Source of the DNA: Geodermatophilus nigrescens
GTDB taxonomy: Bacteria > Actinomycetota > Actinomycetes > Mycobacteriales > Geodermatophilaceae
DNA length: 64,000 nucleotides
Direction of reading: 5' to 3'
NCBI RefSeq assembly: GCF_900129495.1
Contig: NZ_FQVX01000003.1
Coordinates: 868,001 to 932,000 of the forward strand
The notes under the pieces were generated by a model. The model worked only from the letters and a program-made list of their open reading frames with translations, was not told the DNA's origin and ran no database searches. A program made the position numbers and the translations under genes. How positions within the stretch are numbered: the first letter of the stretch is position 1; each line of letters starts with the position of its first letter. Positions 1 to 64,000 of the stretch are shown one piece after another.

Positions 1-573
1 GGCGTTCATGTTCTTGACGACGCTCGCCGCCGCACCGCGCAACGGCGTGCGCCTCGGGCCCTCGCCGGCCGGCTGCGCCGGCTTCGCCGCGGGCTTCGGC
101 GCGGGGGCGGCCGCGGTCTTCTGGTCGGCACGGTCGGCCGCGCGGTCGACGACGGTGGCCTCGGTGCGCTCGGGCACCGGGGTGGACCGGACCGGGGCGG
201 GGGTGGCCGGGGCGGCGGGCGCGGCCGCGGTGGGGGCCGAGGCGGCCGCGTCGGCGGCGGCCGGGCGCGCGGCGCCGTTCGAGGGCGCGGCGGCCTGGGC
301 GGAGGCCTGGGCAGGTGCCGGGGCGGGGGCCTGCGGCCGTGCCGGGGCGGCGGCCTGCGCGGGCGCCGGGGCCTGCTCACGGTCGTCGCTGGCGGCGACC
401 GGGCTGCCCGGCCGGTAGTCGGCGAAGAACTCGTGCCACGCCTGGTCCACGCTGGACGGGTCGGCGAGGAACTGCTGGTACATCTCCTCGACCAGCCACT
501 CGTTGGTGCCGAAGCCCGCCACGGCCGAGGAGGCGCCGGTGGTGGACGGCCGGGATGCGTTGTCGCGTGACAC
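1..573 (-). CDS. kgd: 2-oxoglutarate dehydrogenase / decarboxylase Kgd, N-terminal part (3' partial)
   Basis: Only the first 191 codons are in the window; the gene continues beyond position 1. The protein starts at GTG 573 with a purine-rich site (gaagaagg) about 12 nt upstream. Residues ~20-50 ([16 protein letters not shown], then [13 protein letters not shown]) are the conserved start of actinobacterial SucA/Kgd. Next comes a ~115-residue Ala/Pro linker, and at the edge [14 protein letters not shown], the start of the E2-like acyltransferase domain seen in mycobacterial Kgd. The family enzyme is a fused E2-E1 of the TCA cycle acting on 2-oxoglutarate in the cytosol. The identification rests on these two motifs; the catalytic part is not visible. 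Confidence 0.9.
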
Positions 574-624
574 GGGGTCGAGTGCCTTCTTCGTCGTCGG
601 TGGGCGTCTCTGGACCGGGGACTG

Positions 625-630
625 ACTCTA
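625..630 (-). promoter_or_regulatory. Putative -10 element of kgd
   Basis: TAGAGT read on the minus strand lies about 50 nt upstream of the kgd GTG, in the 131-nt gap after the ankyrin gene. The match to the actinobacterial TANNNT consensus is good, but no convincing -35 is seen. Confidence 0.35.
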
Positions 631-704
631 CGCCCGTCCCTCCCGGCCGACCCGGAGTGCGCAGCCGGTGTGCCGGGCCCGCGGCGAGGTCCGCGCGACC
701 TCCC

Positions 705-1550
705 TCAGCTGCTCGCGCCGGCGGCCACCAGCAGGTCCACCAGCGCGTCGCGGGCACCGGCCCGACCTGCGTCGTCGCGCCGGTGGCGGGCCGCGGCGAC
801 CCGGCTGATGTCGAGGGCGCTGGCGCCGTCGCTGGTGGTGGCGTCGACGTCGGCCCCGGCGGCCAGCAGGAGCCGCACGACCTCGGGCGCGTCGCCCTCC
901 GGCCCGGTCCCCGGGCCGGCCGGCGCGCCCGCCGGCGTCCCGGCCGACACCGCCTCGTGCAGCGCGGTGCGCCCGGTGTCGGGGTCGCGGCGGTCGGCGC
1001 GGGCCCCGGCGTCGAGCAGCGCGCGCACCAGGTCCGGCCGGCGGGCGGCGGCGGCCGCGGCGAGCGCACCGCCGTCGGGGTCGGCCCCGCGCTCGAGCAG
1101 CAGCCGGAGCGTCCCGGCCGCGCCGCCGGCGGCGGCGACGGTCAGCAGGTCCAGGCCGGTGACCGGGTCGGTGAGCGGGGCGCCGCCGTCGAGCAGGACC
1201 GCCAGCCGCGCGGCGTCGTCGAGGTAGGCGGCGGCCGGGGCGTCGACCGGCGCGCCGAGCTCCCCGAGCAGCGGCACGAGGTCCGGGGCCTCCAGGACGG
1301 CGACGTGCAGCGGCGTGCGGCCGGACTCGGTGCGCGCCCCGAGGTCGGCGCCGGCCGCGGCCAGGTCGCGCACGGCGACGGTCTGCCCGCAGGCGACGGC
1401 CACGTGCAGCGGCGTCCAGCCGCTCTCCCCGGCGCGCTCCACCGTGCCGGCCAGCAGCCGCGGCGCCTCGGCCACGGCCGCGCGGACCGCCCCGAGGTCG
1501 CCGGCCTCCACCAGCCGGATGAGTCGCTGCACCGTCATGCGGGTGGTCAT
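705..1550 (-). CDS. Ankyrin repeat protein
   Basis: 281 residues from ATG 1550 (a second in-frame ATG is at 1538). The sequence shows repeated ankyrin units: GWTPLHVAVACGQTVAVRDL, then GRTPLHVAVLEAP, LLLERGADPDGGALAAAAA, GRTALHEAVSAGT and a final LLLAAGADVDATTSDGASAL. About five to six helical repeats cover nearly the whole chain. There is no signal peptide or membrane segment, so a cytosolic protein-protein interaction role is expected, but the partner is unknown. The gene sits between kgd and an ABC exporter on the same strand; the 107-nt gap to the exporter suggests its own transcription unit. Confidence 0.85.
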   Translation of the reverse strand: MTTRMTVQRLIRLVEAGDLGAVRAAVAEAPRLLAGTVERAGESGWTPLHVAVACGQTVAVRDLAAAGADLGARTESGRTPLHVAVLEAPDLVPLLGELGAPVDAPAAAYLDDAARLAVLLDGGAPLTDPVTGLDLLTVAAAGGAAGTLRLLLERGADPDGGALAAAAAARRPDLVRALLDAGARADRRDPDTGRTALHEAVSAGTPAGAPAGPGTGPEGDAPEVVRLLLAAGADVDATTSDGASALDISRVAAARHRRDDAGRAGARDALVDLLVAAGASS

Positions 1551-1657
1551 GCAGGGGGTCCCCGTCCTCGGGAGTCGTGTGCGGGAGCGGCGCCGCGCCC
1601 GTGGCCGGGCCGGCGCCGGCGTCGGCGCTCGGGGCGTCGGTGCGGGTGGGCCGGGGC

Positions 1658-2413
1658 TCAGCTCACGTCGCGGCGGACGGCGAGCAGGGTGCCCAGCAGC
1701 GCCGCCACCAGACCGTAGCCGAGCAGCAGCACCGCCCCCTGCCACCGCTCGAGCAGGTCGGGGGCCTCGAACGTCGCCGTCATGGCCTCCAGCGCGCCAC
1801 CGGGCAGCCACTTGTAGGTGCCGGCGGTCGCGGGGATCGACCGGATGATCGGCTCGATCACGAACAGGTAGACCAGCCCGCCGACGATCGCCCCGACCTG
1901 GTTGCGCAGCAGCGCGCCCAGGCCCACGCCGATGACGGCGTAGATCACCAGCGCCAGCCCGCTGTTGCCCAGCACCTGCAGGTTGTCCCCGGTCAGCGAC
2001 GGCGCCGAGCCCCGCGCGCCCGCGGCGACGAGCACGACGACGTAGTTGACCACCAGTACGAGGAGCGCGAAGGGCACCGCGGCCGCGGCGTAGGCCAGGA
2101 GCTTGGCCACGACCACCCGGCCGCGCCGCGGCGTCGTGAGGAAGGTCGGGGTGGCCGTGCGGTGGCGGTACTCCTGGGTCATCCCGATGACGCCGAGGAT
2201 CAGGAAGAGCACCGTCACGTTGGCGGCGACCGCGAGCGCCAGCTGCTCGTAGGCCGGGGTGCCGACGGCGGGCAGCCCGCTCTCGGGGTTGCCGGCGAAG
2301 GCGGTGAACAGGACGGCGAAGCCGATGGTCAGCGCGCACGCGCCGAGCAGCAGCCCGATCCAGACGCGGGTGGTGAACAGCTTGGTCCACTCGGCGCGGA
2401 CGAGCGCGCTCAT
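1658..2413 (-). CDS. ABC-2 type transporter permease
   Basis: 251 residues with about six hydrophobic segments (starting around residues 18, 59, 105, 152, 177 and 230) and the N-terminal pattern LVRAEWTKLFTTR typical of ABC-2 permeases of actinobacteria. The start ATG overlaps the stop of the upstream ATPase gene by 4 nt (ATGA at 2410-2413), so the two are translationally coupled and form one exporter. The substrate cannot be read from the sequence; such pairs export drugs, lipids or peptides. The N-terminus is cytoplasmic by charge distribution. Confidence 0.88.
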   Translation of the reverse strand: MSALVRAEWTKLFTTRVWIGLLLGACALTIGFAVLFTAFAGNPESGLPAVGTPAYEQLALAVAANVTVLFLILGVIGMTQEYRHRTATPTFLTTPRRGRVVVAKLLAYAAAAVPFALLVLVVNYVVVLVAAGARGSAPSLTGDNLQVLGNSGLALVIYAVIGVGLGALLRNQVGAIVGGLVYLFVIEPIIRSIPATAGTYKWLPGGALEAMTATFEAPDLLERWQGAVLLLGYGLVAALLGTLLAVRRDVS

Positions 2414-3411
2414 CGGGTCGCTCCCTCGGGGGCCGTGGGCCGGTCGGAGGTGGTCGCGGGCTGGTCGGGGGTGCCGGCGGCGTACTGCTCCTGGCCGGCG
2501 GTGAGCCGGAAGTAGAGCTCCTCGAGGCCGGTGCTCTCGGCGCGCAGCTCGTGCAGCTCCACCTGCGCGGCGAAGGCCCGGGCCCCGACGTCGGCGGGGC
2601 TCGCGCCCTCGACGGTGACCAGCCCGTCGTCGCCGCGGGCGGCGGACAGCCCGCCGGAGGTGAGGACGGCGGCGAGCCGGTCGGCCTCGGGGCTGCGGAC
2701 GAGCACGGTGCCCGCGCCCTGCGCGCCCGAGCGCAGCTCGGCGATCGAGCCCTGCCGCACCAGCCGGCCGGCGCCGACGATGACCACCCGGTCGGCGGTC
2801 TGCTCCATCTCGGCGAGCAGGTGGCTCGACACCAGCACGGTGCGGCCCTCGTCGTGCGCCAGGTGCCGGAGGAAGCCGCGCAGCCAGAGGATGCCCTCGG
2901 GGTCGAGGCCGTTGGCCGGCTCGTCGAGGACCAGCACCGGCGGGTCGCCGAGCAGCGCGGTGGCCAGCGCGAGCCGCTGCCGCATGCCGAGGGAGTAGCC
3001 GCCGGCACGGCGCCGCCCGGCGGCGCTGAGGCCCACCCGCTCGAGCGCCTCGTCGGCGCGGGCGACCGGCAGGCCCGCGGCGCGGCAGTAGACGCGCAGG
3101 TGGTCACGGCCGGAGCGGGCCGGGTGGAAGGCGGTCTCGAGCACCGCGCCGACGGTGCGCACCGGGTCGGGCAGCGCCGCGTAGGGGACGCCGTCGAAGG
3201 TGGCGCGGCCGCTGTCGGGGGTGACCAGACCGAGGACCATCCGCAGCGTCGTCGTCTTCCCCGCGCCGTTGGGGCCGAGGAAGCCGGTGACGGCACCGGG
3301 CTCGACGGTGAACCCGAGGTCGGACACCGCCCGGACCGAGCCGAACGTCTTGGTCAGGCCGGCGACCTCGATCCGCACCGGCCGTGGTCCGGCGGTGGTG
3401 CCGCTGGGCAT
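2410..3411 (-). CDS. ABC transporter ATP-binding protein
   Basis: 333 residues from ATG 3411, chosen because it has an excellent ribosome site (gaggaggaccg) directly upstream; the open frame extends to 3585 but that part is not coding-like. Walker A is GPNGAGKTTTLRM, the signature is SLGMRQRLALATALL and Walker B is VLVLDEPANGLD. The C-terminal ~100 residues resemble the dimerisation tail of DrrA/CcmA-type ATPases. It energises the coupled ABC-2 permease at 1658-2413 at the inner face of the membrane. Substrate unknown. Confidence 0.9.
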   Translation of the reverse strand: MPSGTTAGPRPVRIEVAGLTKTFGSVRAVSDLGFTVEPGAVTGFLGPNGAGKTTTLRMVLGLVTPDSGRATFDGVPYAALPDPVRTVGAVLETAFHPARSGRDHLRVYCRAAGLPVARADEALERVGLSAAGRRRAGGYSLGMRQRLALATALLGDPPVLVLDEPANGLDPEGILWLRGFLRHLAHDEGRTVLVSSHLLAEMEQTADRVVIVGAGRLVRQGSIAELRSGAQGAGTVLVRSPEADRLAAVLTSGGLSAARGDDGLVTVEGASPADVGARAFAAQVELHELRAESTGLEELYFRLTAGQEQYAAGTPDQPATTSDRPTAPEGATR

Positions 3412-3604
3412 CGGTCCTCCTCGTCTGTGCGTGCACCCCCGTGCGTGAGTCATCCAAGCGCACCCGGCCGACCGTTCCGACCCCTCCGGCCCCCGGGCCG
3501 CGGCCTCCGCACCGGCCGGCCACCCGCCGTCCACCGGCCGTTCCCCCGCGGCCCCGAGCGGGTGCGCCGCCGTGACCACGGGCACAGCCGGTCCGGCCGG
3601 TCAC

Positions 3605-3610
3605 TACAGT
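3605..3610 (+). promoter_or_regulatory. Putative -10 element, leaderless start of universal stress protein
   Basis: TACAGT is followed by exactly 6 nt and then the GTG at 3617. The same spacing precedes argS and murA in this window, the layout expected when transcription starts at the first base of the start codon. Confidence 0.5.
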
Positions 3611-3616
3611 GCGGCC

Positions 3617-4075
3617 GTGAGCGCCTACCGGACGGTCGTCGTCGGTACCGACGGCTCGGACTCCTCCCTGCGCGCGGTCGCGCGCGCGGGCGCCCTGGCC
3701 GGTGCGTGTGGTGCCGCCCTCGTCGTGGCCTGCGCGTACCTGCCGACGGAGGAGGACGAGCGGGAGCTCGCGCGGGCCCGGGACGTGCTGCGCGACGAGG
3801 CCTACCAGGTGGTCGGCTCGCACCCCGCCGAGGACACCGTCCGCCGGGCGGGGGAGGCGGCGCTGGCCGCGGGCGCAGGGGAGGTGCGCACGGTCGCCGT
3901 CGTCGGTTCGCCCGTGGAGGCGCTGCTCGACGTGGTCCGCCGCGAGGGCGCCGACCTGCTCGTCGTCGGCAACCGGGGGCTCGCCGGCATCAGGGGGCGG
4001 CTGCTGGGCTCGGTCCCCGCCGACGCCACCCGGCGCTCGGCCTGCGACGTCCTCGTCGTCCACACGACGGGCTGA
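3617..4075 (+). CDS. Universal stress protein (UspA family)
   Basis: 152 residues from GTG 3617. An earlier in-frame ATG (3572) exists, but the -10-like TACAGT 6 nt upstream and the usual family start (SAYRTVVVGTDGSDSS) favour 3617. The Usp fold begins VVVGTDGSDSSLRA, and the C-terminal G-x2-G-x9-G-S motif (GNRGLAGIRGRLLGS) marks the nucleotide-binding subclass. Some mycobacterial Usp proteins bind cAMP. Here the next gene, 13 nt downstream, is an adenylyl cyclase, so a cAMP-binding or buffering role is a reasonable inference. Cytosolic. Confidence 0.88.
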   Translation: MSAYRTVVVGTDGSDSSLRAVARAGALAGACGAALVVACAYLPTEEDERELARARDVLRDEAYQVVGSHPAEDTVRRAGEAALAAGAGEVRTVAVVGSPVEALLDVVRREGADLLVVGNRGLAGIRGRLLGSVPADATRRSACDVLVVHTTG

Positions 4076-4088
4076 CCCGGAGCCGGAC

Positions 4089-5189
4089 GTGGACCCCGCC
4101 GGCCCCGATCCCGACGTCCGGGAGTCGCTGGAGCGCCTGCTGCTGGGCGGGCCGCGCCGGCTGACGCGCCTGGAGGTCGCCGCGGCGGCCGGCATGCCGC
4201 CGGAGCGGACCCAGCGGCTGTGGCGCGCGCTCGGCTTCCCCGACGTCGCCGACGACGACCCGGCCTTCACCCTCGCCGACGTCGGCGCGCTGGCGACCGT
4301 CTCGGCGCTCATCGACTCCGGCTTCGTCGAGCCGGGGACCGAGGCGTCGATCGCCCGGGCCACCGGGCAGGCGCTGTCGCGGCTGGCCGACTGGCAGACC
4401 GACCTGCTCGCCGCCGCGCTGCTGCGCCAGGGCCGGGACGCGGAGGGACCGGTCGACGTCGTGGCCGCGGCCGAGACGCTGCTGCCGCTGCTGGCCCGCA
4501 CGCAGGACTACGTGTGGCGCCGGCACCTCGCGGCCAACGTGGACCGGCTGATGTCGGATGGGGCGCCCGGCGACCGCCGCGAGCTCGCCGTCGGGTTCGC
4601 CGACCTGGTCGGCTACACCTCGCGCTCCCGCGGCATGGGCGGGCGCGAGCTCGGCGCGATGGTGGAGGCGTTCGAGGCCACCGCGACGGAGGTCATCGCC
4701 CGGCACCGGGGCCGGGTGGTCAAGACCGTCGGCGACGGCGTCCTCTACACCGCCGTCTCCGCCGTCGACGCCGTCGAGATCGGCCTGACGCTGCCCGGCG
4801 CCTGGGAGGCCGAGGACCGCCCGCCGCTGCGCGTGGGCGTCGCCTACGGGTCGGTGCTCACGCGGCTCGGCGACGTCTACTCGCCGGTGGTGAACCTGGC
4901 CAGCCGGCTCACCTCGCTGGCCCGGCCCGGCACGCTGCTCGCCGACCGCGTGCTGGCCGGGCACCTGCGGGGCCTGCGGCAGTACCGGGTGCGCCCGCTC
5001 CGGCGGGTGTCGGTGCGCGGCTACGACCACCTGCAGCCCTGGCTGGTGCGCCGCCGGCCGCCGGGGGAGGAGGACAACGCGCTGGAGTCGATGCTCGACG
5101 AGATGGCCGACGACGTCCTCGCCGGCGACGCCGAGGACGACGTCCGGGACGACCGCGAGGACGACGCCGGGAACCCGCACGACGGCTGA
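4089..5189 (+). CDS. Class III adenylyl cyclase, Rv1264-like, with N-terminal regulatory domain
   Basis: 366 residues from GTG 4089. Residues ~20-155 are a helical regulatory domain with an HTH-like start (LTRLEVAAAAGMPPERTQRL, then WRALGFPD), as in pH-sensing mycobacterial Rv1264. Residues ~165-345 are the cyclase domain. All six expected active-site positions are visible: metal Asp172 (FADLVGYT) and Asp216, Lys212 (VKTVGDG) and Asp262 for adenine recognition, and Asn269 and Arg273 (VVNLASRL) for transition-state stabilisation. It should therefore be an active homodimeric ATP cyclase. The acidic C-terminal tail (~345-366) is low complexity. It lies 13 nt after the universal stress protein, probably co-transcribed. 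Confidence 0.88.
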   Translation: MDPAGPDPDVRESLERLLLGGPRRLTRLEVAAAAGMPPERTQRLWRALGFPDVADDDPAFTLADVGALATVSALIDSGFVEPGTEASIARATGQALSRLADWQTDLLAAALLRQGRDAEGPVDVVAAAETLLPLLARTQDYVWRRHLAANVDRLMSDGAPGDRRELAVGFADLVGYTSRSRGMGGRELGAMVEAFEATATEVIARHRGRVVKTVGDGVLYTAVSAVDAVEIGLTLPGAWEAEDRPPLRVGVAYGSVLTRLGDVYSPVVNLASRLTSLARPGTLLADRVLAGHLRGLRQYRVRPLRRVSVRGYDHLQPWLVRRRPPGEEDNALESMLDEMADDVLAGDAEDDVRDDREDDAGNPHDG

Positions 5190-5201
5190 GCGCGCCCGCG
5201 C

Positions 5202-5207
5202 TACCGT
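5202..5207 (+). promoter_or_regulatory. Putative -10 element upstream of ABC-F gene
   Basis: TACCGT is followed 6 nt later by GTG CTG TGA (5214-5222), a two-codon minimal frame. The ABC-F ATG is 60 nt further on. The hexamer spacing equals that of the leaderless genes in this window, so transcription probably begins near 5214. Confidence 0.35.
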
Positions 5208-5273
5208 GGTCGCGTGCTGTGACCCGCGGACCCGACGTCGTCCCTCCTCCGACCGTCCTCCCGGGAGCACCCC

Positions 5274-6911
5274 ATGAGCGCCACCCTCGTCGCGCGCGCC
5301 CTCTCCGCCGGCCACGGCGCCCGCGTCCTGTTCTCCGGCCTCGACCTCGTCGTCGCGCCCGGTGACGTCGTCGGCCTGGTCGGCGTCAACGGCGCCGGCA
5401 AGTCCACGCTGCTGCGCACCCTGGCCGGCGAGCTGCCCGCCGGCGGCGGCTCGGTGTCGCTCAGCCCGCCGGCGGCGACCGTCGGGCACCTGCCGCAGGA
5501 GCGCGACCGCCGCGAGGGCGAGACCGTCGCCGCGGCCGTCGCCCGGCGCACCGGCGTGGCCGCCGCGCAGGCCGCCCTCGACGCGGCCACCGCCGACCTC
5601 GCCGAGGGGCGGCCCGGTGCCGACGACGCCTACGGCGAGGCGCTGGAGCGGTGGCTGGCGCTGGGCGGCGCCGACCTCGACGACCGGCTCGGGGCGGTGC
5701 TCGCCGAGGTGGCCCCCGGCGTCGCGCCGGACGCGCCGATGCCCGCGCTGTCCGGGGGGCAGGCCGCCCGCGTGGGCCTGGCCTCGCTGCTGCTGTCCCG
5801 CTACGACCTGCTGCTGCTCGACGAGCCGACCAACGACCTCGACCTGACGGGGCTCGACCAGCTCGAGCGGTTCGTCGCCGGCAACCGCGCCGGCATCGTC
5901 GTGGTCAGCCACGACCGCGAGTTCCTGTCCCGCACCGTCACCCGCGTCGTCGAGCTCGACCTCGCCCAGCAGCTCGTTCGGGTGGTCGACGGCGGCTACG
6001 AGGCCTACCTCGCCGAGCGCGAGGTGGCCCGGCGGCACGCGCGCGAGGAGTACGAGGAGTACGCCGGGACGCGGGCCGAGCTCGAGGCCCGCGCGCGCAT
6101 GCAGCGCAACTGGCTGGCCAAGGGCGTGCGCGACGCGGTCAAGAAGAAGAAGGACCCGGACAAGCACATCACCGCGCACAACCGGTCGACGGCGGAGAAG
6201 CAGGGCGCCAAGGCCAAGCAGACCGAGCGGCGCATCGAGCGGCTGGAGGTGGTCGAGGAGCCCCGGAAGGAGTGGGAGCTGCGGATGACGATCGCCGCGG
6301 CCCCGCGCGCCGGCGCCGTCGTCGCCACCCTGCGCGACGCCGTCGTCCGCCGCGGCGGGTTCACCCTCGGGCCGGTGAGCCTGCAGGTCGACTGGGGCGA
6401 CCGGGTGGCCATCACCGGCCCCAACGGCTCGGGCAAGACGACGCTGCTCGGCGCGCTGCTCGGCCGGGTGCCGCTGGACTCCGGCGCCGCGTCGCTGGGC
6501 CCGGCGGTGCGGCTGGGCGAGGTCGACCAGGCGCGCGGACTGTTCACCGGCGACCGGCTGCTGCTGGACGCCTTCGGCGCGGAGGTGCCCGACTGGCCCA
6601 CCGCCGAGGTGCGCACCCTGCTGGCCAAGTTCGGCCTCACCGCCGAGCACGTGCTGCGACCGGCCGCGACCCTGTCGCCGGGGGAGCGCACCCGCGCGGC
6701 CCTGGCCCTCCTGCAGGCCCGCGGGGTGAACGTGCTGGTCCTCGACGAGCCGACCAACCACCTCGACCTGCCGGCCATCGAGCAGCTGGAGTCCGCGCTC
6801 GCCGCCTACCCGGGCACCCTGCTGCTGGTCACCCACGACCGCCGGATGCTCGACGCCGTGGCCACCACCCGCCGGTTCGCCGTCGAGGACGGCCGGGTCA
6901 CGGAGTCCTGA
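5274..6911 (+). CDS. ABC-F family ATPase (translation-associated)
   Basis: 545 residues with two ABC domains in tandem and no membrane segments. Domain 1 has Walker A GVNGAGKST, signature LSGGQAARVGLASLL and LLLLDEPTNDLD. Domain 2 has GPNGSGKTT, LSPGERTRAALALL and VLVLDEPTNHLD. Between them is a charged linker rich in Lys/Arg (KKKKDPDKHITAHN), the P-site-tRNA-interaction region of ABC-F proteins. The family acts on the ribosome: EttA-type translation factors or antibiotic resistance (ARE) proteins. The sequence alone does not decide which. The promoter-like hexamer at 5202 leaves a 60-nt leader. The gene is convergent with the GNAT gene across a structured hairpin. Confidence 0.9.
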   Translation: MSATLVARALSAGHGARVLFSGLDLVVAPGDVVGLVGVNGAGKSTLLRTLAGELPAGGGSVSLSPPAATVGHLPQERDRREGETVAAAVARRTGVAAAQAALDAATADLAEGRPGADDAYGEALERWLALGGADLDDRLGAVLAEVAPGVAPDAPMPALSGGQAARVGLASLLLSRYDLLLLDEPTNDLDLTGLDQLERFVAGNRAGIVVVSHDREFLSRTVTRVVELDLAQQLVRVVDGGYEAYLAEREVARRHAREEYEEYAGTRAELEARARMQRNWLAKGVRDAVKKKKDPDKHITAHNRSTAEKQGAKAKQTERRIERLEVVEEPRKEWELRMTIAAAPRAGAVVATLRDAVVRRGGFTLGPVSLQVDWGDRVAITGPNGSGKTTLLGALLGRVPLDSGAASLGPAVRLGEVDQARGLFTGDRLLLDAFGAEVPDWPTAEVRTLLAKFGLTAEHVLRPAATLSPGERTRAALALLQARGVNVLVLDEPTNHLDLPAIEQLESALAAYPGTLLLVTHDRRMLDAVATTRRFAVEDGRVTES

Positions 6912-6922
6912 GCCTCGGTCGA

Positions 6923-6979
6923 AGGACCTCCCTGCCCCCCACCGCTCGCGAGCTCGCGGCGGGACCCTGCAGGGAGGCC
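6923..6979 (+). repeat. Intergenic hairpin repeat, copy A (terminator-like)
   Basis: 57-nt structured element starting AGGACC and ending GGCC. The outer stem 6927-6935 pairs with 6969-6977 (9 bp), and an inner GC-rich palindrome lies between. It sits between convergent genes, 11 nt after the ABC-F stop. Two relatives with different but still complementary stems are at 47169 and 59651. Confidence 0.6.
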
Positions 6980-6997
6980 GGGGAACGGGAGCGGAGG

Positions 6998-7558
6998 TCA
7001 GCTCAGATCTTGGCCGAGTGCCTCGTCGAGGCCGACGGTGGCCATGCCCGACCACGTCTCGTCGACGTGGTGGGCCAGCACCATGAGGTCGCGCAGCTGC
7101 CCCTCCCGGTCGCGGACGTGGTCGCGCAGCAGCGCCTCCCCGGTGAAGCCCAGGCCGGTGAACAGCGCCAGCGCGCTGCCCTGCTCGGCGACCACCTCGA
7201 CGACGAGCTTGGTCAGCCCGTCGCCGACCGCCGTCACCAGGGCGTGCCGGGCCAGCGCCCGTCCGAGGCCCGAGCCGCGGCGGGCGGGGGAGACCACGAG
7301 CCGGACCTCGCCGACGTGCGAGGACCAGCCCGTCAGCCGCCGGATCGCCACGTAGCCGGCGACGTCGCCCCCCGGGTCGTCGCCGTCGACGGTGACGAAC
7401 CGCCGGGCGCTCCCGCCGCCGGACGCCCAGGACCGGACGACGTCGGGGTCGGTCACCTGCTCCTCGATGAAGGTGAGGTCCTCCTCCGGCAGCGACCGGA
7501 AGAACCGCAGCAGCGCGTCGCAGTGCGCCTCGCCGAGCTCGACGACGTCCACGCTCAC
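6998..7558 (-). CDS. GNAT family N-acetyltransferase
   Basis: 186 residues from GTG 7558, which overlaps the phaC stop by 4 nt (GTGA), indicating coupled translation. The acetyl-CoA-binding motif A is RLVVSPARRGSGLGRALA (residues ~96-113), followed by a typical C-terminal GFTGEALLRDHVRDREG segment. The enzyme should transfer acetyl from acetyl-CoA to an amine. The substrate is unknown, although location in a polyhydroxyalkanoate operon hints at a link with carbon or acyl-CoA metabolism. Cytosolic. Confidence 0.85.
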   Translation of the reverse strand: MSVDVVELGEAHCDALLRFFRSLPEEDLTFIEEQVTDPDVVRSWASGGGSARRFVTVDGDDPGGDVAGYVAIRRLTGWSSHVGEVRLVVSPARRGSGLGRALARHALVTAVGDGLTKLVVEVVAEQGSALALFTGLGFTGEALLRDHVRDREGQLRDLMVLAHHVDETWSGMATVGLDEALGQDLS

Positions 7559-8667
7559 CCCTCCTGCCCGGCGGCGCGGCCGGGCGTGTGCTCGTCGCTG
7601 CGCTGGCGCAGGAACCCGATGATCTCCGGCACGGTGGTCTTGGCCGCCGTCCGGCCGACCACCAGCCCCATGTGCCCGGCGTGCAGCCGCAGCTCGTGCT
7701 TGTCCTCCGACCCGACCAGGTCGATCAGGGGCGCCGTGGCAGCCGGCGGGACGATGTGGTCGCGGTCGGCGCGCACGGTGAGGAACGGCAGCCGGATGTC
7801 GGACAGGTGCACGCGGTCCCCGCCGACGGTCAGCCGGTCGGTGACCATGCCGTTGTCGCGCACGAGCATCTGCACGGTCTCCCGCGCGGCCGCGCCGGGG
7901 AACGGGATGTGGTCGTCGGACCAGCCGGTCATCGCCTGGTAGGCCGCCACGTACTCGTCGTTCCAGAGCCGCTCCCACAGCGTCACGTAGCGGGTGACCT
8001 CGGCGGTGGGGGTGAGGGTGCGGAAGCCCTGGACGACGATGCGCGGCGGGACGTTGCCGTTCTCGTCGACCACGTCGTCGACCTCCATCCCGCCGCTGCG
8101 GAAGATGTCGGCCATCGGCCCCATCTCCGTGAAGTCGACGGGGGTGGCCAGCACGCTCAGGCTGCGCACCGGGGCGTCGGGGTGGTGCGCGGCGTAGAGG
8201 AGCGAGAGGTCGCCGCCGAAGCAGTAGCCGAACAGGTTGACCTCGTCGGCGCCGGAGATCTCCCGCACCCGGTCGACGGCCGCGGGGACGTAGTCGTCGA
8301 CGTAGTCCTCGAGGCGGTTCTGCGCGTCGCGCTCGTCGGGCTCGCCCCAGTCGACCATGTAGACGTCGAAGCCGGCGTCGAGCAGCTGCTCGACGAAGGA
8401 GTTCCCCGGCGTCAGGTCGAGGATGTAGCTGCGGCTGATCAGGCTGAACACGATGAGCAGCGGCGGCGAGTACCGCACCTTCTCGCTGCGGTAGTGCCAC
8501 AGCTGGGTGCGGCCGCGCTGCCAGACGACGTCCTTGGGCGTGAGCCCGACGCCGGGCCGGTCGACGCCGGCGGCGAGCTTGATGCCGTTACGCGCGCGGA
8601 GGGCGTTGCGCTCGACGTCGCGGCGCACGCGGTCGAGCACCGCCTGGGGAGTGGGGACCGTCGGCAT
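7555..8667 (-). CDS. phaC: Polyhydroxyalkanoate synthase (PhaC-like)
   Basis: 370 residues from ATG 8667, which has the strong ribosome site ggaggagcccg; a further in-frame start at 8703 lacks one. The alpha/beta-hydrolase fold carries the PhaC-type nucleophile Cys149 in FGYCFGG (lipase box with Cys instead of Ser), Asp303 (RADRDHIVP) and His332 (HAGHMG). Length is close to class III/IV PhaC (~350-370 residues) rather than class I (~590), and those classes need a second subunit (PhaE/PhaR). The small coiled-coil gene just upstream could fill this role. It polymerises hydroxyacyl-CoA on storage granules. Confidence 0.87.
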   Translation of the reverse strand: MPTVPTPQAVLDRVRRDVERNALRARNGIKLAAGVDRPGVGLTPKDVVWQRGRTQLWHYRSEKVRYSPPLLIVFSLISRSYILDLTPGNSFVEQLLDAGFDVYMVDWGEPDERDAQNRLEDYVDDYVPAAVDRVREISGADEVNLFGYCFGGDLSLLYAAHHPDAPVRSLSVLATPVDFTEMGPMADIFRSGGMEVDDVVDENGNVPPRIVVQGFRTLTPTAEVTRYVTLWERLWNDEYVAAYQAMTGWSDDHIPFPGAAARETVQMLVRDNGMVTDRLTVGGDRVHLSDIRLPFLTVRADRDHIVPPAATAPLIDLVGSEDKHELRLHAGHMGLVVGRTAAKTTVPEIIGFLRQRSDEHTPGRAAGQEG

Positions 8668-8998
8668 CGGGCTCCTCCGGGGTGGGGTCGGCGGCACGGG
8701 CACGTCGTTCGTTCTCCAGCTGCACGGTCAGCCGGCGCACCTCGCGGTCCAGCGCGCCGATCTGCGCCCGCAGCCGCGCCAGGTCGCTGCCGGCGGGCAG
8801 GTTGACCAGGTGCCAGGCGCGGGCGGACACCCCGCGTGCGGTGTCGCGCGCCATCGTCTGCGCGCGGCGCAGCAGGGTGACGCCGGTGGCGAACCCGGGG
8901 GTCCGCACCAGGTTCTCCGCGTGCGGGGTCACCGCCTTCTCGGCGGCGTCGAACGCCTGCCGCCACAGCGGCGTGCCCGGTGGCTGTGCCGACGTCAT
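8588..8998 (-). CDS. Small coiled-coil protein upstream of phaC, candidate PHA synthase partner
   Basis: 136 residues from ATG 8998, with ggagggagt as ribosome site. No family recognised with certainty. Residues 1-75 are helical and amphipathic (LWRQAFDAAEKAVTPHAENL), residues ~78-102 form a short coiled coil (DLARLRAQIGALDREVRRLT) and the tail is Arg/Pro-rich. The last 80 nt overlap the start of phaC, so the genes are coupled. Class III and IV PHA synthases use small helical partners (PhaE, PhaR) encoded next to phaC, and granule-associated phasins are also short and helical. Either is plausible; this is inference from position and shape. Confidence 0.6.
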   Translation of the reverse strand: MTSAQPPGTPLWRQAFDAAEKAVTPHAENLVRTPGFATGVTLLRRAQTMARDTARGVSARAWHLVNLPAGSDLARLRAQIGALDREVRRLTVQLENERRARAADPTPEEPDADGPHSPGGARPRAPRRRAQRPPRA

Positions 8999-9119
8999 GC
9001 CGACTCCCTCCCCGCGGGTCCTGCTGCCCGCGCAGCACCCCCTACCCGCCCGGGCGGTGATGTACCGCACAGCCCGGATACGGTCCCGGGGACGGCATGG
9101 TCGGCGAGGGGAGTGCACG

Positions 9120-9890
9120 GTGGCGGACAAGAGCGTCCTGGACATGTTCCGGCTCGACGGCAGGGTGGCGATCGTGACGGGGGCGTCCTCGGGGCTGGGC
9201 GTGGTGTTCGCCCGGGCGCTGGCGCAGGCCGGGGCCGACGTCGCCCTCGGCGCCCGCCGCGAGGACCGCATGGCCGCGACGCGGGAGGCGGTCGAGGCGG
9301 AGGGCCGGCGGGCGATCACCGTGCGCACGGACGTCGCGCGGGTGGAGGACTGCCAGGCGCTGGTCGACGCCACGATGGCGGAGTTCGGGCGTGTCGACGT
9401 CCTGGTCAACAACGCCGGCATCGGCACCGCCGCGCCGGCCACCCGCGAGAAGCCGGAGGAGTTCCGGTCGGTCATCGACGTGAACCTCAACGGCTGCTAC
9501 TGGATGGCCCAGGCCTGCGGGCGCGTGATGCAGCCGGGCAGCTCGATCGTGAACATCTCCAGCGTGCTGGGGCTGACCACCGCCGGGCTGCCCCAGGCGG
9601 CGTACGCGGCGAGCAAGGCGGGGCTGATCGGCCTGACCCGCGACCTCGCGCAGCAATGGACCGGCCGCAAGGGCATCCGGGTCAACGCGCTGGCGCCGGG
9701 CTTCTTCGCCTCGGAGATGACCGACCAGTACCCCGAGGGCTACCTCGACCAGCAGATGGGCCGGGTCCTCGCCGGCCGCGCCGGCGACCCGATGGAGCTC
9801 GCGGCCGCCCTCGTCTTCCTCGTCAGCGAGGCCGGCGGCTACGTCACCGGGACGACGATCCCGGTGGAGGGCGGCATGCTCACCAGCTGA
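9120..9890 (+). CDS. Short-chain dehydrogenase/reductase
   Basis: 256 residues from GTG 9120, preceded by gaggggag. The Rossmann motif is TGASSGLG (residues 20-27), followed by NNAGIG, Ser in NISSVLG and the YAASK catalytic pair. The C-terminal pattern SEAGGYVTGTTIPVEGG is typical of classical SDRs. Length is standard (~250). It reduces or oxidises a keto/hydroxy group with NAD(P)H; the substrate is unknown. Divergent from the phaC operon, so a 3-ketoacyl-CoA reductase-like role is possible but not shown. Confidence 0.87.
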   Translation: MADKSVLDMFRLDGRVAIVTGASSGLGVVFARALAQAGADVALGARREDRMAATREAVEAEGRRAITVRTDVARVEDCQALVDATMAEFGRVDVLVNNAGIGTAAPATREKPEEFRSVIDVNLNGCYWMAQACGRVMQPGSSIVNISSVLGLTTAGLPQAAYAASKAGLIGLTRDLAQQWTGRKGIRVNALAPGFFASEMTDQYPEGYLDQQMGRVLAGRAGDPMELAAALVFLVSEAGGYVTGTTIPVEGGMLTS

Positions 9891-9899
9891 GCCCGGTCC

Positions 9900-9925
9900 G
9901 GGGCCCCGCCGCGCGGCGGGGCCCC
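9900..9925. terminator. 26-nt perfect GC palindrome between convergent genes
   Basis: Both halves (9900-9912 and 9913-9925) are exact reverse complements. It sits between the SDR stop and the stop of the convergent hydrolase, so it can act in both directions. No T-run follows, as is common for actinobacterial terminators. Confidence 0.6.
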
Positions 9926-9931
9926 GGGAGG

Positions 9932-10825
9932 TCAGGCCCGCTCGACCCGGTCGACCAGCGCGGCGACCCGGTCGACGATCTGCGGCCACACCTCGCGCGG
10001 CAGGTCGTGGCCCATCCCGTCGACGACGAGCAGCTCGGCGCCGGGGATCGCCGCCGCCGTCGCGCGGCCGCCGGAGACGTCCACCAGCGCGTCCTGCTCG
10101 CCGTGCACGACCAGCGTGGGGACGGCGACCGACGCCAGGTCGGCGGTGCGGTCGGGGCTGGCGAGGATCGCGGCGAGCTGGCGGGCGACGCCGGCCGGGT
10201 CGTGGGCGCGGTCGAAGGACAGCCCGGCGCGCTCGCGCAGGCCGGCCTCGTCGAACTCGAAGCCCGGCGACCCGATGACGCGGTAGGTGTCGACGGCCCG
10301 CTGCAGCGCGGACTCCCGGTCGGTGGCCGGCGGGGCGAGCAAGACGCCCATGGCGGCCTCGGCAGGCGAGCCGACGGCGGGGTCGCCGGTCGTCGACATG
10401 ATCGAGGTCAGGCTGCGCACCCGCTGCGGGTGCCGGATGGCCAGCGTCTGGGCGATCATCCCGCCCATCGAGCCGCCGACGACGTGCGCGCTGTCGAGGC
10501 CGAGCGCGTCGAGCAGGCCCGCGGTGTCGTCGGCCATGTCGGCCAGCCGGTAGGCGACGCGGCTGTGGTCGCCGCCCATGACGGCGAGCACGTCGGGCGC
10601 GCCGGCGTCGTGGAGGTGCGTGGACAGGCCGATGTCGCGGTTGTCGAACCGGACGACGTACAGGCCGCGGTCGGCGAGCATCCGGCAGAACCCGTCGGGC
10701 CAGCCGACCATCTGGGTGGCCAGGCCCATGACCAGCAGCAGCGGTGTGTCCTCGGGCGAGCCGAAGGTCTCGTAGGCGATCTCGACGTCGCCGGCGCGGG
10801 TGGTCTGCACCCCGGTGTGCTCCAT
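9932..10825 (-). CDS. Alpha/beta hydrolase
   Basis: 297 residues from ATG 10825. The start is supported by TAGCGT exactly 6 nt upstream (leaderless type). The nucleophile elbow is GGSMGGM (Ser ~112), the oxyanion region LLLVMGLATQMVGW (residues ~29-42), the acid lies in VPTLVVHGEQDALV and the His in VDGMGHDLP. This pattern matches the esterase/aclacinomycin-methylesterase-like (RdmC) group common in actinobacteria. Cytosolic, substrate unknown. Confidence 0.87.
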   Translation of the reverse strand: MEHTGVQTTRAGDVEIAYETFGSPEDTPLLLVMGLATQMVGWPDGFCRMLADRGLYVVRFDNRDIGLSTHLHDAGAPDVLAVMGGDHSRVAYRLADMADDTAGLLDALGLDSAHVVGGSMGGMIAQTLAIRHPQRVRSLTSIMSTTGDPAVGSPAEAAMGVLLAPPATDRESALQRAVDTYRVIGSPGFEFDEAGLRERAGLSFDRAHDPAGVARQLAAILASPDRTADLASVAVPTLVVHGEQDALVDVSGGRATAAAIPGAELLVVDGMGHDLPREVWPQIVDRVAALVDRVERA

Positions 10826-10831
10826 GCGGCG

Positions 10832-10837
10832 ACGCTA
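10832..10837 (-). promoter_or_regulatory. Putative -10 element, leaderless hydrolase gene
   Basis: TAGCGT on the minus strand, then 6 nt, then ATG 10825. Same architecture as at 17631 (LysR). Confidence 0.5.
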
Positions 10838-10974
10838 AACCGGCACCGCACAGGACCGTCGGGCGGCTCGGTGGCGGCCGTGACCGGGCACACGGGAACC
10901 GCGGCGGCGCGCGCGACGACCAGAGGGGGGAGAGGTGCGGCCCGCCGCACCCGACCACCGACCCGAGGAGAACC

Positions 10975-11694
10975 GTGTCCCGCACCATCCACCGGCTGGC
11001 CGTCGTCCTGGCGGCCGGCCTGGCCGCGCTCCTGGCGACCGCCGGGGTCGCCTCGGCGCACGTCACCGTCTCGTCGCAGGACGCGGCCGCCGGCGGCTAC
11101 GGGAAGCTGACCTTCCGCGTGCCGAACGAGAGCGACACCGCCAGCACCGTGGCCGTCCGGATCTCCGTCCCGGAGGAGGCCGCGATGGCCTCGCTGCGGG
11201 CCATGCCGGTGCCCGGCTGGACGGTGTCGACCACCCGGGCGCAGCTGGCCGAGCCGCTGGAGTCCCACGGCCAGGAGATCACCGAGTACGTCTCCGTCGT
11301 GGAGTTCCGCGCCGAGGAGGGCCAGGGCATCGGCCCCGGCGAATTCCTGGAGTTCGCGTTGTCCGGCGGCCCGTTCCCGGACGCCGACGAGGTGAGCTAC
11401 CCGGCCGTGCAGACCTACAGCGACGGCACGGAGGCCGCCTGGATCGAGCCCACGGTCGGCGGCGAGGAGCCCGAGTACCCGGCGCCGGTGCTGACGCTGG
11501 CCGGTGCCGCGGCCGCCGACGGCGACGGCGGCGGTGACGCCCCCACCACCGACGTCGCCGAGGCCTCCGCGAGCGGCGACGGCGGCTCCGGGACCGCCAC
11601 GACCGCGCTGGTGCTCGGCGTCGTCGGCGCGGTCACCGGCATCGCCGGCCTGGCGCTGGCCTGGACCACGCGCCGGCGCACCCCCACCGCCTGA
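10975..11694 (+). CDS. YcnI family copper-binding membrane protein (DUF1775)
   Basis: 239 residues from GTG 10975 (ribosome site gaggag). The signal peptide ends GVASA, leaving mature His as first residue (HVTVSSQDAAAGGY). In YcnI proteins this N-terminal His with a downstream Trp (here in AAWIEP) binds copper. The central DUF1775 domain (~30-170) is followed by a Gly/Asp/Ala-rich linker and a single C-terminal transmembrane helix (~205-227) with an RRR stop-transfer. It is therefore membrane-anchored with the domain outside. A role in copper handling is established for the family. No CopC/CopD/SCO gene is next to it here. Confidence 0.88.
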   Translation: MSRTIHRLAVVLAAGLAALLATAGVASAHVTVSSQDAAAGGYGKLTFRVPNESDTASTVAVRISVPEEAAMASLRAMPVPGWTVSTTRAQLAEPLESHGQEITEYVSVVEFRAEEGQGIGPGEFLEFALSGGPFPDADEVSYPAVQTYSDGTEAAWIEPTVGGEEPEYPAPVLTLAGAAAADGDGGGDAPTTDVAEASASGDGGSGTATTALVLGVVGAVTGIAGLALAWTTRRRTPTA

Positions 11695-11722
11695 GCCGGC
11701 CGCGGCGGCTCAGGCGGTGGGG
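11682..11722 (+). terminator. Hairpin spanning the YcnI stop codon
   Basis: A 17-bp perfect stem (11682-11698 with 11706-11722) and a 7-nt loop. The left arm includes the last codons and the TGA of the YcnI gene. It lies between convergent genes and can serve both. Confidence 0.65.
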
Positions 11723-11731
11723 AGCCGCCGC

Positions 11732-12607
11732 TCAGGTGACCCGGACCGCCAGGGGCGGCGGCACCTCCCCGCCGTGCAGGAGCGCGGCGAGGACCTCCAC
11801 GCCGTCGACCAGCCGGGGGCCGGGGCGGACGACCACCGCGTTGCCGTCGACCGCCCAGACCGGCACGCCGGGCAGCCGGCCCGCGACGTCGGCCGCCTGC
11901 CCGGCGGCCCCGTCCAGGCCGAAGCCGCAGGGCGCGACCACGACGACGTCGGGGCGGGCCGCGGTGAACTCGGCCCAGGGGACCGGCGCCGACCGCTGCC
12001 CGGGGCGGCACGCCACCGGCTGCCCGCCCGCGGCGGTGACCAGGTCGGGGACCCAGTGCCCGGCCGGGAACGGCGGGTCGACCCACTCGACGACGGCCAC
12101 CCGCGGGCGGGGCCGCCCGGCCACCCGGCGCGCGACGGCGTCCAGCCGGGCGCGCAGCGACGCCACGAGCTCCGCGGCCCGCGGCGCGGTGCCGGTGCGC
12201 TCGCCGACGGTGGTGATCGTGGCCAGGACGTCCTCGAGGGTGTGCGGGTCGAGGGTCACCACGTCGGCGCGGCAGCCGAGGTGCGCCAGCGCGGCGTCGA
12301 CGGAGCCCGCGGGCAGCGCGCAGACGCGGCAGAGGTCCTGGGTGAGGACGACGTCGGGGTCCAGCGCCGCGAGGGCGCCGGCGTCCAGCGTGTACAGGTC
12401 CTCCCCGGCGGCGACGCGGGCGCGGACGGCGGCGTCGACGTCCGCCGGCGTCATCCCCGCGGTGTCCAGCCCGCCGACGACGACGGTCTTCTCGGCGCGG
12501 GCCCGCGGCGGCTCGTCGCACTCGAACGTGACGCCGACGAGCTGCTCGCCGAGGCCCAGGGCGTAGACGATCTCGGTCGCCGACGGGAGCAGGGAGACGA
12601 CCCGCAC
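11732..12607 (-). CDS. BtuF-like cobalamin/metal-chelate binding protein
   Basis: 291 residues from GTG 12607 (VRVVSLLPSATEIVYALG). The SLLPSATE start and the pattern PDVVLTQDLCRVCALP are those of the BtuF-like periplasmic-binding fold in actinobacterial cobalamin-binding proteins. No signal peptide or lipobox is visible, so either the protein is cytosolic or the true start lies elsewhere; the upstream gene ends only 15 nt before. No BtuCD partner genes are adjacent. Two B12-related genes (adenosyltransferase and ethylmalonyl-CoA mutase) lie ~45 kb away. Ligand assignment is by family only. Confidence 0.72.
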   Translation of the reverse strand: MRVVSLLPSATEIVYALGLGEQLVGVTFECDEPPRARAEKTVVVGGLDTAGMTPADVDAAVRARVAAGEDLYTLDAGALAALDPDVVLTQDLCRVCALPAGSVDAALAHLGCRADVVTLDPHTLEDVLATITTVGERTGTAPRAAELVASLRARLDAVARRVAGRPRPRVAVVEWVDPPFPAGHWVPDLVTAAGGQPVACRPGQRSAPVPWAEFTAARPDVVVVAPCGFGLDGAAGQAADVAGRLPGVPVWAVDGNAVVVRPGPRLVDGVEVLAALLHGGEVPPPLAVRVT

Positions 12608-12621
12608 GGGCCGGCCCGGTG

Positions 12622-13029
12622 TCAGCGGGCCCGGGGGTCGGGCGCGAGGCGCTGCTGCACCCGGCGGGCCAGCGCGCGGGCCACCCGCAGCGCGGGCGGC
12701 TCGCTGCGGTACCGGCGGGCGGCGCCTGTCGGCCCCCCGACGGCGGACTCGACGGCGGCCAGGCGCGTCTCCAGGTCGAGCACCCGCGCGTCGACCGGGA
12801 CCGGGCGGGCCGGCGCGGCGGCCAGCTGGGCGAGCCCCTCCGACAGGCCGGACACCAGGTCGGCGGCCTCGTCGGGCCGCAGCTTCACGGTGCCGACGCA
12901 CACGTCGTCGCGCCAGATGCTCAGGTTGAGCAGCCCCTGGGCGGCGTGCGCCGAGACGCGGACCGCGCGGGTCCGGTCGCGCGCGTCCCAGACCCACCTC
13001 CCGCGCGAGGGCAGTGCGGTGACCGTCAT
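12622..13029 (-). CDS. Conserved small protein, unknown function
   Basis: 135 residues from ATG 13029. No recognised domain. The first ~85 residues look like a small beta-rich domain (WVWDARDRTRAVRVSAH, LLNLSIWRDDVCVGTVKL). Then come a short helical segment (DARVLDLETRLAAVESAV) and a basic Arg-rich tail. Upstream of the BtuF-like gene by 15 nt, probably co-transcribed. The coding character is convincing (ordered GC3 and clean frame). Confidence 0.65.
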   Translation of the reverse strand: MTVTALPSRGRWVWDARDRTRAVRVSAHAAQGLLNLSIWRDDVCVGTVKLRPDEAADLVSGLSEGLAQLAAAPARPVPVDARVLDLETRLAAVESAVGGPTGAARRYRSEPPALRVARALARRVQQRLAPDPRAR

Positions 13030-13168
13030 CACCCGATCATCGACCACCGGGGGCCGCACGGCCAGGAGGACCGCCCGGCGGGGTGCCGCGCACCGGCACG
13101 GTGCATGGACCCGCAGGTCCGGGGGGTAGGGGGGCGCCGCGGCGCGCTCGCGCCGGAGGACCGCGGGG

Positions 13169-15148
13169 GTGGGTGGGCGAGTGGTGCAGCGCGGCGGAGC
13201 AGACGCCGACCGGCTGGTCGGCGACGCCTCCGCCGTCCGCGTCGCCTACGACCAGATGCCGCTGATCCTGTGCGTCTACGGCGGCCCGGAGCACGCCGTC
13301 GTCGCGGCGAACGGCGCGATGCGGGCGTTCTTCGGCCGCGACGACCTGGTCGGCCTGCCGATCCGCGACGCCCTGCCCGAGCTGGAGGGGCAGCACATCT
13401 TCGAGCTCCTCGACGAGGTGTTGGCGACCGGCCGCGACCGGGTGGCCCGGGAGTGGCGGCTGCAGGTGGACCCCGGCGGCACCGGGGAGCTGCAGGAGGT
13501 GTTCCTCGACTTCCACCTCGCGCCGACCCGCTCGGCCGACGGCGAGGTCGACGGCGTGGCCACCTTCGCCCACGACGTCACCGAGCAGGTGCTCGCCCGG
13601 CAGGCGGCGCAGGAGCAGGCCGCCGACGCCGAGCGGCGCTTCCGGGACGCGCGGGCCCTGGTCACGACGCTGCAGGAGGCACTGCTGCCGGCCACCCTGC
13701 CGGTGCTGCCCGGTGCCCGGATCTCCGCCCGGTACCTGGTGGCCGCGGGCGACCAGGTGGCCGGCGGCGACTGGTTCGACGCGATCCCGCTGCCCGCGGG
13801 GACCGTGGCGCTCGTCGTCGGCGACGTCGTCGGGCACGGGGTGGCGGCCTCGGCGGCCATGGGTCAGCTGCGCGCGGTCCTCGGCGACGCGCTGCTCGCC
13901 GGCCTCGGACCCGCCGAGGCGCTCGCCCGGGCCGACGCCTTCGCCGCGCGCAACCCGCGGCTGCACGCCGCGACCGTGGCGCTCGTCGTCCTGGACCCGG
14001 CGACCGGCGCCCTCCGCTACGCCTGCTGCGGCCAGCCGCCGCCCCTCGTGGTCGACGGGGAGGGGACGACCCGCTTCCTCGCCCCCGGGGCGGCGGGACC
14101 GCTGGGCACCGCCGCCCCGGGCTCCGTCCCCGAGATCACCGACGACGTCCTCGCCCCCGGCGAGACGGTGCTCCTGTACAGCGACGGGCTCATCGAGCGG
14201 CCGTTCCGCAGCATCGCCGACGGCATGGCCGAGCTCGCCGGCGTCGCCTCCGACGCGGCCGCCAACCGGGCCCTCCCGCTCGGCGCGCCGGGCGCCCCCG
14301 ACGAGCGGCTGTGCCGGCTGACCGTCGAGCTGCTCACCCGCACCGGCTACGACGACGACGTCACCACGCTGGCCGCGCACCGCCTGGCGGTGCCCGTGCC
14401 GCCCCTGCACGCCGACTCCGGCACGGCCCGCGACGAGGTGCGGCGGCTGCGGCGGACCGTCGACGCGTGGCTCGACGAGCTCGACCCGGCCGCCGACGAC
14501 CGGGGCGCGGTCGAGCTCGCCGTGTGGGAGGCGGTGGCCAACGCCGTCGACCACGCCTACCCGCGCGGCGAGACCGGCCCGGTCCGGCTCGACGCGGTGC
14601 TGCTGCCCGACGGGGTGCTCGAGTGCCGCGTCGCCGACGAGGGGCGGTGGCGCGACCCCGACCCGGGCGCCTCGCACCGCGGGCGCGGGTTGCTGCTCGC
14701 CCAGCAGCTCACCGACTCGCTGCACGTGCAGCGCTCCGACGGCGGCTCGGGGACCGTGGTCACGCTCCGGCACCGGCTCCACCGGCCGGCGATGCTCGGC
14801 GCCGACGCCGGCCCGGGCGCCGCCGCGCCGCCCCGCGAGCCCTTCGGCGTGGTGCCCGGGGAGCCCGACGGCACCCCCGGCGCGGTGCGGTTGCGGGTGA
14901 GCGGGCCGGTCGACGTCACCAGCGTCGACGAGCTCGACCGCACGGTGGCGGCCGCCACCCGCGGCGGCGTGCTGTCGCTGACCCTCGACCTGTCCGCGGT
15001 CACCCTGCTGGCCAGCGCGGGCGTGCAGGTCCTGCACCGGGTGCGCGACCAGCTCGCCGGGCACGGCCGCGAGCTCGTGCTGCTCGCGCCGCCGGGCAGC
15101 GCGGCCCGGGCGGTGCTCGACCTGGTGCGGCTGCCCGCCGCGGGCTGA
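13169..15148 (+). CDS. PAS-SpoIIE phosphatase-HATPase-STAS fusion regulator
   Basis: 659 residues from GTG 13169 (ggagga 8 nt upstream). Domains in order: PAS sensor (~25-140), short coiled coil, SpoIIE/PP2C phosphatase (~180-405), RsbW-like ATPase (~412-535) and STAS (~570-655). The phosphatase has GGDWFD (199-204), GDVVGHG (218-224), YSDGLIE (337-343) and DDDVTT, so its metal ligands are present. The ATPase has E454/N458 in the N box and Asp490 in VADEGRW. The STAS domain keeps a Ser (616) in LASAGV at the phosphorylation site, without the usual preceding Asp. This puts a phosphatase, an anti-sigma-type kinase and an antagonist in one chain. The partner sigma factor is not in view. Confidence 0.88.
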   Translation: MGGRVVQRGGADADRLVGDASAVRVAYDQMPLILCVYGGPEHAVVAANGAMRAFFGRDDLVGLPIRDALPELEGQHIFELLDEVLATGRDRVAREWRLQVDPGGTGELQEVFLDFHLAPTRSADGEVDGVATFAHDVTEQVLARQAAQEQAADAERRFRDARALVTTLQEALLPATLPVLPGARISARYLVAAGDQVAGGDWFDAIPLPAGTVALVVGDVVGHGVAASAAMGQLRAVLGDALLAGLGPAEALARADAFAARNPRLHAATVALVVLDPATGALRYACCGQPPPLVVDGEGTTRFLAPGAAGPLGTAAPGSVPEITDDVLAPGETVLLYSDGLIERPFRSIADGMAELAGVASDAAANRALPLGAPGAPDERLCRLTVELLTRTGYDDDVTTLAAHRLAVPVPPLHADSGTARDEVRRLRRTVDAWLDELDPAADDRGAVELAVWEAVANAVDHAYPRGETGPVRLDAVLLPDGVLECRVADEGRWRDPDPGASHRGRGLLLAQQLTDSLHVQRSDGGSGTVVTLRHRLHRPAMLGADAGPGAAAPPREPFGVVPGEPDGTPGAVRLRVSGPVDVTSVDELDRTVAAATRGGVLSLTLDLSAVTLLASAGVQVLHRVRDQLAGHGRELVLLAPPGSAARAVLDLVRLPAAG

Positions 15149-15170
15149 GGCGCCACAGGCCGGTGATCGC

Positions 15171-15176
15171 TACGCT
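15171..15176 (+). promoter_or_regulatory. Putative -10 element of the AAA+ ATPase gene
   Basis: TACGCT, about 37 nt before GTG 15213, in the 64-nt gap after the fusion regulator; this would leave a ~30-nt leader carrying the gcgggggc ribosome site. Confidence 0.35.
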
Positions 15177-15212
15177 CCGCCGGCACGGCCGGGCCGACGG
15201 AGCGGGGGCAGC

Positions 15213-16694
15213 GTGGCGGGAGCGTCGGACGACGAGGCGAGGCGGTTCGCCGAGGGCCTGCAGTCGCTGCTGAACTGGCTGCACGCCCCGGCGCAGGGGG
15301 CCAACGAGGTCGTGGCCCTCGTGCGGGGGTCGCTCGGCGCGGCGGGGCTGGCGGAGTCCGTCGTCTCCCGGACGCTGTCGGGCTTCGAGCACGTCAACCT
15401 GCAGACGGCGCTGGACGCCTGGACGGCCGCCGAGGGGCGCACGGTCGAGGTGCACGGCGTCGTCCTCCCGCCGCACTACGGCGACATCTCGCTGCAGCAG
15501 CTGATGACCGGCGAGGCGCTGCCGCCGGTGCGGCTGTCCGCCCCGACGGTGGTCGACCTGCCCGACGGCCCCGGCTCGACGCTCGCGTGCCTGCGGCTGG
15601 CGCTGCTGCTGGTCACCGACGACACCGGGCGCTACGTGCTCCTCGTGCAGGGCCCCGGCGAGCACCGGCCCACCCTGTCGGTGGAGGTGGCGGGGCTGCC
15701 GGTCCGCGCGGCGCAGGAGGTGCTGGCCGAGCTCGACCGGCTGCGCCGCGAGCGCAACGTCTACCGCGGGCAGCTGGTCGAGGTGACGCCGACGCCGATG
15801 GGCGGCGTCGAGCTCACCTTCCTCGAGCCGCCGGGCCTGACCCGTGACGACGTCGTGCTGCCCGCCGTCGTCCTGGACCGGGTCGAGCGGCACGCCGTCG
15901 GGGTCGCCGAGCACCGCGCGGGCCTGCGCGCCGCCGGCCAGCACCTCAAGCGCGGCCTGCTGCTCTACGGCCCGCCCGGCACCGGCAAGACGCACACCGT
16001 GCGGTGGCTGCTCGGCCGGATGGACGACTACACCCGGCTACTGCTCACCGGCCGCTCCCTCGGGGCGATCGGGGCGGTCGCCGAGCTCGCCCGCGAGCTG
16101 CAGCCGGCCGTCGTCGTCCTGGAGGACGTCGACCTCGTGGCCGCCGAACGCTCGTTCGGCCCCGGCGGCAGCCCCGTGCTGTTCGACCTGCTCGACGCCA
16201 TGGACGGCGCCGCCCCCGACGCCGACCTGCTGTTCGTGCTGACCACCAACCGGGCCGACCTGCTCGAGCCCGCCCTCGCCGCGCGGCCGGGGCGCATCGA
16301 CGTCGCGGTCGAGGTCGGCCTGCCCGACGCCGCCGCCCGCCGCGACCTGCTGCGGCTCTACGGCCGGGCGGTGCCGCTGCGGCTCACCGGCGACGACGTC
16401 GAGCGGGCCGTCGAGCGCACCGACGGGGTGACGGCGTCGTTCCTCAAGGAGCTGCTGCGCCGCGCGGTGCTCGAGGCGCTGCACGAGCAGGACCCGGTCG
16501 AGGTGGTCACCGGGGCGCACGTCGACCGCGCCCTCGACGACCTGCTCGACTCCACCCAGCAGGTCACCCGGGTGCTGCTCGGCGTGGGCGCCGAGGAGGT
16601 CGTCGCGGCGGCCGACGACCTCGACGGCGGGCCGCGGCCCGGGCTCGCCCCGCCCGACGCCTTCCCGGGCGGCTGGGTCGCCTACCCGGGCTGA
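15213..16694 (+). CDS. AAA+ ATPase of unknown function
   Basis: 493 residues from GTG 15213. Residues 1-200 are an unrecognised N-terminal domain ending in a helix (EVLAELDRLRRERNVYRGQL). Residues ~205-430 are a complete AAA+ module: Walker A GPPGTGKTHT, Walker B VVVLEDVD, sensor 1 LTTNRAD and an arginine-finger region AARPGRID, followed by the lid (GVTASFLKELLRRAV). This resembles CDC48/SpoVK-type classical AAA proteins. With no membrane segment it is probably a cytosolic hexameric remodeller. The substrate and the N-domain function are unknown. Confidence 0.82.
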   Translation: MAGASDDEARRFAEGLQSLLNWLHAPAQGANEVVALVRGSLGAAGLAESVVSRTLSGFEHVNLQTALDAWTAAEGRTVEVHGVVLPPHYGDISLQQLMTGEALPPVRLSAPTVVDLPDGPGSTLACLRLALLLVTDDTGRYVLLVQGPGEHRPTLSVEVAGLPVRAAQEVLAELDRLRRERNVYRGQLVEVTPTPMGGVELTFLEPPGLTRDDVVLPAVVLDRVERHAVGVAEHRAGLRAAGQHLKRGLLLYGPPGTGKTHTVRWLLGRMDDYTRLLLTGRSLGAIGAVAELARELQPAVVVLEDVDLVAAERSFGPGGSPVLFDLLDAMDGAAPDADLLFVLTTNRADLLEPALAARPGRIDVAVEVGLPDAAARRDLLRLYGRAVPLRLTGDDVERAVERTDGVTASFLKELLRRAVLEALHEQDPVEVVTGAHVDRALDDLLDSTQQVTRVLLGVGAEEVVAAADDLDGGPRPGLAPPDAFPGGWVAYPG

Positions 16695-16709
16695 CCGCCG
16701 TCGGCCCGC

Positions 16710-17624
16710 TCAGCCGAGCTGCTCCGCCCGGCCGCGCACCGCGGTGAGGAAGGCGGCCAGGGCCGGGGGAGCGGGCTGGTCGCGGGTGAGCAGCACGAGC
16801 CGGCGCCGGACGGCGGCCCCGGCGACGTCGCGCACGGCCAGCGCCGGGTCGCCCCCGGGCAGGGTGAGCGCGGGGAGCAGGGCAACGGCGCCGGTGCGGC
16901 GCACGAGCTCGAGCTGGACGTCGGCGTCGTCGGACCGGTGCCGCAGGTCCGGCTCGAACCCGCCCAGGGAGCGGCAGGCGCCGACGACCAGCGCCGTGTG
17001 CCCGGTCCCGGCGCCGGAGGCCGCCCAGGCGTCGTCGCGCAGGTGCGCCAGGGCGACCGGGCCTCCCGGGACGGCCGCGGGGTGGTCGGCGGGCAGGACG
17101 AGGTGCAGCGGCTCCTCGTGCAGCACGGCGAACCGCAGCCCCGCCGGCCGCGGGCGCGGGTGGCCGTCGTACTCGTCGCTGACGACGACGTCGAGGCTGC
17201 CCGACCGCAGCTCCGGCAGCGCCTGCTCGAGCTCCAGCTCCGACACCTCGACCCGCACCCGCGGGTGCTCGCCGCGCATGCCGGCCACCGCGGGGACGAG
17301 CAGGTGGCGGGTGGCCGACTGCAGGCCGCCCGCCCGGACCGTGCCGCGGACCTCGCCGCCGAACGCCGCGAGGTCCGCGCGCGCCGCCTCGGCCGCGGCG
17401 AGCAGGACCCCGGCGTGCCGGGCGAGGAGGCGCCCGGCGTCGGTGAGGCGCACGCCCCGGCCCGCCCTCTCCAGCAGCGGCGTGCCGGCCTCCCGCTCCA
17501 GGACCGCCAGCTGCTGCGAGATCGCCGACGGCGTGTAGCCCAGCGCGGCGGCCACGGCGCCGAGGGTGCCGCGCAGCTCCAGCTCCCGCAGCACGCGTAG
17601 CCGGCGGAGATCGAACTCGACCAT
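16710..17624 (-). CDS. LysR family transcriptional regulator
   Basis: 304 residues from ATG 17624. TAGCGT lies 6 nt upstream, so the transcript is probably leaderless. The N-terminal HTH covers residues ~1-62 (LRRLRVLRELELRGTLGAVA, then LGYTPSAISQQL). A typical LysR effector domain follows (~88-295). It is divergent from the EamA transporter gene with a 52-nt shared gap, so control of that exporter is the simplest expectation. Effector unknown. Confidence 0.88.
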   Translation of the reverse strand: MVEFDLRRLRVLRELELRGTLGAVAAALGYTPSAISQQLAVLEREAGTPLLERAGRGVRLTDAGRLLARHAGVLLAAAEAARADLAAFGGEVRGTVRAGGLQSATRHLLVPAVAGMRGEHPRVRVEVSELELEQALPELRSGSLDVVVSDEYDGHPRPRPAGLRFAVLHEEPLHLVLPADHPAAVPGGPVALAHLRDDAWAASGAGTGHTALVVGACRSLGGFEPDLRHRSDDADVQLELVRRTGAVALLPALTLPGGDPALAVRDVAGAAVRRRLVLLTRDQPAPPALAAFLTAVRGRAEQLG

Positions 17625-17630
17625 GCAGGG

Positions 17631-17636
17631 ACGCTA
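17631..17636 (-). promoter_or_regulatory. Putative -10 element, leaderless lysR
   Basis: TAGCGT read on the minus strand, 6-nt spacer, then ATG 17624. The identical hexamer and spacing precede the hydrolase at 10825. Confidence 0.5.
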
Positions 17637-17676
17637 ACCAGTGCGGTCCACGAACCGTCGCTGGAGCTGACGGGAC

Positions 17677-18621
17677 GTGCGGGCGAGGCTGTCCGGCGTG
17701 GGTCTCGCACTGTGCCTGCTGTCGGCGGCCTGCTTCGGCGCGATGGGGGTGTTCGGCAAGCTCGCCTACGCCGCCGGGGTCGGGCCCGAGGCGCTCCTCG
17801 CGCTGCGGTTCCTCCTCGCCGCGCTGCTGCTGGCCGGCGTCCTCGCGCTGCGGCCCGGCCTGCGGTCAGGCGGCCCGGGGCCGCGGCGGCCGCTCGGCCG
17901 GCGGCTCCTGCTGACCGCCCTGGCGCTCGGCGCCGTCGGGTACGCCACCCAGGCCACCCTCTACTTCACCGCACTCGAGCGGATCGACGCCTCGCTGGTG
18001 GCGCTCGTGCTCTACACCTATCCGGCGCTCGTCACGCTGGCCGCGGTGCTGCTCGGCCGCGACCGGCTGACCCCGGCGCGCGCCGCGGCGCTGCTGGTCG
18101 CGTCCGGCGGGACGCTGCTGGTCCTGCTCGGCGCCGGCGGCGTGCGGTTCGACGGCACGGGCGTGGCCCTCGCCTTCGGCGCCGCCGTCACCTACACCTG
18201 CTACATCCTCGTGGCCGACACGGTGGTGCACCGGCTGGCGCCGGTGGTGCTGTCCGCGCTGGTGATGGCCGGCGCCGCCGTGGCGCTCACCGGCCGGGCG
18301 ATCGCCGGCGGCGGGCTGGACCTCGGCTTCGGGCCGGCCGGGTGGCTGTGGGTCGGCTGCATCGCCGTCGTGTCGACCGTCGTCGCGATGCTGGCCTTCT
18401 TCGCCGGCCTGCGCCGCACCGGCCCGTCGACCGCGGCCATCCTGTCCACCGCCGAGCCCCTCGTCACCGCGGCGCTGGCCGCCGTGACGCTGGGGGAGTC
18501 CCTGACGCCGGTCCAGCTCGCCGGCGGCCTGCTGGTGCTGGCGTCCGTGGTGGTCGTGCAGCTGCGCCCGCGCCGCCGGACGGCCCTCCCGGCGGAGGCC
18601 CCGGCGGCCGCCGTGTCCTGA
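17677..18621 (+). CDS. EamA/DMT superfamily transporter (RhaT-like)
   Basis: 314 residues with ten predicted transmembrane helices in two five-helix EamA repeats (e.g. CLLSAACFGAMGVFGKLAYA at the start and LGESLTPVQLAGGLLVLASV at the end). Drug/metabolite transporters of this kind export amino acids or small metabolites across the cytoplasmic membrane. The start could also be GTG 17698, seven codons later. Divergent from a LysR gene, a common regulator-exporter arrangement. Confidence 0.85.
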   Translation: MRARLSGVGLALCLLSAACFGAMGVFGKLAYAAGVGPEALLALRFLLAALLLAGVLALRPGLRSGGPGPRRPLGRRLLLTALALGAVGYATQATLYFTALERIDASLVALVLYTYPALVTLAAVLLGRDRLTPARAAALLVASGGTLLVLLGAGGVRFDGTGVALAFGAAVTYTCYILVADTVVHRLAPVVLSALVMAGAAVALTGRAIAGGGLDLGFGPAGWLWVGCIAVVSTVVAMLAFFAGLRRTGPSTAAILSTAEPLVTAALAAVTLGESLTPVQLAGGLLVLASVVVVQLRPRRRTALPAEAPAAAVS

Positions 18622-18629
18622 CCGGTGGG

Positions 18630-18830
18630 TCAGCGTCCCTGTTGGCGCCGGGCGACGAGGACGAGCACGCCGAGCACCAGGGCCAGGGGCGCCCACGCCG
18701 GCAGCGCGAAACCGCCCAGCAGCAGCTGCGCGACGCCGAGGAGGAGCTGGAAGGCCAGCCAGAACCCGACCAGCAGGACGAGCCAGTAGAGCACCGGGCG
18801 CTCGGAGCGCAGGCGGTTGAGGTAGTCCAT
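18630..18830 (-). CDS. Small two-helix membrane protein
   Basis: 66 residues from ATG 18830 with a very good ribosome site (gaggagggg). A short charged start (MDYLNRLRSERPVLYW) is followed by two hydrophobic helices (~15-35 and ~43-60) and the tail ARRQQGR. No family recognised. It lies between the EamA gene (convergent) and the RsbW-like kinase gene (same strand, 121 nt upstream). Confidence 0.65.
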   Translation of the reverse strand: MDYLNRLRSERPVLYWLVLLVGFWLAFQLLLGVAQLLLGGFALPAWAPLALVLGVLVLVARRQQGR

Positions 18831-18951
18831 GTCCCCTCCTCGGGCGCGCGCCGGGGGCGGGCGCGTCGTCCGGAGAGCACAACGCCGGGCCGGGCGTCCC
18901 GCGTTCCTGGCCCGCCGGGGGTCCTCCTCCCGAGGGGTGCCGGCCCTCCGG

Positions 18952-19371
18952 TCAGCCCCGGGACAGGCAGGCCCAGACGTGCTTGCGGCCGTCGTGGACG
19001 TCCCAGCCGCACGCGACCGACAGGTCGGCCACCAGGTTGAGGCCCATCCCGCCCTGCGCGGGGTCCCGCCCCGTCGCCGGCTCCGGCGCGCACTCGGGCG
19101 CGGCGTCGCTGACGGCGAGCAGCAGGTCGTCCGCCGAGGACGCGACGCTCACGCGCACGGGCGGGAGCCCGTGCCGCAGGCCGTTCGACGCCAGCTCGTC
19201 GAGGGTCAGGAGCAGCTCGTCGAGCAGGTCGGGGTCACTCGTCACGGCGGGCAGCCAGTCCCGCAGCCCGGCGCGCATGGTGCGCAGCTGTGCCGCGGAG
19301 GCGAGTTCGTAGTCGTAGCGGGATCCCGTGGTCTCGGGGCAGGGCCGTCGCGGCCAGGTGCGTGCGGTCAT
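18952..19371 (-). CDS. RsbW-like ATP-binding protein (anti-sigma kinase family)
   Basis: 139 residues. The GHKL/HATPase fold shows an N box with Glu and Asn in TLDELASNGLRHG (~58-70), a G1-type Asp in AVSDAAPE and a G2 glycine motif GGMGLNLVADL. These are the standard signs of the stand-alone serine kinase/anti-sigma factors of actinobacteria. No sigma factor or STAS partner is adjacent. The PAS-SpoIIE-STAS protein 4 kb away is a possible functional neighbour (inference). Cytosolic. Confidence 0.83.
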   Translation of the reverse strand: MTARTWPRRPCPETTGSRYDYELASAAQLRTMRAGLRDWLPAVTSDPDLLDELLLTLDELASNGLRHGLPPVRVSVASSADDLLLAVSDAAPECAPEPATGRDPAQGGMGLNLVADLSVACGWDVHDGRKHVWACLSRG

Positions 19372-19457
19372 CGGCTCGTTCCGGTCGGCGTCGTCCGATA
19401 CCGCTGTTCCCCGTCCCGGAGATCGGCAACCCCCCGGTGCCGTCCGCTACCGGCGCG

Positions 19458-20504
19458 TCACGCCAGGGTGGCCGTGTCGATCACGAAGCGGTAGCGCACG
19501 TCGGAGGCCACCACCCGGTCGAAGGCCTCGTCCACGCGGTCCACGCCGATCGTCTCGACCTCCGCGGCGATGCCGTGCGCGGCGCAGAAGTCGAGCATCT
19601 CCTGGGTCTCGCGGATGCCGCCGATGTTGGACGCGGCGTAGGAGAGGCGACGCATGAGCAGCGAGGCGACGTCCAGCGACTGCGGGTGCTCGGGGATCCC
19701 GAGGTTGACCAGCGTGCCGTCCACGTCGAGCAGGGACAGGTACGCGTCGACGTCGACCGACGCGCTGACGGTGTTGAGGACGAGGTCGAACGAGCCCGCC
19801 AGGCGGGCGAAGGTGTCCGGGGCGCTCGTGGCGGCGTAGTGGCCCGCCCCCAGGCGCAGGCCGTCCTCCTGCTTCCGCAGGGACTGGGACAGCACCGTGA
19901 CCTCGGCTCCGAGCGCGGCGGCGACCTGGACGGCCACGTGCCCCAGCCCACCCAGCCCGACGACGGCGACCCGGGTCCCCGGGCCCGCTCCCCAGTGGCG
20001 CAGCGGGGAGTAGACGGTGACGCCCGCGCACAGCAGCGGGGCGGCCACGTCGAGCGCCAGGCCGTCGGGGATGCGCAGGACGAAGTCCTCCGTGACGACG
20101 ATGCCCTCGGCGTAGCCGCCCTGGGTGGGCCGCCCGTCCCGCCCGGTGCTCGAGTAGGTCTCGACGTAGCCCTCGGTGCAGAACTGCTCGTCCCCGCGCC
20201 GGCAGTAGCGGCACTCCCGGCAGGAGTCGACGAGACAGCCGACGCCGACGCGGTCGCCGACGCGGAACCGGCTCACCTCGGCGCCGACCTCGGCCACCAC
20301 CCCGGCGATCTCGTGACCGAGGACGACGGGGTAGCGCGTGGCGCCCCACTCGCTGCGCGCGGTGTGGATGTCGGAGTGGCAGATGCCGACGTACCGGATG
20401 TCGATGCGCACGTCGCGGGGGCCGACGTCCCGCAGGTCGATCGTCGTCGGCGCCAGCGGATCGGTGGGCGACGTGGCGGCGTAGGCGCGGACGGTGGTGG
20501 GCAC
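19458..20504 (-). CDS. Zinc-dependent alcohol dehydrogenase (CAD/YahK type)
   Basis: 348 residues from GTG 20504 (ribosome site ctggaggaccc). Catalytic zinc ligands are in GICHSDIH and GHEIAG. The structural zinc cluster is [15 protein letters not shown]. The cofactor motif is [20 protein letters not shown]. Residues 210-215 ([10 protein letters not shown]) resemble the NADPH-preferring cinnamyl-alcohol-dehydrogenase group. It oxidises or reduces primary alcohols/aldehydes. The gene is divergent from the leader peptide/tauD operon; the 70-nt gap holds both starts. Confidence 0.9.
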
Positions 20505-20561
20505 GGGTCCTCCAGGGGGCGGGACGAGGGCACCCGCGTGTCGCCGGACCCGATCGACCGC

Positions 20562-20567
20562 TACGGT
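20562..20567 (+). promoter_or_regulatory. Putative -10 element of the leader peptide/tauD operon
   Basis: TACGGT followed by 7 nt and the ATG of the leader peptide (20575), so the leader peptide mRNA is probably leaderless. Confidence 0.5.
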
Positions 20568-20574
20568 AATCCCC

Positions 20575-20664
20575 ATGCAGTCGGTCGGGATTGTGCGGTT
20601 GGCGCTCGTCGAGCGCCGGCACGTCGACCTGCTGCGGTGCGCGAGCGCGCTCTGTCGGGCCTGA
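20575..20664 (+). CDS. Leader peptide, sulfur-type attenuator candidate
   Basis: 29 codons from ATG 20575 to TGA 20664. The core [16 protein letters not shown] is the pattern of short actinobacterial leader peptides (RxHVDLxRxxSxxC) that precede sulfur uptake and assimilation genes. Cysteines are at residues 22 and 27, near the end where ribosome stalling would matter. It ends 45 nt before a TauD-type dioxygenase, a sulfur-scavenging enzyme. The peptide probably senses cysteine supply by translation-linked control of the downstream operon. No clear competing hairpins are visible by eye. Confidence 0.72.
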
Positions 20665-20709
20665 GGACCGTCCCCCGTCCCGTCCAGCCGCATCCCCCGG
20701 AGTCCTCGC

Positions 20710-21609
20710 ATGACCCTGCTCGCCGCAGCCCCGACCCAGCCCGCCGACGTCCACGCCGACGTCGCCGCCCTCGAGCTCGAGCGCCTCGAGCCCACCATCG
20801 GCGCCCGCGTCCACGGCCTCGACCTCGCCCGCGCCACCGACGAGCAGGTCCGGGCCGTCCGGGCCGCGCTCGCCGAGTACAAGGTGCTGTTCTTCGCCGG
20901 CCAGCACGACCTGCACCCCGACGGCCAGATCGCGCTGGGCCGCCGGCTCGGCGAGGTCACCGAGTCGCACCCCGTCGTCCCGGGCGTCGACCAGGAGCAC
21001 CCCGAGATCTACGCGCTGGACAGCGCCACCGGCGGGTTCGCCGACATCTGGCACACCGACGTCACCTTCGTCCGCCGGCCCCCGCTCGGGTCGGTGCTGC
21101 GCGCCGTCGTCCTCCCGCCCACCGGTGGCGACACCCAGTGGGCCGACCTGGAGCTCGCCTACCGCTCCCTGTCCGAGCCGGTGCAGCGGCTGGCCGACCA
21201 GCTCGTCGCGGTGCACGACGGCACCCGCGAGTTCGGCTACTACATCGCCCAGCGCGAGGAGCGCACGAAGTGGGAGGGCGAGGAGTACCGCGCCCTCGTC
21301 CCGGTCGCCCACCCGGTCGTCCGCGTGCACCCCGAGACCGGCCGCAAGGGGCTGTTCGTCAACCCGGGCTTCGTGTCGCACATCGAGGGCGTGTCCGACG
21401 CCGAGAGCCGGTACCTCCTCGACCTCTTCTACGCGCACATCACCAAGCCGGAGCACGTCGTCCGGCACCGCTGGTCGGTCGGCGACGTCGTGATGTGGGA
21501 CAACCGCTCGACGGTGCACTACGCCAACCGCGACTACGGCGACCAGCGCCGTGTCATGCACCGCATCACGCTGCGCGGCGACGCCCCGGTCGGTCCCTCC
21601 GCCGGGTGA
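20710..21609 (+). CDS. TauD/TfdA family Fe(II)/2-oxoglutarate dioxygenase
   Basis: 299 residues. The iron-binding facial triad is visible: His and Asp in IWHTDVTF (residues ~117-124) and the distal His in VMHRITLRG near the C-terminus, followed by the 2-oxoglutarate-binding Arg. VDNR-like [12 protein letters not shown] is diagnostic for TauD. The family oxidises taurine, other sulfonates or related substrates to release sulfite. The leader peptide upstream supports a sulfur role. The next gene is a betaine-type ABC transporter, so the substrate may be an N-methylated or quaternary sulfur compound (inference). Confidence 0.87.
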
Positions 21610-21645
21610 CGGCGGGGCACCTCCGCCCAGCACGACCGCCGCCTC

Positions 21646-21680
21646 AGGCGCAGGCTCTTCCCAGAGAGGGGCCTGCGCCT
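21646..21680 (+). terminator. Hairpin between tauD and proX-like gene
   Basis: A 10-bp perfect stem (21646-21655 with 21671-21680) and a 15-nt loop in the 133-nt gap. No T-run. It may attenuate rather than end transcription into the transporter genes. Confidence 0.5.
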
Positions 21681-21742
21681 CGTCGCGCGCGCCTCCCTCC
21701 GCCGCGGCCTCCCGGGCCCGACGACCTCCAGGAAGAGACCCC

Positions 21743-22705
21743 ATGCAGCGCACGACCCTCCGGCCCCGCGCCTCCGCGGTGGCCCTCACCGCCGTCCTGG
21801 CCGCCGCCGTCGCCGGCTGCACGAGCGAGCAGCCCGACTCGGGCGCCGGTTCCGGCAGCGGCGACGGGATCACCGTCCAGACCGCGCAGTTCAGCTGGAC
21901 CGCGGCCGGCCTGACCACCGGCATCCTCGGTGAGATCGCCGCCGACAACCCCGACCTCGGGGTCGCCTCGCTCGCCACCACCCAGCTCGACCCGGCCGCC
22001 GCCTGGGCGGGCGCCCAGCGCGGTGACATCGACCTGCTCACCGAGGTCGCCCTGCCCAACCAGCAGGAGCTCGCCGACTCCGCCGCCGACCGCGTCGAGA
22101 TCGTGTCGGAGACCTACGGGGACGCCTCGCAGGGCTGGTTCGTCCCCGCGTACGCGCTGGAGCCGGGCGGCCCGCTCGAGGGGCTGACCAGCGTCACGCA
22201 GCTCGACGAGTACGCCGACCAGCTCGGGAACAAGTTCTACGACGCCGACCCCGGCTACATCACCACCGAGCAGAACGCCAAGCGCCTCGAGGGCTACGGC
22301 ATCGGGCTCGAGCACGTGGTGTCCAGCGAGGCCGCCGAGCTCGCGCAGCTGGCGAACAGCTACAGCCGCGAGGAGCCGATCGTGCTGTACCTGTACCACC
22401 CGCACGCGGTCTTCGCGCAGTACGACATGGTGCAGCTCGAGGAGCCCACGCCCTACAGCGACGGGTGCCTGACCACCGGCGACGGCGCCTGCGCGATGCC
22501 CTCCTACAGCGCCAACATCGCCGCCAGCGACGAGCTGCGCGAGCAGGCGCCGGCGTTCGTCGACCTGCTGACGGACTTCCGCATCTCCGTCGAGGAGATG
22601 GAGGAGATGCAGAAGCGGGTCGACGTCGACGGCGAGGACGTGGCCGCGGTGGCGCGCGACTGGGTGGACGCGAACGCCGACCAGATCGACGAGTGGATCG
22701 GCTGA
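21743..22705 (+). CDS. Betaine-type ABC transporter substrate-binding lipoprotein (ProX/OpuAC)
   Basis: 320 residues from ATG 21743 (ribosome site aggaaga). The lipobox AVAGC puts the lipidated Cys at 26, followed by a Ser/Gly-rich tether. The mature part is of the OpuAC/ProX type: ITVQTAQFSWTAAGLTTGIL, then DLLTEVALPNQQ, ending DWVDANADQIDEWIG. It should capture a quaternary ammonium-like ligand outside the membrane. The ligand is uncertain: the family covers glycine betaine, proline betaine and choline, and the sulfur betaine ergothioneine in some members. It is followed after one nucleotide by its ATPase. Confidence 0.83.
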   Translation: MQRTTLRPRASAVALTAVLAAAVAGCTSEQPDSGAGSGSGDGITVQTAQFSWTAAGLTTGILGEIAADNPDLGVASLATTQLDPAAAWAGAQRGDIDLLTEVALPNQQELADSAADRVEIVSETYGDASQGWFVPAYALEPGGPLEGLTSVTQLDEYADQLGNKFYDADPGYITTEQNAKRLEGYGIGLEHVVSSEAAELAQLANSYSREEPIVLYLYHPHAVFAQYDMVQLEEPTPYSDGCLTTGDGACAMPSYSANIAASDELREQAPAFVDLLTDFRISVEEMEEMQKRVDVDGEDVAAVARDWVDANADQIDEWIG

Positions 22706-22706
22706 C

Positions 22707-23915
22707 GTGACGGCCCCGGTGCTGCGGGTCACGGGCCTGACGAAGGTCTTCGGCGCGCGGGAGCAGGAGGCGCTGCGGCTGGCCGGCGAGGGGCTCGGGC
22801 GCGACGAGATCCTGCGCCGGACCGGCGCGACGCTCGCCGTGCACGACGTCGGCTTCGCCGTCGAGCGCGGTGAGCTGTTCGTCGTGATGGGCCTGTCGGG
22901 CTCGGGCAAGTCGACGCTGGTGCGGCTGCTCAACCGGCTGATCGAGCCGAGCGCCGGCACCGTCGAGGTCGAGGGCCGCGACCTGCGCGCGCTCGACGAC
23001 GCCGAGCTCCGGACGGTGCGCAACGAGAAGATCAGCATGGTCTTCCAGCACTTCGCGCTGCTGCCGCACCGGACGGTCCGGGAGAACGCCGCCTACGCGC
23101 TCAAGGTCCGCGGGGCGCCCGCGGCCGTGCAGCGCGAGCGCGCGGACTGGGCGCTGGAGACCGTCGGCCTCATCGACCGCGCCGGTGCCCGGCCCGAGGA
23201 GCTCTCCGGTGGCATGCGGCAGCGGGTCGGGCTGGCCCGGGCGCTGGCGGCCGACTCGGAGGTGCTGCTCATGGACGAGCCGTTCTCCGCCCTCGACCCG
23301 CTGATCCGCCGGGACATGCAGGACCTGCTCGAGCGGCTGCAGTCGGAGCTGGCCAAGACGATCGTGTTCATCACGCACGACCTCAACGAGGCCATGCGGC
23401 TCGGTGACCGGATCCTGATGCTCAAGGACGGCCGCACCGTCCAGCTGGGCACCGGTCCGGAGATCATCTCCGCGCCCGCGGACGACTACGTCGCCGACTT
23501 CACCTCCGACGTCGACCGGACCCGGGTGCTGACCGCCGGCGACCTGCTGCGCGAGCCACGGATGACCGCCCGGCTCGGCGACCCGCCGGGGGAGGTGCTG
23601 CGGCGGCTGGGCACCGCGGAGGCCAACGGCGTCTACGTCCTCGACGGCGACCGGCGGGTGGCCGGCGTCGCCCGGGACGACCTGCTGGCCCGCGCCGTGC
23701 AGGAGGGCCGCGACGCGCTCGGCCCCCGCGAGCTCGTCCCCGACTACGCGACGATCGGCGCCGACCGGCCCGTCGTGGACTTCGTGCACCTGGTCGGGCG
23801 GCACACGGTGCCCCTCGGCGTCCTCGACGACGACGGCCGGCTGCTCGGCGTCGTCCCGCGGGCCGCGGTGCTCGATGCCCTGTCGGCCGTCCCGGCCCGG
23901 GGGAGGCGGTCCTGA
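22707..23915 (+). CDS. Betaine-type ABC transporter ATP-binding protein with CBS region (ProV/OpuAA)
   Basis: 402 residues from GTG 22707. The extended N-terminus typical of ProV (EQEALRLAGEGLGRDEILRR) comes before Walker A GLSGSGKST. Signature LSGGMRQRVGLARAL and Walker B VLLMDEPFSALDP follow. Residues ~265-395 form a tandem CBS-like region (MTARLGDPPGEVLRR, DRPVVDFVHLVGRHTV), which in OpuA senses ionic strength or cyclic dinucleotides. The stop overlaps the permease start by one nucleotide. Confidence 0.88.
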   Translation: MTAPVLRVTGLTKVFGAREQEALRLAGEGLGRDEILRRTGATLAVHDVGFAVERGELFVVMGLSGSGKSTLVRLLNRLIEPSAGTVEVEGRDLRALDDAELRTVRNEKISMVFQHFALLPHRTVRENAAYALKVRGAPAAVQRERADWALETVGLIDRAGARPEELSGGMRQRVGLARALAADSEVLLMDEPFSALDPLIRRDMQDLLERLQSELAKTIVFITHDLNEAMRLGDRILMLKDGRTVQLGTGPEIISAPADDYVADFTSDVDRTRVLTAGDLLREPRMTARLGDPPGEVLRRLGTAEANGVYVLDGDRRVAGVARDDLLARAVQEGRDALGPRELVPDYATIGADRPVVDFVHLVGRHTVPLGVLDDDGRLLGVVPRAAVLDALSAVPARGRRS

Positions 23916-24862
23916 TGCCGCACGTCCCGCTCGGCCGGTGGGTGTCGGACCTCATCGACTGGCTGCTGGCCACGGTGCCGTGGCTCTTCGACGCCGTCTC
24001 GGCGGTCATGTCGGCGCTCGTCGAGGGCCTGACCGACCTGCTGGTCACCCCGCCGCCGGTGGTCTGGATCGTCGTCTTCGCCGTCGTCGCGCTGCTCCTG
24101 CGCGGACCCTGGCTGGCGCTCTACACCGTGCTGGCGTTCCTCCTGGTGGTGTCGCTCGAGCTGTGGGCCGAGACGATGCAGACCCTGGCGCTGGTCCTCG
24201 TCGCGGCGGTCATCGCGGCGGCGATCGGGGTCCCGCTGGGCATCCTCGCGGCCCGCAACCGTGCGGTGAGCGTCGTCGTCCGGCCGGTCCTGGACTTCAT
24301 GCAGACGACGCCGGTCTTCGTCTACCTGATCCCCGCCGTCTTCTTCTTCGGCGTCGGGGTGGTGCCGGGCGTGGTGGCCACGATCCTGTTCGCCATCCCA
24401 CCCGGGGTCCGGCTGACCGAGCTCGGCATCCGGCAGGTCGACCGCGAGGTCGTCGAGGCCGCGCGGGCGTTCGGCGCCCGGCCGGGGCAGGTGCTGCGCG
24501 AGGTGCAGCTGCCGCTGGCCCTGCCGTCGATCATGGCGGGCGTCAACCAGGTGATCATGCTGGCGCTGTCGATGGTGGTCACCGCGGGCCTGCTCGGGGC
24601 CGCGGGGCTCGGCGCGGTGGTGGTGCGGGCGGTGACCCAGCTCGACGTCGCCGCCGGCTTCGAGGGCGGCCTCGCCGTCGTGCTGCTGGCGATCTTCCTC
24701 GACCGGCTGACCGGGGCGTTCGGGCAGCGGGCCGCGCTGTCGCGCTTCCGCGCGGCGCGGGCGCAGCGCAGCCTGCGCGACCGGGAGCCGGCGGCGCAGG
24801 CGCCCGTCACGGGGGCCGCTCCGGCGGCCTCCCCGGCGCTGGAGACGGCGCCGGACCGCTGA
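23915..24862 (+). CDS. Betaine-type ABC transporter permease (ProW)
   Basis: 315 residues with about seven transmembrane helices. The EAA loop is EAARAFGARPGQVLREVQLP (residues ~183-202) followed by LALPSIMAGVNQVIMLALS, the ProW/OpuAB hallmark. The early YTVLAFLLVVSLELWAETMQ segment is also typical. It forms the membrane channel for the two preceding gene products. The C-terminal 40 residues are Ala/Arg-rich. A strong hairpin (24889-24926) closes the operon. Confidence 0.88.
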   Translation: MPHVPLGRWVSDLIDWLLATVPWLFDAVSAVMSALVEGLTDLLVTPPPVVWIVVFAVVALLLRGPWLALYTVLAFLLVVSLELWAETMQTLALVLVAAVIAAAIGVPLGILAARNRAVSVVVRPVLDFMQTTPVFVYLIPAVFFFGVGVVPGVVATILFAIPPGVRLTELGIRQVDREVVEAARAFGARPGQVLREVQLPLALPSIMAGVNQVIMLALSMVVTAGLLGAAGLGAVVVRAVTQLDVAAGFEGGLAVVLLAIFLDRLTGAFGQRAALSRFRAARAQRSLRDREPAAQAPVTGAAPAASPALETAPDR

Positions 24863-24888
24863 CGCGGTCGCCGCGGAGACCCGGAACC

Positions 24889-24926
24889 GAGAACGGCCCG
24901 GACGGAGGACCGTCCGGGCCGTTCTC
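24889..24926. terminator. Hairpin terminator, host copy (proW / former tRNA-Arg terminator)
   Basis: A 17-bp perfect stem (24889-24905 with 24910-24926) and a 4-nt loop. It ends the proW operon and lies next to the displaced tRNA-Arg 3' end, so on the minus strand it was probably the original tRNA terminator. The inner 32 nt are repeated at 32415-32446 with one loop change. Confidence 0.75.
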
Positions 24927-24932
24927 GCGTGG

Positions 24933-24978
24933 GTGCCCCCGGCAGGATTCGAACCTGCGCACCCGCCTCCGGAGGGCG
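24933..24978. repeat. Left attachment site (displaced tRNA-Arg 3' half)
   Basis: 46 bp identical to 32478-32523. It contains the anticodon loop, T arm and acceptor strand of tRNA-Arg but no 5' half, so it is not a functional tRNA gene. Confidence 0.85.
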
Positions 24979-25082
24979 TCCGGGGGGCCTTGTCTACCTC
25001 GCTAGGTACCGCGGATCTGGCTGCTGAGCAGCGCATATGCGGTTGGTCGTTACTGGTCGCAAGGGGCGGTTGCGGGCCGTTC

Positions 25083-25111
25083 TGCGGACTTCCTGCGGAC
25101 TCCCTGCGGAC
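25083..25111 (+). repeat. Arm-type integrase site candidates, left end
   Basis: Three copies of TGCGGAC at 25083, 25094 and 25105, spaced exactly 11 bp. A further TGCGGAC is at 25171 and a CGCGGAC variant at 25181. The same heptamer with the same 11-bp spacing occurs at the other end of the element (32387 and 32398). Confidence 0.6.
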
Positions 25112-25195
25112 CGTGAATCCTGGTGCTGGCGCCCGACAGTCGAGTGGTCCACGTCCAGCGGGCAGAGGCCTGCGGACTGGCGCGGACTAGCCGGG

Positions 25196-25678
25196 CTACC
25201 AGGGTGTCCTCGCACGGCGCTCGACCGCCTCCATGACGCCCCGGAGGACGGGAGCGAGCACGGCGAGGTCGCGGTCGTAGACGCGCCCGTCGTCGACCTG
25301 TGCAGCGAACTCGCTGAGCAGTCCCAGCCAATCTCGCCGCGTCGGGATGCAGGGCACACGGACCTCCACGCGGCGCTCGACGACCTCGATCGCTGATCGT
25401 CCGGATGCCGCCGCGCGGCCCTGCTCCCAGGCTCGGCGTCGGCACCCGACTGAGCACCACTTTGGTAAGGGACCCCGGCACCCCGGCGTGATGGCGGCGC
25501 CGCACCACGCGCAAGACACCGCGGCCGCACGTCGTGCGGGGCCCTGAGCGATAGCGCCGGCCGGTGTTGGTGGGCCGGCAACCTGCTCGCTGTCGTGTCT
25601 TCGGAGCGCCTGCGCTCGTCGCCGCTTCTCGGTCTGCAGCCGACGATTGCGGTCGCTGTCGCCCTTCTCACCCGCCAT
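25196..25678 (-). CDS. Zinc-finger-like protein of the element
   Basis: 160 residues from ATG 25678 (the frame is open to 25723; the start is uncertain). A basic N-terminus (DRNRRLQTEKRRRAQALRR) precedes a four-cysteine finger, C56-x2-C59 (SCAWCGAAI) and C75-x3-C79 (KWCSVGCRRRAWEQ). The C-terminal half (RDLAVLAPVLRGVMEAVERR) is helical. Proteins with this SCAWCG...WCSxxCRRRAWEQ pattern are common on actinobacterial mobile elements, but I know no function for them. Nucleic-acid binding is an inference from the finger and charge. Confidence 0.62.
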   Translation of the reverse strand: MAGEKGDSDRNRRLQTEKRRRAQALRRHDSEQVAGPPTPAGAIAQGPARRAAAVSCAWCGAAITPGCRGPLPKWCSVGCRRRAWEQGRAAASGRSAIEVVERRVEVRVPCIPTRRDWLGLLSEFAAQVDDGRVYDRDLAVLAPVLRGVMEAVERRARTPW

Positions 25679-26106
25679 GCCTGCAGCGTCGGGGACGAAC
25701 CTCCGGAAAGCCGTCCGACGCATTGGCAGCCGCCGAGTGCATGAGGTGTGTCGCCTCCGAGTCTCGGCTTCTCCAGCTCTTGAATACTGGCGTTGGCTCG
25801 GCGTGAAGGACGTGGCGTTGACCCTGCCGCGGCGTCCGCAGGCGGTCGTCGGGCCGGACGTAGACGACGTGCACGGAGCGCTGTCGCATCACCAGGTGGG
25901 ACCGGCACCACGTCCGCCGGTGTCTGTCAGGGCGGCTTCGCGCTACACATGGCCACGGCAGCGCCCATTGTGCGGTCGGCCGGCGCTTTGACCAGCCGGC
26001 GACCGAGCCACTCGGACTGCCAACTGCGGTGTTTCCCGCCTGTGCCCGAGCACTGTCGGTGGTCTCCTTCATCCCCGCTCCCCCTCCAGCCGGAGAAGCC
26101 GAGGAC
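25679..26106. other. No convincing gene
   Basis: About 430 nt within the element. Open frames exist on both strands but none has coherent composition or a recognisable motif. Confidence 0.5.
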
Positions 26107-26289
26107 ATGGCTGATATCTGCCCCTTTCCGCAGAAGGAACGGCTGACCAAGCAGACGGCGCAGACGCGGGCGATGGTGCTCAACCGTCGCGCATACGACG
26201 GCCGGCAAGTACACGCCTACCGATGCCTCGCCGGCGGCCACCACCAAGTCGGACACCCACGGACGAGCCGTCGACGCAGGCGCTGGTAG
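26107..26289 (+). CDS. Small basic Cys-containing protein of the element
   Basis: 60 residues from ATG 26107 (gccgaggac upstream). The pattern MADICPFPQKERLTKQTAQT, then YRCLAGGHHQVGH resembles short actinobacterial proteins of mobile elements that start with a CP(F/Y) Cys and end with a CxxGxxH zinc-binding-like tail. Here the usual second Cys of the tail is a Gly-His pair, so a zinc site is incomplete. Function unknown. Confidence 0.5.
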   Translation: MADICPFPQKERLTKQTAQTRAMVLNRRAYDGRQVHAYRCLAGGHHQVGHPRTSRRRRRW

Positions 26290-26415
26290 CGACGCGTCCT
26301 CACCCTCAGGGCGGTAGTCACGCCGGCGGCCGTTCGCGCCACCGAGCGCTCGGTCGGACGGAGGCTGGCGACGGCGGAAACGCGCTCGGCCTTCGGCAGT
26401 GTGTGCGGGGCGTTG

Positions 26416-26838
26416 CTAGTGGCCGCTCCTTGACGACTGTCCCTGAAGGCGGCTTTCGACCAGCGCCTCGAAGGTTGCCTCCTCCAAGCGGATCAGGCGC
26501 ACATGAACCGGCTCGAAGAGCTCCTCGAGCCGGTCGCGACGCGCTTGCTCGGACCCCGACGCATCGTTGTTGAGCCAGTAGCTGCGGAACGAGGTGAAGT
26601 CGCGGAACGGGACGGTGGACATGATGCCGAGACGTCGCAACACGGCACGCAGCGCAAGAAGCGCGGTCTTGATGTCATCGTCGTCGAGCTGCAGGTCGCC
26701 TCTTGTGCCGTGGGCCTCAAGATTCTTGTGCACAAGCCCAGCAAGCGCGATGGCCACGCTGAGGTCGTCTCGACCCTCGAGCTCTCCGCGGCGCAGCGCC
26801 TCGGCCAACTCGATGTCGAAGCGTGCAACGGCGTCCAT
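26416..26838 (-). CDS. Hypothetical protein of the element
   Basis: 140 residues from ATG 26838. No family recognised with confidence. It is strongly helical and acidic (DIELAEALRRGELEGRDDLS; DDDDIKTALLALRAVLRRLG). A central motif PFRDFTSFRSYWLNNDASGS recurs, as I recall it, in actinobacterial proteins of unknown function. No signal peptide or membrane helix. It stands alone in its orientation, with ~330 nt without a gene upstream. Confidence 0.6.
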   Translation of the reverse strand: MDAVARFDIELAEALRRGELEGRDDLSVAIALAGLVHKNLEAHGTRGDLQLDDDDIKTALLALRAVLRRLGIMSTVPFRDFTSFRSYWLNNDASGSEQARRDRLEELFEPVHVRLIRLEEATFEALVESRLQGQSSRSGH

Positions 26839-27172
26839 GGATCAGCGCCAGGTGTTTCGACGCATTGGTTCCCAAAGGAGTCCCCGGCCTCATCGCAGTT
26901 GATCATGACAGCTGCCTTGATAGTGCCTCAGTCGTCATCGGCTTCAGTGATTACCAGCGGGACTGCGTTGTCGAGCAGCAACCTTCGCCGCCCGTCACCG
27001 CCGCGGTCGAGCTGCGCCCCTGCTTCCAGCTTTGCGGCCTGGTCTCCACGCCAGCACCGGAGAGTTGCGAATCGGTCCGTTACCTGGGTACGGGTGGACT
27101 ATTGGACCGGGACCCACCCCTTCTGGGGGAGGGGCGCTCAGGACGCATGGCGCGAGAGACGACACATCTTTC
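26839..27172. other. No convincing gene
   Basis: About 330 nt between a minus-strand and a plus-strand gene. It probably contains both promoters. No hairpin or repeat stands out. Confidence 0.5.
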
Positions 27173-27427
27173 ATGCCATACCCGTCGCGTCCTCAGCTCA
27201 CGGCACTGCCTGAGTTCGCCGGCACGGCGACCACGCGACCTGACCCGGACGTCCAGCGACGCGTCGAAGCTTTCATCGTCCAGCAGTACGCCGCTGGTCG
27301 ATCCCTACGTGAGCTCGCGGAGCTGACTGATCGCTCGTTCTCAGCGGTGCGCAACATCCTCAGCAGACACGGAGTGCGCCGGCGCGAAGCTGGGGCGGAG
27401 CCCCTCCGGCGCACCAGCTCGCTCTAG
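27173..27427 (+). CDS. Small helix-turn-helix protein of the element
   Basis: 84 residues from ATG 27173. Residues ~28-72 are a clear HTH: RRVEAFIVQQYAAGRSLREL, then AELTDRSFSAVRNILSRHGV with the pattern GRSLRELAxLTxRSxSAVRxxL typical of actinobacterial Helix-turn-helix/resolvase-like DNA-binding domains. No effector domain. It could be the element's repressor or a recombination directionality factor; no other candidate for either is seen. Confidence 0.72.
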   Translation: MPYPSRPQLTALPEFAGTATTRPDPDVQRRVEAFIVQQYAAGRSLRELAELTDRSFSAVRNILSRHGVRRREAGAEPLRRTSSL

Positions 27428-27487
27428 CGCGAGGATCACCCGGCGGGGCAAGGTGCCACTGAAGGGTGAAGTCCACCTGATCGGGCA

Positions 27488-27955
27488 GTGCCACGGGCGA
27501 GCAAACCTGCTCTGCTCTTCACTGTGCACATCCTGGCAGTCGCCACCCCAAGTGCCGGGGACGCGATCGCTGAGGTCGTGGGCTCGACTGACGTCGGAGG
27601 AGTCGGCCTAGCCGCAGCGCTCCTTATGGCCGTCTACGCCGTCATCCGCGTCGCTCCCCAGCTCCTGCGGGAGTGGAGCCTGCTTCGGTCGCGACTCAGC
27701 CGCGACCGGATCGCGGAGGACAACGCCAGGACCGCACGAGACTTGGCCAAGATTGTGAACACGATGGCCAGGCAAGCGGACCGGCCCGTGAGCGTCCCTG
27801 AGATGACGAAGCTCGTCGAGACGCTCCTTGCAGGAGCCGGCCTTACTCAGCCCACGATGGAAGCCGCCGGTGATGACGAGCCGGAGCCAGGTCCACCCGA
27901 GGACGAGGCACCTTCTACGCCCAAGCTGAGATCCGTCCGCAACACTCGCGCTTGA
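27488..27955 (+). CDS. Hypothetical membrane-anchored protein of the element
   Basis: 155 residues from GTG 27488. One transmembrane helix (VGLAAALLMAVYAVIRVAP, residues ~38-56) is followed by a cytosolic helical, coiled-coil-like region (LLREWSLLRSRLSRDRIAED) and an acidic Pro/Glu-rich tail. No family recognised. The gene follows the HTH gene by 60 nt. Confidence 0.55.
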   Translation: MPRASKPALLFTVHILAVATPSAGDAIAEVVGSTDVGGVGLAAALLMAVYAVIRVAPQLLREWSLLRSRLSRDRIAEDNARTARDLAKIVNTMARQADRPVSVPEMTKLVETLLAGAGLTQPTMEAAGDDEPEPGPPEDEAPSTPKLRSVRNTRA

Positions 27956-28183
27956 GCCTGCCCAACGCCATCTGTACCTGCGCCATCGGAGACGTAGACG
28001 GAGGGCACTAAGACGACGACCTTTCCGGGCACCCCTCTGGCGTCAGCTCGGGAGTGAACGGCAGGTGGATCGGCCAGTGCGATCCGCTGGGCGACGTCGA
28101 CGAGCAGATCGCCGGTGCTCATCTGCGTTGCATATCCACGCCAGCTCGGCGACCGCCTCGGATTTGACTGGTTGAGCGGGCGG

Positions 28184-28378
28184 TCACGTCGCCGATCGAC
28201 GCGCCAGCCATCGCAACCCGACTGCGTACTGCGCTCCGACGCCGCCTACCCACAACACCGTCCCCAGGACGCGCGCGGCCGGGGCGTCCCGGGTGGTTAA
28301 AGCCACGACAGCGAGGGACCATGCCGGGGCCCACGTCAGGACCCGCGACGTCGTCCGACGGTCCCAGTCCGTCAGCAT
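28184..28378 (-). CDS. Small membrane protein, coupled to the glycine-rich peptide gene
   Basis: 64 residues from ATG 28378. It has two hydrophobic stretches (WAPAWSLAVVALTT and VLGTVLWVGGVGAQYAVGL) with charged ends. The start codon lies inside the end of the upstream gene (stop at 28372-28374), so translation is coupled. No family recognised. Small membrane proteins placed this way often protect against a co-encoded peptide; that is only an analogy here. Confidence 0.5.
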   Translation of the reverse strand: MLTDWDRRTTSRVLTWAPAWSLAVVALTTRDAPAARVLGTVLWVGGVGAQYAVGLRWLARRSAT

Positions 28379-28617
28379 GACGACGCCGCCCCGGCTAGCC
28401 CCCCAGCCAGCCCCCCAGCGATCCCGCCGAGGACCGTGGCGCCTGCCTGGGCTGGCGGCGGCGCTCCGCTAGACAACTGCTTGCCGGCTGACGCACCGGC
28501 GAGGACGCCGGCACCTGCCCCTCCTGCGATGCCGGCCAGGCACTTGCCCCAGCGCTGCCACCGGCTGCCCTTCGGCTTCGGCTTCGGCTTGTTCTCCTTC
28601 TTCAACACGTCCGGCAT
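28372..28617 (-). CDS. Glycine-zipper small protein, bacteriocin-like composition
   Basis: 81 residues from ATG 28617. A Lys/Pro-rich N-terminus (KPKPKPKGSRWQRWGKC) is followed by ~55 residues of Gly/Ala repeats (GIAGGAGAGVLAGASAGK; VLGGIAGGLAGGLAGAA) and a terminal Cys81. With Cys26 it could close a disulfide around the glycine-rich part. Class II two-peptide bacteriocins share GxxxG helices and a WGKC-like entry, but no double-glycine leader or export gene is present. A simple glycine-zipper membrane protein is an equal alternative. Confidence 0.55.
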   Translation of the reverse strand: MPDVLKKENKPKPKPKGSRWQRWGKCLAGIAGGAGAGVLAGASAGKQLSSGAPPPAQAGATVLGGIAGGLAGGLAGAASSC

Positions 28618-28822
28618 CTCAGGGCCCTTCGTCCCGTGCTGCAGGCGGAGTCTCTATGACGACCCCAGGATCCACCGCGCGGGCGTCCCGCGCAGCGTCT
28701 TGTCTCCTGTCGACCGCCCTCGCCGGAGCCAGCATGAATCGCCGCGGGCGGACAGGCACGGGACGGCGTCCCTGTCCGCAGATAAGGGACGTCATCTCAC
28801 GGTCGGTGTCGCGCCTCGCGGC

Positions 28823-28828
28823 TAGCGT
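28823..28828 (+). promoter_or_regulatory. Putative -10 element, leaderless element gene
   Basis: TAGCGT, 7-nt spacer, then GTG 28836. It supports 28836 as the start of the HEPN-like gene. Confidence 0.45.
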
Positions 28829-28835
28829 CGGAATC

Positions 28836-29750
28836 GTGACTGAGTCACCCACCGAGGACGACCACGAGGACAGCGGCTTTGGCTTCGAGCTGTCCGAGGA
28901 GGACCGCCAACGACTTGCCGAGGCTCTTGCTCCGATGACCAAGGAACTCAGCGAGGCGCTCGGCGCGGCAGTCGCTCCCTTTGCCGCGCGCATCCGTGAG
29001 CAGTGGGCAGAGACCTTCTCCGGCTTGGACCTCCGCCCCCTGCTTCCTGCCTTCGAGTTTCCGCCGGAGTTGGTCGAGCGGCTCAGGCGATGGGCGGGGT
29101 ACCGGCCGTCGAATTGGCCGCCAGGCGTTGACGTGGACCGGATGACAACGGCGATCACGGTAGACGGCATCCCCTTGGTCTGGGCACCTCGCGAGGACGT
29201 GGTCGCCGACGTGCTGAACGCGACCGATTGGACTGCGCGCGTCGCGGTCCTGGTCGAGCACCAAGACGCCGTCATCGAGGACTGCCAGGCCGTGCTCGAC
29301 GAGGTGACCTCCCCGACCTACGAAGGCAAGGTGCTGCTCGCCCGTCAGGCGCTCAATGCCCTCAAGGCCGGCCATCCGCAACCGGCGCAAGCGCTCGCTG
29401 TTGTGGTGACGGAGTCCGCGGTGGCTAGAGCAATCCACCCGACCTACGACAGGGTCAAGAACAAGGTTCGCCTCGCGGACCTTGAAGACGTACACATCTA
29501 CGAGCTGCGCCTGCGGGCTGCGCTCGCCCCCTTACACCGCTTCTACACGGAGTGGACAGAAGGCAAAACACCTGGGGACATGCCGAAGGCGCTGAGTCGC
29601 CACGTCACGGTTCACTCGGCCGCGCCGGAGCACTTCACCGAAGCCAACGCCGTCCTCGCGGTGCTCACGGCCTCAACCGTTCTGCGCGCGTTGCAAGAGC
29701 TCGAAGAGGTCCGCATCGCCTGGAAGGACCCCACATGGCTTCCGAAGTAG
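28836..29750 (+). CDS. HEPN-like hypothetical protein of the element
   Basis: 304 residues from GTG 28836. The frame is open upstream to 28656, but the -10-like TAGCGT 7 nt before the GTG and the abrupt change to acidic, coding-like sequence favour 28836. The protein is all-helical. Its C-terminal region has SRHVTVHSAAPEHFTEANAV: Arg255-x4-His260 fits the R-x4-6-H motif of HEPN nucleases. Downstream FTEANAVLAVLTASTVLRAL is the usual closing helix pair. No N-terminal domain recognised. HEPN proteins act in toxin-antitoxin, abortive infection and RNA cleavage; the assignment is by motif only. Confidence 0.6.
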   Translation: MTESPTEDDHEDSGFGFELSEEDRQRLAEALAPMTKELSEALGAAVAPFAARIREQWAETFSGLDLRPLLPAFEFPPELVERLRRWAGYRPSNWPPGVDVDRMTTAITVDGIPLVWAPREDVVADVLNATDWTARVAVLVEHQDAVIEDCQAVLDEVTSPTYEGKVLLARQALNALKAGHPQPAQALAVVVTESAVARAIHPTYDRVKNKVRLADLEDVHIYELRLRAALAPLHRFYTEWTEGKTPGDMPKALSRHVTVHSAAPEHFTEANAVLAVLTASTVLRALQELEEVRIAWKDPTWLPK

Positions 29751-30040
29751 CTTTCGACGTCCCCATCTCCGTTCCGGTGCCCGCCGCTCGGCCGGCTCCC
29801 CTCGACCGGCTGCCGGGATCAAGCAACGACGACCCGTTCCTCCGTCTCACTGCTGGCTGGCTGGTCGGCCGCGCCGACAAGACGGCCACTGCCTACCGAC
29901 GCGACCTCAAGGCGTGGGCCAAGTGGTGCGCGCACATAGGCGGGCACCCGCTCGCGGTCGAGCGCCACACGTCGATGCCTTGGGTGCCTCACCTGACCGC
30001 GACACCGCAGCCGCGCATTGACGGACGACTGAACCGGTGA
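29735..30040 (+). pseudogene. Truncated tyrosine recombinase (N-terminal core-binding domain only)
   Basis: 101 residues from ATG 29735. LVGRADKTATAYRRDLKAWA, then WCAHIGGHPLAVER is the SAM-like DNA-binding N-domain of phage-type integrases. After PHLTATPQPRIDGRLNR the frame ends. The catalytic domain with its R-H-R-Y residues is absent. Both ends overlap neighbours: 16 nt with the HEPN-like gene, and a GTGA overlap with the next gene. This is a remnant of a second integrase, or a domain retained for another use. Confidence 0.7.
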
Positions 30041-30810
30041 GTAGTTCACCCCTGCTGCCTCCCGAGCAGCTCTTCGCACATATCGACGCATGGCTAGACC
30101 TGAGCGCGCAGCTGCCACCGACCACCGAGGACAGCAGCCCGCTTGCCGGTGATGCAAAGCGGAGCCCTGTTCACCGTGTCGACAACGCTGCCTGGTCAGC
30201 AATCACCTATTCGATCGACCACCTTGCGGCGGTCAAAGCGCTCGTCATCGATGCCGAGGTGCTACACCCGTTCGCGTCCTTCTCCCTGCTCCGTGCAGCA
30301 ATCGAGAACGCCGCTACCGCCGTGTGGTTACTCGCGCCTTCGGACCGCAAGACACGTCTCGAGCGACGGCTGCGGCTCGCATGGAACGAGGTCAGCGAGG
30401 TTGGGAAGGCAAGCGAATTGATCCCGACGGCGTTCGCCGGCATCCGCACGGCGGAGGAACGGAAGGACGAGGTCAAGAAGCTCGCCAAGACCCTCGACCT
30501 TGACCTAAGCCGGGTCTGCGGCACCTTCAGCTACGAGAAGATCGTCGAGGCCGCGGGTGGAGCGAGCAGACTTGGCGGACGAGAGGCCAAGGTGCACTGG
30601 CGGGTCTGTAGCGGGTTCGCGCACGGTCGAAGTTGGGCGATGCTCGGGATGCTGAATCGCCAGGAGCACCCGACCGCGGACGGCGATGTTGCAGCAGTTC
30701 AGCTGACGACGAGCGTTGAGCAAGTCGCCACGATGACCCACGTCCCCTTCTCCATGACGAACCATGCACTCCACCTATTCGAGCGTCGTCGACGTTCGCC
30801 ATACAGCTGA
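30037..30810 (+). CDS. HEPN-like hypothetical protein (DUF5677-like)
   Basis: 257 residues from GTG 30037, overlapping the previous frame by 4 nt. All-helical. The first signature is FSLLRAAIENAATAVWLL (residues ~82-99). The second, KVHWRVCSGFAHGRSWAM (~185-202), contains Arg189-x6-His196, fitting the R-x4-6-H rule of HEPN domains. The arrangement resembles DUF5677-type proteins frequent in actinobacteria. It could be an RNase-type defence or toxin component. No antitoxin gene (e.g. MNT nucleotidyltransferase) is recognised next to it. Confidence 0.6.
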   Translation: MSSSPLLPPEQLFAHIDAWLDLSAQLPPTTEDSSPLAGDAKRSPVHRVDNAAWSAITYSIDHLAAVKALVIDAEVLHPFASFSLLRAAIENAATAVWLLAPSDRKTRLERRLRLAWNEVSEVGKASELIPTAFAGIRTAEERKDEVKKLAKTLDLDLSRVCGTFSYEKIVEAAGGASRLGGREAKVHWRVCSGFAHGRSWAMLGMLNRQEHPTADGDVAAVQLTTSVEQVATMTHVPFSMTNHALHLFERRRRSPYS

Positions 30811-31262
30811 CGAGGCCCCGCGGGCGGTCTCGGCAAGTACCTATGGCGTAACGGTGAGCAGGTGAGCGCGGTGAGTCGCCCTGGTCTGGACGGGCCCAGT
30901 TACCGCTCCACTTCAGGTACGGGATCACTTCCGCCGTCGGCCGTGGCGTCCCCGGTGCCGGCCCCCCCGCCTCCATGCAGGTCGGTGCTCCGAACGGGGT
31001 GCCCTTGGGTGACCGCGTCCCTGAAGCCGCCTCTAAGCACATGCTCTAGGCGTGGAGTGCTCGTTTCCTAAGTCGGCCACTCAAGAACCGGCGACGACTT
31101 CATGGGAGCACTGGAGAAGCGCTACAGCTCACGTCCGACCTGAACCCGCAGTCTGTTGTCCACAGGCCTCAGCGCGTCCACAACTTCGCTCGGCACGACC
31201 AACGGGTCGTCCCCTCCCACTACACGGGTCACGACGACAGGGCTCGAGCGGGATGAGGACGA
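30811..31262. other. Non-coding stretch before the integrase
   Basis: About 450 nt without a convincing gene. It contains three closely spaced GTGAG motifs (30856-30895), likely chance, and probably the integrase promoter. No clear palindrome. Confidence 0.5.
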
Positions 31263-32396
31263 GTGGCAAGCGTTGCGAAGCGAACCGACGGCCAGTGGCG
31301 GGCGCGGTACCGGGACGCCGCCGGCCGCGAACACGCCCGTCACTTCCGTCGCAAGGTCGATGCGCAGCGCTGGCTGGACGGTGTCACCGCCGCCGTCGCG
31401 AGCGGCACCTACGTCGACCCACGTGCCGGACGCATCGCCGTGGGGGAGTGGGCCGGCCGGTGGCTGGAGGGCCAGGCCCAGCTCAAGCCCACGACGCGCG
31501 CCCGCTACCGAGGCATCCTCGACGGACACGTGCTCCCGCGCTGGGCCGACCGGCCGCTGACGACCCTCTCCCATGCCGAGATCCAGACCTGGGTGGCGGA
31601 GCAGCGTGCAGCCGGCATGGCAGCGGCCACCGTGCGCAAGCACTTCCGTGTGCTCAGCCTGGTCCTGGATCTCGCCGTCCGCGACGGCCGGCTGGCCCGC
31701 AATCCCTGCACCGGGGTCAACCTGCCCCGTGCCGAGCAGGCCCGGCGCCGCTACCTGACGCACGAGCAGGTGCACCTGCTGGCCGCCGAGACGGCCCGGC
31801 CGCGTCCCGGGACCCGCCTCCCGTTCCGCGAGCGAGCGGTCATGGACTCCTACCGGCTCGTCGTCCTGGTCCTGGCCTACTGCGGTCTCCGTTGGGGCGA
31901 GCTGGCCGCGCTGAAGGTCGACCGCGTGGACATGGCGCGACGGCGGCTCGAGGTCGTGGAGTCCGTCGTCGAGGTCGACGGCGTCCTGGTCTGGGGCGTG
32001 CCCAAGGGCTACGAGCGCCGGTCTGTCCCGGTCCCGGCGTTCCTACTGGAGGAGCTCCGGAGGCACCTGGAGGGCCGGGATCCCGACGAGCTGCTCTTCA
32101 CTGGTCTCCGGGGCGGGGGAGTGCTGCGCAACCGGATCTTCCGGCGCGCCGGCTTCGACCGAGCAGCGGAGGCGCTGGGGCTTGAGGGGCTTGTGCCGCA
32201 CGAGCTACGCCACACGGCCGCGAGCCTCGCCGTCTCCTCGGGCGCCAACGTCAAGGCCGTCCAGCGGATGCTCGGCCACGCCTCGGCCGCGCTGACCCTC
32301 GACACCTACACCGACCTGTTCGACGACGACCTCGACGCGGTGGCGCATCGGCTGGACGACGCGGCCCGGCACGTCCGGGCCGGTCTTGCGGACTAG
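31263..32396 (+). CDS. int: Tyrosine recombinase / phage-type integrase
   Basis: 377 residues from GTG 31263. The N-terminal AP2-like arm-binding domain (MASVAKRTDGQWRARYRDAA) is followed by a SAM-like core-binding domain (~57-150) and the catalytic domain (~165-365). Active-site residues: Arg in YCGLRWGELAAL, His/Arg in HELRHTAASLA, His in MLGHASAALTLD and Tyr in the following DTYT. All are present, so it should be active. It lies next to the tRNA-Arg attachment site; its last codons contain an arm-type TGCGGAC repeat. Confidence 0.93.
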   Translation: MASVAKRTDGQWRARYRDAAGREHARHFRRKVDAQRWLDGVTAAVASGTYVDPRAGRIAVGEWAGRWLEGQAQLKPTTRARYRGILDGHVLPRWADRPLTTLSHAEIQTWVAEQRAAGMAAATVRKHFRVLSLVLDLAVRDGRLARNPCTGVNLPRAEQARRRYLTHEQVHLLAAETARPRPGTRLPFRERAVMDSYRLVVLVLAYCGLRWGELAALKVDRVDMARRRLEVVESVVEVDGVLVWGVPKGYERRSVPVPAFLLEELRRHLEGRDPDELLFTGLRGGGVLRNRIFRRAGFDRAAEALGLEGLVPHELRHTAASLAVSSGANVKAVQRMLGHASAALTLDTYTDLFDDDLDAVAHRLDDAARHVRAGLAD

Positions 32397-32404
32397 ATGC
32401 GGAC
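32387..32404 (+). repeat. Arm-type integrase site candidates, right end
   Basis: TGCGGAC at 32387 and 32398, 11 bp apart, overlapping the integrase stop codon. Same heptamer and period as at 25083-25111. Confidence 0.6.
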
Positions 32405-32414
32405 CAGACGCCAG

Positions 32415-32446
32415 AACGGCCCGGACGGAAGACCGTCCGGGCCGTT
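32415..32446. terminator. Hairpin terminator carried by the element
   Basis: A 14-bp perfect stem with loop aaga, 18 nt after the integrase stop and 33 nt after the tRNA-Arg 3' end on the other strand, so it can serve both. Almost identical to the host hairpin at 24889-24926. Confidence 0.75.
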
Positions 32447-32477
32447 GCGACAAGCCGCTGACCTGCGGTTTCGAACT

Positions 32478-32523
32478 GTGCCCCCGGCAGGATTCGAACC
32501 TGCGCACCCGCCTCCGGAGGGCG
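32478..32523. repeat. Right attachment site (within tRNA-Arg)
   Basis: 46 bp identical to 24933-24978, covering the anticodon arm to the 3' end of the intact tRNA. Confidence 0.85.
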
Positions 32524-32550
32524 GTGCTCTATCCCCTGAGCTACGGGGGC
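32479..32550 (-). tRNA. tRNA-Arg (anticodon CCG)
   Basis: 72 nt that fold into a full cloverleaf: 7-bp acceptor stem (GCCCCCG with CGGGGGC), D arm GCTC/GAGC, anticodon stem CCGCC/GGCGG with loop CTCCGGA giving anticodon CCG, and T arm GCAGG/CCTGC with loop TTCGAAT. CCA is not encoded. The 3' half is supplied by the integrated element. argS lies 1.8 kb away. Confidence 0.95.
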
Positions 32551-32601
32551 CCGGGCAGGAGAGAAGTTACCAGCCGCCCCCGCCCGTCCCGACGGCGGGC
32601 G

Positions 32602-33306
32602 TCAGGGCGCCGGCAGCGGCGTCCCGCCCCGCGCGGTGAGCATCCCGACCATCGTCGTCACCTCGGCGGTCTGCGTCTCGGCGATCGACCGGGCGAGCGT
32701 GCGCACCGCCGCCTCCGAGGCGTTCTCCGCCGCGTACTGCGCCATGTCGAACCCGCCCTGGTGGTGGCGGGTCATCAGCCGCAGGAACTGCACGTCGAAC
32801 TCCGTGCCGGTCAGCGTGCGCAGCTCGGCGAGCTCGGTCTCGGTGGCCATGCCGGGCATGAGCGCGCCGTCGGTGTCCGACGACATCCCGGACATGTCGT
32901 GGCCGGCGTGCCCGTCGCCCATCCAGGCCATGTGGTCGCCGCCGGAGCGGGGGAGGCCCCACAGCGCCAGCCAGCCCTCCATCTGCCCGGCCTGGTTGGT
33001 CTGGGTGCTCGAGATGTCGAAGGCGAGCTGCCGCACCTCGGGGTCGGCGCTGCGGTCGAGCGCGAGGTTGGCCATCTCCACGCCCTGCCGGTGGTGCACC
33101 GCCATGTCGCGGGAGAAGCCGGCGTCGACCGAGTCCGCCGTGGGCGTCCCGCTCGCGCCGATGCCGAGACCGACCGCCAGCCCGCCGCCGAGCGCCACCA
33201 GCGCGACGGCGATGACGGCGAGCAGCGCCGCCCGCAGGCCGCGCCCGCGGGGGCCCGGCGCCGGAGCCGGCGCGTCCTGCTCGGGACGGGTGGCGGTGGC
33301 GGTCAT
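32602..33306 (-). CDS. DUF305 family protein
   Basis: 234 residues with an N-terminal membrane anchor (~28-50). The exterior domain has two copies of the DUF305 His/Met motif: DMAVHHRQGVEMA and MTRHHQGGFDMAQYAAE. The middle has a Met/His/Gly/Asp-rich loop (GDGHAGHDMSGMSSD), a likely copper- or metal-binding segment. The fold is a ferritin-like four-helix bundle in known members. It starts 7 nt after the stop of the DUF3105 gene, so the two form an operon. Location outside the cytoplasmic membrane. Confidence 0.88.
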   Translation of the reverse strand: MTATATRPEQDAPAPAPGPRGRGLRAALLAVIAVALVALGGGLAVGLGIGASGTPTADSVDAGFSRDMAVHHRQGVEMANLALDRSADPEVRQLAFDISSTQTNQAGQMEGWLALWGLPRSGGDHMAWMGDGHAGHDMSGMSSDTDGALMPGMATETELAELRTLTGTEFDVQFLRLMTRHHQGGFDMAQYAAENASEAAVRTLARSIAETQTAEVTTMVGMLTARGGTPLPAP

Positions 33307-33313
33307 CGCGGCC

Positions 33314-34171
33314 TCACTCCGTGGTGCTCTCGGTGGTGCCCTCGGCGCCCATGGTCGGCGTGGTCGGCGCGTCGCTCGGGCCGACCGGGGTGCTCGCGTC
33401 GCCGGCGACCAGCGGGCTGGCGGCGAAGTCGGGGTTCTCGCAGCTCGCGCCGATCTCGGGGTAGTGGCCCTCGACGTCGCCGTTGAAGGTCAGGAAGTCG
33501 GCGAACTGCTCGATGCGCGGGTCGTCGGCGGAGTCCACCTTCAGCTGGTGGTTCCACGACTGCAGGCTCACCGCGGCGTCCAGGCCCTCGTAGGGCGACA
33601 TCAGCCGGCCGGAGATCCCGTCGACGAGCCCCGACAGCCTCTCGACGTCCTCGTCGGAGACCTCGTCGGGGTTGTACGCGATCCAGACGGCGCCGTGCTC
33701 GAGGGAGTGGACGGCGTTCTCGTGCCGGACGTCGACGTCGTAGACGGTGCCCGTGCAGTCGGCCCAGTTGCCGTCGTGCGGGCCGCCCACCGGCGGCGAC
33801 TGGTCGTACTCGACCGGGGTGGTCACGTGCTCCTGGCCCGCGGCGTAGTCGAAGCTCTCGATGCCGGCGATCTCGTCGATCGCGTCGATCCGCTCGGCGT
33901 CGGCCTGGCGCACCTGCACCACCGCGTAGGTGATCGCCGCGGCGGCGAAGACCACGACGGCGACGGCGGCGGCGATCAGGCCCCACGGCCGCTGCTGGGT
34001 GACCACCTGCGTCGGCGGGCGGGTGCGGCCCCGGCCGGACGGGCGTGCGCCGGCGCCGCCCTTCGTGGTGGAGACCGGCCGCGCGCCGGAGCCGCCCCTG
34101 CCCGGCGCGCCGCCGGAGCGACCCGCCCCGCCTCCGCTGCGGCCGGCGTCGGGCTTGCGGTCCTTGGCCAC
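33314..34171 (-). CDS. DUF3105 family membrane protein
   Basis: 285 residues from GTG 34171 (ribosome site gaggagagc). A low-complexity Gly/Arg/Pro cytosolic N-terminus (1-60) and one transmembrane helix (~64-88) are followed by an exterior DUF3105 domain with the family signature VHSLEHGAVWIAYNP and a HNH-like spread of His (NHQLK). The C-terminus is Thr/Ser-rich. DUF3105 and DUF305 genes commonly occur together in actinobacteria; their joint function is unknown, metal handling being a guess. Confidence 0.87.
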   Translation of the reverse strand: MAKDRKPDAGRSGGGAGRSGGAPGRGGSGARPVSTTKGGAGARPSGRGRTRPPTQVVTQQRPWGLIAAAVAVVVFAAAAITYAVVQVRQADAERIDAIDEIAGIESFDYAAGQEHVTTPVEYDQSPPVGGPHDGNWADCTGTVYDVDVRHENAVHSLEHGAVWIAYNPDEVSDEDVERLSGLVDGISGRLMSPYEGLDAAVSLQSWNHQLKVDSADDPRIEQFADFLTFNGDVEGHYPEIGASCENPDFAASPLVAGDASTPVGPSDAPTTPTMGAEGTTESTTE

Positions 34172-34360
34172 GTGCTCTCCTCGTCCTCGTCTCGCTGGCG
34201 GCGCCCCGAGTGGTGCGCGCGTGCGCGGTGGCCCACGATGGGGGCCCGTCCGCGCGGGGCAGCGCGGCTGCGCCGCCGCTCCCGCCCGCGAGCATAGGTC
34301 GGTCGCCTGTGCGTGCCCGGGCACCGCGGGTGTGACGGAAGTCGGGTCGCGGCCGCTGAC

Positions 34361-34366
34361 TACGAT
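34361..34366 (+). promoter_or_regulatory. Putative -10 element, leaderless argS operon
   Basis: TACGAT, 6-nt spacer, then GTG 34373. The operon argS-lysA-hom-thrC-thrB follows. Confidence 0.5.
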
Positions 34367-34372
34367 GTCGCG

Positions 34373-36034
34373 GTGACACCCGAGCAGTTGCGCGACCTCG
34401 TCCGGGCCGTCGTCGCGGCGGTGGTCGAGCGCGGCACGCTCGCCGTCGCCGTCCCCGACGACGTCCTCGTCGAGCGTCCCAAGAACCCCGAGCACGGCGA
34501 CTACGCGACCAACGTCGCCCTCCGCCTGGCCAAGCCCGCCGGCATGCCGCCGCGCGCGGTGGCCGACCTGCTCGCCGCGGAGCTGCGCGAGCAGCCCGGC
34601 GTCGCCCGGGTCGACGTCGCCGGCCCCGGCTTCCTCAACGTCACCCTCGCCCAGGGCGCCCTCGGGCAGATCGCCGTCCAGGCGGTCACCGCCGGCGAGG
34701 CCTACGGCCGCACCACCCCGCTGGCCGGGCAGACGCTCAACCTCGAGTTCGTCTCGGCCAACCCCACCGGCCCGGTGCACATCGGCGGCAGCCGGTGGGC
34801 CGCGGTCGGCGACGCGATCGGGCGGCTGCTCGAGGCCAGCGGCGCCGCGGTGACCCGCGAGTACTACATCAACGACGCCGGCGCGCAGATCGACCGCTTC
34901 GCGCGCAGCCTGCAGGCCGCCGCGCAGGGCCGGCCGGTGCCCGAGGACGGCTACGGCGGCTCCTACATCGGCGACATCGCCGCGTCGGTGGTCACCGCCG
35001 TCCCCGACGTCCTCGACCGCGACGACGACGCCCAGCGGCAGGCGTTCCGCGACACCGGCGTCGCGCTGATGCTCGACGAGATCCGCCGGTCGATGGAGGG
35101 CTTCGGCGTCGACTTCGACGTCTGGTTCTCCGAGAAGTCGCTGTACGAGACCGGCGCGGTGGACAAGGCGCTGGCCCGGCTGCGCGAGCAGGGGCACGTC
35201 TACGAGTCCGACGGCGCGGTGTGGCTGCGCACCACGACGTTCGGCGACGACAAGGACCGGGTGCTGGTCAAGGCCGACGGCGAGACGACCTACTTCGCCT
35301 CCGACTGCGCCTACTACCTCGACAAGCGGTCCCGGGGCTTCGACCGGGTCGTGATCATGCTGGGCGCCGACCACTCCGGTTACGTCGGCCGGTACAAGGC
35401 GCTGGTGGCCGCCACCGGCGACGACCCCGACACCCACCTCGAGATCCTCATCGGCCAGCTGGTCAACCTGCTGCGCGACGGCGAGCCGGTCCGGATGAGC
35501 AAGCGCGCGGGCACGATCGTGCTGCTCTCCGACCTCACCGACGCGATCGGCGTCGACGCCGCCCGGTACGCCCTCGCCCGGGCGTCGGTGGACCAGATGA
35601 TCGACATCGACGTCGAGCTATGGAGCCGGAAGACCAACGACAACCCGGTCTTCTACGTCCAGTACGCGCACGCCCGGATCGCCTCGGTGCTGCGCAACGC
35701 CGCCGACCTCGGGCTCGCCCTGGGGGAGCCCGGCGACGTCGACCCGGCGCTGCTGGCCCACGAGCGGGAGAACGACCTGCTCCGGGCCATCGCCGAGTTC
35801 CCGCGGGTGGTGGCCGCGGCCGCCGAGCTGCGGGCGCCGCACCGGGTGGCCCGCTACCTCGAGGAGCTGGCCGGCACCTACCACCGGTTCTACGACGCCT
35901 GCCGGGTGCTCCCGCGCGGCGACGAGGAGGCCGGCCCGCTCACCACCGCCCGGCTGTGGCTGTGCTCGGCCACCGCCGTGGTGCTGCGCAACGGCCTGGG
36001 CCTGCTCGGCGTCTCCGCGCCGGAGCGGATGTGA
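34373..36034 (+). CDS. argS: Arginyl-tRNA synthetase
   Basis: 553 residues from GTG 34373. An N-terminal additional domain typical of ArgRS (residues ~1-115, including [19 protein letters not shown]) comes before the class I signature HIGG (136-139, in [13 protein letters not shown]) and the KMSKS-equivalent RMSKRAGT (~374-381). The C-terminal DALR anticodon-binding domain ends [17 protein letters not shown]. It charges tRNA-Arg in the cytosol. The stop overlaps the lysA start by 4 nt. Confidence 0.95.
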
Positions 36035-37521
36035 GGGCGCACCCGGCGGGGCCGCTGCACGGCGCCTTCGCCCCGCCGCCGTCGGCCGGGATGCCCCCGG
36101 CCGACCTCGGCGCGCTCGACCCGCAGGTGTGGCCGCGCTCGGCCCGCCGGGTCGACGGCGAGCTGCACCTCGGCGGGCGGGCGGTCACCGACCTCGCTCG
36201 CGCCCACGGCACCCCGCTGTTCGTGCTCGACGAGGACGACTTCCGCGGCCGCGCCGCCGACTTCGCCACCGCCTTCGACGGCGCCGACGTGCACTACGCG
36301 TCCAAGGCGTTCCTCTGCGGCCAGGTGGCCCGCTGGATCGCCGACGACGGCCTGCACCTCGACGCCTGCAGCGGCAACGAGCTCGCCGTCGCCCTGGCCG
36401 CCGGCTTCCCCGCGGAGCGGATCGCGCTGCACGGCAACAACAAGTCGCTGGTGGAGCTGCAGCTCGCCGTCGACGCCGGCATCGGCCACGTCGTCCTCGA
36501 CTCCTTCGACGAGATCGACCGGCTGGTGCCCATGGCCGCGGCGCGGGTGGCCGCCGGCGGCGCCCCGGTGCCGGTGCTGGTGCGCACCACGGTCGGCATC
36601 GAGGCGCACACCCACGAGTTCATCGCCACCGCCCACGAGGACCAGAAGTTCGGCTTCTCGCTGGCCACCGGCGACGCGCTGACCGCCGCCGTCCGGGTCA
36701 TCCGCGAGCCCGCGCTGCACCTGTCGGGCCTGCACAGCCACATCGGCTCGCAGATCTTCGACACGGCCGGCTTCGAGGCCGCCGCGCACCGCGTCGTCGG
36801 CCTGATGGGCCAGGTGCACCAGGCCACCGGCGAGGTGCTGGAGGAGCTCAACCTCGGCGGCGGCTTCGGCATCGCCTACCTCTCCGACGACGACCCGGTG
36901 ACCCCCGGCGACGTCGCCCGGCGGCTGCGCGCCGTCATCGCGATGGAGTGCGCCGCGCTGGACCTGCCGGTGCCGCGGCTGGCCGTCGAGCCCGGCCGCG
37001 CCATCGCGGGGCCCGGCACGGTCACCCTCTACGAGATCGGCACGATCAAGCCGGTCCGGCTGGGCAGCGGCGGGCAGGGCGCCCCGCAGGTTCGCAACTA
37101 CGTGTCGGTCGACGGCGGGATGAGCGACAACATCCGCACCGCCCTCTACGACGCGAGCTACACCTGCGTGCTGGCCAACCGCACCTCCGACGCCCCGCCG
37201 GCGCTGTGCCGCGTCGTCGGCAAGCACTGCGAGAGCGGCGACGTGCTGGTCCGCGACCTGTGGCTGCCCTCCGACGTGCAGCCCGGCGACCTGCTCGCCG
37301 TCGCCGCCACCGGCGCCTACTGCTGGTCGATGGCCAGCAACTACAACTACCTGCTCAAGCCGCCGGTGGTCGCCGTGCGGGAGGGCGCCGCCACCGAGAT
37401 CGTCCGGCGTCAGACACTGTCCGACGTGTTCGCCCTCGACGCCGTCCTCGCGGGCCGGCCCGCGCCCTCGCCGGCGGTCGACCAGCCGGCGCCCGAGCAC
37501 CCGGTGGGAGCCCGCTCGTGA
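36031..37521 (+). CDS. lysA: Diaminopimelate decarboxylase
   Basis: 496 residues from GTG 36031, overlapping argS (GTGA). Fold type III PLP enzyme: Schiff-base Lys92 in VHYASKAF, the HSHIGSQI phosphate-binding region, [11 protein letters not shown] and EPGRAIAG, and the C-terminal KHCESGDVL with the active-site Cys contributed across the dimer. Final step of lysine synthesis (meso-DAP to lysine). The first ~45 residues and the last ~25 are extensions beyond the core, as usual in actinobacteria. Followed by an overlapping hom. Confidence 0.95.
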
Positions 37522-38822
37522 CCGGACCGCTGAAGGTCGCCCTGCTCGGCTGCGGCACCGTCGGCAGCGCCGTGCTGCGGCTCGTCGACGAGCAGGCCGC
37601 CGACCTCGCCGCCCGCGTCGGCCGCGCCGTGGAGGTCGTCGGCGTCGCCGTCCGCCGGCCCGACCGGCACCCCGAGGTGCCCGCCGGCCTGCTCACCACC
37701 GACGCGCACGGCCTGGTCACCCGCGACGACGTCGACCTCGTCGTCGAGGTGATCGGCGGCATCGAGCCCGCGCGCTCGCTGATCCTCGCCGCGATCGAGT
37801 CGGGCAAGTCGGTGGTCTCCGCGAACAAGGCGCTGCTCGCCGAGGACGGCGTCGCGCTGCACGCCGCGGCGGCCAAGGCCGGCGTCGACCTGTACTACGA
37901 GGCGTCGGTGGCCGGGGCGATCCCGCTGCTGCGCCCGTTGCGCGAGTCGCTGGCCGGCGACCAGATCCGCCGGGTCGTGGGCATCGTCAACGGCACGACG
38001 AACTACATCCTGTCCCGGATGGCCGAGACGGGCGCCGGGTTCAGCGAGGCGCTCGCCGAGGCCACCGAGCTCGGCTACGCCGAGGCCGACCCGACCGCCG
38101 ACGTCGACGGGTTCGACGCCGCCGCGAAGGCCGCGATCCTCGCGTCGCTGGCGTTCCACACCGCCGTCACCGCCGCCGACGTGCACCGCGAGGGCATCTC
38201 GTCGGTCACCGCCACCGACGTCGCCCGCGCCGCGGAGATCGGCTGCACGGTGAAGCTGCTGGCCATCTGCGAGCGGGTGGCGGGCCGCCCCGACGAGGCC
38301 GAGGGCGACACCGTCGCCGTCCGCGTGCACCCGGCGATGATCCCGACGTCGCACCCGCTGGCCGCCGTCGGCGGGGCGTTCAACGCCGTCTTCGTCGAGG
38401 CCGAGGCCGCCGGGCAGCTGATGTTCTACGGCCAGGGCGCCGGCGGCGAGCCGACCGCCAGCGCCGTCCTCGGCGACCTCGTCGCCGTCGCCCGCAACCG
38501 GGTCGCCGGTGCCGCGGGCGCCGGCCCCAGCGCCTACGCCGAGCTGCCGGCCCGGCCGATCGCCGAGACGCCGACGCGGTACCACGTCAGCCTCGACGTC
38601 GCCGACGTGCCCGGCGTGCTCGCGACCGTGGCCACCGAGTTCGCCCGGCACGAGGTGAGCATCGCGACCGTCCGCCAGGACGGGTACGGCGACGCCGCCA
38701 CGCTGGTCATCGTCACGCACAGCGCCCCCGACGCCGCCCTCTCGGCGACGATCGCGGCGCTGCGGGAGGTGCCCGCGGTCCGCGGGGTCACGAGCGTGCT
38801 GAGGGTGGAGGGTCTGTCATGA
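37518..38822 (+). CDS. hom: Homoserine dehydrogenase
   Basis: 434 residues from GTG 37518. Rossmann GCGTVGSAV at ~10-18, catalytic Lys in [11 protein letters not shown] and the substrate region [12 protein letters not shown] plus [15 protein letters not shown]-terminal ACT domain (~355-430, [20 protein letters not shown]) suggests feedback by threonine. It reduces aspartate semialdehyde to homoserine. It overlaps lysA and thrC by 4 nt on each side. Confidence 0.95.
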
Positions 38823-39898
38823 CGGGGACGCTGCGCGGTGCGGTCTCGCCCTTCTGGCCGGGGCTGATCGAGGCCTACCGGTCGCGGCTGCCGGTCACCG
38901 ACACGACGCCGGTGGTCACCCTGCAGGAGGGCGCCACCCCGCTGGTCCGCGCCGTGGAGCTCTCGGAGCGCACCGGCTGCGAGGTGTTCCTCAAGGTCGA
39001 GGGCGCCAACCCGACCGGCTCGTTCAAGGACCGCGGCATGACCATGGCCATCACCAAGGCCAAGGAGGAGGGCGCGCAGGCGGTCATCTGCGCCTCCACC
39101 GGCAACACCAGCGCGAGCGCCGCGGCCTACGCCGCGCGCGCCGGCATGGTGTGCGCCGTCCTCGTGCCGCAGGGCAAGATCGCGCTGGGCAAGCTCGCCC
39201 AGGCGCTGGTGCACGGCGCCAAGCTGCTGCAGGTCGACGGCAACTTCGACGACTGCCTGGCGCTGGCCAGCAAGCTCGCGATCGACTACCCGGTCAGCCT
39301 GGTCAACAGCGTCAACCAGTACCGCATCGAGGGGCAGAAGACCGCCTCCTTCGAGGTCGTCGACGTCCTGGGCGACGCCCCCGACGTGCACTGCCTGCCG
39401 GTCGGCAACGCGGGCAACATCACCGCCTACTGGCAGGGCTACCGCGAGTACGCCGACGACGGCCCGGCCACGCGGCGCCCGCGCATGTGGGGCTTCCAGG
39501 CCGCCGGCGCCGCCCCGATCGTCACCGGGCAGGTGGTCGAGCAGCCGAGCACCATCGCGACGGCGATCCGCATCGGGAACCCGGCGTCGTGGACCAAGGC
39601 GCTGGCCGCCCGCGACGAGTCCGGCGGGCGCATCGACTCCGTCACCGACCGCGAGATCCTCGCCGCCTACCGGCTGCTGGCCCGCCGCGAGGCCGTCTTC
39701 GTCGAGCCGGCGTCGGCCGCGTCGGTCGCGGGCCTGCTCAAGGCCGCCGCGGCCGGGGAGCTCGAGCCCGGCCAGCGGGTGGTCTGCACGGTCACCGGCA
39801 ACGGCCTCAAGGACCCGGAGTGGGCGATCTCCGGCGCGCCCGCGCCGGTCACCGTGCCGGTCGACGCCGCCGCGGCCGCAGCGCAGCTCGGTCTGTGA
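38819..39898 (+). CDS. thrC: Threonine synthase
   Basis: 359 residues from ATG 38819 (overlap ATGA with hom). Fold type II PLP enzyme: Lys70 in [11 protein letters not shown], followed by [16 protein letters not shown] and the phosphate loop [12 protein letters not shown]. Standard length for the actinobacterial (plant/archaeal-like short) form. Converts O-phosphohomoserine to threonine. The stop overlaps thrB. Confidence 0.95.
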
Positions 39899-40842
39899 GC
39901 TCCGCCGTCCGGGTCCGGGTCCCCGCCACCAGCGCGAACCTCGGCCCCGCGTTCGACTGCGCGGGGCTGGCGCTCACGCTGCACGACGTCGTCGAGTTCG
40001 CCGTCACCGACGGCGGGCTGACCGTCGAGGTGTCCGGCGTCGGCGCGGGGGAGCTGCCCACCGACGAGCGCCACCTCGTGGTGCGCGCGTTCCGCGCCGC
40101 CTGCGAGGAGCTCGGCTGGACGCCGGCGGGCCTGGCGGTCCGCGCGGAGAACGCCATCCCGCAGGGGCGGGGGATGGGCTCGTCGGCCGCCGCCGTCGTG
40201 GCCGGCGTCGTCGGCGCGTGGGCGCTGTGCCCGCACGTCGAGGCCGTCGACACCGGCGCGGTGCTGCGGCTGGTCGACCGGATCGAGGGGCACCCGGACA
40301 ACGTCGCGGCCTGCCTGCTCGGCGGGGCCACGCTGTCGTGGTCGACGGACGACGGCGCGCAGGCCGAGCAGCTGCCGGTCAGCGACGAGGTGCTGCCGGT
40401 GGTCCTCGTGCCGGAGGGGACGCTGTCGACGCACCTCGCCCGCACGCTGCTGCCGGCCTCGGTGCCGCACGACGACGCCGCGTTCAACGCCGCCCGCGCC
40501 GCGCTGCTCGTGCACGCGCTGACCAGCGAGCCCGGCCTGCTCCTCGAGGCGACCGGCGACCGGCTGCACCAGCGGCAGCGGGCGGCGGCGATGCCGGACA
40601 CGCTCGCGCTCGTCGACCGGCTGCGGGCCGCCGGCCACGCGGCCGTGGTCTCGGGCGCCGGCCCGAGCGTCCTGGTGCTGACCCGCCGCCACCCGGACGA
40701 CGCGCTTGGCGACCCGGCGTCGGCCCGCCGGGTTCGTGAGGTGAGTTCCCTCACCCCGGACGGGTGGCGCGCGTACCCCCTGCAGGTGGACCACGGCGGC
40801 GCCCGCGTGTCCCGTGTGACGCCTGGGGTATCGTTGGCGTAA
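39895..40842 (+). CDS. thrB: Homoserine kinase
   Basis: 315 residues from GTG 39895 (GTGA overlap with thrC). GHMP kinase: N-terminal [23 protein letters not shown] loop [16 protein letters not shown] and C-terminal [13 protein letters not shown]. Phosphorylates homoserine for ThrC. Last gene of the five-gene overlapping chain; its 3' end contains the -10-like TATCGT of rho. Confidence 0.94.
40829..40834 (+). promoter_or_regulatory. Putative -10 element of rho and long rho leader
   Basis: TATCGT inside the end of thrB would give a ~247-nt leader (to 41087) before rho. The leader holds a palindrome around 40854-40867 and a second TANNNT (TAGTCT, near 40894). No convincing gene lies in it. Long leaders are known for autoregulated rho genes. 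Confidence 0.4.
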
Positions 40843-41087
40843 CGAGGAACACTCCGCTGGCCAGCGGTGTTGTCCCGTCTGTGGGGCGAGTCTAGTCTTC
40901 TCGGCGTAGCCGCCTCTCGGGCGAGCCTCGCGCGGAACGTTGCCGACGACCCTTCCTGTCGACGCAGATCCCCGCTCCGCACCCACTCGATCCGCCGCTC
41001 TGCCCTGCCCTCAACCGGTCGGCAGGGGCGGCGCCGGGTCACCTCCTGTGCCGGTAGGCGCAGGTCACCGCAGGGAAGGACCTGTAC

Positions 41088-43328
41088 GTGAGCGAAACCA
41101 CCGACCTCGCCACCGCCGACGCCCCCGCGGGCGCGACGGGCGAGGCGCCTGCCGCGGGCCGGTCCCGCCGCCGTGGCAGCGGGCTCGCCGGGATGCTGCT
41201 CCCGGAGCTCCAGCGACTCGCGTCCGAGCTGGGTATCTCCGGCGTCGGCCGCATGCGCAAGGGCGACCTCGTCGCCGCCATCTCCGCCCGCCAGGTGGGC
41301 AACGGCACCCCGGCGCCGAGCGCGCCGGCCGACGCCGCGCCCGCCGACGCCGCGCCCGCCGGCATCGCGCCCGCCGACGCCGCGCCGGTCGAGACCGCGC
41401 CTGCCGTGAGCGCGTCCGCCGGGGACGCCCCGCGGGGCATCGCCGCGACCGCCGCGCCGGTCGAGGCCCCCGTGAGCGGTGGCGCCAACGGCGGCCCGCT
41501 GACCGCCCCGGCCGCGAGCGCTCCCGCCGAGGCCGCGCCGGCCGAGACCACGCCGCGCCGCCGCCGTGCGGCCAGCCGCCCCGCCGGCGCGCCGGCCGGG
41601 ACCGCCGGGCCCACCGCCGGGACCCCCGTCGTCGTCGAGGCCCCCGCCGAGGCGCCGGTCGCCGAGGCCCCGGCCCCCGCGTCCGACACCGCGCCGCCCG
41701 CCGAGCGCACCGAGGACGAGCGCGCCGACGGCGACCGCCCGTCCCGCCGCGACCGCAACCGGCGCGACGGCCGCGACCGGGACGGCGAGCGCGCCCCCCG
41801 CGACGGCGACCGTGCCCCGCGGGACCGCGACGGCGAGCGTGCCGAGCGCACCGGCCGCGACGGCGACCGCCCGCAGCGCGACGGCGACCGCCAGCGGGAC
41901 GGCCGTGACGGCAGCCGCGGCGCCGAGCGCGGTGAGCGCACCGCCCGCCCGGACGGCCGCGCCGACCGCGACGGCCGTGCCGACCGCGACGGCCGTGCCG
42001 ACCGCGCGGACACCCGCACCGACGGCCGTCCCGACACCCGGGGCGACAGCCGCAACGACAGCCGTAACGACGAGGACGACGACGACTTCGAGGGTGGCCG
42101 CGGCCGCCGCGGGCGCCGCTACCGCGACCGCAACCGCCGCAACGGGCGCGACCGCTTCGACCAGCCGAGCGAGCCCACCGTCAGCGACGACGACGTCCTG
42201 CTGCCGGTCGCCGGCATCCTCGACGTCCTCGACAACTACGCGTTCGTCCGGACCTCGGGCTACCTGACCGGCCCGAACGACGTGTACGTCTCGCTGTCGC
42301 AGGTGCGCCGCTACGGCCTGCGCCGCGGTGACGCCATCACCGGCGCCGTCCGCCAGCCCCGCGAGGGCGAGCGCAAGGACAAGTACAACGCGCTCGTGCG
42401 GCTCGACACCGTCAACGGCCTCGACCCCGAGCAGGCGCGCAACCGCCCCGAGTTCACCAAGCTCACGCCGCTGTACCCGCAGGAGCGGCTGCGCCTGGAG
42501 ACCGACCCGCACCAGCTGACCACCCGGGTCATCGACCTGGTCATGCCGATCGGCAAGGGGCAGCGCGCGCTCATCGTCTCGCCGCCCAAGGCCGGCAAGA
42601 CGATGGTGCTGCAGGCGATCGCCAACGCGATCACCACGAACAACCCCGAGTGCCACCTCATGGTCGTCCTCGTCGACGAGCGGCCCGAGGAGGTCACCGA
42701 CATGCAGCGGTCGGTGAAGGGCGAGGTCATCGCCTCGACCTTCGACCGCCCGCCGTCGGACCACACCACGGTGGCGGAGCTGTCCATCGAGCGGGCCAAG
42801 CGCCTGGTCGAGATGGGCCACGACGTCGTCGTCCTGCTGGACTCGATCACCCGCCTGGGCCGCGCCTACAACCTGGCCGCGCCCGCCAGCGGGCGGATCC
42901 TGTCCGGTGGTGTCGACTCCACGGCGCTCTACCCGCCCAAGCGCTTCCTCGGCGCCGCCCGCAACATCGAGAACGGCGGCTCGCTGACCATCATCGCCTC
43001 CGCGCTGGTCGAGACCGGCTCGACGATGGACACGGTCATCTTCGAGGAGTTCAAGGGCACCGGTAACGCGGAGATCAAGCTCGACCGCCGGCTGGCGGAC
43101 AAGCGGGTCTTCCCGGCCGTCGACGTCAACGCGTCGGGCACGCGCAAGGAGGAGATCCTCATGTCGCCCGACGAGCTGGCCATCGTCATCAAGCTGCGCC
43201 GGGTGCTCGCCGCGCTCGAGCCGCAGCAGGCGCTGGAGCTGCTGCTCGACAAGCTGCGCAAGACGCGCAACAACATCGAGTTCCTCATGCAGATCCAGAA
43301 GACGGCGCTGGGCCCGGAGAGGGACTAG
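41088..43328 (+). CDS. rho: Transcription termination factor Rho
   Basis: 746 residues from GTG 41088 (gggaaggacc upstream). The Rho N-domain helices are at ~33-68 ([20 protein letters not shown]). Residues ~72-365 are a large disordered insert: first Ala/Pro repeats (APADAAPAD), then Arg/Asp/Gly repeats ([17 protein letters not shown]). The RNA-binding domain follows (~366-450, [19 protein letters not shown]), then the ATPase with Walker [24 protein letters not shown] and secondary-site [17 protein letters not shown]. Ring helicase ending transcription. The insert is far longer than in E. coli (419 residues total). Confidence 0.95.
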
Positions 43329-43458
43329 CCACCACCGCTGCGGCAGGGCCCGGCCGTCTGGGACACTGGACGGCCGAGCCCCGCTGCGCGCCCGGAATGA
43401 CCGGCCGGCCGCCGGCGTTCAGCCAGACAGCACCGACGTCCCCGGAAGAGGCAGCATC

Positions 43459-43683
43459 ATGAAGCCCGGCATCCACCCCGACTACCACACCACCACGGTG
43501 ACCTGTGGTTGCGGGAACACCTTCACCACCCGCAGCACCGCCCCTGGCGGCACGCTCACCGTGGAGACCTGCTCCGCGTGCCACCCGTTCTACACGGGCA
43601 AGCAGCGGATCCTCGACACCGGCGGCCGCGTGGCCCGCTTCGAGAAGCGCTTCGGCAAGCGCGGCGCGAACGCCGAGAAGTAG
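43459..43683 (+). CDS. rpmE: 50S ribosomal protein L31 (zinc-binding form)
   Basis: 74 residues from ATG 43459 (ggaagaggc upstream). [16 protein letters not shown] opens the L31 fold. Cys16, Cys18, Cys38 and Cys41 ([15 protein letters not shown]) form the zinc ribbon, so this is the C+ form that is replaced under zinc starvation in many bacteria. Followed by a strong terminator. Confidence 0.95.
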
Positions 43684-43689
43684 CACCCC

Positions 43690-43730
43690 CGACGGCGCCC
43701 GTCCCACCTCGCGTGGGACGGGCGCCGTCG
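43690..43730 (+). terminator. Strong terminator after rpmE
   Basis: A 17-bp perfect stem (43690-43706 with 43714-43730) and a 7-nt loop, 6 nt after the rpmE stop. It separates rpmE from prfA. Confidence 0.75.
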
Positions 43731-43769
43731 TCGTGTCCGCACCCCGTACGGCCCTCCGAGAGGTACCCG

Positions 43770-44849
43770 ATGAGCAGCACCCCCGACGCCGCTCCCGACC
43801 GGCTGCGCGGGCTGCTCGACGAGCACGCCGCGCTCGAGTCCGAGCTCGCCGACCCGGCCGTGCACGCCGACGCCGGCCGTGCCCGCCGCCTGGGCCGCCG
43901 GTACGCGCAGCTCGCGCCGGTCGTGGAGACCGCCCGGTCGCTCGACGCCGCCCGCGACGACCTCTCCGCCGCCCGCGAGCTGGCCGCGGAGGACCCGTCG
44001 TTCGCCGAGGAGGCGCGCGGCCTCGAGACGAGGATCGACGAGCTCTCGGACCGGCTGCGCGAGCAGCTGCTGCCGAAGGACCCCGACGACGACAAGGACG
44101 TCATCCTCGAGATCAAGGCGGGGGAGGGCGGCGCGGAGTCGGCGCTGTTCGCGGGCGACCTGCTGCGCATGTACCTGCGCTACGCCGAGCGCCGCGGCTG
44201 GGCCACCGAGGTCCTCGACGCCGTCCCCGCCGAGCTGGGTGGCTACAAGGACGTCTCGATCGCGGTGAAGTCCCGCACCGACGAGGGCATCTGGTCGCGG
44301 CTGAAGTTCGAGGGCGGCGTCCACCGGGTGCAGCGCGTGCCGGTCACCGAGTCGCAGGGCCGCATCCACACCTCCGCGGTCGGCGTGCTCGTGCTGCCCG
44401 AGGCCGAGGAGGTCGACGTCACCGTCGACCCGAACGACCTGCGCATCGACGTCTTCCGCTCGTCGGGCCCCGGCGGGCAGAGCGTGAACACCACCGACTC
44501 CGCCGTGCGCATCACCCACCTGCCCACCGGCATCGTGGTGAGTTCGCAGAACGAGAAGAGCCAGCTGCAGAACCGGGAGTCGGCGCTGCGCGTGCTGCGC
44601 TCCCGGCTGCTGGCCGCCGCCCGCGAGGAGGCCGCGGCCACCGCCAGCGACCAGCGGCGCAGCCAGGTGCGCACCGTCGACCGCAGCGAGCGGGTGCGCA
44701 CCTACAACTTCCCGGAGAGCCGCATCTCCGACCACCGGGTCGGCTTCAAGGCGCACAACCTCGACGCCGTCCTCGACGGCGAGCTCGACCCGGTCATCGA
44801 CGCGCTCACCCGCGCGCACACCGCCGAGCTGCTGGCGGCCGGGTCCTAG
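43770..44849 (+). CDS. prfA: Peptide chain release factor 1
   Basis: 359 residues from ATG 43770 (gagagg upstream). The stop-codon-recognition tripeptide is P-V-T ([14 protein letters not shown]) as in RF1, and the catalytic GGQ lies in [16 protein letters not shown]. The N-terminal coiled-coil domain is complete. Releases peptides at UAA/UAG. The next gene, prmC, methylates the Gln of the GGQ motif, a conserved pairing. Confidence 0.95.
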
Positions 44850-44854
44850 TCCCC

Positions 44855-45715
44855 ATGTCCCCGAGTCCCAGGACGCTGCTCACCGACGCCGCCCGGCGGC
44901 TCGCCGACGCCGGGGTCGCGTCCCCGCGGGTCGACGCCGAGCTGCTGCTCGCGCACGTCCTCGGCCGCTCCCGCGCCGCGCTGCTCACCCTCGACGGCGT
45001 CGACGACGACGCGGCCGCCCGTTTCGGCGCGTTGCTCGACCAGCGCGCCGCCCGCGTCCCGCTGCAGCACCTCACCGGCCGGGCGCCGTTCCGCCACCTC
45101 GAGCTCGCCGTCGGGCCGGGGGTGTTCGTGCCCCGGCCGGAGACCGAGCAGCTCGTCGAGTGGGCGCTGGCCCGGCTGGCCGGCGTCGCCGAGCCGGTCG
45201 TCATCGACCTGGGCAGCGGATCGGGCGCGATCGCGCTGTCCATCGCGCACGAGCACCCCGGCGCGCGGGTCACCGCCGTCGAGCGCGACCCGCAGGCGAT
45301 CGAGTGGACCCGGCACAACGCCGCCCTGCGCGCCGCGGCGGGGGACGCCCCCGTCACCGTGCTCGCCGGCGACATGACCGACCCCGGCCTGCTCCGCGAT
45401 CTCGACGGCGCCGTCGACCTCGTCGTCTCCAACCCGCCCTACGTGCCCGACGGCGCGCGCGTGCCCCGCGAGGTCGCCGACCACGACCCGCCGCTGGCGC
45501 TGTGGGGCGGCCCCGACGGCCTCGACGTCGTCCGCGGGCTGCTGCGCACCGCGGCCCGGCTGCTGCCGGCCGGCGGCGGGCTGGGCATCGAGCACGCCGA
45601 CGCCCAGGGCGACTCGCTCCCGGCGCTGGTCCGCGGCAGCGGCGACTTCGGCGACGTCGCCGACCACCCCGACCTCGCCGGTCGCCCGCGCTTCACCACC
45701 GCCGTCCGCCGCTGA
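44855..45715 (+). CDS. prmC: Release factor glutamine methyltransferase
   Basis: 286 residues from ATG 44855, 5 nt after prfA. SAM-binding VIDLGSGSGAIALSIA and the catalytic NPPY motif (VSNPPYVPDG). The N-terminal substrate-binding helical domain (1-75) ends with RVPLQHLTGRAPFRHLEL, typical of PrmC/HemK. It methylates the GGQ glutamine of RF1/RF2. Confidence 0.93.
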   Translation: MSPSPRTLLTDAARRLADAGVASPRVDAELLLAHVLGRSRAALLTLDGVDDDAAARFGALLDQRAARVPLQHLTGRAPFRHLELAVGPGVFVPRPETEQLVEWALARLAGVAEPVVIDLGSGSGAIALSIAHEHPGARVTAVERDPQAIEWTRHNAALRAAAGDAPVTVLAGDMTDPGLLRDLDGAVDLVVSNPPYVPDGARVPREVADHDPPLALWGGPDGLDVVRGLLRTAARLLPAGGGLGIEHADAQGDSLPALVRGSGDFGDVADHPDLAGRPRFTTAVRR

Positions 45716-45718
45716 CGG

Positions 45719-46489
45719 TCAGGGGCACCAGCGGGTGACCGCGCCCGGCTCGCCGGGCGGGCGCACGTCGCGGTCCCGGCGCACGACCGCGACGCCGTCG
45801 AGCCCGGCGGCGCAGGCCGCCGCGAACGGACCGTCGGCGTACTCGACCGCCAGCACGACGTCGTAGGCGGCGGCGTAGGCCCCGCACTCGCCGTACGCCG
45901 CGCACTCCTCGGCGACGGCGAAGTCGAACCCCAGGTCGGTCCCGGCCAGCTCGGCGGCGTTCTTCTGCGCCGCGGCGAGCCCCGCCTCGTGCGCCCGCGC
46001 GGTCAGCGCCCGGGCGACCGCCTCGGCGTCGGAGCGGGTGAGCAGGCCCGCCGACCGCGTCCAGCTGTCCAGGTTGTCGAGCTCGACGGCGTCGAAGCCG
46101 TCCGCCGCGCACCCCGCCACCCAGCCGCCGACGAGGTCCACCACGCGGTCGCGTGCGCCGTCCGCCGACACGTCGAGCAGGAACTCGCCCGGCCAGTCGG
46201 GGTCCTCGACCGGGGCGCCGCCCGGGGTCCGCAGCAGGTCCGGCGGCACCCCGTCCCCGCCCGGCTGGGTCTGGAAGGCGTTGACGTAGCAGACCGAGTA
46301 GAGGCCCGCGGCCGGCGCCGCGGTCCGGTCGCGGACGACGATCCCCACACCCTCGCCCGGCTCCGACGCCCCGCCGAGCTGGTAGTCCCAGCGGACGCCC
46401 GCCGGCGGCCCGGCCGGCGACGGGGGTGCCGCGGTCGCGCAGCCGGCCGTCAGCAGCGCCCCGACCAGCGACGCCGCCTCCCTGCGCAC
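45719..46489 (-). CDS. Secreted lipoprotein, GH114-like glycoside hydrolase
   Basis: 256 residues from GTG 46489. The lipobox ALLTAGC puts lipidated Cys at 17. The mature part starts VRWDYQLGG and contains VCYVNAFQTQPGG, FDAVELDNLDSW (acidic catalytic motif), AAQKNAAEL and FAVAEECAAYGEC, all characteristic of GH114 (endo-alpha-1,4-polygalactosaminidase-like, TIM barrel). It should act on cell-surface or environmental polysaccharide. It is on the opposite strand inside an otherwise conserved housekeeping block. Confidence 0.83.
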   Translation of the reverse strand: MRREAASLVGALLTAGCATAAPPSPAGPPAGVRWDYQLGGASEPGEGVGIVVRDRTAAPAAGLYSVCYVNAFQTQPGGDGVPPDLLRTPGGAPVEDPDWPGEFLLDVSADGARDRVVDLVGGWVAGCAADGFDAVELDNLDSWTRSAGLLTRSDAEAVARALTARAHEAGLAAAQKNAAELAGTDLGFDFAVAEECAAYGECGAYAAAYDVVLAVEYADGPFAAACAAGLDGVAVVRRDRDVRPPGEPGAVTRWCP

Positions 46490-46523
46490 GGCGCGGACGG
46501 TACGTGGGGGAGACTCGCGTCCC

Positions 46524-47165
46524 GTGGCCGATGTCTACGACTGCACCGACCCCGAGGCCCGAGCCGCCGGCCTCGACGCCGCCGCGGCGGCGATCGCCCG
46601 CGGCGAGCTGGTCCTGCTGCCCACCGACACCGTCTACGGCGTCGGCGCCGACGCCTTCTCGCCCGCCGCGGTCGCCCGGCTCCTGGGGGCGAAGAACCGC
46701 GGCCGCGCGATGCCGGTGCCCGTCCTCGTCGGCGAGGCCTCCACGCTCGCCGGGCTGACGATGAGCGTGCCGCAGCCGGCGCAGCGGCTCGCCGAGGCGT
46801 TCTGGCCCGGCGGGCTGACGATCGTCGTCGAGCACGCCCCGTCGCTGGCCTGGGACCTCGGCGACGCCGAGGGCACGGTGGCCGTCCGCCTGCCCGACGA
46901 CGACGTCGCCCGCGACCTGCTGCGCCGCACCGGCCCGCTCGCGGTCTCCAGCGCCAACCGGTCCGGCCGCCCGGCCGCGACGACGGCGGAGGAGGCGGTG
47001 GCCCAGCTCGGCGAGCACGCCGCCGTGGTGCTCGACGGCGGCCCGCGCGCGGGCTCCGCGGCCAGCACGATCGTCGACTGCACCGGCCCCGTGCCGCGGG
47101 TGCTGCGGGTGGGCGCCGTCCCCGTCGACCGCGTGCGCGAGGTGCTGCCCGACACCACGGACTGA
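46524..47165 (+). CDS. Threonylcarbamoyl-AMP synthase (TsaC/Sua5 family)
   Basis: 213 residues from GTG 46524. YrdC domain: LPTDTVYGVGADAF, KNRGRAMPVPVLV, and SANRSGRPAATT near the nucleotide site. No C-terminal Sua5 domain beyond ~210, so the short TsaC form. It makes threonylcarbamoyl-AMP for t6A37 of ANN-decoding tRNAs. Followed by hairpin repeat copy B. Confidence 0.92.
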   Translation: MADVYDCTDPEARAAGLDAAAAAIARGELVLLPTDTVYGVGADAFSPAAVARLLGAKNRGRAMPVPVLVGEASTLAGLTMSVPQPAQRLAEAFWPGGLTIVVEHAPSLAWDLGDAEGTVAVRLPDDDVARDLLRRTGPLAVSSANRSGRPAATTAEEAVAQLGEHAAVVLDGGPRAGSAASTIVDCTGPVPRVLRVGAVPVDRVREVLPDTTD

Positions 47166-47168
47166 TGG

Positions 47169-47226
47169 AGGACCCCTCCGCCCCCCACCACGCGCTCCGC
47201 GCGCGGCGGGGCCCTGCGGAGGGGCC
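47169..47226 (+). repeat. Intergenic hairpin repeat, copy B (terminator-like)
   Basis: 58-nt relative of the element at 6923: AGGACC start, outer stem 47173-47181 with 47216-47224 (9 bp), inner GC-rich palindrome, GGCC end. Begins 3 nt after the tsaC stop. Confidence 0.6.
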
Positions 47227-47365
47227 GACGTCCCGCTCCGGTCCCGCCCCGGGGGATACCGTGGGGAGTCCGCTGTCGTCGTCTCGCCCCGGGAGCACCG
47301 TCGCGATGAGCCCCTCCGCCGCGCGCCCGGCCGGGGTCCCGCGCGGTCCCGAGCGGGGCTGAGCC

Positions 47366-48655
47366 GTGCGCGAGTACGCCGTCGTCCTGCTCACCGCTGC
47401 GCTGGTGACGTTCCTGGCGACGCCGGTGGTCCGCGTGGCCGCCGTCCGGCTGCGGATGATGGCCGCCCCCCGCGAGCGCGACGTGCACGTCATCCCGACC
47501 CCGCGCGGGGGAGGGGTCGCCATGTACCTGGGCGTGGCCGCCGCCGTGCTGGTCGCCACCCGGCTGCCGGCCCTGCAGCGCACGTTCGAGGACTCCCAGA
47601 CCGCCGCGGTGCTTGCCGCGGGCGGCCTGATCTGCCTGCTCGGCGTGCTAGACGACAAGTTCGGCCTCGACGCGCTCACCAAGCTCACCGGCCAGATCGC
47701 CGCGGCCGGCGTGATGGTGCTGCTCGGCGTCCAGCTGGCGTTCCTGTTCCTGCCGGTCGCCGACATCGGCACGATCTCCTTCGGCCCCGACGTCGGCGTG
47801 CCGCTGACGATCCTGCTGACCGTCCTCGTGGTGAACGCGCTCAACTTCATCGACGGGCTCGACGGGCTGGCCGCCGGCGTCTCGGCCATCGCGGCCCTGG
47901 CGTTCTTCGCCTACAGCTACAACCTCGGCCGGGTCGGCTACGACGAGGTGGCCAGCGCCCCGGCCCTCATCACGGCGGTGCTCGCCGGCGCGTGCCTCGG
48001 GTTCCTGCCGCACAACTTCAGCCCGGCGCGCATCTTCATGGGCGACTCGGGCTCGATGCTCGTCGGCCTGATGCTGTCGGCGGCCGCGGTCAGCGCCACC
48101 GGCCGCGTCGACGCCCAGACCTTCGACTCCGCGGCCAGCCTGCTGCCGCTGACGCTGCCGCTGCTCGTGCCGGTCGCGGTGCTCTTCATCCCGTTCGTCG
48201 ACCTGGTCCTGGCCGTCGTCCGCCGGACCCGCCGCGGACAGTCGCCGTTCTCGCCGGACAAGATGCACCTGCACCACCGGCTGCTGTCCATCGGGCACTC
48301 GCACCGCCGGGCGGTGCTGACCATGTACTTCTGGGCGGCTCTCCTGTCCTTCGGCGCGGTGGCCCTCTCGATCACCGGCGGGACGGCGGAGCTGCTCGTC
48401 GTGATCGGAGTCCTGCTCGCCGTGGGTGTCGTCGTCGTCCTCAGCCCGCACACCCGACGGGCGGCCCGCGAGGCCCGGGCGGCCGAGATCGCCGCGCAGC
48501 GCCGGCGCAGCCGGGCCGCGCACCCCACCGCCCGCGCCACCCGCGAGCGCCGGCCGGCCGGCCCGGTCGCGGCGCCACCGCCCTCACCCAACGGCGCGAC
48601 GGCGCCCGGGACGACCGCGCCGCGCGCGGCCGGCGCCGGGCAGGTGACCCGGTGA
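47366..48655 (+). CDS. wecA: Undecaprenyl-phosphate GlcNAc-1-phosphate transferase (WecA/TagO family)
   Basis: 429 residues from GTG 47366. About eleven transmembrane helices. Catalytic motifs of the MraY/WecA family: LLGVLDDKFGLD, NFIDGLDGLAAG, MGDSGSMLVG and the HIH-type MHLHHRLL loop that binds the UDP-GlcNAc. C-terminal ~70 residues are a cytosolic Arg/Ala/Pro-rich tail. In mycobacteria the homologue starts arabinogalactan linker synthesis; in this organism the glycan is unknown. The stop overlaps the next gene (GTGA). Confidence 0.93.
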   Translation: MREYAVVLLTAALVTFLATPVVRVAAVRLRMMAAPRERDVHVIPTPRGGGVAMYLGVAAAVLVATRLPALQRTFEDSQTAAVLAAGGLICLLGVLDDKFGLDALTKLTGQIAAAGVMVLLGVQLAFLFLPVADIGTISFGPDVGVPLTILLTVLVVNALNFIDGLDGLAAGVSAIAALAFFAYSYNLGRVGYDEVASAPALITAVLAGACLGFLPHNFSPARIFMGDSGSMLVGLMLSAAAVSATGRVDAQTFDSAASLLPLTLPLLVPVAVLFIPFVDLVLAVVRRTRRGQSPFSPDKMHLHHRLLSIGHSHRRAVLTMYFWAALLSFGAVALSITGGTAELLVVIGVLLAVGVVVVLSPHTRRAAREARAAEIAAQRRRSRAAHPTARATRERRPAGPVAAPPPSPNGATAPGTTAPRAAGAGQVTR

Positions 48656-49128
48656 GCGCGCCGCGCCCCGGAACCGAGGTCCCCTGGGACCTCTCGTTCC
48701 TCCGCGTCGGCGCGCTGGTCACCGGCGCCGTCGCCGCGGTCGCCGCGCTCGTCGTCGGCCTGACGCTCGGCTGGGCCGACGCCGTGGGCGTCCTGGTCGG
48801 GGCCGCCGTGGTGACGGCGTTCTTCGTGGTCAGCGGCGTGGTCATCGCCTGGGCCGGCCGGATCAACGACACGTTCACGCTGCCCGCCGCGCTCGGCATG
48901 TTCTTCGTCAAGGCGCTGGTTCTCTTCGCCGTGCTCGACGCCCTGCCCGAGGACGGCTGGCTCGACCGGCTCACCCTCGCGTGGACGGTGATCGTCGGGG
49001 CGCTGCTGTGGAGCGTCGTCCAGCTCCGCTGGGTGTGGACCCGGCCGCTGTACTACGTCACGCCTCCCGCGCCACCCGGTCAGGGGACCGGCTCCCCGGC
49101 ACCGGGAGGGCCCGCGACACGCGGCTGA
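48652..49128 (+). CDS. AtpI-like membrane protein
   Basis: 158 residues from GTG 48652. Four transmembrane helices (~20-40, 45-65, 82-100, 112-130) after a short polar start (VSAPRPGTEVPWDLSFLRVG). It corresponds in position to mycobacterial Rv1303, upstream of atpB, and has the general ATP synthase subunit I shape. AtpI proteins assist assembly of the c-ring. Weak sequence conservation, so the assignment relies largely on context. Confidence 0.72.
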   Translation: MSAPRPGTEVPWDLSFLRVGALVTGAVAAVAALVVGLTLGWADAVGVLVGAAVVTAFFVVSGVVIAWAGRINDTFTLPAALGMFFVKALVLFAVLDALPEDGWLDRLTLAWTVIVGALLWSVVQLRWVWTRPLYYVTPPAPPGQGTGSPAPGGPATRG

Positions 49129-49134
49129 TAGTGT
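49129..49134 (+). promoter_or_regulatory. Putative -10 element, leaderless atp operon
   Basis: TAGTGT, 7-nt spacer, then ATG 49142. It lies just after the AtpI-like stop and would start a transcript covering atpZ-atpD. Confidence 0.45.
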
Positions 49135-49141
49135 CCGGGCG

Positions 49142-49471
49142 ATGGCCGAGGACGACCTCACCCGTGGGGAGCCCCGGCCCCGACCTGCGCGACCAGCCGC
49201 TCCTCGGGGCAGCGGTGCCGAGACCGGCTATGCGGTCATCGGGACGATGATCTCCGGGCTGGCAGTGTGGGGCGGAGCCGGCTGGCTGATCGACCGGTGG
49301 CTGGACACGCGGGTGTTCCTGCCGGTCGGGATCCTCCTCGGCATCACCGTGGCCATCTACCTGGTCGTCAAGCGGTACGGCGGTCCGCCTCCGACACCGG
49401 GGGCGACCGAGAACAGCAGGACCCCGGGCGGACGACGGAGCCGGCCCAGGACGCAGAAGGGACAACGGTGA
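49142..49471 (+). CDS. atpZ: AtpZ/AtpI family accessory protein
   Basis: 109 residues from ATG 49142. Two transmembrane helices (YAVIGTMISGLAVWGGAGWL and VGILLGITVAIYLVVKRYG) joined by IDRWLDTRVFLP, the AtpZ/AtpI pattern. Charged, disordered ends. In other bacteria AtpZ-AtpI form an ion channel or assist Fo assembly. The stop overlaps the atpB start. Confidence 0.8.
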   Translation: MAEDDLTRGEPRPRPARPAAPRGSGAETGYAVIGTMISGLAVWGGAGWLIDRWLDTRVFLPVGILLGITVAIYLVVKRYGGPPPTPGATENSRTPGGRRSRPRTQKGQR

Positions 49472-50298
49472 CCTCCAGCGCCCTCGCGCTCGTGGACGTG
49501 CTCGCCGCCGAGGGCGGTGGCGCCGGCGACGGCTTCCAGGCCCCCGGCCTGAGCGAGTTCTACCCCGAGCCGATCGCCGAGTTCTCGCTGCTGGGCGTCG
49601 ACTTCGCCATCACCCGCATCACGCTGGGGCTGTGGTTCGCCACGCTCGCGATGCTGGTCTTCATGGTCATGACGGTGCGCAAGCCGTCCATCGTCCCCGG
49701 CAAGATGCAGTTCATCGGTGAGAGCGGCTACTCGCTCGTCCGTGACGGCATCGCCCGCGACGTCGTCGGCCCCCGGGGGATCCCCTTCGCGCCGTTCCTC
49801 GCGTCGCTGTTCTTCTTCATCCTCGCGAACAACCTGATGGCGATCATCCCGTTCGCGCAGATCTCCCCGATGTCGAAGTTCGCCTTCCCGCTGGTGCTCG
49901 CCGCCATCTGCTGGGTCATCTACATCTACATCGGCATCCGCGAGCAGGGCGCCGGCCGGTACTTCAAGGACATCCTGTTCCTGCCCGGTGTGCCCAAGCC
50001 GATGTACATCCTGGTCACCCCGATCGAGATCCTGCAGAACTTCGTCGTCCGACCGTTCACCCTCGCGGTCCGGCTCTTCGCGAACATGTTCGCCGGCCAC
50101 ATGCTGCTGGTCGTCTTCTCGCTCGGCGCGGTCTACCTGTTCAGCCGGGACAACTTCTCGATCGTGTTCGGCCCCATCTCGGCGCTGATGGCGATCGTGA
50201 TGACCTTCTTCGAGCTGCTGGTCATCTTCCTGCAGGCCTACGTCTTCACCGTGCTGATGGGGACCTACCTCAACGGCTCCATCGAGGCCGAGCACTGA
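49468..50298 (+). CDS. atpB: ATP synthase Fo subunit a
   Basis: 276 residues from GTG 49468 (agaaggg upstream). The essential Arg202 is in FTLAVRLFANMFAGHMLL, with the preceding NFVVRPF. Six or so membrane helices with ILANNLMAIIPF. Forms the proton half-channels against the c-ring. Confidence 0.95.
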   Translation: MTSSALALVDVLAAEGGGAGDGFQAPGLSEFYPEPIAEFSLLGVDFAITRITLGLWFATLAMLVFMVMTVRKPSIVPGKMQFIGESGYSLVRDGIARDVVGPRGIPFAPFLASLFFFILANNLMAIIPFAQISPMSKFAFPLVLAAICWVIYIYIGIREQGAGRYFKDILFLPGVPKPMYILVTPIEILQNFVVRPFTLAVRLFANMFAGHMLLVVFSLGAVYLFSRDNFSIVFGPISALMAIVMTFFELLVIFLQAYVFTVLMGTYLNGSIEAEH

Positions 50299-50400
50299 GC
50301 CCCGGGGCTTCCCCGCGCACCACCCGGACCGCACCACCCGCACGACCCCCGCAAGCCGCCCGGACGACACCGGGCGACGACACAGGAGGAACACCCCGTC

Positions 50401-50628
50401 ATGGATCTTCTCGCTGAGCTGACCGGCAGCATCGGCTCCGTGGGCTACGGCCTCGCCGCCATCGGCCCCGGCATCGGCGTCGGCATCGTGTGGGCGGCCT
50501 ACATCCAGGCCACGGCCCGGCAGCCCGAGTCGGCCGGCCTGACCCGCACCTACGCCTTCCTCGGGTTCGCCCTCTCCGAGGCGCTCGCCCTGATCGGCTT
50601 CGTCGTCCCCTTCGTCTTCGGCACCTGA
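50401..50628 (+). CDS. atpE: ATP synthase Fo subunit c
   Basis: 75 residues from ATG 50401 (aggaggaac upstream). Two-helix hairpin: glycine motif GPGIGVGI in helix 1, loop ARQPE, and the ion-binding carboxylate Glu60 in FALSEALALIGFV. No sodium-type Gln/Ser ligand set in helix 1, so proton-coupled. Confidence 0.95.
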   Translation: MDLLAELTGSIGSVGYGLAAIGPGIGVGIVWAAYIQATARQPESAGLTRTYAFLGFALSEALALIGFVVPFVFGT

Positions 50629-50678
50629 TCCCCGCCTCCGGGTAGGGACAGCGACCACAGAGACAGGACACTGAGACC

Positions 50679-51260
50679 ATGAGCATCCTCGCTGCGGAGA
50701 GTGCCAACCCGCTCATCCCGCCGCTCGGCGAGATCATCATCGGCCTGATCGCCTTCGCGATCGTCATGGTGGTGTTCTTCCGGCTCATCGCGCCGCGCTT
50801 CGAGCAGGTCTTCCGCGCCCGCCGTGAGGCGATCGAGGGCGGCATCGAGCGCGCTGAGGCCATGCAGGCCGAGGCGAAGGCGGCGCTGGAGCAGTACCGC
50901 GCCCAGCTCGCCGAGGCCCGCACCGAGGCCGCACAGATCCGCGACCAGGCGCGCGCCGAGGGCCAGCAGATCCTCGAGGAGCTGCGGACGCAGGCGCAGG
51001 AGGAGTCCGCGCGGATCGTCGCGCGCGGCGAGGAGCAGCTGGCGGCCAACCGCCAGTCGGTCATCAACGAGCTGCGTGGCCAGATCGGCACGCTCGCCGT
51101 CGACCTGGCCGGCCGCGTCGTCGGGGAGTCCCTCGAGGACGAGGCGCGTCGCCGGGGCACCGTCGACCGCTTCCTCGACACGCTCGACGGCATGAGCGCC
51201 GGCGGCGCCACCGACGGGCGGACCGGCAGCACCGTGTTCGTCCCCGGCACGGACCGCTGA
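50679..51260 (+). CDS. atpF: ATP synthase Fo subunit b
   Basis: 193 residues from ATG 50679. One N-terminal membrane helix (GEIIIGLIAFAIVMVVFFRL) followed by a long alpha-helical stalk with regular Ala/Glu/Gln (EAMQAEAKAALEQYRAQLAE). Unlike mycobacteria there is no b-delta fusion: delta is a separate gene starting 1 nt inside this stop. Confidence 0.93.
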   Translation: MSILAAESANPLIPPLGEIIIGLIAFAIVMVVFFRLIAPRFEQVFRARREAIEGGIERAEAMQAEAKAALEQYRAQLAEARTEAAQIRDQARAEGQQILEELRTQAQEESARIVARGEEQLAANRQSVINELRGQIGTLAVDLAGRVVGESLEDEARRRGTVDRFLDTLDGMSAGGATDGRTGSTVFVPGTDR

Positions 51261-52078
51261 TGGACGCCTCGAGCCGGGAGGCGCTCGCGGTCACCCGCGA
51301 GCGCCTGGCGGCGACCACCCGCGGGGCGGCCGGCCCGGGCCTGCTCGCCTTCGCCGACGAGCTGTTCGCCGTCGCGCGGCTGCTCGACGGCAGCGTCGCG
51401 CTGCGGCGCGCGCTGTCGGACGCGGCCGTCAAGCCGGCGGACCGCGCCGGCCTGGCCCAGCGGGTCCTCGGCTCGCGGGTGTCGGAGGCGACCGTCGACC
51501 TGGTCCAGACCGCGGCCCGGCAGCGCTGGTCGCGCCCGCTGGACCTGGTCGAGGCCACCGAGGTGCTCGCCACCGAGGCGGGGCTCGACGCCGCCGAGGC
51601 GCGCGGCGAGCTCGAGGGCGTCGAGGACGAGCTCTTCCGGTTCGGCCGGATCGTCGGTGGCGACCCCGAGCTCAGCCGCATCCTCGGTGACGACCGCGCG
51701 CCCGTGGCGGGCAAGTCGGCCCTGCTCGACCGGCTGCTCACGGGCCGGGTCAGCCCGGTCACCGAGTCGCTGCTGCGGAACTCGCTGACCGCGCGGCACG
51801 TGGGGAACGCGGAGAACCGGATCGTCCGGCTGTCCGAGGCGGCCTCCGCCCGGCGCGGCCGCTCCGTCGCCCACGTGACGACGGCGGTGGCGCTGACCAC
51901 GGCGCAGGAGCGCCGGCTGCAGGACGTGCTCGGCCGGATCTACGGGCGGACCATCGGACTGCAGGTGACCGTCGACCCGACGGTGCTCGGCGGTCTCGTC
52001 GTCCGCGTCGGTGACGAGGTCATCGACGGCAGCGTGGCGAACCGGCTCGAGGTCGCGAGCCGCCGGCTCGCCGGCTGA
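51260..52078 (+). CDS. atpH: ATP synthase F1 subunit delta
   Basis: 272 residues from ATG 51260 (one-nt overlap with atpF). The C-terminal region [20 protein letters not shown], then [20 protein letters not shown] is the delta signature. Longer than the E. coli subunit (177) by an extended N-terminal half, as usual in actinobacteria. Joins the b-stalk to F1. Confidence 0.92.
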
Positions 52079-52134
52079 CCCGCCCCACCCCAGACCACAG
52101 ACAGCACGACCCAGCAGGGAAGAGGACGCGAGCC

Positions 52135-53751
<1,617 letters not shown>

Positions 53752-53752
53752 C

Positions 53753-56186
<2,434 letters not shown>

Positions 56187-56200
56187 CCTCCCGCGGTCCG

Positions 56201-56241
56201 GCGACGGCCGGGCACCCCGAACGGGGGTGCCCGGCCGTCGC
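56201..56241 (+). terminator. Strong terminator after atpD
   Basis: An 18-bp perfect stem (56201-56218 with 56224-56241) and a 5-nt loop, 14 nt after atpD and followed by cttct. It probably limits transcription into atpC. Confidence 0.75.
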
Positions 56242-56472
56242 GCTTCTCCGACGCTCCGCTCCGCCGTTACGGGTCCGTGACCTGCATCGACGTCCTCCGT
56301 GCCGGACCGGTGACACAGCGTCGGGACCTGCCCGGGCGCGCCGGGACGGGTGGTTGGGCGGGGCACCCCCGTGGGCAGGTGGCTGGCGGATCGACCCTCA
56401 AGAGCGGGAGCCTGCGTGCCGACACAGCAGGTGGCGCCCCGGAGGGACCGGAAGCGCAGCACGGGAGTGACG

Positions 56473-56685
56473 ATGGACTGGCTGGACGGGACGAGCACGC
56501 ACGGCACGGTGAGCCGGCTGCCGGTCAGCACCCCGGACCCCGGCTGGACCTGGCCGCCGTCGGCGCCAGTCTCCTCCGTCGACGACATCTGCTACGACAC
56601 CGACGACTGGGCGCCGGCCTCCACGGTGCGCCACCCCTGGGTCCGCGTCGGCCGCTGGACCCTGCTCTACCGCCGCGCCGCCTGA
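56473..56685 (+). CDS. Small hypothetical protein between atpD and atpC
   Basis: 70 residues from ATG 56473 (gggagtg upstream; the frame is open from 56350 but that part is not coding-like). Composition is Trp-rich (GWTWPPSAP, DDWAPAS, HPWVRVGRWTLLYRRAA), acidic in the middle and basic at the end. No membrane helix or known domain. Its position inside the ATP synthase cluster is unusual; it has room for its own promoter in the 286-nt gap after atpD. Confidence 0.55.
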   Translation: MDWLDGTSTHGTVSRLPVSTPDPGWTWPPSAPVSSVDDICYDTDDWAPASTVRHPWVRVGRWTLLYRRAA

Positions 56686-56756
56686 GCACCCGGGCACGCC
56701 GCCGCCCGAAGGGGTGGCCGCAGCCGACCCGCGCCGGACGCCGCGACGCACGCGGC

Positions 56757-56762
56757 TAGAGT
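56757..56762 (+). promoter_or_regulatory. Putative -10 element of atpC
   Basis: TAGAGT about 73 nt before the atpC GTG, giving a ~65-nt leader with a good ribosome site (cggaggag). A separate promoter is expected because a terminator lies after atpD. Confidence 0.4.
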
Positions 56763-56834
56763 GAGGTCGACCGTCGCCGTGCCCGTCCGGCCGGCGTCCC
56801 AGCACCGCAGCGTCGGTGGACCCGGAGGAGTGTC

Positions 56835-57221
56835 GTGGCGACCCTGCAGGTCGAGTTGGTGGCCGTCGAGCGGACCATCTGGTCCGGCGAGGCGAGCATG
56901 GTCATCGCCCGCACCACCGAGGGTGAGATCGGCGTCCTGCCCGGCCACGCCCCGCTGCTCGGCGAGCTCGCCCCCGGCGGCGTCGTCACCATCCGCAGCA
57001 CCGAGGGCCAGGACGTCGTCGCGGCCGCCCACGGCGGCTTCCTGTCGGTGACGCCGCAGGGCGTCTCGATCCTCGCCGAGACGGCGGAGATCAGCTCCGA
57101 GATCGACGTCGAGCGGGCCCGCGAGGCCCTGCGCCGCGCCGAGTCGGAGGGGGACGACCCCGACGCGCTCGCCGCCGCCCGCCGCGCCCAGTCCCGGCTG
57201 CGCGCCGCCGGCCAGGCCTGA
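56835..57221 (+). CDS. atpC: ATP synthase F1 subunit epsilon
   Basis: 128 residues from GTG 56835 (cggaggagtgtc upstream). N-terminal beta sandwich ([36 protein letters not shown]) and the C-terminal two-helix part ([17 protein letters not shown]). Complete. Unusually far from atpD. Confidence 0.93.
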
Positions 57222-57266
57222 CCCGGCCGGCCTGACCCGACCGGACTGCTCCCGCACGACCCGCCG

Positions 57267-57668
57267 GTGACCACCGCCCTCCTCGTCGTCGCCGCGGCGC
57301 TGGTCGTCGCCCTGGTGGTCGCCTTCCTGCTGCGCCGCCGGTTCCTGCTCTCCGGCCTCGGCGCGGTGACCATGTGGCTGCGCCCCGGCGGCAGCTCGCG
57401 CTGGGCGGTGGGCGTGGCCTGGTACGGCGGGGACGCGCTGCTCTGGTACCGCGCCGTGTCGCTGTCGGTGCGCCCGCAGCAGCGGCTGTGCCGCACCGAG
57501 CTGCACGTCGCCGGTCGCCGGGCGCCCGGTCGCGACGACGTCGCGCTGCCCGACGACGCCGTCGTGGTGTCCTGCGAGACCGACAACGGGCCCCGCGAGC
57601 TGGCGATGGACCCCGCGACGGTGACCGGCTTCCTGTCCTGGGTGGAGTCGGCCCCGCCCACGGCCTAG
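57267..57668 (+). CDS. DUF2550 family protein
   Basis: 133 residues from GTG 57267. One N-terminal membrane helix (LVVAAALVVALVVAFLLRRR) and a small cytosolic domain beginning RFLLSGLGAVTMWLRP, then RWAVGVAWYGGDALLWYRAVSL. Same position (after atpC) and size as mycobacterial Rv1312. Function unknown. Confidence 0.88.
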   Translation: MTTALLVVAAALVVALVVAFLLRRRFLLSGLGAVTMWLRPGGSSRWAVGVAWYGGDALLWYRAVSLSVRPQQRLCRTELHVAGRRAPGRDDVALPDDAVVVSCETDNGPRELAMDPATVTGFLSWVESAPPTA

Positions 57669-57670
57669 CG

Positions 57671-57690
57671 GCCGGGCGGGCGAGCCCGGC
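57671..57690. terminator. Hairpin between convergent DUF2550 and adenosyltransferase genes
   Basis: 7-bp stem (57671-57677 with 57684-57690) and a 6-nt loop. Confidence 0.45.
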
Positions 57691-57705
57691 GGCCGGCCCG
57701 GGCGG

Positions 57706-58308
57706 TCAGCCGCGGGCGGCGCGCTGGGCGTGCACCCCGCTGTGCGCCCCCGGCTCCCAGAGGACGTCGCCGTCGGGGTTGGCCTCGCGGGCGAGGATGA
57801 ACACCAGGTCCGAGAGCCGGTTGAGGTAGCGCGCCGTCTCGGGGTTGGTGCGCTCGCCGTCGGCCTCCAGCAGCGCCCAGACGCTCCGCTCGGCCCGCCG
57901 GACCACCACCCGCGCCTGGTGCAGCAGCGCCGCGAGCGGGGTGCCGCCGGGCAGCACGAAGCTGGTCAGCTTCGGCAGCGCCTCGTTGTGCTCGTCGCAG
58001 GCGGCCTCCAGCCGCTCGGTGTAGGCGGCGGTCACCCGCAGCGGCGGGTACGCCGGGTCCGGGACGATCGGGGTGCAGAGGTCGGCGCCGACGTCGAACA
58101 GGTCGTTCTGCACGCTGCGCAGCAGCTCGGTCAGCTCCGGCGTCGGCGAGCCGAGCGCGAGCGCGACGCCGATGACGCTGTTGGCCTCGTCGACGTCGGC
58201 GTAGGCGACCAGTCGCGGGTCGGTCTTCGACACCCGGCTCATGTCGCCGAGGTGGGTCTGCCCGGCGTCACCGGTCTTCGTGTAGATGCGGGTGAGCCGG
58301 ACGGTCAT
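57706..58308 (-). CDS. ATP:cob(I)alamin adenosyltransferase (PduO type)
   Basis: 200 residues from ATG 58308, supported by TAGTCT 7 nt upstream. The PduO signature is complete: TRIYTKTGDAGQTHLGD at the N-terminus (ATP binding), AYADVDEANSVIG, FVLPGG, and RRAERSVWALLEADGERTNP with LNRLSDLVFILAREAN. Homotrimeric, makes adenosylcobalamin. The ethylmalonyl-CoA mutase 1.9 kb downstream needs this cofactor. Confidence 0.94.
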   Translation of the reverse strand: MTVRLTRIYTKTGDAGQTHLGDMSRVSKTDPRLVAYADVDEANSVIGVALALGSPTPELTELLRSVQNDLFDVGADLCTPIVPDPAYPPLRVTAAYTERLEAACDEHNEALPKLTSFVLPGGTPLAALLHQARVVVRRAERSVWALLEADGERTNPETARYLNRLSDLVFILAREANPDGDVLWEPGAHSGVHAQRAARG

Positions 58309-58315
58309 GGCCAGG

Positions 58316-58321
58316 AGACTA
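58316..58321 (-). promoter_or_regulatory. Putative -10 element, leaderless adenosyltransferase gene
   Basis: TAGTCT on the minus strand, 7-nt spacer, ATG 58308. Confidence 0.45.
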
Positions 58322-58354
58322 GGCGCTGGCCGGAGGCCGCCGGCGGGCCCGCCG

Positions 58355-58360
58355 TAGGGT
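58355..58360 (+). promoter_or_regulatory. Putative -10 element, leaderless murA
   Basis: TAGGGT, 6-nt spacer, GTG 58367. Back to back with the adenosyltransferase promoter, 33 nt apart. Confidence 0.5.
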
Positions 58361-58366
58361 GGGCCG

Positions 58367-59647
58367 GTGCAGTGCTTCGAGGTGACCGGGGGCACGGCCC
58401 TCACGGGCAGGGTCCGCGTCACGGGCGCCAAGAACAGCGCCCTCAAGCTCATGGCCGCGGCGCTCCTGGCCTCCGGCCGGACGACCATCGACGAGGTCCC
58501 CGACATCCTCGACGTGGCGATCATGAGCGAGGTGCTGCGCCGGCTGGGCTGCGGCGTCACCTACGAGCGGTCGGGGCAGCCCGGGGGCGGCGGCCGGGTC
58601 GTCGTCGACGTGCCGGAGCAGCCGGCCACCGAGACGGACTACGACCTAGTCCGCAAGATGCGCGCCTCGATCAGCGTGCTCGGCCCGCTGGTGGCCCGCT
58701 GCGGCAGCGCCAAGGTCGCGCTGCCCGGCGGCGACGCGATCGGCTCCCGCGGCCTGGACATGCACATCTCCGGCCTCGAGCGGCTCGGCGCCTCCATCCA
58801 CAGCGAGCACGGCTTCCTCGTGGCCACCGCGCCGCGGCTCCAGGGCACCTCGATCTGGCTGGACTTCCCGTCGGTCGGCGCCACCGAGAACCTGCTCATG
58901 GCCGCGGTGCTCGCCGAGGGCACGACCGTCATCGACAACGCCGCGCGCGAGCCGGAGATCGTCGACATCTGCTCGATGCTCACGGCGATGGGCGCGCGGA
59001 TCGACGGCGCGGGCTCCTCCACGCTGACCATCGAGGGCGTCGACGCCCTGCGCCCGGTCACCTACAGCACCGTCCCCGACCGGATCGTCGCCGGCACCTG
59101 GGCGATCGGGGCGGTGATGACCCGCGGCGACGTCGTCGTGGAGCGGGCCGTGCCCGACCACCTCGCCGTCCCGCTGGACAAGCTGGTGAGCGCCGGGGCG
59201 ACCGTCGAGGTGGTCGAGAACGGCATCCGGGTGGCCATGGAGGAGCGGCCCCGTGGGGTCGACGTCGTCACGCTGCCCTTCCCCGGGTTCCCCACGGACC
59301 TGCAGCCGATGGCGGTCGCGCTCGCCGCGGTGTCCACCGGCACGGCGCTGATCACCGAGAACGTGTTCGAGGGCCGGTTCATGTTCGTCAACGAGCTGGT
59401 CCGGCTGGGCGCCGACGTGCGCATCGACGGCCACCACGCCGTCGTCCGGGGCCGGGAGCGGCTCTCCAGCGCGCCGGTGCTGGCCACCGACATCCGCGCC
59501 GGCGCCGGGCTGGTGCTCGCCGGGCTGCTCACCGACGGCGTCACCGAGGTGCAGGACGTGCACCACGTCGACCGCGGCTACCCCGACTTCGTCGAGCTGC
59601 TCACCGGCCTCGGCGCCGAGATCCGCCGGGTCGAGCGCCCCGACTGA
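58367..59647 (+). CDS. murA: UDP-N-acetylglucosamine 1-carboxyvinyltransferase
   Basis: 426 residues from GTG 58367. EPSP-synthase-like fold: Lys22 in [25 protein letters not shown] and [14 protein letters not shown]. The residue equivalent to catalytic Cys115 of E. coli is Asp123, as in mycobacterial MurA, which makes the enzyme insensitive to fosfomycin. First committed step of peptidoglycan synthesis. Followed by hairpin repeat copy C. Confidence 0.95.
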
Positions 59648-59650
59648 GGA

Positions 59651-59706
59651 AGGACCCCCGTGCCCCCGGACCTCGCTGCGCTCGGCCCGGGCCCCTGCAC
59701 GGGGCC
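59651..59706 (+). repeat. Intergenic hairpin repeat, copy C (terminator-like)
   Basis: 56-nt relative of the elements at 6923 and 47169: AGGACC start, outer stem 59656-59663 with 59697-59704 (8 bp), inner palindrome, GGCC end. Between convergent murA and the small membrane protein gene. Confidence 0.6.
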
Positions 59707-59707
59707 G

Positions 59708-60040
59708 CTAGCGGGCCGGGAACGAGGCCGCGAGCTCGCGGGCGCGGGGGGCGTCCTCGGGGAAGACGAGCACGTCGGCCCGGTGCGCCTCGGGGAAGCG
59801 GATCGTCGAGCGGATCCCGGCGTCGGACAGGACGGCGCGCAGGGCCAGCGCCGACTCCCGCCGCGACAGCGTGGCCACGCGGGTCAGCAGGCCGTCGTCC
59901 GACGGCGTGGGACGGCCGCGGCGCATGCCGCCGGTCGAGCTCCCGCCGAAGGCCCAGCGCATGAACAGCGCCAGCAGGACCATGACCACGATCGCGATGA
60001 CCGGCCCGGCGATGTAGCTGAGACTGCCCGGCTGCAGCAT
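59708..60040 (-). CDS. Small membrane protein with DUF2007-like C-terminus
   Basis: 110 residues from ATG 60040 (ribosome site ggaggggg; the frame is open to 60106). One membrane helix (IAGPVIAIVVMVLLALFMRW, ~10-30), a Gly/Arg linker and a soluble domain TRVATLSRRESALALRAVLS, then VLVFPEDAPRARELAASF that resembles the DUF2007 signal-transduction-like fold. Function unknown. Divergent from the mutase gene. Confidence 0.68.
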   Translation of the reverse strand: MLQPGSLSYIAGPVIAIVVMVLLALFMRWAFGGSSTGGMRRGRPTPSDDGLLTRVATLSRRESALALRAVLSDAGIRSTIRFPEAHRADVLVFPEDAPRARELAASFPAR

Positions 60041-60151
60041 CCCGGCCCCCTCCGTCGACCCCGGCCGCGCCCCGCCGGCACGGTCGTCCACGATCGAGTG
60101 TGCCACCGCCGGAGCTCCCGGACCGGTGCTGCTACTGGCCGGTAACAGCCC

Positions 60152-60157
60152 TACACT
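60152..60157 (+). promoter_or_regulatory. Putative -10 element, mutase gene
   Basis: TACACT, 8-nt spacer, ATG 60166; near-leaderless layout. Confidence 0.45.
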
Positions 60158-60165
60158 CCGCGGGC

Positions 60166-62184
60166 ATGCCGTTCCCTTCAGCGCCGAAGGACCGCGACCG
60201 CCCCTGGGTCATGCGCACCTACGCCGGCCACTCGTCACCCGCCGAGTCGAACGCGCTGTACCGGCGCAACCTGGCGAAGGGGCAGACCGGGCTGTCGGTC
60301 GCCTTCGACCTGCCGACGCAGACCGGCTACGACCCCGACGACGAGCTCGCCGTCGGCGAGGTGGGCAAGGTCGGCGTGCCGGTGACGCACATCGGTGACA
60401 TGCGCGCGCTGTTCGACGGCATCCCGCTCGACGAGATGAACACGTCGATGACGATCAACGCCACGGCGATGTGGCTGCTCGCGCTCTACCAGGCCGTCGC
60501 CGAGGAGCACGGCCACGACGTCGCGAAGCTCGCGGGGACGACGCAGAACGACATCATCAAGGAGTACCTGTCGCGGGGGACCTACGTGTTCCCGCCCGGG
60601 CCCTCGATGCGGCTGATCACCGACATGGTCGCCTACACGGTGACGGCCATGCCGAAGTGGAACCCCATCAACATCTGCAGCTACCACCTGCAGGAGGCCG
60701 GGGCGACGCCGGTGCAGGAGATCGCGTACGCGATGAGCACCGCGATCGCCGTCCTGGACTCCGTCCGCGACTCCGGCCAGGTGCCGCAGGAGCGCTTCGG
60801 CGAGGTGGTCGCGCGCATCTCCTTCTTCGTCAACGCGGGTGTCCGCTTCGTCGAGGAGATGTGCAAGATGCGCGCCTTCACCCAGCTGTGGGACGAGCTG
60901 ACGCAGGAGCGCTACGGCGTGCAGGACCCCAAGCACCGCCGGTTCCGCTACGGCGTGCAGGTCAACTCCCTCGGCCTGACCGAGGCGCAGCCGGAGAACA
61001 ACGTGCAGCGGATCGTGCTGGAGATGCTCGCGGTCACGCTGTCGAAGGACGCCCGCGCCCGCGCGGTGCAGCTGCCCGCCTGGAACGAGGCGCTCGGCCT
61101 GCCGCGGCCGTGGGACCAGCAGTGGTCGCTGCGGCTGCAGCAGGTGCTCGCCTACGAGACCGACCTGCTCGAGTACGACGACCTGTTCACCGGCTCGGTC
61201 GTCGTGGAGCGGAAGGTGTCCGAGCTGGTCGAGGGCGCCCGCGCCGAGATCGCCCGGGTGCAGGAGATGGGCGGGGCGGTGGCCGCCGTCGAGTCCGGCT
61301 ACATGAAGGGCCGGCTCGTCGCCTCGCTGGCCGAGCGGCGGCGCCGGATGGAGAACGGGGACGACGTCGTCGTGGGCGTCAACCGGTTCGAGGGCACCGA
61401 GCCCAACCCGCTGCTGGCCGACCTCGACGCCGCCATCCAGGTCGTCGACCCCGCCGTCGAGGACGCCGCCCAGGAGGCGGTCCGCCGGTGGCGGGCCGAG
61501 CGCGACCCGGCCCCGGTCGAGGCCGCGCTGGCCGCCCTGCGGGAGGCCGCCGGCAGCGACGTCAACCTGGTGCCCGCGACGCTCGCGTGCGCCCGCGCGG
61601 GCGTGACGACGGGGGAGTGGGCGGGGGTCCTGCGCGAGGTGTTCGGCGAGTTCCGCGCCCCGACCGGCGTGGCCGCGGCCACCGGCGGCGGCGAGGCCGA
61701 CGAGACGCTGGTGGCCGTCCGCGAGCGGGTGCGCGCCACCGGCGAGGAGCTCGGCGGGCGGCTGCGGTTCCTGGTCGGCAAGCCGGGGCTCGACGGGCAC
61801 TCCAACGGCGCCGAGCAGATCGCCGTCCGGGCCCGCGACGCCGGCTTCGAGGTGGTCTACCAGGGCATCCGGCTGACGCCCGCGCAGATCGTGTCGGCGG
61901 CGGTCGAGGAGGACGTCCACGTCGTCGGGCTGTCGGTGCTGTCCGGCTCGCACCTCCAGGTGGTGCCGGCGGTGCTCCAGGGCCTCCGGGACGCCGGGCT
62001 CGACGACGTCCCGGTCGTGGTCGGCGGGATCATCCCCGACAGCGACGCGCGCCGGCTGCGCGAGCAGGGCGTGGCCCGGGTGTTCACGCCCAAGGACTTC
62101 GGGCTCACCGACATCATGGGCCAGGTCGTCGACGTCGTCCGCGAGGCGAACGGCCTCGACGAGCGGGTCCCCGCGCCCGCCTAG
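60166..62184 (+). CDS. ecm: (2R)-ethylmalonyl-CoA mutase, B12-dependent
   Basis: 672 residues from ATG 60166; an upstream in-frame codon (60100) is less likely because the -10-like TACACT lies just before 60166. The start WVMRTYAGHSSPAESNALYR and FDLPTQTGYDPDDELAVGEV are typical of Ecm/MeaA rather than methylmalonyl-CoA mutase. Substrate domain ~1-510; C-terminal cobalamin domain (~540-665) with the DxHxxG motif in GLDGHSNGAEQ. It rearranges ethylmalonyl-CoA to methylsuccinyl-CoA in the ethylmalonyl-CoA pathway of acetyl-CoA assimilation. Single-chain, as expected. Confidence 0.9.
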   Translation: MPFPSAPKDRDRPWVMRTYAGHSSPAESNALYRRNLAKGQTGLSVAFDLPTQTGYDPDDELAVGEVGKVGVPVTHIGDMRALFDGIPLDEMNTSMTINATAMWLLALYQAVAEEHGHDVAKLAGTTQNDIIKEYLSRGTYVFPPGPSMRLITDMVAYTVTAMPKWNPINICSYHLQEAGATPVQEIAYAMSTAIAVLDSVRDSGQVPQERFGEVVARISFFVNAGVRFVEEMCKMRAFTQLWDELTQERYGVQDPKHRRFRYGVQVNSLGLTEAQPENNVQRIVLEMLAVTLSKDARARAVQLPAWNEALGLPRPWDQQWSLRLQQVLAYETDLLEYDDLFTGSVVVERKVSELVEGARAEIARVQEMGGAVAAVESGYMKGRLVASLAERRRRMENGDDVVVGVNRFEGTEPNPLLADLDAAIQVVDPAVEDAAQEAVRRWRAERDPAPVEAALAALREAAGSDVNLVPATLACARAGVTTGEWAGVLREVFGEFRAPTGVAAATGGGEADETLVAVRERVRATGEELGGRLRFLVGKPGLDGHSNGAEQIAVRARDAGFEVVYQGIRLTPAQIVSAAVEEDVHVVGLSVLSGSHLQVVPAVLQGLRDAGLDDVPVVVGGIIPDSDARRLREQGVARVFTPKDFGLTDIMGQVVDVVREANGLDERVPAPA

Positions 62185-63395
62185 GCGGTCTGCTCGTCGG
62201 CCGCCCGGTCCAGCGGGGCCGGGCGGCCGAACAGGTGGCCCTGCCCCAGCCGGACGCCGCGGGCGAGCAGCGCGTCCCGCTCGGCGGCGGTCTCCACGCC
62301 CTCGGCCACCAGCGCGGACCCGGTCTCGGCGGCGAAGGCCACCATCGCGGCGGTCATCGCCTGCCGGGCCGGGTCGGCGTCCACGCCGCTGACCAGCGCG
62401 ATGTCGAGCTTGATGGTGTCCGGGCGCAGCCGAAGGATGTGCCGCAGGCTCGCGTAGCCGGCGCCGGCGTCGTCGACGCTCAGCCGGATGCCCGCCCGTC
62501 GCAGCGGCTCGACGGCGACCAGCACGGCCGGGTAGTCCTCGATCGGCGAGTGCTCGGTGACCTCCACCGTCAGCGGCGTGGCGGCGGCGCCCTCGACGAG
62601 GGTGCGGCCCACGGCCGGCACGAGCAGCGCGTCGGGGGAGAGGTTGACCGCCAGGCGGGTGCCGGGCGGCAGCCGGTCGGCCAGCTCCAACGCCGAGCGC
62701 ACCGCCAGCAGCTCCAGCTCCACGCCCAGCCCGACCGCCGCGGCGTCGGAGAACAGCGTCGCGGGGCCCTCCTCCCGGCCGGGGAAGCGGGCCAGCGCCT
62801 CGTGCGCCACCACCCGGCCCGAGCGCATGTCCACGACCGGCTGCAGGTGGATCGTCACCGCCCGGCGGGTGAGGACGTCGACAACGCGGTCGCGCCGCGC
62901 GGTGAGCTCGGCCTCGGCGAACTCCTCGGCGGCCAGCCGCTCGCCGATCAGGTCGGCCAGCATCTCCACCGTGCGCACCGCGGCGCCGTCGAGGTGCTCA
63001 CCGGCGTCGCGGCTGAGGCAGCAGAGCATCCCCAGCGGGCGCCGGTCGACGTCGCGGACCGGGGCGCCGACGTAGGAGCCGATGCCCAGCGCCTCGGTGA
63101 CCGCCAGGTCGCGGGTGACCGGGTTGCGGTCGGCCGCGGTCACCACGGGCGGCAGCTGGCCGGAGAGCACCCGCACGCAGAAGGACTCCTCCAGCGGCAG
63201 CGACATCCCCTCGCTCACGTTCATGGCGTCGAGCGCGCCGGTGGCCGAGGTGACCTCCTGCCGGCCCTCGGTGAACACCGACAGCCACGCGACGTCCATG
63301 TCGAGCCGGGTCCGGGCGAGGTCGAGCAGCCGGTGCACCCAGTCGTCGGAGGGAGCGGACGTCGGGGGAGCGGCGAGCGACCGGGGAGAGCCCAC
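62181..63395 (-). CDS. GAF-EAL cyclic-di-GMP phosphodiesterase
   Basis: 404 residues from GTG 63395. A GAF sensor domain (~18-155) precedes an EAL domain (~170-398). EAL catalytic positions are visible: HEALARF, NLSPD, EVTEH, VDDAGAGYAS, KLDIALV, EGVET and the closing QGHLFGRP. All metal ligands and the general-base Glu are present, so activity is likely. Cytosolic. The 3' end overlaps the end of ecm by 4 nt (convergent). Confidence 0.88.
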   Translation of the reverse strand: MGSPRSLAAPPTSAPSDDWVHRLLDLARTRLDMDVAWLSVFTEGRQEVTSATGALDAMNVSEGMSLPLEESFCVRVLSGQLPPVVTAADRNPVTRDLAVTEALGIGSYVGAPVRDVDRRPLGMLCCLSRDAGEHLDGAAVRTVEMLADLIGERLAAEEFAEAELTARRDRVVDVLTRRAVTIHLQPVVDMRSGRVVAHEALARFPGREEGPATLFSDAAAVGLGVELELLAVRSALELADRLPPGTRLAVNLSPDALLVPAVGRTLVEGAAATPLTVEVTEHSPIEDYPAVLVAVEPLRRAGIRLSVDDAGAGYASLRHILRLRPDTIKLDIALVSGVDADPARQAMTAAMVAFAAETGSALVAEGVETAAERDALLARGVRLGQGHLFGRPAPLDRAADEQTA

Positions 63396-63455
63396 CCCGG
63401 CATCCTGACGGTTGGGAGAGCGCTTGCCCAGCGGTGGCGGAACGGCGTCGGACGG

Positions 63456-64000
63456 CTACCGGCGCGGGCCGAAGCGGACGTCGACGCCCGGGGAGAACAG
63501 CACGCTGTCCGGCGGGCCGCCGACCCCCGGCAACCCGGCGGCGGCCAGCAGGTCGCCGTCCCAGGTCAGCAGCTCGGCGCGGTGCAGCGGCCAGGCCGGG
63601 TGCTCGTTGGGCCAGTAGCGGGTGCGGCCGAGCGTCGTCTGGTGCAGCCCCCACCGGCCGGTGAGGAACCGCTCGAGCGGGCCGGGCGCGGCCAGCCGCT
63701 CGCCCACCCGCAGCTCCACCCGCCCGCCGGCGCCGCGGGGGCCGGGCCAGCGGCGGCGCGAGGTGTAGGTGAGCCGGTCGCCGTCGCGGGCGAACCGCAT
63801 CCGCGACCACAGGTAGGGCAGTCCGGCGGCCCGGGCGACCAGCACCGGCAGCAGCCGGTCGGCGTCGAGGGACCGGAAGACGACGCCGCGGCGGCCCTGC
63901 GCGTCGACGGAGTACAGCCGCACGTTGGTCTCGAGGAACGAGCCGACCCACGGCAGGCCGGGGGAGCCCAGGACGCCGATGCGCCGCATCCGGAACGGCA
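63456..64000 (-). CDS. DUF2071 (YqjF) family protein, N-terminus outside the window
   Basis: The frame stays open to the right edge. An internal ATG at 63989 would give 177 residues, but the preceding codons read PFRMR, part of the conserved family segment, so the true start lies beyond 64000. Visible motifs: FLETNVRLYSVDAQGRRGVV, then FRSLDADRL, and the tail LFSPGVDVRFGPRR. Function of the family is unknown. Probably in the same transcription unit as the GAF-EAL gene (60-nt gap). Confidence 0.82.
   Translation of the reverse strand, partial: PFRMRRIGVLGSPGLPWVGSFLETNVRLYSVDAQGRRGVVFRSLDADRLLPVLVARAAGLPYLWSRMRFARDGDRLTYTSRRRWPGPRGAGGRVELRVGERLAAPGPLERFLTGRWGLHQTTLGRTRYWPNEHPAWPLHRAELLTWDGDLLAAAGLPGVGGPPDSVLFSPGVDVRFGPRR

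Follow-up and report, generated by a model that had tools for sequence, protein, structure and literature searches.

In Geodermatophilus nigrescens, a short open reading frame stands in front of a gene for a taurine dioxygenase-like enzyme (tauD) and of a betaine-type ABC transporter, which raises the question of whether the frame senses sulfur supply and what the enzyme and the transporter acquire under its control. The window, meaning the whole stretch of 64,000 nucleotides that was analyzed (contig NZ_FQVX01000003.1, positions 868,001 to 932,000), carries the leader, tauD, and the transporter genes on the + strand, as it does every feature given below unless noted. We consider it fairly probable that a cysteine-type leader peptide here switches on an organosulfur scavenging operon.

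The leader peptide gene (20575..20664) comprises 29 codons and a stop codon, has the translation [29 protein letters not shown], and ends 45 nt before the tauD ATG at 20710, exactly where the initial annotation had placed it. In a profile search, the peptide scored 30.6 bits against NF042934 (cis_reg_atten; "putative leader peptide"), above the cut-off of 27, and a six-frame search of its own genome recovered it at E = 2.4e-6 among 12 matches at E ≤ 10, 4 of which lay above the cut-off. At E ≤ 1e-4, 105 of the 108 genomes searched from the same taxonomic family matched NF042934 and 0 of 14 controls did, in agreement with the sulfur-type leader first proposed. Within the class Actinomycetes, 120 of the 197 genomes searched had a match, and the 12 genomes with a match in a sample of 198 from the phylum all belonged to that class; the sets used for these and the homologue counts below are drawn samples rather than exhaustive collections. 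The leader was kept in 19/19 aligned loci, 43 to 52 nt from tauD. It was present in all 17 assessable close tauD loci of family genomes (19 such loci, two of them cut by contig ends) and in two further loci, L070 and L078. Two genomes in which tauD has no adjacent transporter retained it, and a search upstream of the transporter in two tauD-less genomes did not find it. The 29-codon frame genuinely belongs to the Actinomycete leader-peptide family NF042934, and it travels with tauD, not with the transporter.

Like other members of NF042934, the leader has late cysteines, a short frame 5' of sulfur genes, and an Actinomycete range; unlike in their settings, it precedes a dioxygenase and an OpuAC-type transporter. 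Six more leader-like matches were found in the same genome at E ≤ 0.06. Three precede genes for a TauE/SafE permease, a cysteine dioxygenase, and the genome's own nitrite/sulfite reductase, which stands behind a leader of this same family. The other three precede genes for an NAD_binding_9 protein, a DUF4395 protein, and a GNAT protein, which are without a known sulfur role. Across the family, 7 of 10 scanned genes behind leaders encode a sulfur-linked domain (NIR_SIR, TauE, CbiX, CDO_I, rhodanese, SsuD-like luciferase, or MetN-like ATPase with NIL). Counting against a cysteine-responsive operon are the genes of no known sulfur role behind 3 of the 6 other leaders and the two separated Cys codons of the leader itself.

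Polycysteine leaderless attenuators of mycobacteria were reportedly described by Canestrari et al. in 2020. The mycobacterial leaders studied are polycysteine, unlike the two separated Cys codons here. As far as the available text of PMC13236596 describes them, these attenuators share with our leader a short frame, late Cys codons, and sulfur genes downstream, and perhaps also a leaderless transcript. The present leader differs in that its only cysteines are Cys22 and Cys27, with no run of Cys codons, and in that unmasking of a ribosome-binding site is not supported (see below). Its scores against the Ms4527A and Ms5788A leader families were 21.8 and 12.7 bits, with cut-offs of 45.

New here is that the putative sensing Cys codon is strikingly fixed as UGU. 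Cys22 (20638..20640) is TGC in 19/19 loci, and Cys27 (20653..20655), the family-conserved cysteine, is TGT in 19/19 tauD loci. In the wider set, 81 of 83 leaders have UGU as the conserved codon, or 82 of 89 once the six mostly polycysteine leaders of family f8 are counted; these six, which were left out of the 83, have 4 to 7 Cys in the tail, and five of them have TGC at the assigned place. The set of 89 consists of 36 own-family leaders (seven from the same genome) and 53 leaders from two wider searches, all read from the best loci, 30 or fewer per search, with the conserved Cys assigned by motif in a script. Because leaders of one gene family recur, Fisher values for the UGU bias are nominal. 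In the genes adjoining the leaders, UGC is 8- to 20-fold commoner than UGU. No description of a UGU rule in leaders was found among the titles and opening abstracts covered by a literature search.

The fixed UGU might reflect a requirement for RNA sequence or structure at that place, not codon decoding. We regard this as doubtful: the base 3' of UGU is C in 70 of 83 leaders, as such a requirement would predict, yet it is T, A, or G otherwise (A in 5 of 19 tauD leaders), the spacers and downstream genes differ among leaders, and the other Cys codons of the same own-family leaders are UGC in 18/18. More speculatively, NF042934 would act as a one-codon cysteine gauge, its single conserved Cys codon being kept across Actinomycetes at UGU, which tRNA-Cys(GCA) reads by wobble. 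At the present locus, the gauge would control a sulfonate/sulfate-ester dioxygenase supplied by an altered importer of the choline type, whose substrate may be a quaternary amine bearing a sulfate or sulfonate group (such as choline-O-sulfate or trimethyltaurine). UGU would then be held because, being decoded slowly, it renders stalling responsive to slight declines in Cys-tRNA. The fixed codon is a handle on how a leader with one or two Cys codons could sense cysteine. If the gauge is real, a one-base, amino-acid-neutral change of UGU should alter the response, and the rule would extend to leaders throughout much of the Actinomycetes, since 120 of the 197 class genomes have matches.

The route from leader to tauD was examined at the level of the RNA. 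A -10-like element, TACGGT (20562..20567), lies 7 nt 5' of the leader ATG, exactly as initially annotated, and is kept in 19/19 loci, with its T, A, G, and T (TA..GT) invariant. This TACGGT-N7-ATG arrangement is the layout expected of a leaderless transcript. A generic sigma-70 scan found no promoter. In the explanation that we favor, the transcript would begin at or near the leader ATG, and a ribosome would translate the 29 codons and slow or stall at the late Cys codons, mainly UGU27, if Cys-tRNA is short. The leader would in this way respond to cysteine. Such a stall would probably raise expression of tauD, and that of the transporter as far as transcription reads through. Candidate routes from the stalled ribosome to tauD are unmasking of the Shine-Dalgarno site and Rho.

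Shine-Dalgarno masking was tested and is not supported. GGAG (20699..20702) stands 5' of tauD in 19/19 loci, and RNAalifold pairs CUCUG of Leu26-Cys27 with this site (CGGAG); the complementarity is invariant, with 97.9% of cells paired compared to 25 to 59% when the segments are slid. This anti-Shine-Dalgarno hairpin was set aside: it shows no covariation and no change on both sides, single-sequence folding gave a mean pairing probability of 0.007, and accessibility of the site was equal with the RNA free (0.200) or carrying a stalled ribosome (0.203). A GAGGAC/GTCCTC pairing seen in the window only was dropped because, as judged by eye, the relatives' spacers lack it. Neither a hairpin over the leader stop codon (mean z of -0.16 versus spacer shuffles) nor one within the leader (columns 53 to 69; 346/500) was better than shuffles. 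A scan for an intrinsic terminator found none, and for 19400-25300 Rfam gave three matches at E ≤ 1, each under its gathering score.

These results bear on the possibility that the leader works through Rho-dependent or other transcription attenuation, not through tauD translation. We take this to be a real possibility while leaning against it. Neither a conserved masking structure nor a site resembling a terminator was found; the spacer between leader and tauD is C-rich, and C-rich RNA suits Rho. Rho has been proposed for mycobacterial cys leaders by Seliverstov et al. (PMC1262725, from the part of the article available), but cysteine genes of Mycobacterium smegmatis are reported to be under translation attenuation in the accessible portion of PMC13236596, citing Canestrari 2020. 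A hairpin between tauD and the binding-protein gene (21646..21680) has no T-run and was not called as a terminator. Its arms are kept in 15 of 16 loci, both partners having changed at 6 of the 18 pairs, and it could uncouple the transporter from the leader.

The gene behind the leader (20710..21609) encodes a TauD/TfdA-family Fe(II)/2-oxoglutarate dioxygenase, as the initial annotation had it: the protein scored 217.5 bits against PF02668 and keeps the iron and 2-oxoglutarate residues, with H115, D117, H270, and R281 aligning with TauD H99, D101, H255, and R266. It also keeps the sulfonate anchors, H87 and R285 corresponding to TauD H70 and R270. Unlike in Escherichia coli TauD, with its TauABC transporter, the residues around the taurine amine are replaced (TauD Y73, D94, N95, and S158 are Val, Phe, Ala, and Glu) and the transporter is of the OpuAC type. 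The roles of these TauD iron-site, anchor, and amine-pocket residues are as given in the available sections of PMC9304159. Against NF007104 (taurine dioxygenase), the protein scored 284.7 bits, under the cut-off of 313. It resembles AtsK, the alkylsulfatase of Pseudomonas putida, in having Val and Ala at the TauD Y73 and N95 positions; its match to AtsK (209.9 bits) is slightly below those to TauDs (221.7 and 220 bits). Under the scavenging explanation, the importer would bring in an organosulfonate or a sulfate ester, the dioxygenase would hydroxylate the carbon bearing the sulfur or sulfate, and the sulfite (or sulfate) freed would join assimilation.

The leader-tauD-transporter order was sought in related genomes. 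Of 19 genomes that have this binding protein, 17 keep the order tauD-binding protein-ATPase-permease, which is also found in L070 and L078; the three transporter genes alone keep their order in 19/19. The transporter occurs without tauD in two genomes, and two others have tauD with no transporter next to it. As a pairing, enzyme and transporter form a conserved variant; the leader peptide is of a known kind. The pairing had been flagged as not known to be a described pathway, and no description was found among the titles and opening abstracts searched. More distant tauDs (71 to 76% identity) share the substituted taurine pocket of the window's dioxygenase and adjoin TauABC/SsuABC-type genes in 4 of 5 genomes; a motif search found a leader at 0 of 5, which counts against a leader-controlled operon. 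On the basis of these neighbors and the same altered pocket, the operon looks like one for sulfonate or sulfate-ester scavenging in which the transporter has been exchanged.

The transporter consists of a lipoprotein binding protein of OpuAC/ChoX fold (21743..22705; PF04069, 149.2 bits), an ABC ATPase of ProV/ChoV type with a CBS domain (22707..23915; PF00005 and PF00571), and an ABC permease of ChoW/ProW type (23915..24862; PF00528), whose start codon shares one base with the ATPase stop. It had been annotated as ProXVW type. The betaine/choline class stands, and the ATPase passed the cut-off of the broad proV subfamily TIGR01186 (366.8 bits; cut-off, 326.6); the closer assignment does not, since choline (ChoXWV) models gave the top scores for the binding protein and the permease, both under the curated cut-offs (permease, 325 bits of 363 for TIGR03416; binding protein, 67.4 of 379.05 for TIGR03414 and 42.7 of 215 for PRK11119). 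The binding protein was modeled from 45 diverse sequences (pLDDT, 87.8), replacing a poor first model from 19 near-identical sequences (pLDDT, 45.8). With matches within 1 Z unit counted as tied, its structure matched TmoX (Z, 27.8), DmpX (27.6), ProX (26.5), and ChoX (26.3) at 18 to 22% identity. It thus has the fold of ChoXWV/ProXVW/OpuA proteins and of TmoX (trimethylamine N-oxide [TMAO]) and DmpX (dimethylsulfoniopropionate [DMSP]); unlike these systems, it is coupled to tauD and a sulfur leader and has an altered cage and His.

The cage of ProX/ChoX-type proteins is defined in the available text of PMC10087775. Of its three Trp positions, W52 is kept and Y218 and A103 occupy the other two; Q108 replaces the carboxylate His, the acidic residues after W52 are gone, and the Trp of the LPN motif is Ala. 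At the known positions, an aromatic cage of three or four residues with a charged polar-end residue is absent. The cage and carboxylate changes are fixed in 19/19 sequences, as are the invariant aromatics W132, Y172, and Y218; W132 and Y172 could rebuild a cage. The sulfur-containing betaine or methylated sulfonate first suggested is a candidate ligand, compatible with a rebuilt cage and with the two-Trp ProX proteins described below. An ergothioneine-like ligand is not favored, since EgtU structures gave Z values of about 22, compared to about 26 to 28 for TmoX, DmpX, OpuAC, ProX, and ChoX.

Two other roles for the transporter were weighed against this pocket. In one, which we judge unlikely, the substrate carries both a quaternary amine and an oxidized sulfur (choline-O-sulfate or trimethyltaurine), taken up by a ChoXWV-like importer and cleaved by a dioxygenase whose pocket is AtsK-like; the products from choline-O-sulfate would be betaine aldehyde and sulfate. 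The choline-model scores, the lead of ChoX, TmoX, and DmpX among structure matches, the AtsK-like Val and Ala, and the retained W52 and invariant aromatics accord with it. The lost LPN Trp, carboxylate His, and acidic residues speak against it, and the tauDs with the same pocket adjoin TauABC/SsuABC-type transporters, not quaternary-amine importers. In the other, which seems to us more unlikely still, an ordinary glycine betaine/choline osmolyte importer stands behind tauD by chance and only tauD takes part in the sulfur response. The OpuAC fold, the CBS-containing ProV-type ATPase, the genomes with one part and not the other, and the conserved hairpin behind tauD fit this role. According to the portion of PMC10087775 available, glycine betaine can be bound by ProX proteins whose predicted pocket holds just two Trp. 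The order kept in 17 of 19 genomes plus L070 and L078, however, and the fixed pocket changes argue against chance, as does the binding protein being a lineage of its own: at E ≤ 1e-30, with few candidates scored per genome, only 2 genomes among 150 from the order and 1 among 396 from the phylum contained it, counting the present genome. OpuAC-family homologues were mostly too distant, and four of their loci entered alignment A2. A scavenging operon under a cysteine-type leader would link sulfur starvation to an orphan pair of dioxygenase and transporter, from Actinomycetes that live in deserts and on rocks, and would make the question of its substrate concrete and testable.

An SsuA-family binding protein was not found in the window's own genome at E ≤ 1e-25. 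Of the 19 genomes carrying the operon's binding protein, at least 7 also have an SsuA-type protein at this threshold, so that the two are not clearly mutually exclusive. A divergent aldehyde reductase-like gene (19458-20504) was rejected as part of the unit, since it is not a general neighbor: in the stretches beside other genomes' loci it was not detected at that identity. It adjoins tauD in the window and in L047 and lies 2.2 kb upstream in L070.

The leader peptide belongs to a family that is already known, and the operon variant behind it is new and conserved. The initial annotation had described a 29-codon frame (20575-20664) fronted by TACGGT-N7-ATG and lying 45 nt from tauD (20710-21609), and reading the sequence bore out each of these details exactly. 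The peptide scored 30.6 bits against NF042934, the NCBIfam "putative leader peptide" model, above the cutoff of 27. In its own genome (GCF_900129495.1; 4.74 Mb, 11 contigs), the model found 12 matches at E ≤ 10, with 4 above the cutoff and 7 at E ≤ 0.06. The first genes behind the other six leaders at E ≤ 0.06 were NAD_binding_9, cysteine dioxygenase, DUF4395, TauE/SafE permease, nitrite/sulfite reductase, and GNAT. The cysteine dioxygenase, which lies behind leader L003 (C3:604867-604923) and would consume cysteine, is an odd gene for a cysteine starvation switch. At E ≤ 1e-4, NF042934 matched 105 of 108 genomes of the taxonomic family and none of 14 control genomes. At E ≤ 1e-5, it matched 120/197 genomes of the class, and the 12 matching genomes in a phylum sample of 198 all came from that class.

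The least expected result of the analysis is that the conserved Cys codon of these leaders, assigned by a scripted motif, is UGU. In the tauD leaders, Cys27 (20653-20655 in the window) is TGT in 19/19 and Cys22 (20638-20640) is TGC in 19/19; the Cys codons of nine window genes are TGC (20) and TGT (1). Of 36 leaders read in the same taxonomic family (best loci, along with the seven of its own genome), all but L001 and L178 have TGT at the conserved Cys (34/36), and the remaining Cys codons are TGC in 18/18, with 94 TGC and 5 TGT in the 35 genes behind them. The best loci from at least 11 other families supplied 53 leaders, 48 of which have TGT at the conserved Cys; their remaining Cys codons number 74 TGC and 27 TGT, and the genes behind them contain 91 TGC and 11 TGT. 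All five non-TGT cases belong to one family (f8) whose leaders bear Cys runs, and with its six leaders omitted, TGT was found in 47/47. Pooled over loci L001 to L007 and L175 to L256, UGU occupies the conserved position in 81/83 leaders (82/89 with the six f8 leaders), and nearby genes strongly prefer UGC. At 16 codon positions neighboring the conserved Cys, the third base is G or C in 77 to 100% of leaders. None of the texts consulted gives this rule; in the main text of PMC1262725, figures excepted, neither UGU nor TGT occurs. In a proteobacterial cysS leader, UGC is the dominant Cys codon, according to PMC8632094. We propose to read the UGU rule as a gauge based on decoding.

Orthologs of the binding protein (21743-22705; 82 to 91% identity) were found in 18 other genomes among 112 of the taxonomic family; at E ≤ 1e-10, 25 of the 112 had matches, those beyond the orthologs being 25 to 30% identical. 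The order binding protein, ATPase (22707-23915), permease (23915-24862) was kept in 19/19 genomes, with tauD 5' of the three in 17. A close tauD (≥84%) was likewise present in 19 genomes, adjoining the binding protein gene in 17; in the other two (G062 and G099), the surrounding 14.5 kb lacked this gene. The leader preceded tauD in all 17 close-tauD loci having upstream DNA, contig ends having cut the other two (G084 and G086). The entire five-part unit also occurs in Blastococcus endophyticus (L070) and a Frankineae metagenome-assembled genome (L078). No leader was found upstream of the transporter in the two genomes having it without tauD (G051 and G003). In G051 (Geodermatophilus pulveris), an apparent decayed tauD, judged by eye, lies 5' of intact transporter genes (L057, ~7135-7535). 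The tauD of G087 (L055, 6486-7383) is split over two frames in two tblastn pieces, reflecting a frameshift or a sequencing error. Outside the taxonomic family, the binding protein is rare (2/150 genomes of the order, own genome included; 1/396 in a phylum-level search), and a profile search of 296 class genomes returned distant relatives only (best other E, 1.2e-21). Two Pseudokineococcus loci contain a relative of 58 to 59% identity, with neither tauD nor partner genes detectable in the DNA examined around it.

In an alignment with Escherichia coli TauD, R266 and the residues that bind iron are conserved in the window enzyme, as are both sulfonate anchors (H70 and R270), and Y73, D94, N95, and S158 are replaced by Val, Phe, Ala, and Glu. 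According to PMC9304159, H70 and R270 of TauD serve in substrate binding, and D94, N95, and S158 lie around the taurine amine. The Val and Ala at two substituted positions are shared with AtsK. Five genomes contain tauDs of 71 to 76% identity with the same or nearly the same pocket (Val/Ile at 73, Phe at 94, and Ala/Gly at 95). TauABC/SsuABC-type genes adjoin them in 4/5 genomes (two clusters scanned with NCBIfam), and the clusters of G060 and G109 also include an alkanesulfonate monooxygenase-like gene. Together, the matching pockets and these neighbors point to a sulfonate or sulfate ester as the substrate and to an exchange of transporter, in either direction, in the Geodermatophilus-type operon.

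The binding protein model (pLDDT, 87.8) matched the structures of TmoX, DmpX, ProX, OpuAC, and ChoX (Z, 26 to 28) better than that of EgtU (Z, ~22). Whereas canonical relatives in the alignment have three Trp residues and a His at the ligand positions, the window lineage has W52, A103, Y218, and Q108 (read against OpuAC), identical in 19/19. The invariant W132 and Y172 could complete a different cage. A separate OpuAC-type lineage, seen in L037, L039, L041, L171, and similar loci (motifs NPWVGYEA, ENWG.HEDL, and YFY.PQW), differs from betaine binders and from the window protein alike.

Tests for a masking hairpin in the leader-tauD region were negative or gave no clear support. The hairpin between tauD and the binding protein gene (21646-21680) is well supported by comparative sequence: 93.1% of cells were paired, both-side changes occurred at 6/18 pairs compared with 2.6 in shuffles, and it was kept in 15/16 loci (absent from L078). 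It lacks a T run, no terminator was called there by a scan, and it may set the enzyme-to-transporter ratio or stabilize the RNA. Directly behind the operon is a tRNA-like match (24934-24988, minus strand) of 21.5 bits, short of the gathering score of 29. Judged by eye, the kilobases beyond this match resemble an integrated element and include a recombinase-like frame at about 29.6 kb.
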